From NCBI GenBank assembly GCA_937926215.1, contig CALEYA010000037.1:1-34725 (forward strand): a stretch of DNA of 34,725 nucleotides. The letters run 5' to 3'. Below, one piece after another: positions 1 through 34,725 of the stretch. The translations under genes were made by a program, and so were the position numbers. Source of the DNA: an uncultured Croceitalea sp. Its GTDB lineage: Bacteria; Bacteroidota; Bacteroidia; Flavobacteriales; Flavobacteriaceae. The notes beneath the pieces were generated by a model. That model was not told the DNA's origin. It made no database searches and was given only the letters and a program-made list of their open reading frames with translations. Within the stretch, counting starts at the first letter, position 1. Every line of letters starts with the position of its first letter.

Positions 1-172
1 ATTCCATCACCCCAAACATTTCCCCAAAAACAGGGACGAATTATTAATAGTTGCCATTAGCCCGGATTAACTGGGCATTTTGCTATTTTTATGATGAAGA
101 TGTATTCAGCTGCTAAAAACGGAATTTTACTGACATAGCCGTATTCCCGCTTAGCTGGACAGTTCCCTGCCT
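1..172. other. Non-coding left edge
   Basis: No convincing coding region is visible before the first gene. A weak hairpin, GCCC-N9-GGGC followed by a T-rich run around positions 60-90, could be the terminator of a gene lying outside the window. A 15-codon ATG frame at about 91 has no features of a gene. Confidence 0.4.
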
Positions 173-997
173 ATGAAAAAATTACTTGTTGGCCTCGCAT
201 CCTGGTTGTTTCCAAGTAAGGTAACGGCATTCGCTTATGGCCAATTGACCAATCCCCAAGTGCGGAAACTGCGGGAAAATGAGTTGCATGTTTTGGATAA
301 AGCCCAAAAAGAACGGTTTCCCTTTAAAGGCTTTGATATTCAATTGTATACTTGGACAGGTGGCGAAAAAGGAATCCTATTGATCCATGGTTGGGAAGGC
401 CAAGCGGGAAATTTTTCAGATGTAATAGCGATGCTTTTGGAGAACGGGTATACTGTACATGCCTTTGACGGACCATCCCACGGCTTTAGCAGTAAGGGAA
501 ACACCAGTTTGTTCGAGTTTGCGGAACTGGTAGGGGTTCTCATTAAAAAATACCAAGTTAAAGCATTGGTCAGCCATTCTTTTGGTGGGGTGGCAACCAC
601 CTATGCCCTGTATGTCAATCCTGAAATCCACATTGAAAAATATGTATTGCTAACCACACCTGATAAGTTTAGTGAAAGAATCGATGATGTTGCGGAAATG
701 GTGGGCATTACCGACAAGGTTAAAAATAGGTTGATCAATAGATTGGTAAGCGAAACAGGAATGGATTTAAAAATCCTTAATGTTAGCAAGTTTGTTAAAA
801 CCATACGTGTAGCTAAAGCATTGATTATCCACGATAAAAATGATACGGTTATTCCTATAGCACGGGCACGGAACGTTCATCAAAATTGGACGGCATCAGA
901 ATTAAAAGAAATTGAAGGAACGGGACATTTTCGCATTTTAAGAACAATATGGGTACTGGAAGAGGTTGTAGCTTTTTTAGATGGAGGGAAAAGCTAG
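173..997 (+). CDS. Alpha/beta hydrolase family protein
   Basis: This 274-residue protein has the layout of an alpha/beta-fold serine hydrolase. The beta-strand and oxyanion segment ILLIHGWEG is near residue 70, the nucleophile elbow SHSFGG puts Ser at about 136, the acid is Asp at about 224 (HDKNDTVIP), and the His is at about 252 (GTGHFRIL). The Ser-Asp-His order is canonical, although the elbow is S-H-S-F-G rather than the more usual G-x-S-x-G. The N-terminus MKKLLVGLASWLFPSK is hydrophobic but lacks a clear cleavage site, so the protein is probably cytoplasmic or loosely membrane-associated. The substrate cannot be inferred. The gene stands alone, with 154 bases before the next gene. Confidence 0.85.
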   Translation: MKKLLVGLASWLFPSKVTAFAYGQLTNPQVRKLRENELHVLDKAQKERFPFKGFDIQLYTWTGGEKGILLIHGWEGQAGNFSDVIAMLLENGYTVHAFDGPSHGFSSKGNTSLFEFAELVGVLIKKYQVKALVSHSFGGVATTYALYVNPEIHIEKYVLLTTPDKFSERIDDVAEMVGITDKVKNRLINRLVSETGMDLKILNVSKFVKTIRVAKALIIHDKNDTVIPIARARNVHQNWTASELKEIEGTGHFRILRTIWVLEEVVAFLDGGKS

Positions 998-1151
998 CCA
1001 TAGCTTAGAACGGAAGGGTTCCATTGCTTTTCTTTTTCGATAAATGAGTATAGGACGATTTTTTGCTATATTTTAGTTAAGTAAGAGGCCGCTTTTGAGA
1101 TTACCGTGAAAAACATATTTAATTCATCGCTTTTTAAAAATAGTACTAAAA

Positions 1152-1514
1152 ATGAAGACACTGATTTTTACACTTTGTTTGACGTGCCTAATGCACTATC
1201 ATACTTTTGCACAATCTGAATTTGTTTTAGAACCCTCTCAAAACATGTTAATGACTGGAAAAGGGGCTGGACAAGACGCTACCATCAATCCCTACTATGG
1301 ACAAGATTGCTATGCCATAGTTGAAAATATGGGTGCGGCGGAATTCTCCATTAGAATCCAACAGAAGGGAAAAATTATAGATACCATAGCCATCCTAGAA
1401 AATGAAACTATAAAGGTGAAGCTACTGAAAGGGCAGGAATTGTATCTGGATTCAAATCCAGAAGAAATCGTAAAAGTCAAGTTGGATTACAAGGAAATTG
1501 AGCCAAAACGATAA
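1152..1514 (+). CDS. Small secreted hypothetical protein
   Basis: The 120-residue product begins with a clear signal peptide (MKTLIFTLCLTCLMHYHTFAQ, cut after TFAQ), so it is exported to the periplasm or beyond. The mature part, about 100 residues, looks beta-rich with alternating polar and hydrophobic segments such as FSIRIQQKGKIIDTIAILENE and ends in charged residues. I do not recognise the family. An AT-rich leader of about 150 bases precedes it. A 16-base perfect palindrome follows 14 bases after the stop codon. Confidence 0.7.
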   Translation: MKTLIFTLCLTCLMHYHTFAQSEFVLEPSQNMLMTGKGAGQDATINPYYGQDCYAIVENMGAAEFSIRIQQKGKIIDTIAILENETIKVKLLKGQELYLDSNPEEIVKVKLDYKEIEPKR

Positions 1515-1528
1515 ATCTGTCAAGTCGT

Positions 1529-1544
1529 TGGGATAGCTATCCCA
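1529..1544. repeat. 16-base perfect palindrome
   Basis: TGGGATAGCTATCCCA reads identically on both strands. It lies 14 bases after the stop of the small secreted protein and 122 bases before the fructosamine-kinase-like gene. With no loop it is a poor RNA hairpin, so it may be a dimeric-protein binding site. No T-run follows. Confidence 0.55.
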
Positions 1545-1666
1545 TATATTCCAAATACCGATAAAAACCCACGTTGGAATGTATTGTTTTTATACCCGTA
1601 AACATCATATATAAGACCTACAACACATAAACCAACGTTATATTGGGGTTTTAGCATCTTACATTT

Positions 1667-2524
1667 ATGGATATAAAACATCTAGAAAAAGTAGTATCCG
1701 AAGCCATTTTGGATTGGAAACCCCTTTCTGGAGGGGATACTTCAACCGCTTATCGCATACAAACTGCAAACAACGCCTATTTTTTAAAAACCGCCACTGG
1801 ATCAAGAGCTTTGCCACTATATACTGCAGAAAAAAAGGGGTTGCAGCAATTAGCGGCCACTCAGACCATAGCAGTTCCAGCGATACTTGCCGTTGAAGAA
1901 TATAAAGGTGGGGCTTTTTTTATCATGGAATTTATCAATAGTAAGCGACCCAACAATAAGGATTTTGAGCTTTTAGGTAGGCAATTGGCACAGTTGCACC
2001 TGGCTCCTGTTAACATCCAAGAATTTGGAAATGAAAGGGACAATTTTATTGGATCCTTGCCCCAAGACAACACATGGTCTTCGGATTGGACCACTTTTTA
2101 TGTGAAGGAGCGTTTAGAACCACAATTAAAACGTGCATTTGAAAACGGTTTGTTGGCTAAAAGGAAAATTCCTGAAACGGAGATGCTTATGACCGGCTGC
2201 GGCTCTTTATTCGAACAGGTCTCCCCTTCCCTAATCCATGGCGATTTTTGGAGTGGAAACTACCTTATACGTAGTGACGGAAAACCCTTCGCTATTGACC
2301 CTGCGCCCTATTACGGCCATTCCGTTGTTGATTTGGCCATGAGCAAGCTTTTTGGAGGGTTTGCCCCTGCTTTTTATGAGGCCTATCACGAATTGATTCC
2401 CCAACGGGAAAATCAAAAAGAATTGGAAGACATTTATCAATTGTATTACCTTTTGGTCCATTTAAACCTTTTTGGAAGATCCTATAAAAGCAGTGTGACT
2501 AGCCTATTGCAACGCTATTTTTAA
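1667..2524 (+). CDS. Fructosamine kinase family protein
   Basis: The product has 285 residues, the usual length for the bacterial fructosamine-3-kinase/YniA family (about 290). These kinases have an aminoglycoside-phosphotransferase-like fold and phosphorylate ketosamine sugars attached to amines, destabilising glycation adducts. The signature is present: a glycine-rich N-lobe (LSGGDTSTAYRI near residue 22), a lysine in FLKTATGS, the catalytic loop LIHGDFWSGNYLI with Asp at about 193, and the metal-binding Asp in AIDPAPYYGHSVVDLAM. No signal peptide is seen, so it is cytoplasmic. It lies just upstream of beta-galactosidase, but a -7-type box between them suggests separate transcription. Phosphorylation of a free sugar cannot be excluded. 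Confidence 0.9.
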   Translation: MDIKHLEKVVSEAILDWKPLSGGDTSTAYRIQTANNAYFLKTATGSRALPLYTAEKKGLQQLAATQTIAVPAILAVEEYKGGAFFIMEFINSKRPNNKDFELLGRQLAQLHLAPVNIQEFGNERDNFIGSLPQDNTWSSDWTTFYVKERLEPQLKRAFENGLLAKRKIPETEMLMTGCGSLFEQVSPSLIHGDFWSGNYLIRSDGKPFAIDPAPYYGHSVVDLAMSKLFGGFAPAFYEAYHELIPQRENQKELEDIYQLYYLLVHLNLFGRSYKSSVTSLLQRYF

Positions 2525-2575
2525 GCAAAAATGGAATACTGTGCTACCTAATGCTACTTCAAGGATTCCTTCCGC

Positions 2576-2583
2576 TATATTTG
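2576..2583 (+). promoter_or_regulatory. Bacteroidota -7 box upstream of beta-galactosidase
   Basis: TATATTTG matches the TAnnTTTG element exactly and lies 9 bases before the ATG. I see no convincing -33 element at the right distance. The site implies that the beta-galactosidase/symporter pair can be started independently of the kinase gene. Confidence 0.5.
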
Positions 2584-2586
2584 TAA

Positions 2587-5586
<3,000 letters not shown>

Positions 5587-5595
5587 CCCTTTTTT

Positions 5596-7167
5596 ATGGA
5601 AAGCACCATCTCTACCATCGACATTGGCATTATCATCGCTTACTTTTTTATTGTTCTCTTTATTGGCTTATGGATTTCCCGAAAGACAAAAACTGGTGAA
5701 GACCTTTTTCTGGGCGGGCGTACTTTTGGTTGGGGCATCATAGGGCTTTCCCTCTTTGCATCCAATATTTCCGGAGCTACCATTGTAGGTTTGGCAGGTG
5801 CCGCCTATACCACGGGTATTGTCAATTCCGTATACGAATGGATGTCCGGTCTACCGTTGATCATTGCTGCGCTCATTTTTATACCCTTATATCTTCGCAG
5901 TCACATTACCACCATACCGGAGTTTCTAGAACTACGCTATGATAGGCGTTCGCAAAAATTCTTTTCCATAGTGACCATTTTTAGTACGATAATGATAGAA
6001 ACGGCGGGGGCACTTTACGCCGGAAGCTTGGTGCTACAAACTTTTTTCCCGGATTTGATCATGTGGCAAACCGCTTTGGTGTTGGCCGTGGTGGCCGGTA
6101 TTTATACCGCTGGGGGAGGCTTAAAAGCGGTGGTGTATACAGATGCCATACAGGCCGTTATTCTAATTGTGGGGTGTGGAATCATCAGTTGGATTCTCTT
6201 TGGTCGATTGGATTACGATTGGGGCAAGGTGGTTTCCAGTGCCCCGGAAGGGCATTTTTCCGTGGTACGACCCATTGACGACGAGGGGCTTCCATGGCCA
6301 GGCTTATTAATGGGTGTACCTATTCTTGGTTTTTGGTACTGGTCCACCAACCAATACATCTTTCAGCGTGTCCTTGGAGCACGAGATATTAAGCAAGCCA
6401 GATGGGGCCTTATGTTTGCCGGGTTCTTAAAAGTTATACCGCTTTTTATTATGGTTATCCCTGGGGCAATGGCGATAAGCTTATTCCCGGATATTGCCAA
6501 TGGCGACGCCGTATTCCCTACTTTGGTCACCAAGGTACTACCCGTAGGTTTGGTAGGGCTGGTCTTGGCCGGAATAATTTCCGCCATCATGTCCAGCGTG
6601 GATTCTGCCTTAAATTCCTCTTCTACCCTATTGGTCATCGACTTTATAAAACCAAAGAGAAAGAGCATTACGGAAAAAGAAGTCGTAAAATACGGACGTA
6701 TCTCCACTTTGGTTTTCATGCTGATAGCCGCACTATGGGCACCCCAGATTCAAAATTTTACAGGGCTTTGGGACTACCTACAGCAGATGTTTTCCATTAT
6801 TGTTCCGCCTGTTGCGGTGATTTTCTTGGTTGGTGTGTTTTACAAAAGGGGTAACGGACATGGTGCTTTCTGGACCTTGGTTTTAGGGACATTGGCAGGA
6901 ATCCTATTGTTCGTATTGGAACAATTTGACCTTTGGCATTTGCATTATACCATTAATGTTGGGCTTATGGTCTTGCTTTCAACGGTGATTTTTATTGTCG
7001 TCAGTTTGCTTACCCCAGCACCAGATGCAGAAAAGATACGGTCCCTCACCTATAAAAAGGAACTTATTATGGAAGGGTTTACCAATGTACCGTGGTACCT
7101 AAACTATATCAACCATATTATTATCCTAGTTTTATTGATTACCGGAATTCTCATTTGGTTGTGGTAG
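5596..7167 (+). CDS. Sodium:solute symporter, SLC5/SSS family (sugar type)
   Basis: The product has 523 residues and about 13-14 hydrophobic membrane segments, typical of the SSS family. The family segment DLFLGGRTFGWGIIGLSLFA follows the first helix. ITTIPEFLELRYDRRSQK and GGGLKAVVYTDAIQAVIL match conserved loops and helices of SGLT-like transporters. The helix IISAIMSSVDSALNSSSTLL carries the serine-rich part of the sodium site. It should import a solute, most likely a sugar or galactoside, with sodium across the inner membrane. The ATG is 9 bases after the beta-galactosidase stop, so the two are almost certainly co-transcribed. The exact substrate cannot be read from the sequence. Confidence 0.92.
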   Translation: MESTISTIDIGIIIAYFFIVLFIGLWISRKTKTGEDLFLGGRTFGWGIIGLSLFASNISGATIVGLAGAAYTTGIVNSVYEWMSGLPLIIAALIFIPLYLRSHITTIPEFLELRYDRRSQKFFSIVTIFSTIMIETAGALYAGSLVLQTFFPDLIMWQTALVLAVVAGIYTAGGGLKAVVYTDAIQAVILIVGCGIISWILFGRLDYDWGKVVSSAPEGHFSVVRPIDDEGLPWPGLLMGVPILGFWYWSTNQYIFQRVLGARDIKQARWGLMFAGFLKVIPLFIMVIPGAMAISLFPDIANGDAVFPTLVTKVLPVGLVGLVLAGIISAIMSSVDSALNSSSTLLVIDFIKPKRKSITEKEVVKYGRISTLVFMLIAALWAPQIQNFTGLWDYLQQMFSIIVPPVAVIFLVGVFYKRGNGHGAFWTLVLGTLAGILLFVLEQFDLWHLHYTINVGLMVLLSTVIFIVVSLLTPAPDAEKIRSLTYKKELIMEGFTNVPWYLNYINHIIILVLLITGILIWLW

Positions 7168-7263
7168 CCAAAGTTCGTTGGCTAAGGGAGGTGGCTACGA
7201 TGCTTAGCAAATAAAGAAAGGCCTCCTTGATACGACTACTTGATAAAAACTTAAGTGAATCAT

Positions 7264-7677
7264 ATGGAAAAGAAATATCCTTTACCCCCTTTTAATGAGG
7301 CGACGGCCAAACAAAAAATCCAAATGGCGGAAGATGGTTGGAACAGTAAGAATCCCAAAAAAGTGGCCCTTGCCTATACCGTTGACAGTGAATGGCGCAA
7401 CAGAAATGTATTTATAAAAGGTAGAGATCAAATTATTGACTTTTTGACCGATAAGTGGGAACAGGAACTGAACTACAAACTAAAAAAGGAATATTGGGCG
7501 CATACCGATAACCGAATTGCCGTTCGCTTTGAATACGAATACCAAGATAAAAACGGACAATGGTGGCGGGCATATGGAAATGAAAACTGGGAGTTTGACA
7601 CCAACGGTCTTATGGCAAAAAGATATGCCAGTATCAACGATTTGGCCATAACCGAAGGGCAACGGATATTGGCTTGA
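7264..7677 (+). CDS. DUF1348 family protein (NTF2-like fold)
   Basis: I chose the ATG at 7264, giving 137 residues that begin MEKKYPLPPFNEATA, which matches the usual start of the family. A GTG at 7255 would add three residues. The body is a textbook DUF1348/SnoaL-like sequence: KIQMAEDGWNSKNPKKVALAY, TVDSEWRNRNVFIKGRDQI, AVRFEYEYQDKNGQWWRAYG and NENWEFDTNGLM. The NTF2-like cone fold binds small hydrophobic molecules or acts as an isomerase or hydratase in relatives. No biochemical role is assigned here. It is cytoplasmic, and it opens an accessory stretch with remnant-like sequence downstream. Confidence 0.9.
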   Translation: MEKKYPLPPFNEATAKQKIQMAEDGWNSKNPKKVALAYTVDSEWRNRNVFIKGRDQIIDFLTDKWEQELNYKLKKEYWAHTDNRIAVRFEYEYQDKNGQWWRAYGNENWEFDTNGLMAKRYASINDLAITEGQRILA

Positions 7678-7693
7678 AAATTATAAAACCAAC

Positions 7694-7786
7694 ATGGGCA
7701 AATGGATAGATTTAAGCCATACGGTTGCAGATAGCCGGTACATTTATACGATTGTTAGCAGCAGACTGAAAAAGGATAAACAATAA
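7694..7786 (+). pseudogene. Possible 5' remnant of a cyclase-family gene
   Basis: A 30-codon frame begins MGKWIDLSHTVADS. Its first 11 or so residues resemble the N-terminus of the cyclase/kynurenine-formamidase family, whose proteins commonly start with (K)WIDLSHT. The remainder, RYIYTIVSSRLKKDKQ, does not continue the family and ends in TAA. It starts 16 bases after the DUF1348 stop. It may be the broken start of a lost gene, or chance. A second 24-codon frame follows at 7805-7879 with no recognisable content. Confidence 0.25.
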
Positions 7787-7901
7787 TTAAGCATAAATAC
7801 ACAGATGCCAGAACAACTGTACAAAGGAAAGAAAGAGATGACTGTACAATTTATGAAATATGGCTCGGGTCTTAATTGATGGGCCTCATAATTAAAAATC
7901 T

Positions 7902-8327
7902 ATGATAACAATAAATCCTTACATCTATTTTGACGGAAATTGTGAAGAAGCATTTAATTTTTACGAATCTGTTTTTCGCAAGGAAATCAGCCATATTAGT
8001 AAATACAAAAACGTACCTGAACCAGAAAGAAATATTTTTCAAGAGTCTGACGAGAAAATTATGCATGTTACTTTACCTGTGAGCAAAGAGACAATGTTAA
8101 ATGGCTCCGACAACTCATTGGCATATGAGGAAATGGTACAGTATAAAACCTTTACTCTTATCATTCACGCCGATAGCAAAGAAGAGGTTGACCGGCTATT
8201 TGGCGAGCTTTCTCAAAATGGACAAATAAAAGTACCCGTAGGTTTGACATTCTGGGGTGCTTACTATGGTCAGTGTATTGATAAATTTGGTATAAGTTGG
8301 AAAATAACTTTAGCATCAGAAAATTAG
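7902..8327 (+). CDS. VOC family protein, PhnB-like
   Basis: The 141-residue product is a PhnB/'3-demethylubiquinone-9 3-methyltransferase'-type member of the vicinal oxygen chelate superfamily. The beta-alpha-beta-beta-beta start ITINPYIYFDGNCEEAFNFY, the central IMHVTLPVSKETMLNGSD, the helix SKEEVDRLFGELSQNG and the ending WGAYYGQCIDKFGISWKI match the family. Despite the old name, these proteins are not demonstrated methyltransferases, and many lack a known reaction. It has no signal peptide. It sits alone between two stretches of apparently decayed sequence, and its upstream region shows no clear promoter. Confidence 0.88.
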   Translation: MITINPYIYFDGNCEEAFNFYESVFRKEISHISKYKNVPEPERNIFQESDEKIMHVTLPVSKETMLNGSDNSLAYEEMVQYKTFTLIIHADSKEEVDRLFGELSQNGQIKVPVGLTFWGAYYGQCIDKFGISWKITLASEN

Positions 8328-8402
8328 AGTGAATCTTCCATGAATGAAGAGATGTGATTCTGTTTTAATACGTATGTTGCGAATAACAAAGATAAAGCCA
8401 GT

Positions 8403-8431
8403 GGCTAACAATGGTAACCGTTGCACAAGCC
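8403..8431. repeat. Imperfect hairpin, possible dispersed repeat
   Basis: CAATGGT-A-ACCGTTG (8409-8423) is a near-perfect inverted repeat with one G:U pair, flanked by a second pair of arms, GGCT (8403) and AGCC (8428). The shape recalls intergenic recombination sites or dispersed palindromic elements. Only one copy is visible here, so the class cannot be assigned. Confidence 0.35.
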
Positions 8432-8441
8432 TAAATTCTGA

Positions 8442-8576
8442 ATAAAAATCAAACGATACAAACCTCTTAAAGGGGGGGGCTTTTTGAATCAGTATCAAAG
8501 CGTCATTTTAGATGTCTTGGCGAACCTAAAAATAGGTCGGAAACAACACTTTGCAAGTCCAAGAAATACATTTTAA
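8442..8576 (+). pseudogene. Possible 3' remnant of a protein gene
   Basis: A frame without a good start codon ends at TAA 8574-8576 and encodes protein-like sequence: NQYQSVILDVLANLKIGRK followed by QHFASPRNTF. Immediately upstream it passes through a run of eight G residues (8472-8479), a typical frameshift hotspot. Frames before that are interrupted by stops. This looks like the tail of a lost gene, but I do not recognise the family, and the start is arbitrary. The rest of 8328-8608 holds only the hairpin at 8403-8431. Confidence 0.25.
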
Positions 8577-8608
8577 AGAATCCGAAAAATACCGACTATG
8601 GGAAAATA

Positions 8609-9868
8609 CTACTCTCCCATGGCCGCAGCTACCGCAGCGGATAATCGTTTATAGGTTCCGTTCTCCAAGCGCTCCCTAATCGCAGAAAAAGCTTCCAAAG
8701 TCTCCGCAATATCCTGCATGGTATGGGTAGCGGTAGGAATCATTCGCAACAAAATCAATCCTTTAGGTATTACCGGATACACCACTATGGAACAGAAGAT
8801 TCCATAATTTTCGCGCAAATCCTTTACCAAAGCCATAGCTTCTGGGATACTTCCGTTTAAATACACGGGCGTTACACAGCTAGTAGTAGTTCCAATATTG
8901 AATCCACGCTCTTTTAGACCGTTCTGTAAGGCGTTTACGTTCTCCCAAAGCTTGTTTTTAAGCTCTGGCATGGTACGCAACATATCCAAGCGTTTTAAGG
9001 CTCCCTTCACATAAATCATGGGTAGTGATTTTGCGAACATCTGCGAACGTAAGTTGTATTTTAAAAAGTCGATAATCTCCTTATCCGCAGCTAAAAAAGC
9101 TCCGATACCCGCCATAGATTTCGCAAAGGTGGCAAAATACACGTCAATATCGTCCTGTACGTCTTGTTCTTCACCTGCTCCTGCCCCGGTTTTTCCCAAA
9201 GTTCCAAAACCATGGGCATCATCAACCAGCAAACGGAAATTATATTTTTTCTTAAGCGCTACGATTTCCTTTAAAATCCCTTGCTCCCCGCGCATTCCAA
9301 AAACGCCTTCGGAAATCACCAGAATACCACCTCCGGTCTCTTGCGCCATTTTGGTAGCTCGCTCCAAGTTCTTTTCCAGACTTTCAACATCATTGTGCTT
9401 AAAGGTAAAACGTTTGCCTACATGCAAACGCACACCGTCTATGATACAGGCATGGCAATCCACATCATATACAATAATATCGTCTTTGGCTACCAAAGCA
9501 TCCACACAGGACATGATTCCTTGATATCCAAAATTCAACAAATATGCAGACTCCTTGTCAACAAAAGCCGCCAATTCCTCTTCCAGTTGTTCGTGAAAAT
9601 CGGTATGGCCGCTCATCATTCGCGCGCCCATTGGGTAGGCAGAACCGTGCTCATAGGCGGCATCACCGTCCACCTTTTTGATCTCGGGAAGATTAGCCAA
9701 GCCTAGGTAATCGTTGACACTCCAAGTAATGACTTCCTTACCTTGAAACTTCATTCTATTTGATATGGGACCTTCCAATTTTGGAAATACAAAATACCCT
9801 TCAGCCTGTGATGCCCACTTGCCCAAAGGTCCTTTATTCTCTAAAATCCTATCAAATAAATCTCTCAT
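8609..9868 (-). CDS. SPT-like alpha-oxoamine synthase; candidate cysteate acyltransferase
   Basis: The 419-residue PLP enzyme belongs to the alpha-oxoamine synthase family (serine palmitoyltransferase, KBL, BioF), which condenses an amino acid with an acyl thioester and releases CO2. Seen: WSVNDYLGLANLP near residue 50, substrate loop GARMMSGHTDFHEQLEEEL, VDDAHGFGTLG with the PLP-binding Asp and His, and PLP lysine at about 250 in ATFAKSMAG. An extension of about 20 residues (MRDLFDRILENKGPLGKW) precedes the core. Serine palmitoyltransferase is one option. Because the neighbour is a cysteine-synthase-fold enzyme on the same strand, a cysteate fatty acyltransferase making capnine-type sulfonolipid (CapB-like) is a strong alternative. 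It has its own predicted promoter at 9892-9922. Confidence 0.85.
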   Translation of the reverse strand: MRDLFDRILENKGPLGKWASQAEGYFVFPKLEGPISNRMKFQGKEVITWSVNDYLGLANLPEIKKVDGDAAYEHGSAYPMGARMMSGHTDFHEQLEEELAAFVDKESAYLLNFGYQGIMSCVDALVAKDDIIVYDVDCHACIIDGVRLHVGKRFTFKHNDVESLEKNLERATKMAQETGGGILVISEGVFGMRGEQGILKEIVALKKKYNFRLLVDDAHGFGTLGKTGAGAGEEQDVQDDIDVYFATFAKSMAGIGAFLAADKEIIDFLKYNLRSQMFAKSLPMIYVKGALKRLDMLRTMPELKNKLWENVNALQNGLKERGFNIGTTTSCVTPVYLNGSIPEAMALVKDLRENYGIFCSIVVYPVIPKGLILLRMIPTATHTMQDIAETLEAFSAIRERLENGTYKRLSAAVAAAMGE

Positions 9869-9891
9869 CTGCCCTTAAATTGTTTGAACTG

Positions 9892-9922
9892 CAAAAATAT
9901 ATATTTTTATGGACCTTGCAAT
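9892..9922 (-). promoter_or_regulatory. Predicted promoter of the alpha-oxoamine synthase gene
   Basis: On the minus strand, ATTG (plus 9919-9922), 19 bases, then TATTTTTG (plus 9892-9899) fit the Bacteroidota consensus TTTG-N19-TAnnTTTG. The predicted transcription start is about 17 bases before the ATG. It lies just downstream of the upstream gene's terminator, so this gene can be transcribed on its own. Confidence 0.65.
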
Positions 9923-9941
9923 GCGATATCCGCAAACAAAA

Positions 9942-9967
9942 AAAGGCATCTCACTAAAGATGCCTTT
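9942..9967 (-). terminator. Intrinsic terminator of the cysteine-synthase-like gene
   Basis: AAAGGCATCT and AGATGCCTTT form a 10-base-pair stem with a 6-base loop. On the minus strand it is followed by a continuing T-run, and it lies 23 bases after the stop codon of the upstream gene. Confidence 0.8.
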
Positions 9968-9990
9968 GCTGTATTTTACTATTGGTTTGA

Positions 9991-11031
9991 CTATTTGATG
10001 TATTGGACTTCCTTGGGCGATTCGGCATTTTTGCCATTGAAAAAGCCTTGGTTTTCCATCCATTCATCACTGTACACCTTGCTCATGTACCGTGAACCGT
10101 GGTCCGGAAATAATATGACCACATTACTGTCCGCTGTAAATTCCCCCTCTGTATGGTACTGCATTACAGCTTGCATGGCCGCACCGGAGGTGTAGCCAAC
10201 GAACATACCTTCTGCATGGGCAATTTTACGTGCCATATGCGCACTTTCCGCATCGGTCACCTTGATGTACCGATCAATGGCATTGAAATCCGTAGCTTTT
10301 GGAATCAGGTTTTTACCCAATCCCTCTATTCGGTAAGGATAAATTTCCTCTTGGTCCAATTCCCCGGTTTCGTGGTATTTCTTTAAAACTGATCCATACG
10401 CATCAACCGCCAATACTTTGATATCCGAATTCTGTTCTTTTAAAAAACGTGCCGTACCGGAAATAGTTCCTCCAGTACCACTACAAGCGACCAAATGCGT
10501 GATTTGCCCTCCTGTTTGTTCCCATATTTCTGGGCCGGTAGACTTGTAATGGGCCTCTATATTCAACTCGTTAAAATATTGGTTGATGTAAATGGAACCC
10601 GGTGTTTCCTTATGCAACCTCTTGGCCACTTCATAGTACGAACGTGGGTCGTCCGCACTTACGTGGGCGGGACACACATAAACTTCCGCACCCATGGAGC
10701 GTAGCATATCTATTTTATCCAATGATGATTTTGAACTTACCGCCAAAATACATTTGTATCCCTTTACCATACTGGCCATGGCCAAACTAAAGCCCGTATT
10801 ACCGGATGTAGTTTCTATAATGGTACTGTTCTCGTTTAACAAGCCTTTTTGTTCCGCTTGCTCAATAATATGTACGGCAATCCTATCCTTGGCAGAATGC
10901 CCTGGATTAAAAGCTTCCATTTTTGCAAAATAATTACCAGAGAGGGATTCCGTAATTCTGTTCAGTTTTACCAGCGGGGTATTACCAACTAGCTCCAGAA
11001 TATTGTTGTAGGCCTTTATTGTGTTACTCAT
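9991..11031 (-). CDS. PLP-dependent cysteine synthase family protein; candidate cysteate synthase
   Basis: The 346-residue protein has the fold-type II PLP signatures of the CysK/CBS family: [11 protein letters not shown] at residue 16, [15 protein letters not shown] with the PLP lysine at about 48, [15 protein letters not shown] as substrate-binding loop, and the phosphate cup [13 protein letters not shown]. Typical family reactions replace the O-acetyl or O-phospho group of serine with sulfide. Compared with CysK, the active-site loop reads HSAKDR and the C-terminus is longer, so the nucleophile may differ. The next gene on the strand is an SPT-like acyltransferase, the pairing expected for cysteate synthase (sulfite plus O-phosphoserine) in capnine biosynthesis. 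Ordinary cysteine synthase remains possible. Confidence 0.85.
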
Positions 11032-11079
11032 AGTTCAGTCGGGTAATTTAGACGGTCCTAAAACCGTTAAAATCAGTTG

Positions 11080-11087
11080 CAAAGCTA
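11080..11087 (-). promoter_or_regulatory. -7 box upstream of the cysteine-synthase-like gene
   Basis: On the minus strand TAGCTTTG matches TAnnTTTG exactly, about 49 bases before the ATG. Any -33 element would lie inside the end of the peptidase gene. The short leader contains a small hairpin, ACGGT-N6-ACCGT. Confidence 0.5.
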
Positions 11088-11094
11088 CTATTTT

Positions 11095-13233
11095 TTAATT
11101 TGATGGCACTTTCCCCTCTAAATCCAGGATAAACGCATATTCCTTAGCGGTCTCCTTAAGCGCTTCAAACCTCCCTGAGGCCCCACCGTGGCCTGCATCC
11201 ATATTGGTTTCCAAAAACAGTTGCTTGTTGTTGGTTCTGTATTCCCTCAATTTTGCCACCCATTTTGCCGGTTCCCAATATTGCACTTGCGAATCATGCA
11301 GTCCGGTAGTCACCAAAAGGTTGGGATAGGCCATTTTACCAACATTATCATAAGGGGAATACGCTTTCATATAGTCGTAATATAACTTTTCATTTGGATT
11401 CCCCCACTCATCATACTCCCCGGTAGTCAACGGAATACTGTCGTCCAACATGGTAGTGATCACATCTACAAAAGGCACTTGTGCAACCACACCATTGTAA
11501 AGTCCCGGTGCCATATTTACTATAGCCCCCATGAGCAAGCCCCCGGCGGAACCACCCATGGCGTACAAATGTTCTTTGCTGGTATAGTTGCTGGAAATCA
11601 AATGTTCGGAAACCGTGATGAAATCTGTAAAAGTGTTCTTTTTAGTTAACAATTTTCCGTCTTCATACCAAGGTCTGCCCAAATACTCGCCTCCACGCAC
11701 ATGGGCAATGGCGAAGACAAAACCACGATCCAATAAACTTAATCGTCCTGTTGAAAAGTACGGGTCTATGGTAGACCCATAAGAGCCATAGGCATATTGT
11801 AACAAGGGCGCGGAGCCGTCCAAAGGCGTATCCTTATGGTATACCAAGGAAATAGGGACCTTAACGCCATCCGTAGCGGTGGCCCATATCCGTTCCGATT
11901 TATAATTGGCACTATCAAATTTACCCCCAAGCACTTCTTGCTCCTTTAAAACCGTTTTTTCCTGGGTACGCATATTAAAATCGATAATAGCGTAAGGCGA
12001 TGTCATGGCATTGTAGAAATAGCGTAGGGTTTCCGTTTCAAAATCAACATTCACAAAAGCCCCGGCCACATAGGTCTCGCTCTCAAAAGGCAGGTAATAG
12101 GCATCCTTGCCGTCCCATCGTACTATTTTAAGTTTGTTCAATCCCTTCTCGCGCTCCGCTAGGACATAGTAATCCTCAAAAATTTCAATATCTTCCAAAA
12201 GCACATCTTCCCGATGGGGAATGAAATCCACCCAATCCTCGTGTGAAGTTTTACCTTCCGAAGTTTTCATCAACTTAAAATTGGTTGCGCCGTCCTTATT
12301 GGTCAATACATAAAAACTGTCGTTATAATGCGAGATGGAATATTCCAATCCTTGGGTCCGCTTAGAAAACATGGTAAACTCACCATCCGGTTGGTCCGCT
12401 GGTAGAATTTGATATTCCGATGTCAACGTACTGGAGGAACCAATAACGATGTATTTTTTTGATTTTGTTTTGTATACAAAGGTGTTGTAGGTGTCATCAG
12501 CTTCATGAAAAACCAATTTATCGGTAGCGGTATCCGTACCAAGAATATGCTTGTAAATCTTATCGGAACGTAGCGTTACCGGGTCTTTTTTAGTGTAGAA
12601 CACCGTTTTATTATCCGCGGCCCAAACTGTTCCGCCCGTGGTATTCTCTATTTTATCGGCATATAGCTTCCCAGTGGTCAAATCTTTAAACTGAATATGG
12701 TATTGCCTCCTGGATACGGTATCTACAGCAAAGGCAGCTATGGTGTTATCCGGACTTACCGCAATTCCCCTCAAATTAAAATAGTCATGTCCTTTGGCCA
12801 ATTGGTTGCAATTGAACAGGATTTCTTCTTCATTTTCCAACGACCCTTTCTTTCTGGAGTAAATAGGATACTCCTTACCAACCTCATAACGTGTAATATA
12901 GTAGTACCCGTTCTTCTTATAGGGTACGGAAGTGTCATCTTCCTTAATGCGCGATTTCATTTCAATATAAAGTTCTTCTTGAAAAGCCACGGTATGCTTG
13001 GTACTTTCCTTGTAAAAGGTATTTTCCGCTTCTAAATAAGCGATGACCTCAGGATTCTCGCGCTCGTTCAACCAATAATAATCGTCTACCCGCACATCGC
13101 CATGGATTTCCAGTTGTTTTGGTTTTTTGGGTGCTTCAGGTGCTTGTAATTCCATTTTAGTTTGTTCTTTACACGAATTTGCAAAAGTAAGACAGACAAT
13201 AGAAAGAAGTAGGTAATTGGTGGTTGTTTTCAT
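11095..13233 (-). CDS. S9 family prolyl oligopeptidase (oligopeptidase B type), lipoprotein
   Basis: The 712-residue serine peptidase cleaves short peptides. In the oligopeptidase B subgroup cleavage follows basic residues. An N-terminal beta-propeller (WLNERENPEVIAYLEAEN near the start, many D/W repeats) precedes an alpha/beta-hydrolase domain. The catalytic Ser is at about 562 in AMGGSAGGLL, with Asp expected in TTGLHDSQVQYWEP and His in DAGHGGASGR near the C-terminus. The N-terminus is a signal peptide ending in a lipobox-like FANSC with Cys at 21, so the protein is predicted to be a lipoprotein in the periplasm or outer membrane, whereas the E. coli enzyme is cytosolic. Its 3' end is 63 bases from the next gene on the same strand. 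Confidence 0.9.
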   Translation of the reverse strand: MKTTTNYLLLSIVCLTFANSCKEQTKMELQAPEAPKKPKQLEIHGDVRVDDYYWLNERENPEVIAYLEAENTFYKESTKHTVAFQEELYIEMKSRIKEDDTSVPYKKNGYYYITRYEVGKEYPIYSRKKGSLENEEEILFNCNQLAKGHDYFNLRGIAVSPDNTIAAFAVDTVSRRQYHIQFKDLTTGKLYADKIENTTGGTVWAADNKTVFYTKKDPVTLRSDKIYKHILGTDTATDKLVFHEADDTYNTFVYKTKSKKYIVIGSSSTLTSEYQILPADQPDGEFTMFSKRTQGLEYSISHYNDSFYVLTNKDGATNFKLMKTSEGKTSHEDWVDFIPHREDVLLEDIEIFEDYYVLAEREKGLNKLKIVRWDGKDAYYLPFESETYVAGAFVNVDFETETLRYFYNAMTSPYAIIDFNMRTQEKTVLKEQEVLGGKFDSANYKSERIWATATDGVKVPISLVYHKDTPLDGSAPLLQYAYGSYGSTIDPYFSTGRLSLLDRGFVFAIAHVRGGEYLGRPWYEDGKLLTKKNTFTDFITVSEHLISSNYTSKEHLYAMGGSAGGLLMGAIVNMAPGLYNGVVAQVPFVDVITTMLDDSIPLTTGEYDEWGNPNEKLYYDYMKAYSPYDNVGKMAYPNLLVTTGLHDSQVQYWEPAKWVAKLREYRTNNKQLFLETNMDAGHGGASGRFEALKETAKEYAFILDLEGKVPSN

Positions 13234-13362
13234 TTATGGTATAATTTTTGGCAATTTACTCCATAATGCAGATTTAAATCTAATTTTAGTGAGACAAAAT
13301 GCTCTTGATCTTGTCCAAAACCAAGATGATTTAGTGCCGTTGAATACTCAAACCAAGTGGTT

Positions 13363-13395
13363 ATTGGGCTTACGAGAAGGTTTTTACTAATTTTG
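13363..13395 (+). promoter_or_regulatory. Predicted promoter of ybaB
   Basis: ATTG (13363-13366), 21 bases, then TAATTTTG (13388-13395) match the Bacteroidota TTTG / TAnnTTTG consensus, with the -7 element exact. The ATG follows 29 bases after the -7 box, leaving a plausible short leader. Confidence 0.65.
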
Positions 13396-13424
13396 TAGGG
13401 AATACGATTTAAAATAGCTTAGAT

Positions 13425-13751
13425 ATGTTTGGAGATATTATGGGCATGATGGGAAAATTAAAAGAGGCCCAAGCCAAAGTAGAAGCTACCAAAAAAAGAT
13501 TGGACACCGTAATGGTGGAAGAACAATCTGCTGATGGTCTATTACGTGTTACCCTTACCGCCAATAGGGAGGTAAGGTCCATAACTTTGGATGATTCCCT
13601 TTTAAAGGATAAGGAGCAGTTGGAAGACTATTTGGTCATCACCCTTAATAAAGCTATTGCCAAAGCTACTTCGGTCAATGAAGCGGAACTGGGAGCGGTT
13701 GCCAAAGAGGGGATGCCCAATATTCCGGGAATGGATGCGTTATTTAAATAG
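13425..13751 (+). CDS. YbaB/EbfC family nucleoid-associated protein
   Basis: The 108-residue protein has the family pattern: an N-terminal helix ([26 protein letters not shown]), a central beta-sheet ending in [21 protein letters not shown], then the C-terminal helical segment with [16 protein letters not shown]. YbaB proteins form tweezer-shaped dimers that bind DNA and often lie near dnaX and recR, but those genes are not in this window. It is probably co-transcribed with the thioredoxin-like gene 33 bases downstream. Confidence 0.9.
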
Positions 13752-13784
13752 TAGTAAAGGAAAATACACCTAATTCGTAGTGTT

Positions 13785-14231
13785 ATGAAAGTATTGATTT
13801 ATAGTTTGATTCTTTTTTTAGTTCCATTTAGTAATGAAACTGCCACCACAAGTGTGGATTGGAAAACCGATTACGGTATGGTACTAAAAAGGGCTAAAAA
13901 AGAAAAAAAGAACGTATTGGTCTATTTTACGGGCAGCGATTGGTGTCCTCCATGTAAAATGCTGAAAAAGGACCTTTTTGAAACCGATGCCTTTAAAACG
14001 GCATCAGAAGATTATGTGTTGTTGTATGTCGATATTCCACGGAATAAGGACTTGATTACTCCCGAACAGCTGGCGCAAAACAAAAGCCTATTGAGCAAAT
14101 ACAATAAAAAAGGTGTTTTCCCTTTATTGGCCGTGCTAAGTCCAAATGGTGTGCTGTTGGATGACTATTCCGGCTACAGTATGAACGGCGAAGTTGGCTA
14201 TCATCTGGATTTTATCAAACGAAACAAATAG
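13785..14231 (+). CDS. Exported thioredoxin-like protein
   Basis: The 148-residue product starts with a hydrophobic signal-type segment (MKVLIYSLILFLVPFS) followed by a thioredoxin fold. The redox motif is DWCPPCKML, with Cys at 54 and 57, preceded by the strand NVLVYFTGS. The cis-Pro-like region GVFPLLAVLSPNG follows. A CPPC centre is less common than CGPC and is found in several periplasmic thiol reductases. It probably reduces or rearranges disulfides in the periplasm. The substrate is unknown. Confidence 0.85.
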   Translation: MKVLIYSLILFLVPFSNETATTSVDWKTDYGMVLKRAKKEKKNVLVYFTGSDWCPPCKMLKKDLFETDAFKTASEDYVLLYVDIPRNKDLITPEQLAQNKSLLSKYNKKGVFPLLAVLSPNGVLLDDYSGYSMNGEVGYHLDFIKRNK

Positions 14232-14278
14232 CAATAAACTACCCCCAAGGGTATTCTATCCTTTGGCGGTACCAATAA

Positions 14279-14308
14279 AAAAACTCCGATGTAACCATCG
14301 GAGTTTTT
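14279..14308. terminator. Bidirectional terminator
   Basis: AAAAACTCCGATG-TAAC-CATCGGAGTTTTT is a perfect 13-base-pair stem with a 4-base loop and A/T runs on both flanks, so it can end transcription from the thioredoxin gene (plus) and from the OmpA-family gene (minus). Confidence 0.9.
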
Positions 14309-14332
14309 AGTTGTATGCTTATGGGGAACGGT

Positions 14333-15430
14333 TTAGTTGATCAACCTAAACTCGGTCCTTCTGTTAGAAGCGTGCTCTCTTTCCGTACAAGAAACACCAT
14401 CCGAACATCTGTTCTTTAATTTATTTTCACCATATCCGTTGGCTACTAACAAGCTAGCGTTAACGCCATTGGCAATCAAGTAATCCGCAACCGCTTTGGC
14501 CCTTCTTTCAGAAAGACTTTGGTTTGAAGAAGCAGTACCTCTAGCATCAGTATGGGAAGCGATTTCCAATTTAGCACCTGGGTTTTGCTGTAATACGGGC
14601 ATCAACCTAGAATCGATGATTTTTTTGGCTTCGCTTGTCAAGGTAGCGCTACCCAAATTCCAGTTGATCGGAAGTGCCTGGTACTCTACTAAAGAACACT
14701 CAACCTCTTTCCAAGTAGTAAGACCACCTTTAGTTTTCAATACTTCTTTAGTAACTGTTTTGGTAACAGCTGGTACTGTTTCCTCAACAGTATAAGCATC
14801 TTTATCAATAACCGTTCTTGTAATGGTATTGTACTCAGCAGGAATTACTTCTTCAACAACCTTTGCAGGCTCTAACATCACCCTTTTTGTATAGCTAGCG
14901 TTCTTAGCAGCGATAGGGGTTTTTGAAGCACTGGCATCAGCAGCCAAAACTTGCGTGCTCACGGTAGTGAATTCGGCAGGGTAGCCTTTGTAACACCAGT
15001 AGCGGCAGTCATCTGGGTTTCCAGAAGCACAATCAGGTGCTGGAGAACCTAGCTCCCACTGGGCGTAAGCTGGTTTAACTTCGATAGTTTCCGAAGAAGA
15101 ACGGAACGTTGCGGGACTAATCTTTAGTGAATTTGCTCCTTCTTTAGAAACATAACTAACTGTTTCCGTACCCCATTTGGCAGGAACAACAGTCATTTTT
15201 TTACCTTCTTCTTTGATTAGCACACGCTCAGTAACCGTTTTAAAAGTCGCTGGAACGGTTTTTAAAACCTTGTAAGCAGGTTTTACTTCCACTGTCATAG
15301 TTTCATTTACGTAAACATCTGGGGTAGTACAACGCACGTAGCATTTTCCGGGTTCTGGATTCTGCGGTAAATCTTGCGCACTCATGGTAGCGACGGCAAA
15401 AATAGCCGTTAATAGTAATAGTTTTTTCAT
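14333..15430 (-). CDS. OmpA family protein with N-terminal repeats
   Basis: The 365-residue protein has a signal peptide (MKKLLLLTAIFAVATMSAQ), a repetitive middle and a C-terminal OmpA peptidoglycan-binding domain of about 110 residues. The OmpA signature is clear: IASHTDARGTASSNQSLSER, RAKAVADYLIANGV and the NRRTEFRLIN end. Between residues about 50 and 245 there are at least five related units with a core like V-P-A-x-(F/Y)-x-T-(V/I)-T, for example TVPATFKTVTERV and VIPAEYNTITRTV. The domain anchors the outer membrane to the cell wall. The repeat part has no beta-barrel look and I cannot assign a role. The gene is likely monocistronic. Confidence 0.9.
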   Translation of the reverse strand: MKKLLLLTAIFAVATMSAQDLPQNPEPGKCYVRCTTPDVYVNETMTVEVKPAYKVLKTVPATFKTVTERVLIKEEGKKMTVVPAKWGTETVSYVSKEGANSLKISPATFRSSSETIEVKPAYAQWELGSPAPDCASGNPDDCRYWCYKGYPAEFTTVSTQVLAADASASKTPIAAKNASYTKRVMLEPAKVVEEVIPAEYNTITRTVIDKDAYTVEETVPAVTKTVTKEVLKTKGGLTTWKEVECSLVEYQALPINWNLGSATLTSEAKKIIDSRLMPVLQQNPGAKLEIASHTDARGTASSNQSLSERRAKAVADYLIANGVNASLLVANGYGENKLKNRCSDGVSCTEREHASNRRTEFRLIN

Positions 15431-15464
15431 CGTTGATAAAGTGTTTAATTAAAATTAAGTCCAG

Positions 15465-15498
15465 CAATATAATCGCTGATTTTCTTATTAGAAACAAA
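15465..15498 (-). promoter_or_regulatory. Possible promoter of the OmpA-family gene
   Basis: On the minus strand TTTG (plus 15495-15498) and TATATTG (plus 15465-15471) are separated by 23 bases, a weaker match to the Bacteroidota consensus because the -7 box has one T fewer. It would give a leader of about 30 bases. Confidence 0.35.
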
Positions 15499-15585
15499 CT
15501 TCTTAAAAAAGTCACAAAATTTACAGAAAACGCAATGACTTTCCTTAATATGCTGATAATACTTCAAAGGATTTCGGACCAATTA

Positions 15586-15617
15586 GTTGACATGCAATAA
15601 TTAAAAACCTATTTTTA
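15586..15617 (+). promoter_or_regulatory. Possible promoter of the YegP-like gene
   Basis: GTTG (15586-15589), 20 bases and TATTTTTA (15610-15617) are close to TTTG-N19-TAnnTTTG, with one mismatch in each element, and lie 13 bases before the ATG. Confidence 0.45.
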
Positions 15618-15630
15618 AGAAAAAGTAGGT

Positions 15631-15936
15631 ATGATTACAGTAGAAAACGCGAATAAAAATGGGTTTCAATTTAAGGTAACATCCCGTTCCGGAAACACGC
15701 TTTTGGAAAGTATTGCATTTACGGATAAGCGTGAAGCGGAACAGACCGTACAACAATTATCAAGGGCACAGGTCACTTTTCAAAAAGTGGAACGCAAAAC
15801 CAACCTGGAAGGTAAATTTCTATTCCATCTAAAAAATGAGGAAGGGAAAATATTAGGAACAAGCGGCTTGTATTCGTCGGAAGCAGGCATGGAAAATGGC
15901 ATAAAAAACTTCCGCAAAAACTTAACCAGTGCCTAA
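15631..15936 (+). CDS. YegP/DUF1508 family protein
   Basis: The 101-residue protein consists of two tandem DUF1508 units, as in E. coli YegP. The first contains NGFQFKVTSRSGNTLLESIAF and the second KFLFHLKNEEGKILGTSGLY plus GMENGIKNFRKN, matching the family's 'F-x-F-x-L-K-x-x-N-G-x-x-I-L' and 'GI-x-x-V' signatures. Each unit forms a small beta-sheet plus helix. No molecular function is established. The stop codon overlaps the stop codon of the convergent threonine aldolase gene by four bases. Confidence 0.9.
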   Translation: MITVENANKNGFQFKVTSRSGNTLLESIAFTDKREAEQTVQQLSRAQVTFQKVERKTNLEGKFLFHLKNEEGKILGTSGLYSSEAGMENGIKNFRKNLTSA

Positions 15937-16955
15937 AGATCTTTAAGCAAGCTTAACGTCATCTCATGCTTTTCCGCGGTATAGTCCAAATGGGTGACCA
16001 TTCTTAATTTCCCTTGGCCCATACTTATAATCTGTATGTTCTTTTCTTCCAAGCGTTCCATAAACGTATTGCCGTTCAAAAGGGATTCGTCCAATTCAAA
16101 TATGATAATATTGGTCTCAATAGGCTCCACGCTCTTAATGAAATCCAGATTCCCCAAAACAGCACCTAATTCCTTTGCTTTAGCATGATCCTCCTCCAAG
16201 CGGTTGATATGATGGTCCAAGGCATAAATACCCGCAGCCGCAAGAAATCCTACCTGTCGCATGCCACCCCCTAAAATTTTACGGACCCTAAGGGCGTCAT
16301 GGATTAGGGTTTCACTGCCCACCAACATAGACCCAACAGGGCATCCTAGTCCTTTGCTCAAGCACACGCTTATAGAATCAAACAGCTCTCCATATTGCAT
16401 TGGTGTTTCTTGTTTGGCGACCAATGCGTTCCATAATCGGGCCCCGTCCAAATGGTACTTAAGCCCGTGTTCGTCACACACCTTGCGTATCGCCTTTAGT
16501 TCTTCAAAATCCCAGCAGGCACCACCTCCTTTATTTGCCGTATTTTCAATGCACACCAAAGACGTTAAGGGGCTGTGGTAAAAATCCGGCGGATTTATGG
16601 AAGCTTCCACCTGCGCCGCCGTCATCATACCTCGATTTCCATCGACTAACTTGCAACTAACACCACTATTAAAACTTACCCCTCCCCCTTCATAATTGTA
16701 TACATGGGCATATTTATCGCAAATAAGTTGTTCTCCCGGTTGGGTATGTAGTTTGATGGCTGCTTGATTGGTCATGGAACCGCTAGGAAAAAACAGCGCG
16801 GCTTCCATACCGAAAAGTTTGGCCATTTTAGCTTCCAAGGCGTTCACGGTAGGGTCATTTTTAAAGACATCGTCCCCTACTTTGGCCTGCATCATCGCTT
16901 CAAGCATGCCGGCGGTAGGTTTGGTTACCGTATCACTTATCAGGTTGATTTCCAT
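15933..16955 (-). CDS. ltaE: Low-specificity L-threonine aldolase
   Basis: The 340-residue fold-type I PLP enzyme cleaves L-threonine and L-allo-threonine to glycine and acetaldehyde. The family segments are present: NLISDTVTKPTAGMLEAM at the start, VGDDVFKNDPTVNALEAK, FFPSGSMTNQAAIKLH, YHLDGARLWNALVA with the PLP-interacting Asp and Arg, and SVCLSKGLGCPVGSML with the PLP lysine. No signal peptide is seen. It follows the metalloprotease gene by 19 bases on the same strand, so the two are probably one operon. The only link I can suggest is recycling of amino acids from proteolysis. Confidence 0.92.
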   Translation of the reverse strand: MEINLISDTVTKPTAGMLEAMMQAKVGDDVFKNDPTVNALEAKMAKLFGMEAALFFPSGSMTNQAAIKLHTQPGEQLICDKYAHVYNYEGGGVSFNSGVSCKLVDGNRGMMTAAQVEASINPPDFYHSPLTSLVCIENTANKGGGACWDFEELKAIRKVCDEHGLKYHLDGARLWNALVAKQETPMQYGELFDSISVCLSKGLGCPVGSMLVGSETLIHDALRVRKILGGGMRQVGFLAAAGIYALDHHINRLEEDHAKAKELGAVLGNLDFIKSVEPIETNIIIFELDESLLNGNTFMERLEEKNIQIISMGQGKLRMVTHLDYTAEKHEMTLSLLKDL

Positions 16956-16974
16956 ATGTTAGATACTCTCTATT

Positions 16975-19380
16975 TTAGTTAAAGCATGCCATTCCAATTG
17001 GGGAACCGTCCGGAATTTTAACCGGGACCCTTTTCTTTTCGTAGGCTTTTGGGTTATTGACAAATCCATCTACTTCCTTTTTCATCAAGATGGAAGTAGG
17101 GTCGGTCGCTTTTCCCCCAAGATAGGTCCGTAGGCGCATCAGCTCAAAAAGAATGGTTTCCGTTACCTGCGGATAGCTTTGTCTATCACTGGCCACCTGC
17201 ATTAACTGTTGCAACACCTGCCAATTGACCAATTTCTGGATTTCCCCATAATATCCCTTTTCCAGTTTTTTCTTTACCGTTTCATCAATGACTTTCTTAA
17301 CTACATCATTAAGGGACAATTGTTTGCTATCCAAGGCATGTTGTTGCACCAATCTATTTGCGCGTTGCGGATGAAACAACAATCCCAAGGAAACCCCGGC
17401 TGCGGTTTCCGCAGCACCAAAAGGATCAAAGGCGACCCCTGTCTTACTTTTAAAAGACTCACGACTCCTGCCATAACCTATACTTCTTGGTGGAAACAGG
17501 GCTAACTTATCCTCTGGCACGGCCAATACTTGTGGTTCCAAGGTTCTTAAGAGGGCACCTAAAGCCTCCTCTTGGGTAGCTTTTGATATTGGAAGGACAC
17601 TCCGCTGTCCGTCCCCTTTGACTTTATAATTATAGTCCAGTCCCCCAACAAGTTTGGCGACCGCTTCCGTTTGATATCGGTGGAAGAAATACAAGGGAAC
17701 AAAAACATCTTCCAATACGGAATACGGCTCCCCTGAGCGAATGTTGTCTTCGGAAAAATTAGCGATGGCTATTTCCCTTATTTTTAAAACATTTTCAAGT
17801 TCGGTACTGATGTTCTTTCCATTGTCCCACAAATGCCCCAACGCATGTGCCCCGCCCGTGGGTCTGGCATCTTGATCGGAGATATATCTAAGTCCGTTGT
17901 CCTGTGCTTTTTTTAAAATGGACTGCAAGCCCGTTTCGGTAGACTCCCCATCAGGAAAATCGGTGTATGAATAGGCTACTGTTACCTTGTCCCATTCCCC
18001 GATTCCGGTAGCATAGGCATTGCTAAAATCAATGGCCCCGTTTTGAAGTCCAAACTGGGGATGGGGATAGTCCATGACGGAGGCCCTGCTATTGGTACTG
18101 GCCGCAAAATTATGGGCAAAGCCCAAAGTATGCCCAATTTCATGTGCCGATAATTGTCTAATGCGCGCAAGGGCAAGTTCCAACATGGCCTGATGGTTAT
18201 CATCACGTTCCGCAAAAGGCTTATCCATTAGGGCTTGCGCAATTAAGAAATCCTGTCGTATCCGCAAGCTGCCTAAGCTTACATGCCCTTTCATGATTTC
18301 CCCGGTCCTTGGATCTGTAATACTACTCCCGTAGCTCCATCCCCTAGTGGAACGGTGTACCCATTGGATTACGTTATAGCGTACATCCATAGGATCCGCA
18401 TCATCGGGTAATATTTTAAGTTGAAAGGCATCTTTATAACCAATGGCCTCAAAAGCCTGGTTCCACCAACGTCCGCCATCAAGTAGTGCAGAACGTACAG
18501 GTTCCGGAGTGCCGTTATCCAAATAATAAATAATTGGTTCCACGGCCTCGCTAACGGCGGCTTTTGGGTCCTTCTTTTCCAATCTATGGCGCGTAACAAA
18601 ACGTTTTACTATAGGTGCTTCAACCGGAGTGGCATAATCATAATACGAAAGTGGGTACGATCCACAACGCGGGTCAAATTCCCTTTTATTATAACCATCG
18701 TCCGGCAAGGCAATAAAGGAATGATGTTGGGCAACGGTCACCAAACTTGGGTCTGGCACCACGGAACGAATGTAATCTCCTTTTGGAGAGCCGCCAAAGG
18801 TAAGGGTAACATCAAACTCCACATTCTGAGGAAACGCTTTGGTTCGATCAAAAGCGAATGCGCTTTTCGTTAGGTCCAAACTATAGGTTCCTTGTTTTGC
18901 GTTTTGCAGCCTATTGGCAACACCATGGGCGTCACGCATCAAAAACGAAGTCACATCTACCAAATAACTGCCTTTATCCTCAGCTACTATTGGAAATCCG
19001 TGCAAAACGGATTTTGCAAACGCCTGTTCCACGGACTTCTTTTCCAACGCATTTTCCGTAAGGGCCCTAAACCTTAGGTTCGGTTGAACCAATAACAATT
19101 TGTTACCAGCCTTTCTAAAAAAAACCACCTGTTCGTTGCCTAACTGGCCCCTATCCAAACCAATGTCGTTACTGCCAATACCACTGCTTAAGGAATACAC
19201 ATAAAGAAAGTCCTTTTCCAAATCATCTACCTGTAAATACAGCTTATCTTCTTCTTGGTGATAGAAGAAATCAAAAAAGCCTTCAAACTTTTGGGCATCC
19301 TTTGTTTTTTCGAATGCTTGGGAATGTCCTAAAACACTAGCGAAAAGGAACAAAACGAAGCAAGGTACGGTGGTTTTCAT
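16975..19380 (-). CDS. Zinc-dependent metalloprotease, DUF5117/DUF4953 type
   Basis: The 801-residue protein has a signal peptide (MKTTVPCFVLFLFASVLGHSQAF) and a metzincin-like zinc site. HEIGHTLGFAHN gives His 413, Glu 414, His 417 and His 423, and SVMDYPHP supplies the Met-turn. The N-terminal 350 or so residues match the DUF5117/DUF5118-type beta-rich regions (FFDFFYHQEEDKLYLQVDD) common in Bacteroidota. It is likely a periplasmic or outer-membrane peptidase. The physiological substrate is not known. It is divergent from prfB with 83 bases between start codons and leads an operon with threonine aldolase. Confidence 0.88.
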   Translation of the reverse strand: MKTTVPCFVLFLFASVLGHSQAFEKTKDAQKFEGFFDFFYHQEEDKLYLQVDDLEKDFLYVYSLSSGIGSNDIGLDRGQLGNEQVVFFRKAGNKLLLVQPNLRFRALTENALEKKSVEQAFAKSVLHGFPIVAEDKGSYLVDVTSFLMRDAHGVANRLQNAKQGTYSLDLTKSAFAFDRTKAFPQNVEFDVTLTFGGSPKGDYIRSVVPDPSLVTVAQHHSFIALPDDGYNKREFDPRCGSYPLSYYDYATPVEAPIVKRFVTRHRLEKKDPKAAVSEAVEPIIYYLDNGTPEPVRSALLDGGRWWNQAFEAIGYKDAFQLKILPDDADPMDVRYNVIQWVHRSTRGWSYGSSITDPRTGEIMKGHVSLGSLRIRQDFLIAQALMDKPFAERDDNHQAMLELALARIRQLSAHEIGHTLGFAHNFAASTNSRASVMDYPHPQFGLQNGAIDFSNAYATGIGEWDKVTVAYSYTDFPDGESTETGLQSILKKAQDNGLRYISDQDARPTGGAHALGHLWDNGKNISTELENVLKIREIAIANFSEDNIRSGEPYSVLEDVFVPLYFFHRYQTEAVAKLVGGLDYNYKVKGDGQRSVLPISKATQEEALGALLRTLEPQVLAVPEDKLALFPPRSIGYGRSRESFKSKTGVAFDPFGAAETAAGVSLGLLFHPQRANRLVQQHALDSKQLSLNDVVKKVIDETVKKKLEKGYYGEIQKLVNWQVLQQLMQVASDRQSYPQVTETILFELMRLRTYLGGKATDPTSILMKKEVDGFVNNPKAYEKKRVPVKIPDGSPIGMACFN

Positions 19381-19417
19381 AGTAGTTAAAATTGGTTTTT
19401 AAATTTAGATAAAATAG

Positions 19418-19448
19418 ATTGCACAACAAGCGGTAAACCTTATTTTTG
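19418..19448 (+). promoter_or_regulatory. Predicted promoter of prfB
   Basis: ATTG (19418-19421), 19 bases, TATTTTTG (19441-19448) fit the Bacteroidota consensus with an exact -7 element, 15 bases before the ATG at 19464. This supports 19464 as the true start rather than internal in-frame codons. Confidence 0.65.
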
Positions 19449-19463
19449 CCACAAATACTTTAT

Positions 19464-20559
19464 ATGGTTTCCACGGATCTACACAAAGGTCTTATTGAGC
19501 GCCTTGGAGCGTTAAGGAGGTATCTTTGACATTGATGCCAAACTTATTGAGATAGAGAACGAAGAGGAAAAAACATTGGAGCCCGGTTTTTGGGACAATC
19601 CGCAGGAAGCCCAAAAGCAGATGAAATCCATCAAATCCAAAAAAAAATGGGTCCAAGATTTCAATGCGGCCCAAACCTTGGTCAATGATTTAGAGGTGCT
19701 ACTGGAGTTCCAAGAAATGGGCGAAGTGGAAGAAGATGAGGTGACCAAAAAATATGAGGCTGGCCTAGAACTAATCGAAAGCCTTGAGTTTAAAAACATG
19801 CTTTCTGAGGAAGGGGACGAACTCACCGCGGTTTTGCAGATAACTGCCGGCGCTGGGGGAACTGAAAGTTGCGATTGGGCGGCTATGCTTATGCGCATGT
19901 ACCTTATGTGGAGCGAGAAGAACGGGTTTAAGGTCAAAGAGCTCAATTACCAGGGAGGCGATGTTGCCGGAATCAAGACCGTTACCTTGGAAATCGATGG
20001 CGATTATGCCTTTGGCTGGTTAAAGGGTGAAAATGGAGTGCATCGTTTGGTGCGTATCTCCCCTTTTGACAGTAACGCCAAACGACACACTTCCTTTGCG
20101 TCCGTTTATGTATATCCGTTGGCCGATGATACCATAGAAATCGAAATCAACCCGGCCGATATCGAAATTACAACGGCACGTTCCAGCGGTGCGGGGGGGC
20201 AAAATGTGAACAAGGTAGAGACTAAGGTCCAGTTGGTACATAAACCCTCGGGCATTCAAATTTCGTGTTCAGATTCCCGTTCTCAGCATGACAATAGGGC
20301 TACTGCCATGAAAATGTTGAAATCCCAATTGTACGAAATTGAACTCCGTAAAAAACAAGAGGCCAGACAGGAAATTGAATCTTCTAAAATGAAGATAGAA
20401 TGGGGGTCACAGATCCGTAATTATGTAATGCACCCTTATAAATTGGTCAAGGATGTCCGTACGGCGGAAGAGACCGGAAATGTAGACGCTGTAATGGATG
20501 GTGACATCAATAGGTTTTTAAAAGCCTTTTTGATGATGATGGGCCAGAAAGAGGATTAA
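19464..20559 (+). CDS. prfB: Peptide chain release factor 2, programmed +1 frameshift
   Basis: RF2 recognises UGA and UAA stop codons and triggers peptide release. The first 21 codons (19464-19526, [21 protein letters not shown]) end at an in-frame TGA at 19527-19529. A +1 shift at CTT-T resumes at GAC 19528 and continues to 20559, giving 364 residues (E. coli 365). The joined sequence reads [15 protein letters not shown], like E. coli LRGYLDYDAKKERLE. The class motif SPF is seen in [18 protein letters not shown], and the catalytic GGQ in [12 protein letters not shown] at about 244-246. An annotation starting inside at the TTG 19576 would truncate about 37 residues. Confidence 0.95.
19514..19530 (+). 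promoter_or_regulatory. RF2 programmed frameshift site
   Basis: AAGGAGG-TAT-CTT-TGA-C has the same order and spacing as the E. coli prfB site (AGGGGG-TAT-CTT-TGA-C). The Shine-Dalgarno-like element is three bases before the slippery CTT, and the stop is the poorly read TGAC context. Low RF2 slows termination and favours slippage, which gives autoregulation. Confidence 0.95.
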
Positions 20560-20620
20560 TTTTGTTTAATCAAACTAACCATTTAACAAACAATTAACCG
20601 GGCATGGTTATTGCTTCGGT

Positions 20621-20628
20621 TATTTTTG
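20621..20628 (+). promoter_or_regulatory. -7 box upstream of the small exported protein
   Basis: TATTTTTG matches TAnnTTTG and lies 13 bases before the ATG at 20642. No good -33 element is seen. Confidence 0.45.
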
Positions 20629-20641
20629 AAAACTTAAAGTG

Positions 20642-21097
20642 ATGAAAAAACCAGCTATTTTATTCGTTTTTATTATGCTATTTTCCGTAGCATCAGTATC
20701 CGCCCAATATAGAAACGGTGGACGTTTTGGTAGACAAGGAGGGTCTGGGATACCACAAGCGCAAACCCCGCCCAAAGAACCGGAAGCAAAAAATGCCGAC
20801 CAGTTAGTAGACGAACAAATGCCCAAAATAACAAAACAACTAGGTTTAGACCCTTTTGAAGAAGCCGTTACTAGATCGGTCTTGGTAAAATATGTACAAA
20901 AACGCTTGGAACTCCAAATTTTAAAGCTGGAACCCAAGAAGATGCAGGAGGAATTTGAAAAATTGGCCAAACTACAACGTGAGGAGTTAAAGGCAGGCCT
21001 TCCCGAAGAAAAATACGAAGCGTATCTAGAACTTGAAAAAAACCGTTTTCAAGCGAAAAGAAAAAAGAAAAAGAAAAAAAAGAAGTCCAAGGAATAA
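20642..21097 (+). CDS. Small exported helical protein with lysine-rich tail
   Basis: I take ATG 20642 (151 residues) over the GTG one codon earlier. A signal peptide MKKPAILFVFIMLFSVASVSA is followed by a Gly/Arg/Pro-rich stretch (YRNGGRFGRQGGSGIP) and an amphipathic helical region from about 65 to 135 with LGLDPFEEAVTRSVLVKYVQ and LEKNRFQAKRK. The layout loosely recalls Spy/CpxP-type periplasmic helical proteins, but I see no LTxxQ motif. The C-terminus is almost all lysine (KKKKKKKKSKE). The TonB-dependent receptor begins one base after its stop codon, so the two are surely co-translated and likely work together. The function is unknown. Confidence 0.8.
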   Translation: MKKPAILFVFIMLFSVASVSAQYRNGGRFGRQGGSGIPQAQTPPKEPEAKNADQLVDEQMPKITKQLGLDPFEEAVTRSVLVKYVQKRLELQILKLEPKKMQEEFEKLAKLQREELKAGLPEEKYEAYLELEKNRFQAKRKKKKKKKKSKE

Positions 21098-21098
21098 T

Positions 21099-23528
21099 AT
21101 GCAAAAACTGTTCTTAGTATTGGCATTGTGCATAGCATCAAACATCATAGCACAAAGGCCTCAAAAAAAGCCAATAACAATAACGGGGACAGTTCTGGAT
21201 AAAGATACAGGCCAACCTTTGGAATATGCTACCTTGGTGCTTCAAAATGTCAAGGACCCCAGTGTTATAAGTGGCGGTATCTCTAATGAAAAAGGGAAAT
21301 TCTCGGTGACTACGCCTCCTGGCATCTACAATATTTCCATAGAATACATCTCATACACCACCTACAAAAAAGATAATCAAGCACTGCGGACAACTACGGA
21401 TTTGGGCACCATAACTTTGGCCTTGGATGTTGCACAACTGGATGAAGTAGAGGTGATTGCAGAGCGAACTACCGTAGAACTTCGTCTGGACAAACGTATT
21501 TATAACGTTGGTAAGGATTTGACCGTTGCCGGTGGAACGGTAAGTGATGTGTTGGACAATGTGCCTTCCGTTTCGGTTGATGTAGAAGGCAATGTACAAT
21601 TGCGGGGAAATGATGACGTACGTATCCTAATCAATGGGAAACCCTCGGCCATTACGGGACTCAATAGTACCGAAGCATTGCGACAGCTTCCTGCAGAATC
21701 CATTGAAAAAGTCGAAGTTATTACATCCCCCTCCGCGCGCTATGATGCGGAAGGTTCCGGGGGCATCATCAATATTATCCTTAGAAGAAGTAAGTTGCAA
21801 GGATTGAACGGCGCACTTACCACTAATTTGGGCTATCCAGAAAGTGCCGGCATCAATGGTAACCTGAATTTTAGGACCGGGGCTTTCAATATTTTCACCA
21901 ATACCGGATACAATTATAGGACAAGGCCTGGAAATTCCCTAAATGCCACTTCCTTTTTTGATGCCGCCGGCATGTTTACAAACGACATTCGGGAAGAACG
22001 AGATTTTGATAGGGTCCGAAGGGGGTTGAACGCCAACCTTGGTGTAGAGTGGTACATTAACAAAACCGCATCGCTTACCCAATCTGTTTTCATTCGCGAT
22101 TCCGACAACACTAGCGAAACTACCAACAATTTTAGCCAGACGGATAGTAATGGCGCCACCAGTAGCGGTTTTCGGTTTGATCCGGAGCGGGAAACGGACC
22201 AAACATTTCAATACGCCCTTAATTTTGACAAGCAATTCAATGGGGACTCGGAACACAAATTAACGGCGGCCTTTCAATTTGAGACCAGCGATGAGGTAGA
22301 GGAATCCTTGATCATACAAAACGGTTTTGACAGTGAATCGGTACGAACGGCGGAGGATCAGGAGCGGATTTTCCTTCAAACGGATTATGTGGTCCCTTTT
22401 GGTAAAGACCAGCAATTGGAACTAGGGTATCGCGGCGATTTTAATAGGCTAGTAACGGATTTTGATGTTGATTTTATTAGCCCTACCGAGGAGGAATTAG
22501 GGATAAACAATCCCAGTAATGTTTTGGATTATAAGGAAACCATCAATGCCTTTTACACCCAATATGGGGATACCTTTGGTAAGTTTTCTTTGCTGGCCGG
22601 CTTGCGGTATGAAGCTACGCGCCTTATCATCAACCAGATTGAAAGTAGTGATTTCAATAGGAATAATTTTGATGGGCTCTTCCCTACCTTCAACCTCAAC
22701 TTTGAATTGGATGAAAGGGAAAGCTTTCAATTGGGGTATAATAGAAGGATTCGAAGGCCACGTTCCCGGTTTTTAAACCCTTTCCCCTCCCGTTCCAGCC
22801 CTACCAATCTGTTCCAAGGAAACCCTAATCTTACGCCTTCCTTTTCCAATCAGTTGGAATTGGGTTATTTAAAACGCTTTAAAAAGCTGACCGTTAATGG
22901 ATCCATTTATTACCAAAGGGCAACGGACGTCATTACTTTTATTACGGAAGATACGGGTGAGGACACTTTTTTTGACGGCGAGCAAGTTAGCATCTTAAGA
23001 AGAACACCTGCAAACTTGGCCAGTAACGACCGTTATGGCTTTGAGGTGACTACCAATTATAGAGGTTCCAAAAAATGGAACCTTAACGGGAACATCAACC
23101 TTTTTCAATTGGTCACCAGAGGTGACTTTAACGGCCAAAATTTTGATGCGGAAAACCTAAGCTGGTTTATTCGACTCAACAATAAAGTTACGTTGCCTTA
23201 TAAAATAGATTGGCAAACCCGATTGTTTTACAGAGGGCCAACGGAAACTGCCCAAACCAGGAACCAAGGGATATTCTCCTTAAGTTTTGCGTTTAGCAAG
23301 GACCTCTTTAATGATAAGGCGTCATTGGCCTTTAACGTAAGTGATGTCTTCAATAGCTTAAGAAGGGTCAGCGAGACCCAAACACCTTTCTTCGTATCCG
23401 ACAGCGAGTTTCAATTTAGGGTACGAAGTTTTAATCTATCCTTCACCTATCGTTTTAATCAAAAGAAAACCCGGTCTCGTGGTGGTAATCGTAATGAAGA
23501 TGGTGGTGGTGAAGAATTTGGAACGTAA
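21099..23528 (+). CDS. TonB-dependent receptor, outer-membrane beta-barrel family (OMP_b-brl_3 type)
   Basis: I choose ATG 21099, which begins a good signal peptide (MQKLFLVLALCIASNIIAQ). The upstream in-frame ATG at 21033 lies inside the preceding gene's lysine tail. The resulting 809-residue protein has a carboxypeptidase-regulatory-like domain (ITGTVLDKDTGQPLEYATLV) at about 25-110, a plug domain at about 120-230 (VSDVLDNVPSVSVDVEGNV, LRGNDDVRILINGKPSAI, SARYDAEGSGGIINI), then a barrel of about 580 residues rich in aromatic and beta-strand repeats. It probably moves a ligand across the outer membrane with TonB-ExbBD energy. The ligand is not predictable, and no SusD-like partner follows. 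Confidence 0.9.
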   Translation: MQKLFLVLALCIASNIIAQRPQKKPITITGTVLDKDTGQPLEYATLVLQNVKDPSVISGGISNEKGKFSVTTPPGIYNISIEYISYTTYKKDNQALRTTTDLGTITLALDVAQLDEVEVIAERTTVELRLDKRIYNVGKDLTVAGGTVSDVLDNVPSVSVDVEGNVQLRGNDDVRILINGKPSAITGLNSTEALRQLPAESIEKVEVITSPSARYDAEGSGGIINIILRRSKLQGLNGALTTNLGYPESAGINGNLNFRTGAFNIFTNTGYNYRTRPGNSLNATSFFDAAGMFTNDIREERDFDRVRRGLNANLGVEWYINKTASLTQSVFIRDSDNTSETTNNFSQTDSNGATSSGFRFDPERETDQTFQYALNFDKQFNGDSEHKLTAAFQFETSDEVEESLIIQNGFDSESVRTAEDQERIFLQTDYVVPFGKDQQLELGYRGDFNRLVTDFDVDFISPTEEELGINNPSNVLDYKETINAFYTQYGDTFGKFSLLAGLRYEATRLIINQIESSDFNRNNFDGLFPTFNLNFELDERESFQLGYNRRIRRPRSRFLNPFPSRSSPTNLFQGNPNLTPSFSNQLELGYLKRFKKLTVNGSIYYQRATDVITFITEDTGEDTFFDGEQVSILRRTPANLASNDRYGFEVTTNYRGSKKWNLNGNINLFQLVTRGDFNGQNFDAENLSWFIRLNNKVTLPYKIDWQTRLFYRGPTETAQTRNQGIFSLSFAFSKDLFNDKASLAFNVSDVFNSLRRVSETQTPFFVSDSEFQFRVRSFNLSFTYRFNQKKTRSRGGNRNEDGGGEEFGT

Positions 23529-23622
23529 ACTTCTTCTAGTCAAGCCAACGAAGCGTTTATTAGAAACTGAATTTTGATCTTGAGGCAGGCCTCTGGGTAT
23601 TATACCCTTTTACGGGGTTAAT

Positions 23623-23650
23623 AAAAAAAGAGCCAGAAGGCTCTTTTTTA
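23623..23650. terminator. Bidirectional terminator
   Basis: AAAAAAGAGCC-AGAA-GGCTCTTTTTT forms an 11-base-pair stem with a 4-base loop, with A/T runs on both sides. It serves the receptor gene (plus) and the small membrane protein gene (minus) whose stop codon starts at 23651. Confidence 0.88.
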
Positions 23651-23824
23651 TTATTCGTTACGCGCAGCTTTTTTAGCTTCGCGGCGTTCTTTCCACATTT
23701 CCAATAAGTTTCCTCCCAACCAATAAGGCACTACGAAAGTCAATAAAAAAATCATCAACCAAAACCCTATTGTTAGAATAGTTAGAAATGCCAAAAATCC
23801 GAGGTACTGATCAAATTCTACCAT
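23651..23824 (-). CDS. Small membrane protein, 57 residues
   Basis: This short gene is easily missed. The product begins MVEFDQYLGFLAFLTIL, has one or two hydrophobic segments across residues 8-37 (including GFWLMIFLLTFVVPYWLGG) and ends in a charged amphipathic tail (EMWKERREAKKAARNE), as in many single-pass inner-membrane peptides. The terminator at its 3' end and the regular codon use support it. The positively charged tail suggests a cytoplasmic C-terminus. It is divergent from fumC, 137 bases between start codons. I know of no function. Confidence 0.75.
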   Translation of the reverse strand: MVEFDQYLGFLAFLTILTIGFWLMIFLLTFVVPYWLGGNLLEMWKERREAKKAARNE

Positions 23825-23934
23825 GAAAACTTATTTATAGCGCAAAGATACCGTGAAAACCGGCAAAGTTGCAAGTGCAATTTTAAAATTTTTATAAACT
23901 GGGCAATTTAATTAGCCATAAATAGTGTAAACTT

Positions 23935-23942
23935 TACCTTTG
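23935..23942 (+). promoter_or_regulatory. -7 box upstream of fumC
   Basis: TACCTTTG matches TAnnTTTG exactly and lies 19 bases before the fumC ATG. No clear -33 element is seen at the usual distance. Confidence 0.5.
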
Positions 23943-23961
23943 CAACCTAATTTATAGCGTA

Positions 23962-25359
23962 ATGGAATACAGAATAGAAAAGGATACCATGGGCGAGGTG
24001 CAAGTACCCGCTAATAAGTATTGGGGTGCACAAACCGAGCGTTCCAGAAACAATTTTAAAATTGGTCCTGCTGCCTCTATGCCCTTGGAGGTTGTCTACG
24101 GGTTTGCCTATCTAAAAAAAGCTGCCGCCTATACCAATGCGGAATTGGGCACGCTTAGTACAGAGAAACGCGATTTGATCGCAGCCGTATGTGATGAAAT
24201 TTTAGCGGGCAAGCACGACGGGCAATTTCCACTAGTTATCTGGCAAACCGGTTCCGGTACCCAAAGCAATATGAACGTCAATGAAGTTATTGCCAATAGG
24301 GCCCATGAGATGGTCGGAAAAAAAATTGGCGAAGGTGATAAGACCATCCAACCCAATGATGATGTCAACAAATCGCAATCTTCAAACGACACTTTTCCAA
24401 CCGGGATGCATATTGCTGCCTATAAAAAGATTATGGATGTCACCATTCCTGGGGTTGAACGCTTAAGGGACACCCTTCAAAAAAAGTCGGCAGAATTTAA
24501 GGATGTCGTCAAAATTGGGCGTACCCATTTAATGGATGCCACACCACTTACACTTGGGCAAGAGTTTTCCGGTTATGTAGCGCAGTTGAACTACGGTCTT
24601 TCTGCTTTAAAAAATACCTTATCCCATTTGGGGGAACTCGCCCTTGGTGGTACCGCCGTAGGCACCGGTCTTAATACCCCACAAGGGTATGACGTTTTGG
24701 TGGCCAAGTACATAGCAGAGTTTACGGGCCTACCTTTTGTTACTGCTAAAAATAAGTTTGAAGCCCTTGCGGCACATGACGCCATAGTGGAGAGTCATGG
24801 TGCCTTAAAACAATTGGCGGTATCCTTGAACAAAATTGCCAATGATATTAGAATGATGGCTTCTGGGCCGCGATCGGGTATTGGGGAAATCATCATCCCT
24901 GCCAATGAACCTGGTAGCTCCATTATGCCCGGAAAGGTAAATCCAACACAATGTGAAGCTTTGACCATGGTCTGTGCCCAAGTAATAGGAAACGACGTGG
25001 CTATTGCCGTTGGTGGAACCCAAGGCCATTATGAGCTTAACGTGTTCAAACCCATGATGGCCGCCAATATCTTACAGTCCGCGCAACTTCTTGGGGACGC
25101 TTGCAGTAGTTTTGATGAAAATTGTGCCTCGGGGATTTTGCCCAACCACGAAACCATTACCACACTATTGAACAATTCCCTAATGTTGGTTACGGCGCTC
25201 AATACCAAAATTGGGTATTACAAAGCTGCGGAAATAGCGAATACAGCCCATAAAAACGGAACTACCCTAAAGGAAGAGGCTATTAACCTAGGGTATGTTA
25301 CCGCAGAAGAATATGACGCTTGGGTAAAACCAGAGGATATGGTCGGTAGTTTAAAATAG
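23962..25359 (+). CDS. fumC: Fumarate hydratase, class II
   Basis: The 465-residue enzyme converts fumarate and water to L-malate in the TCA cycle, as a homotetramer in the cytoplasm. The fumarase/aspartase superfamily signature [16 protein letters not shown] is intact. The substrate segments [20 protein letters not shown] and [17 protein letters not shown] and the conserved [17 protein letters not shown] are present. Length and order match iron-independent FumC rather than aspartase or argininosuccinate lyase. It carries an AT-rich terminator just after the stop. Confidence 0.96.
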
Positions 25360-25365
25360 GTGTAA

Positions 25366-25388
25366 AAAAAATTCTGTCAGAATTTTTT
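25366..25388. terminator. AT-rich terminator after fumC
   Basis: AAAAAATTCT-GTC-AGAATTTTTT is a perfect 10-base-pair stem with a three-base loop starting 6 bases after the fumC stop. Most pairs are A-T, and the T-run is part of the stem, so it is weaker than the other terminators here. Confidence 0.7.
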
Positions 25389-25422
25389 AAACCACAAAAA
25401 TGAGGATGTCAACTGCCAACAT

Positions 25423-25443
25423 CTATTTGTAGACAACAAATAG
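25423..25443. repeat. Hairpin upstream of the TPR-like gene
   Basis: CTATTTGT-AGACA-ACAAATAG is a perfect 8-base inverted repeat with a 5-base spacer. It is 80 bases before the ATG at 25524, just upstream of a TACTTTG promoter-like element (25467-25473), so a regulator site is possible. Confidence 0.45.
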
Positions 25444-25523
25444 TTTTCATTTTAAGTAGGATATGGTACTTTGCGATGGTTTCTAAAGAAAACCTAAAAC
25501 GTGTAACCAAATCCTACTTAAAT

Positions 25524-25973
25524 ATGAAATCCCCCATTTATCTAGTAATGCTATTTTGCAGTGGAATGTGTTTTGCACAAACCGCCTCGTTAACTTTTGA
25601 AGACGAAATACCAAAAGACGAAACTGAAACAACTTATGTTGAGGAAGCAAAAAAATCTACAGCGAAAAACGAAAATTCACTCGAAAGTATAAATTCGCTT
25701 TTTAAAACTAAAGACTATCAAAAAGCTGCCACTGCTTATGACTCTTTGTTGTATAACAAAAATACCGTGCTAAATATAAAAGTATTACAACAAGCTGGAG
25801 ATGCCCACTACAACATCGGTAATATGGAAAAGGCAGCATATTATTATAAGCGTATTTTTGAAGTTCAACATCTGTTAAATGCCTATTTGACAAAAAAAGA
25901 ATTTATTGAAGACCTTAAAAAAGACGGAAGGATAGAATTTGCGAAAAGGGTAACACAGGCTTTCGAAAACTGA
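25524..25973 (+). CDS. Exported TPR-like hypothetical protein
   Basis: I prefer ATG 25524 over the in-frame ATG at 25476, because it starts directly at a signal peptide (MKSPIYLVMLFCSGMCFAQ) and the earlier start overlaps a promoter-like element. The 149-residue product has an acidic linker (FEDEIPKDETETTYVEE) and then two or so helical pairs resembling tetratricopeptide repeats: SLFKTKDYQKAATAYDSLLY and QQAGDAHYNIGNMEKAAYYY. TPR modules bind other proteins, so an envelope scaffold role is plausible. No specific family is recognised. Confidence 0.75.
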   Translation: MKSPIYLVMLFCSGMCFAQTASLTFEDEIPKDETETTYVEEAKKSTAKNENSLESINSLFKTKDYQKAATAYDSLLYNKNTVLNIKVLQQAGDAHYNIGNMEKAAYYYKRIFEVQHLLNAYLTKKEFIEDLKKDGRIEFAKRVTQAFEN

Positions 25974-25996
25974 CATTTAACCAAAAGAATACCAAT

Positions 25997-26029
25997 AAAA
26001 AAGGGCAATCCGTTTGGATTGCCCTTTTT
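25997..26029. terminator. Bidirectional terminator
   Basis: AAAAAGGGCAATCC-GTTT-GGATTGCCCTTTTT is a long stem with A/T runs on both sides. It lies between convergent genes and can end both. Confidence 0.9.
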
Positions 26030-26057
26030 CGTTATGATAGTGGATAGTGTGTCTTTT

Positions 26058-26945
26058 TTACTTTAAAGTAAACTTAGATGTTCCCAAAAGTTTTAAACCA
26101 TCGTCATATACGTTTACCATATAATTTCCTTTTTGGAAATCCCCAGCTGGTTTGTTGATATAATCACAAACATCCAAAGAACTGTTTTCATAGTAAAAGC
26201 TGGTTCCTTTGCTGTAGGTTATGGATGAACCTGCATCAGTAGACTTTGAAAAACTTTCACCTAACGTGTTACCCTGTGGGTCCAATACTTCAATAAAAAA
26301 TTCCCTGTCACCGGCATCAGCGATTACGTTGTCCGCCACGGTAAAACAAACTTTGAACTTGTCCGTTGCCTTAGCTCTTGAAGTAGAAACCAATTTTCCG
26401 CTTTTTCTTTCCTTAACGGCATCGATATTGAATTTGGAAAGGTTTAGTGCAGAACCTCTTTCAACGGCATCAGCCAATTGGGTGTTCTGTACTACCAAAG
26501 AATCGTTGAAAACGGTTTGCTTTTCCAATTCCACAAATGTGCTGTCACGCTCCATGGCCAACATCGTGTTGGATTGCGTTAAGGAATCTACTTGCTTTAA
26601 CAACTCTTCACGCTCTGCTTTTAGTACGCTCACTTGTCTTCTGTATCTTGATAAAGAAGCGATATCGGCTTTCATTGTTTGTACGGAATCGATATATCTT
26701 GCGATATTGTCACGTGCCGCTACCAACTCTTCGTTTGTAGCGTTGCTCTCCAAAATAGCTTTATCATATTCTGATTTTAAGCTGTTCAAATCTTCTACTA
26801 CCAATTCTTTTTCTTGCGTTAAAGCATTGGTCGTCTTTTTCTTGTCTTGGTAAAGGCTAACGGTGTATATGATCGTTCCCAAAAGGATAACGCCCAATAG
26901 ACCCGCAATTACCTTTAAACTGTTGTTGTTCTTCGTGTCTGTCAT
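26058..26945 (-). CDS. Membrane-anchored coiled-coil protein
   Basis: The 295-residue protein has one N-terminal transmembrane helix (VIAGLLGVILLGTIIYTVSL, residues 12-31), a long coiled coil to about residue 165 (heptads such as ELVVEDLNSLKSEYDKAILE), and a C-terminal beta-sandwich-like part starting near FKVCFTVADNVIADAGDREF. The small cytoplasmic N-terminus and long extracytoplasmic part suggest a structural or sensing envelope role. I recognise no family name. It shares an upstream 11-base motif with the divergent MBL-fold gene. Confidence 0.75.
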   Translation of the reverse strand: MTDTKNNNSLKVIAGLLGVILLGTIIYTVSLYQDKKKTTNALTQEKELVVEDLNSLKSEYDKAILESNATNEELVAARDNIARYIDSVQTMKADIASLSRYRRQVSVLKAEREELLKQVDSLTQSNTMLAMERDSTFVELEKQTVFNDSLVVQNTQLADAVERGSALNLSKFNIDAVKERKSGKLVSTSRAKATDKFKVCFTVADNVIADAGDREFFIEVLDPQGNTLGESFSKSTDAGSSITYSKGTSFYYENSSLDVCDYINKPAGDFQKGNYMVNVYDDGLKLLGTSKFTLK

Positions 26946-26963
26946 AATATTTGATTTAAATAC

Positions 26964-27046
26964 TTTTCGTTTACTAAATTACCTTTCGGCTAGTTTCAGT
27001 TTTATGTACGGCCTAGGATTTGTTTTAGATGTTTTGTAAACGAAAA
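26964..27046. promoter_or_regulatory. Paired 11-base inverted repeat in divergent promoter region
   Basis: TTTTCGTTTAC (26964-26974) and GTAAACGAAAA (27036-27046) are perfect inverted copies 61 bases apart. Read towards each gene, the same GTAAACGAAAA motif lies upstream of the ATGs of both divergent genes (18 bases before 26945 and 66 bases before 27113). This is a candidate shared operator. Confidence 0.5.
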
Positions 27047-27112
27047 ATGTTAATTTTTTTTTCTCACCCCAGTGATGGCGTACCTTTAAGTGAATGTTAA
27101 TTTTTTTAAAAA

Positions 27113-27892
27113 ATGTACACCCCTAAGCTGTTTTCGCTCTTATTGGTTTTCTCTTTGGCAAGTTGTAAAGGACAAACCGATGTAAAAAAAGAAGCTTCCG
27201 AAGAAACTACTACCAATAAAACTGAATTGAAAATCATTCCCATAGCACACGCTACCACGGTTTTGGAATGGAGCGACATCACCATTTATATAGACCCAGT
27301 AGGTGGAAAAAAAGCCTTTGAGGGACAAAAATTGCCAGACCTTATCTTGATTACGGATATTCATGGAGACCATTTTAGTTTGGAAACCTTGGAACAACTC
27401 AATACCGAAAAAGCTAAGATTATGGTACCACAGGCGGTTGCGGACAAAATGCCAGATTCTTTTACTCCACAGATCGATGTATTGGATAACGGGGATTCCA
27501 AGGAACGGTATACTATTAAAGTAGAAGCCATTCCCATGTACAACCTTAGGGAGGAAGCCTTAAAGTTCCATGAAAAAGGTCGGGGTAATGGCTACGTCCT
27601 TAATTTAGGTAGGCAACGCCTTTATTTTTCTGGGGATACGGAAGATATTCCGGAGATGAGGGCCTTAAAAAATATTGACAAGGCTTTTGTTTGTATGAAC
27701 CTACCGTATACCATGACGGAAGAACGTGCTGCCGATGCCGTGTTGGAATTTAAACCCAAACAGGTGTATCCTTACCACTATCGGGGCAGACCTAATGTTA
27801 GTGATGTCTCCAAGTTCAAATCCCTTGTTAACCAACAGAATCAGGGTATTGAAGTCATCCAATTGGATTGGTACCCGACGGAGGACTATTAA
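27113..27892 (+). CDS. MBL-fold metal-dependent hydrolase, lipoprotein
   Basis: The 259-residue product starts with a lipoprotein signal (MYTPKLFSLLLVFSLASCKGQ, lipobox LASC) and continues as a metallo-beta-lactamase-fold hydrolase of the UlaG-like group. The core elements are IAHATTVLEWSDITIYIDPV, the metal loop ITDIHGDHF, NLGRQRLYFSGDTEDIPEM with the Asp ligand, and the C-terminal PKQVYPYHYRGR with a His. The canonical HxHxDH reads DIHGDH, so the first histidine is Asp. The protein sits in the envelope, possibly as a phosphoester or lactone hydrolase. The substrate is unknown. It ends one base short of the convergent EttA gene. Confidence 0.88.
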   Translation: MYTPKLFSLLLVFSLASCKGQTDVKKEASEETTTNKTELKIIPIAHATTVLEWSDITIYIDPVGGKKAFEGQKLPDLILITDIHGDHFSLETLEQLNTEKAKIMVPQAVADKMPDSFTPQIDVLDNGDSKERYTIKVEAIPMYNLREEALKFHEKGRGNGYVLNLGRQRLYFSGDTEDIPEMRALKNIDKAFVCMNLPYTMTEERAADAVLEFKPKQVYPYHYRGRPNVSDVSKFKSLVNQQNQGIEVIQLDWYPTEDY

Positions 27893-27893
27893 A

Positions 27894-29585
27894 CTAGCGA
27901 ATCAATTTTTTATACTTGATGCGCTTTGGCATAATATCCGTTCCAAGGCGTTTCTTTTTGTTTTCCTCATAATCGGAAAAAGAACCTTCAAAGAAATACA
28001 CTTGGGAATCACCCTCAAAAGCTAGGATATGGGTACAGATACGGTCTAAAAACCACCTATCGTGGGAGATGATTACCGCACAACCCGCAAAGTTCTCCAA
28101 ACCTTCTTCCAATGCACGTAAGGTATTCACATCCAAATCGTTGGTAGGCTCATCCAAAAGCAACACATTGCCTTCTTCTTTAAGGGTCATCGCCAAATGC
28201 AGGCGGTTACGTTCTCCCCCGGAAAGCATGTCCACTTTTTTGTTCTGTTCACTACCTGAAAAATTGAATCGGCTTAAATATGCCCTGGAATTGACCTGCT
28301 TGCCACCCATCATCACCAGTTCTTGCCCATCACTAAAATTTTCCCATATGGATTTTGAAGGATCAATATTGGAATGGCTTTGGTCCACATAGGCCAGTTT
28401 TGCGGTATCCCCCACTGCAAATTCGCCTTTATCAGCGGTTTCCTCGCCCATAATCATTCTAAAAATGGTAGTCTTACCCGCACCATTAGGTCCAATGATG
28501 CCTACAATGCCCGCTTGTGGCAGGTTAAAGTTCAAATCTTCATAAAGCAACTTATCCCCATAAGCTTTACTTACGCCTTTTGCTTCTATGACATTGGTAC
28601 CCAAACGGGGTCCATTGGGAATGTATATTTCCAGCTTTTCCTCCAGCTGTTTTTGGTCTTGGTTCATCAACTTGTCATAGTTGTTCAAACGGGCTTTCTG
28701 TTTGGTCTGCCTGCCCTTGGCACCTTGTCGTACCCATTCCAACTCCCGTTCCAACGTTTTTTGGCGCTTGGATGCCTGTTTGCTTTCTTGTGCCAGACGC
28801 TTGGATTTCTGATCCAACCATCCGGAGTAGTTTCCTTTCCAAGGAATTCCTTCTCCCCTATCCAACTCCAATATCCAGCCTGCAACATTGTCCAAAAAGT
28901 AACGGTCATGCGTTACGGCGATTACGGTTCCTTTGTATTGGGCCAAATGATGTTCCAACCAGTGTACGGATTCCGCATCCAAATGGTTGGTAGGTTCATC
29001 AAGCAAAAGAACATCGGGTTCTTGTAGTAAAAGCCTACAGAGGGCCACCCTTCTTTTTTCCCCACCGGAAAGAACCCCAATTTTCTTATCGGAATCCGGT
29101 GTGCGTAAAGCATCCATGGCAATTTCAAGCTTGGTGTCCAATTCCCAGGCGTTGGAAGCATCTATCTTATCCTGTAACGCCGCCTGTTTGTCCATAAGTT
29201 TTTGCATCTTATCGGCATCTTCATATACCTCTGGCAAACCGAACATATCGTTGATTTTGTTGTACTCGTCCAAAACGGCTACCGTTTCGGCAACACCTTC
29301 CTTAACGATCTCTAAAACCGTTTTTTCAGCATCCAGTTGCGGTTCTTGTTCCAGATAACCCACGGAATACCCTGGAGAAAAAACAACATCCCCTTGAAAA
29401 TTTTTATCCACGCCCGCTATAATCTTAAGGAGTGTGGATTTACCGGAACCGTTGAGTCCTAAAATCCCAATTTTGGCCCCATAGAAAAAACTGAGATAAA
29501 TGTTTTTTAAAACTGGGGTATTCGCACTTTTAAAAGTCTTAGTGACCCCGGACATTGAAAAAATGACCTTATTGTCTTCTGACAT
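27894..29585 (-). CDS. ettA: Energy-dependent translational throttle protein EttA (ABC-F)
   Basis: The 563-residue cytoplasmic ATPase has two ABC domains and no membrane segments. Walker A motifs are GLNGSGKST and GPNGAGKTT, signatures LSGGEKRRVALCRLL and LSGGERNRLHLAMTL, and Walker B DVLLLDEPTNHLDAES and NVLLLDEPTNDLD. The long charged linker (WVRQGAKGRQTKQKARLNN) is the P-site tRNA interaction motif. EttA binds the ribosomal E site and gates entry to elongation according to ATP/ADP. The small membrane protein gene lies 34 bases upstream on the same strand. Confidence 0.95.
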   Translation of the reverse strand: MSEDNKVIFSMSGVTKTFKSANTPVLKNIYLSFFYGAKIGILGLNGSGKSTLLKIIAGVDKNFQGDVVFSPGYSVGYLEQEPQLDAEKTVLEIVKEGVAETVAVLDEYNKINDMFGLPEVYEDADKMQKLMDKQAALQDKIDASNAWELDTKLEIAMDALRTPDSDKKIGVLSGGEKRRVALCRLLLQEPDVLLLDEPTNHLDAESVHWLEHHLAQYKGTVIAVTHDRYFLDNVAGWILELDRGEGIPWKGNYSGWLDQKSKRLAQESKQASKRQKTLERELEWVRQGAKGRQTKQKARLNNYDKLMNQDQKQLEEKLEIYIPNGPRLGTNVIEAKGVSKAYGDKLLYEDLNFNLPQAGIVGIIGPNGAGKTTIFRMIMGEETADKGEFAVGDTAKLAYVDQSHSNIDPSKSIWENFSDGQELVMMGGKQVNSRAYLSRFNFSGSEQNKKVDMLSGGERNRLHLAMTLKEEGNVLLLDEPTNDLDVNTLRALEEGLENFAGCAVIISHDRWFLDRICTHILAFEGDSQVYFFEGSFSDYEENKKKRLGTDIMPKRIKYKKLIR

Positions 29586-29619
29586 AATTCTAATTAAATA
29601 TTGGTTGTATTATCGCTTT

Positions 29620-29802
29620 TTAGACCCTGCCCTTTAAGGCATTGAAAACCCAGGCTACGGCAAAAAAACCGACACCCACTGCTGCAAAGCCCCATCCAGC
29701 GACCTCATCATATTTAAAAGCGCCAAGGGCTATCATGCCAAAGCCTACAAAAATCATAATAAATGTGGCCAAAGAAAGGACCGTATTCTTATTCATTCCC
29801 AT
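29620..29802 (-). CDS. Small membrane protein (CAL67264-like)
   Basis: I take the ATG at 29802, giving 60 residues starting MGMNKNTVLSLATF, with two hydrophobic segments (FIMIFVGFGMIALGAF and GWGFAAVGVGFFAVAWVF). From memory this resembles the flavobacterial 'CAL67264' membrane protein family, which has no known function. An in-frame ATG at 29895 would give 91 residues but would leave only 18 bases to the divergent carboxylase start, too little for two promoters. It may be co-transcribed with ettA. Confidence 0.65.
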   Translation of the reverse strand: MGMNKNTVLSLATFIMIFVGFGMIALGAFKYDEVAGWGFAAVGVGFFAVAWVFNALKGRV

Positions 29803-29913
29803 AAATCTGTCGTCGTTAAGTAGAAAGCCAAATATCGTAAAAATTGCTAGAAACAACATAGGTAGTTTAAAGTTTGTCGTAGTATCTTTAAGCATTAGAA
29901 GAAAAGTGATCTA

Positions 29914-31542
29914 ATGGATTTAAAATTCAATAAGAACGAAGACCATAATAAACTAAAGTTGTCCGATCTACGGAACCGCTTTGCAAAGGTTAAATTGGGA
30001 GGCGGAAAAAAACGTATTGAAAAACACCAAAACAAGGGAAAACTCACCGCTAGGGAACGTATTTCTTATTTATTGGACAAGGATACCAATTCCATTGAAA
30101 TTGGTGGTTTTGCAGGTGAGGGCATGTACGAAGAGCACGGTGGTTGCCCATCCGGTGGTGTGGTCATTAAAATAGGCTATGTAAAAGGAAAACAGTGTAT
30201 CGTAGTTGCCAATGATGCCACGGTTAAGGCCGGGGCTTGGTTTCCAATTACCGGTAAAAAGAACCTACGCGCCCAAGAAATTGCGATTGAGAACCGCTTA
30301 CCCATTATTTATCTGGTGGATAGTGCCGGGGTTTACCTGCCCATGCAGGATGAGATTTTTCCGGACAAGGAACATTTTGGTCGGATCTTTAGGAACAATG
30401 CCGTGATGAGCAGTATGGGAATCACCCAAATATCAGCGGTTATGGGTAGTTGCGTAGCAGGTGGTGCCTATCTTCCCATAATGAGCGATGAAGCCCTTAT
30501 CGTGGATAAAACAGGAAGTATTTTTCTGGCAGGGAGCTATTTAGTCAAAGCTGCCATTGGTGAAACCATAGATAACGAAACCCTTGGCGGGGCCACTACC
30601 CATTGCGAAATTAGCGGGGTTACCGACTACAAAGCCAAAGATGATAAAGCAGCTTTGGATACCATTAAAGGTATTATGGGCAAAATAGGCGATTTTGACA
30701 AGGCCGGTTTTAATAAAGGGATTTCAAAACCACCCGCAAAAAATCCGGAAGATATTTACGGGATTTTACCCGCCTCTCGTTCCGACCAATATGATATGTT
30801 GGAAATTATTGAACGATTGGTAGACGATTCGGAATTTGAACAATACAAGGAAGATTACGGCAAAACCTTGCTTACGGGTTATGCTAGAATTGACGGTTGG
30901 GCCGTTGGCATTGTGGCCAATCAACGTAAAGTGATCAAAAACGGAAAAGGGGAAATGCAATTTGGGGGTGTCATTTATTCCGATTCTGCCGATAAGGCCA
31001 CACGCTTTATCGCCAATTGCAACCAGAAAAAAATTCCTTTGGTTTTCTTACAGGATGTCACCGGTTTTATGGTGGGTAGTAAAAGTGAACATGGCGGTAT
31101 TATAAAAGATGGCGCAAAAATGGTCAATGCCGTTAGCAATTCCGTTGTGCCAAAATTTACCATAGTTATCGGGAATAGTTATGGTGCCGGAAATTATGCC
31201 ATGTGCGGAAAAGCCTATGACCCTAGGCTTATTGCTGCATGGCCAAGTGCGGAATTGGCCGTAATGAGCGGTAACTCCGCGGCAAAGGTATTGTTGCAAA
31301 TTGAAAAGGCATCCCTTCAAAAGAGCGGTGAGGAACTAACCCCAGAAAAGGAAAAACAACTTTTTGATACCATTAAAAATCGTTATGATAATCAGGTTTC
31401 TCCATACTATGCCGCTGCCCGCCTCTGGACGGATGCTATCATAAATCCGCTGGATACCCGTAAATGGATTTCCATGGGTATTGAAGCTGCAAACCATGCC
31501 CCCATTGAAAAGTCTTTTAATTTAGGGGTATTGCAGGTTTGA
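29914..31542 (+). CDS. Acyl-CoA carboxylase beta subunit, methylcrotonyl-CoA type
   Basis: The 542-residue carboxyltransferase transfers carboxyl from biotin to an acyl-CoA. The two crotonase-like halves are clear: KGKLTARERISYLLD, ANDATVKAGAWFPITGKKNL, VYLPMQDEIFPDKEHFGRIF and SVMGSCVAGGAYLPIMSDEA-like segments in the first half; QDVTGFMVGSKSEHGGI, GNSYGAGNYAMCGKAYDPR and AAWPSAELAVMSG in the second. The substrate loop is closer to methylcrotonyl-CoA carboxylase than to propionyl-CoA carboxylase, but acyl specificity is not certain. No biotin-carrier or biotin carboxylase gene is next to it in this window. A weak -7-like TATCTTTA at 29883-29890 may drive it. Confidence 0.9.
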   Translation: MDLKFNKNEDHNKLKLSDLRNRFAKVKLGGGKKRIEKHQNKGKLTARERISYLLDKDTNSIEIGGFAGEGMYEEHGGCPSGGVVIKIGYVKGKQCIVVANDATVKAGAWFPITGKKNLRAQEIAIENRLPIIYLVDSAGVYLPMQDEIFPDKEHFGRIFRNNAVMSSMGITQISAVMGSCVAGGAYLPIMSDEALIVDKTGSIFLAGSYLVKAAIGETIDNETLGGATTHCEISGVTDYKAKDDKAALDTIKGIMGKIGDFDKAGFNKGISKPPAKNPEDIYGILPASRSDQYDMLEIIERLVDDSEFEQYKEDYGKTLLTGYARIDGWAVGIVANQRKVIKNGKGEMQFGGVIYSDSADKATRFIANCNQKKIPLVFLQDVTGFMVGSKSEHGGIIKDGAKMVNAVSNSVVPKFTIVIGNSYGAGNYAMCGKAYDPRLIAAWPSAELAVMSGNSAAKVLLQIEKASLQKSGEELTPEKEKQLFDTIKNRYDNQVSPYYAAARLWTDAIINPLDTRKWISMGIEAANHAPIEKSFNLGVLQV

Positions 31543-31655
31543 GTTTATTGTTTAACCACGGATGGACTTTTCTGAATTACGTGCAATCAAGATTGATATA
31601 AAGGTGAAAAGGCAAACAACACCCAATAATTAAGCGATAAGCCCAGTCCTCCACG

Positions 31656-33830
31656 CTATCGAATTTCAAAATCAAAAAAGAATTGTCTGTCACTTATCTC
31701 CGTCAGGCGCAGTTCGTATTCTTCATGCCTGCTGTTAGGTAAGCCATAATTATAGTCCAATCTGCATTTGATAAAAGTAGGTGCCGTATTTTCTGTACTG
31801 GTACGTTTCCCTTTATATGAAATATTTACGATCCACTTTCCCTCAATCCCTTCGCCCGCCAAAACAAACTGTTCGGAGGAGAAACCATTTCTCAACTCAT
31901 CCCCAATTCGTTCTTTGTTACCCAAATTTGTATGTTCCCATTCGAAAAAACGGTTCTGGGGATTCACGAACTGAATGTCAAATTCTGAATTCTGGTCGTT
32001 CCAATCAAAAACCAAGCGTGCATTGTAGGTAATACTTTTAAGGTAGGCATCCGGAACTTTTGATAGATCCAAATCCTTTTCATGCGTTCGGATCAACTCT
32101 TTTAGCTCAGTTCTGACCCTTTTATGTAAGCCATCAAATTTCAGATTCGTGTTGGAAGAACCATTTAATATGGACAAGAACATATCCATTGCTAATTGAT
32201 GCTTGTTCGAGTTGATATGGGCAAGAGCCATATCATAATACGATTGGGTTTTTTCGGGGTAGTCCTGCAGTAGTTTCGTAGCCACCAAACGTTGTAGTTT
32301 TTGGTCTTTGTGTTTACCGGCCTTCAAGAACAACCCCCGCAGTTGTGCATAGTTTGTTTTGTCCTGTTCCATAATGTTGGAAGCTATCCTCATCGCCGTT
32401 TTGGCGTTCCTGGGCCTAAAAAAATCGTAAATGTCCAAATAGTAGGACGCAATCTTATTATATGCATAACGCTGTTGCAAATAGATCGTATAAGCGTCCT
32501 CAAAATTTGAAGACGAGGCAAGTTCCTCAACATAGTTTATTCTTGTATTGTCCTTAACATTTAACTTTCCGTCAAAAATATTGTTCTTTACACGAGAGCC
32601 GTCATAAGTTTTACTTGTTCCCTGGCTCGCTACCGCTCCTTTTGTCGTAATCAAGATAACACCGTTTGACCCTAAACTTCCAAATCTGTTGGTTGCTGCC
32701 AAACCCTTGAGAACGGTGATATCAGCAATATTTTCTGGGTTTAGATAACTGGTGTCCACAACTTCTTGAGTAAACGAATTTGATTGGCGCAGCGGCACAC
32801 CATCAACCACTATTAGCCCATAATTGTTAGATAGAAGGCTGTTTCCACCGCCCCGTATCACAACCTGACTCAAATCATCGTTCTGTCCGAAGCGTACACC
32901 GGCGAATTTACCCTGTACTGCACTGGAAACCGTAGTGTTAATCGACGTAATATCATCATCACCAATAGATTGTGTTTCGTAACCCAATCGATCTTTGTCT
33001 ACTTTGCCTAGACCTGTATTTACTTGCCTCCTTGCGCGTTCTTCAACTAGCACGACTTCTTCCAAAGCATATGAATTGGACTCCAAGAAAATTTTTGTGT
33101 TTTCTTTAGAGGATACCCTAAACTTTTTATAGGTGTTGTTCGTAGCACTACTGACCAAAATACTGTCCCCGATTTGGGCATTAATTGCAAAATGACCGTC
33201 TGCGTCCGTAAATATTGCATCTTCCGTGCCTTTGACAGCTATCCTAACATTTTGCACCGGTTGATTGTCTATAAAAATGGTGCCCATTATTGTTTCGCTC
33301 TCGGATACAGCTGCGGTTTTAATCCGGTTTTTAGGTGACATGGAAGCAAAGTCCATGAGTCTGCTCTTTGTCAACAATGCCGTTCGGTTCAAAAATTCAA
33401 TATCCCTGTCTTCGCTGCTATTTACGATAAAATTCTTGGGCTTGAGCGGTAATGCTACCTCATTTAGAATGCCTTTCCCGTCGGTAAAGACAAACACATT
33501 TTCGTACTTTATTCTATCTTTAAGGTGGGTGTAGAAATTTCCACCATCGTATACAACATTGGATAAATCGTTTTTCAACTCCTGCCAATCGCCGTCCACA
33601 ATGGGATACATCTTTTCTGTAACCTCAACATCAAAAAGCAACAGTTGCACATCTTGGTTGGGATTTTTTTTAAAAATATGTTCTAATACCGATAGATCCT
33701 TTTCAAGATTCCTTTCTGACATTGATAGGGAACTATCCCAGCATAAAGTTGTTTGTCCCCATAGGGAGAAGCCGTATCCTAAAAACAAAAGTGATAGGAT
33801 AGCTGTAGTTTTTGCCCATTTTATATCCAT
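31656..33830 (-). CDS. Multidomain surface protein: vWA + carboxypeptidase-reg + TonB plug, no barrel
   Basis: The 724-residue protein starts with a signal peptide (MDIKWAKTTAILSLLFLGYG, cut near LWGQ). Domains in order: a von Willebrand A-like domain (~27-165) with MIDAS-type DSSLS at 32-36 and FTDGKG; a carboxypeptidase-regulatory-like domain (~180-250; GTIFIDNQPVQNVRIAVKG); a SusC-type TonB plug (~270-400; SQVVIRGGGNSLLSN, GLIVVDGVPLRQS, GSLGSNGVILITTKG); a helical region (~430-590; KTQSYYDMALAHINSNKHQL resembles a TPR); and a beta-sandwich tail (~600-724; LVFDWNDQNSEFDIQFVNPQ) like DUF2135/YfaP. No ~600-residue barrel follows the plug, so it is not a normal TonB-dependent receptor. A protein-interaction or signalling role in the envelope is my inference. 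Confidence 0.85.
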   Translation of the reverse strand: MDIKWAKTTAILSLLFLGYGFSLWGQTTLCWDSSLSMSERNLEKDLSVLEHIFKKNPNQDVQLLLFDVEVTEKMYPIVDGDWQELKNDLSNVVYDGGNFYTHLKDRIKYENVFVFTDGKGILNEVALPLKPKNFIVNSSEDRDIEFLNRTALLTKSRLMDFASMSPKNRIKTAAVSESETIMGTIFIDNQPVQNVRIAVKGTEDAIFTDADGHFAINAQIGDSILVSSATNNTYKKFRVSSKENTKIFLESNSYALEEVVLVEERARRQVNTGLGKVDKDRLGYETQSIGDDDITSINTTVSSAVQGKFAGVRFGQNDDLSQVVIRGGGNSLLSNNYGLIVVDGVPLRQSNSFTQEVVDTSYLNPENIADITVLKGLAATNRFGSLGSNGVILITTKGAVASQGTSKTYDGSRVKNNIFDGKLNVKDNTRINYVEELASSSNFEDAYTIYLQQRYAYNKIASYYLDIYDFFRPRNAKTAMRIASNIMEQDKTNYAQLRGLFLKAGKHKDQKLQRLVATKLLQDYPEKTQSYYDMALAHINSNKHQLAMDMFLSILNGSSNTNLKFDGLHKRVRTELKELIRTHEKDLDLSKVPDAYLKSITYNARLVFDWNDQNSEFDIQFVNPQNRFFEWEHTNLGNKERIGDELRNGFSSEQFVLAGEGIEGKWIVNISYKGKRTSTENTAPTFIKCRLDYNYGLPNSRHEEYELRLTEISDRQFFFDFEIR

Positions 33831-33835
33831 ATGTT

Positions 33836-33866
33836 CAAACTAATAAAAAAGTACATACTGTACAAT
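33836..33866 (-). promoter_or_regulatory. Possible promoter and operator of the plug/vWA gene
   Basis: On the minus strand ATTG (plus 33863-33866), 19 bases, TTAGTTTG (plus 33836-33843; one mismatch to TAnnTTTG). GTACA-TAC-TGTAC (33851-33863), a perfect palindrome with a 3-base spacer, sits between the two elements, where a repressor would block polymerase. The -7 box is only 5 bases from the ATG, so transcripts would be nearly leaderless, which weakens the call. Confidence 0.4.
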
Positions 33867-34061
33867 GTTGGATTGACCTAAACATGCTCCTATAAGTTAC
33901 ATTTTTATTTCAAAATAAGGAATCCCATATCGCCATTACAACCTATTACCTCTTTTCGTTAAAAAACAACTTTCTTAAGAATGACTTTCTATGCTAGCAA
34001 GATGCTCAAGGTTATGAAAAACCCGCAGGTATTGCCCAAGTTAAAATGCCGATTAACAGAA

Positions 34062-34725
34062 TCAGTTCTTTAGTTGCGGTTTTGGCCTGGGAATCAGAAG
34101 CAATTCCGTTTGCCTGCCATTTACGTATCGAAAACCATTTTCTCCATAAAATCCAGCTTCTTCCAACATTATCCTTATATCCCGTTTCCATTCCGGAATG
34201 GTAATGGTCGTATTCAATTCAATGGCATAGACCGTATTTGGATTTAGGGGATAGTTTTCCCCATCGTCCTTCATCACACCACCTTGGGAATCCCACATGC
34301 CTATTGTAGTTCCTGCAGAATGTCCATAACTCCCCAATGGATGGGTATAAATAGCGGGACGTAATCCCGCGGCCTTGGCATCAACTAGGGATTTTGCCAG
34401 AATCTCATTTCCCGTTCTCCCGCTTATCATATTTTGGGTTAAGAAATCTTGTACCCGATTCCCGTCCTTTAAACCATTGACCAAGAAATCCGGAGCGGCT
34501 TTTTCCTCTGGTCTTAAGACATAAGCCAATTCCTGACAATCGGTATTCAGTCTCAAATAAGTGATTCCAAAATCGCAATGCAACAGATCCCCGGGTAGAA
34601 TTACGGTATCTTCTGGCCTACCGGAAAAAGAATACAAATGACCCACTAATTTTTCACTGGTCCGTTGCACATCTACGGTAGGATGAAACCAAGTTTTAAG
34701 GCCTAAATCCGTTACTTTTTGTCGC
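34062..34725 (-). CDS. M24 family metallopeptidase, C-terminal part (runs off the window)
   Basis: The frame is open to the right edge. About 220 codons of the C-terminal 'pita-bread' domain are present and the N-terminus is outside. Visible metal ligands fit the family's D-D-H-E-E: the two Asp in LHCDFGITYLRLNTD, His in IYTHPLGSYGHSAG, Glu in YAIELNTTI and a final Glu in VNGRQTELLLIP. Upstream it begins with WFHPTVDVQRTSEK, typical of flavobacterial Xaa-Pro aminopeptidase-like proteins. It may instead be creatinase-like, as M24 members have varied substrates. No signal peptide can be judged. Confidence 0.85.
   Translation of the reverse strand, partial: RQKVTDLGLKTWFHPTVDVQRTSEKLVGHLYSFSGRPEDTVILPGDLLHCDFGITYLRLNTDCQELAYVLRPEEKAAPDFLVNGLKDGNRVQDFLTQNMISGRTGNEILAKSLVDAKAAGLRPAIYTHPLGSYGHSAGTTIGMWDSQGGVMKDDGENYPLNPNTVYAIELNTTITIPEWKRDIRIMLEEAGFYGENGFRYVNGRQTELLLIPRPKPQLKN

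Follow-up and report, generated by a model that had tools for sequence, protein, structure and literature searches.

The window, by which we mean the whole stretch of 34,725 nucleotides analysed here, carries towards its end a gene on the reverse strand whose product joins a vWA domain, an NTE, a Ton-box-like segment, a SusC-type plug, a TPR-like helical region and a beta-sandwich in a single chain (Table 1). Its two flanking genes recur around relatives of the window type (vWA-bearing forms of fewer than 800 residues): among 23 loci with such genes, a carboxyl transferase cluster is found in 17 (the window included) and an M24 peptidase cluster in 16 (the window's cut copy not counted), and further neighbour clusters are AMP-binding (15), ABC (12), CAAX protease (12) and enolase-like (9). 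The conserved neighbours that were scanned appear metabolic or housekeeping in nature, so that gene order is uninformative on TonB and was discarded as a source of functional clues. A search for a promoter of the gene's own by the -7 consensus TAnnTTTG gave two matches in L001, where 5.7 are expected by chance, and neither of them lies in the gap before the gene.

Table 1. The barrel-less plug gene, the parts of its product and its two neighbours (positions in the window)
Feature	Position	Strand	Remarks
Carboxyl transferase gene, convergent	29914..31542	(+)	Pfam
vWA-NTE-Ton box-plug-TPR-sandwich gene, 724 aa	31656..33830	(-)	ATG start, frame without internal stop
C-terminal beta-sandwich, residues 601-724	31659..32030	(-)	DUF2135-like by homology
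TPR-like helical region, residues 419-598	32037..32576	(-)	model; TPR matches in relatives
SusC-type plug, residues 280-400, barrel-less	32631..32993	(-)	PF07715 E 2.1e-11; fold
Ton-box-like LEEVVL, residues 256-261	33048..33065	(-)	linker with pLDDT <50
NTE / CarboxypepD_reg-like domain, residues 178-252	33075..33299	(-)	PF13715 E 6.9e-9; BT3090 NTE Z 13.3
vWA domain, residues 26-166	33333..33755	(-)	VWA_2 sub-threshold; fold match
Metal-site DxSxS, residues 32-36	33723..33737	(-)	D117 present, Thr position 98 = Asn
Signal peptide, residues 1-26, type I	33753..33830	(-)	by eye; no lipobox
M24 peptidase gene, upstream, cut by window edge	34062..34724	(-)	85% identical to L040 copy

The domain anatomy of the window protein is near certain. 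Among the Pfam families, Plug matches residues 284-391 (E 2.1e-11, 44.7 bits, cut-off 23.9), CarbopepD_reg_2 matches residues 182-260 (E 6.9e-9, 36.1 bits, cut-off 32.2), and VWA_2 matches residues 28-97 below its threshold (E 4.1e-4, 21.4 bits, cut-off 27). A phmmer search leads to SusC chains of the PDB, the best being 5fq6 (residues 239-412, E 2.7e-17). An AlphaFold2 model was built from A1, an alignment that holds the window protein together with others of its type from loci L038-L077, 27 in all, and represents a part of all relatives; with a mean pLDDT of 81.5 and a pTM of 0.63, the domain folds are trustworthy and the relative arrangement of the domains is not. Comparison of this model by VIA-align gave the NTE of BT3090 (Z 13.3, 79 residues, rmsd 2.9), vWA domains (Z about 12, about 140 residues), the SusC plug of BT1762-63 (Z 11.0, 105 residues, rmsd 2.9, 35% identity), and TPR-type chains (Z about 11). 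An earlier note, made from the letters of this DNA, had listed a signal peptide, a carboxypeptidase-regulatory-like domain, a helical region, a beta-sandwich end and the motifs DSSLS (32-36), FTDGKG (115-120), GLIVVDGVPL (338-347) and GSNGVILITTKG (387-398), all of which are present. The vWA-like domain that it proposed stands by its fold, even though the sequence match remains sub-threshold. Three points go beyond that first reading: a Ton-box-like motif links NTE and plug, the helices are TPR-like, and there is a presumably older scaffold that lacks the plug.

The tail had been called DUF2135-like, which holds by way of relatives but not for the window protein itself, where DUF2135 (PF09906) is not among the 10 Pfam families matching at E<=10. 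The family was found in 10 of the 27 close relatives (E<=0.05) and in the homologous end of one long relative (E 3.9e-10); the sandwich-homologous domains of L062 and L068 score 40.1 and 38.4 bits, respectively (cut-off 22). Modelled alone, the sandwich is predicted confidently (pLDDT 92.8) and has no clear fold relatives, with a best Foldseek E of 0.06 and a best VIA Z of 7.5 (2lge, 105 residues, rmsd 5.2), a likeness that may be due to chance. A PHROGs search returned no match, and Pfam finds no VIT in the window protein, where the vWA domain starts already at residue 26.

The absence of a beta-barrel is established together with these domains. No barrel family matches the window protein in Pfam at E<=10, none is seen in the secondary structure of the model, and the NCBIfam SusC/RagA profile is covered solely at positions 12-266 of 981 (125 bits, cut-off 368.25), leaving its barrel part without a match. 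A hidden barrel is thus excluded on three counts, and the SusC-type plug without a barrel that the earlier note described is confirmed, both NTE and plug scoring against their families.

The protein is probably periplasmic, which is the simplest reading. In the signal-peptide region of A1, 23 of the 27 proteins have A, G or S followed by Q within residues 13-32; a lipobox-like motif is absent from 26 of the 27, and in the remaining one it lies inside the hydrophobic stretch. Type IX sorting domains were likewise looked for, and none is among the NCBIfam matches listed for the window protein at E<=10. The surface location considered in the earlier note therefore finds no backing in either signal.

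As for the metal site of the vWA domain, the window protein has D32, S34, S36 and D117, and Asn at position 98, usually Thr or Ser, so that the complete DxSxS...T/S...D set is lacking. Position 98 is T or S in 21 of the 27 proteins of A1, and the full set is present in 20.

Matches to the window protein at E<=1e-40 are found in 67 of 299 same-family genomes (own included). The sole genus mate in the set (G176) gave no match at 1e-40, from which the protein appears dispensable in some lineages. A collection scan with the window protein alone gave no matches, and a second one, run with five aligned relatives, found 14 loci (11 strong and 3 weak), the strong ones in records of Flavobacteriaceae, Bacteroidetes or Maribacter. 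The check proposed in the earlier note, on the co-occurrence of vWA, plug and DUF2135 in other flavobacteria, comes out positive, and the architecture is no one-off. The same note's view of a poorly described architecture also agrees with our literature search, in which none of the open-licence papers covered was found to describe such an architecture.

Using domain profiles built from A1 on 40 neighbourhoods plus the window, we counted 34 proteins with the order vWA-NTE-plug-TPR-sandwich (long forms counted), 23 with NTE-plug-TPR-sandwich, 4 with NTE-vWA-NTE-plug-TPR-sandwich and 2 with vWA-plug-TPR-sandwich in which an NTE is not detectable, plus rarer forms; these counts are no frequencies, since the neighbourhoods were picked for holding a match. 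Besides the window type, we distinguish a short type without vWA (many of about 585 residues), a D type of about 1000 to 1283 residues, and a C type comprising the other long forms. VIT is found by Pfam in the C-type proteins of L062 and L068. The L062 protein unites four domains that pass the Pfam cut-offs in a single chain, namely VIT, NTE, plug and DUF2135, with VWA_2 below; in that of L068, the VWA and Plug families have no match at E<=0.1. Paralogs may stand in tandem, as with three window-type genes in L045 and four short-type genes in L074. YfbK-type plug proteins, which carry an NTE and a plug at their N-terminus together with vWF_A, VWA and YfbK_C, occur in 6 of the 23 loci with window-type genes; a YfbK_C search of the window's genome (92% complete) found none.

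Among the window-type proteins, the plug is the best-conserved domain, with a mean of 2.59 bits of information per A1 column, followed by the sandwich (2.45), vWA (2.19), TPR (2.04) and NTE (2.01). Each of the core plug residues R326, D343, G384, G390 and T396 is conserved in all 27 plugs or in all but one. In the helix that precedes the YG motif, position 382 carries a basic residue in 21/27 plugs of the window type, 21/27 of the short type and 9/9 of the D type, in 0/38 SusC rows (36 different genes, two being present twice: L147 = L004, L176 = L002), in 0/9 C-type (VIT type) and 0/7 YfbK-type plugs, and in 1/6 receptors other than SusC. At the level of sequence, a basic residue 382 is a subgroup signature and not proof of a new surface; the helix LKGLAAANLYGSLGRNG of the L004 SusC, from the window protein's own genome, is close to the window's LKGLAATNRFGSLGSNG. 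Being so well conserved in related bacteria, the plug is probably kept in this family for a function of its own. Its conservation points to a real function without choosing between the decoy and the adaptor in TonB-linked signalling that the earlier note had suggested.

The Ton-box-like motif is similarly prominent. Columns 256-261 of A1 average 3.22 bits, versus 1.60 and 1.88 in the flanks, L256 being L in 27/27 and V259 being V in 26/27 proteins, in a linker that is predicted to be disordered (pLDDT <50 in the AlphaFold2 model). The motif also persists where an NTE is not detectable, in two proteins from L064 and one from L103, whose plugs are preceded by ALDVVIL, SLGEVLI and QLNEVVV. With a permissive search pattern drawn up after the sequences were seen, an LDEVVV-like motif follows NTE-type domains in 78/80 cases in plug proteins and in 6/12 cases in proteins without a plug hit; as it also stands behind half of the plug-less NTE-type domains, the motif is suggestive of a Ton box and not specific for one. 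In the open frame of L105, a Ton-box-like motif is seen twice at about residues 270-350, at the NTE end and just before the plug. The Ton box of the SusC protein BT1763 is DEVVVTG, lies right behind the NTE and is flexible, and its deletion or change makes growth on levan as poor as does deletion of SusD (PMC7782687).

Regarding the rest of the chain, the window protein has homologous vWA, TPR and sandwich domains in the order of a scaffold family that exists also without the plug. A search of the phylum with the TPR stretch matched 30 of 395 genomes (own included). Loci were compared, by means of profiles built from A1, for 19 of the 29 non-self genomes: 14 hold vWA-TPR-sandwich proteins without a plug and 5 have the plug, counts to be read knowing that protein fronts may fall outside the stretch, as the vWA part of L105 does. 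The placement of the plug within a scaffold that is also found plug-less is thereby established.

Of the 70 sandwich stretches, 58 were used, and the plug set had eight duplicate receptors removed and one too-short plug hit dropped (99 to 98). Presence of the plug, mapped as a label on the scaffold tree, switches four times, at least three of the changes being forced by well-supported branches; the history of the plug thus includes several gains or losses, which are indistinguishable on this tree. The plug tree, which has few columns and weak deepest branches and from which four rows of uncertain class were dropped, unites 62 window-, short- and D-type plugs in one group (99/98) and places the C-type and YfbK-type plugs outside it, mixed among receptor plugs. 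As far as this tree tells, the window's plug group seems to trace to one uptake. In L066 (5701-13215), three neighbouring plugs, from a C-type protein with a long vWA form, a short-type and a YfbK-type protein, cluster together (100/95) across their different scaffolds, as if by local copying. Taken with the placements on the plug tree, this grouping suggests that uptake or exchange of the cassette was not a single event.

A candidate partner is a protein of 384 residues with two NTE-type domains, which adjoins plug genes in L038 (10365-11519), L039 (12702-13844) and L047 (4646-5815). Its frames overlap short-type genes in L038 and L047, and it is split in two in L042 and L075. The same protein matches the front, about 260-300 residues, of eight relatives of some 1000 residues (L051, L056, two in L060, L063, L065, L069 and L077; whole-sequence E<=4e-55), so that it is, by sequence, a separate neighbour in some loci and a fused part in other relatives. 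This fusion link is established in the relatives; the protein does not adjoin the window gene, and the window's genome gave matches to its NTE part only.

Three known systems are close enough to be compared. With SusC/RagA proteins (BT1763, BT2264, BT3090, RagA), the window protein has in common an NTE, a Ton-box-like segment and a plug in that order; unlike them, it is barrel-less, has a vWA domain ahead and TPR and sandwich behind, and its pre-YG helix has a changed signature. VIT-vWA-TPR-DUF2135 proteins have vWA, TPR and sandwich homologous to those of the window protein; the window protein is without VIT, and a plug is lacking in 14 of the 19 phylum loci. YfbK-type proteins likewise combine vWA and a barrel-less plug, but in the reverse domain order, with other vWA families and with plugs outside the window's group. 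In addition, PMC12204202 proposes vWA proteins and PorE, an NTE-bearing TPR lipoprotein, as parts of TonB/TolA-like force systems in Bacteroidetes. The vWA proteins described there have an inner-membrane tether and replace TonB, whereas the window protein bears a plug and would be a target of TonB; the likeness is one of domain types.

Our preferred reading, put forward tentatively and with slightly less than an even chance of being right, is that TonB engages the protein, a scaffold in the periplasm, by a handle that derives from SusC. The protein would be a Sec-exported, barrel-free and probably periplasmic descendant of an older (VIT-)vWA-TPR-sandwich scaffold, which would have acquired NTE, Ton box and plug, the part of a SusC that lies in the periplasm, between vWA and TPR, the window's type later being without VIT; this direction of change, for both cassette insertion and VIT loss, is the one we infer. 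The C-terminal domain of TonB would bind the Ton-box-like segment as in SusC, and the NTE-plug would be a handle for TonB to dock on or to pull the protein, while vWA, TPR and sandwich may hold partners, such as the tandem paralogs, the 384-residue protein and possibly outer-membrane complexes. Arguing for it are the Ton-box-like columns conserved in a low-pLDDT segment, at the place of the BT1763 Ton box, the retention of the motif in the three relatives with no detectable NTE, a plug that is the most conserved domain within a scaffold mostly plug-less in the phylum loci, the forced label changes on the scaffold tree, and the match of the 384-residue NTE protein to the front of the eight long relatives. 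Against it speak the LDEVVV-like motifs behind plug-less NTE-type domains, the missing metal-site Thr of the window protein's vWA, a gene order that says nothing on TonB, the genus mate without a match, and a 384-residue partner that does not adjoin the window gene and has NTE-level matches only in the window's genome.

It is also well possible, short of being probable, that the plug has lost its tie to TonB and now serves simply for protein-protein interaction or assembly. Together with vWA, TPR and NTE, it would then hold an envelope complex, perhaps a hetero-oligomer of paralogs and the 384-residue protein, which would suit the tandem paralogs, the fusion link, and a plug that keeps its core residues and has a changed pre-YG helix with its basic residue 382, as if a new partner were recognised. 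Such an assembly domain gives no evident reason why a Ton-box-like motif should be conserved within a disordered linker, and even less so in proteins whose NTE is undetectable.

A role in trans, in which the plug would close or sense an outer-membrane barrel formed by another protein, appears quite improbable. In its favour, the Arg of IRG (R326 here) and the basic residue of VLK/VLR (K375 here), which pair with barrel glutamates in FepA-type receptors, are each kept in 26 of the 27 window-type plugs; against it, no barrel was found among the conserved neighbours that were scanned. The helix signature unlike that of SusC counts against it weakly, and we draw no argument from position 382 against a fit inside a barrel, given the one non-SusC receptor that is basic there as well. 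A metal- or ligand-dependent receptor, in which the vWA domain binds a ligand through its metal site and the plug relays its state to TonB or a regulator, seems highly improbable; the metal-site set complete in most aligned proteins speaks for it, and the Asn in the window protein itself against it. Finally, even though plugs ordinarily come ahead of a barrel, a SusC gene in decay or cut short, or a functionless chance fusion, has negligible odds, as it is contradicted by the intact open frame, the full-length relatives in many genomes and the conservation of the plug.

Returning to the scaffold with a TonB handle, a bolder extension of it, which we hold to be rather unlikely, is that TonB also energises barrel-free periplasmic machines of Flavobacteriaceae, made of vWA-plug paralogs and an NTE partner, whose plugs would be pulled to remodel or stabilise the envelope. 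Plugs are usually seen as parts of transporters; here, one is kept in the absence of a barrel and shows stronger conservation than the domains around it, which suggests that NTE, Ton box and plug form a cassette that can be transferred as a module and is useful by itself. Should TonB engage this cassette, the Ton system would have non-transport targets in Bacteroidota, and, if it does not, the plug would be a binding domain. For annotation, it matters that vWA-plug proteins are easily miscounted as TonB-dependent receptors.

The window's genome has 33 Plug matches, some of which were scanned for a barrel. One protein (L137:402-2591, G000 contig 29) has 730 residues with NTE and plug and no barrel family at E<=0.001, a divergent barrel being possible. 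Another (L142:1974-4283, G000 contig 86) combines M56 and M23 peptidase matches with a barrel-less C-terminal half plug, for which Plug scores below its cut-off (E 4.2e-4). The window itself also encodes an ordinary full receptor of 831 residues with NTE, plug and OMP_b-brl_3 barrel (21033-23528, forward strand), and, at 2593-7167 on the forward strand, a family 2 glycoside hydrolase of the beta-galactosidase type followed by a sodium:solute symporter, which likely form a sugar-use pair.
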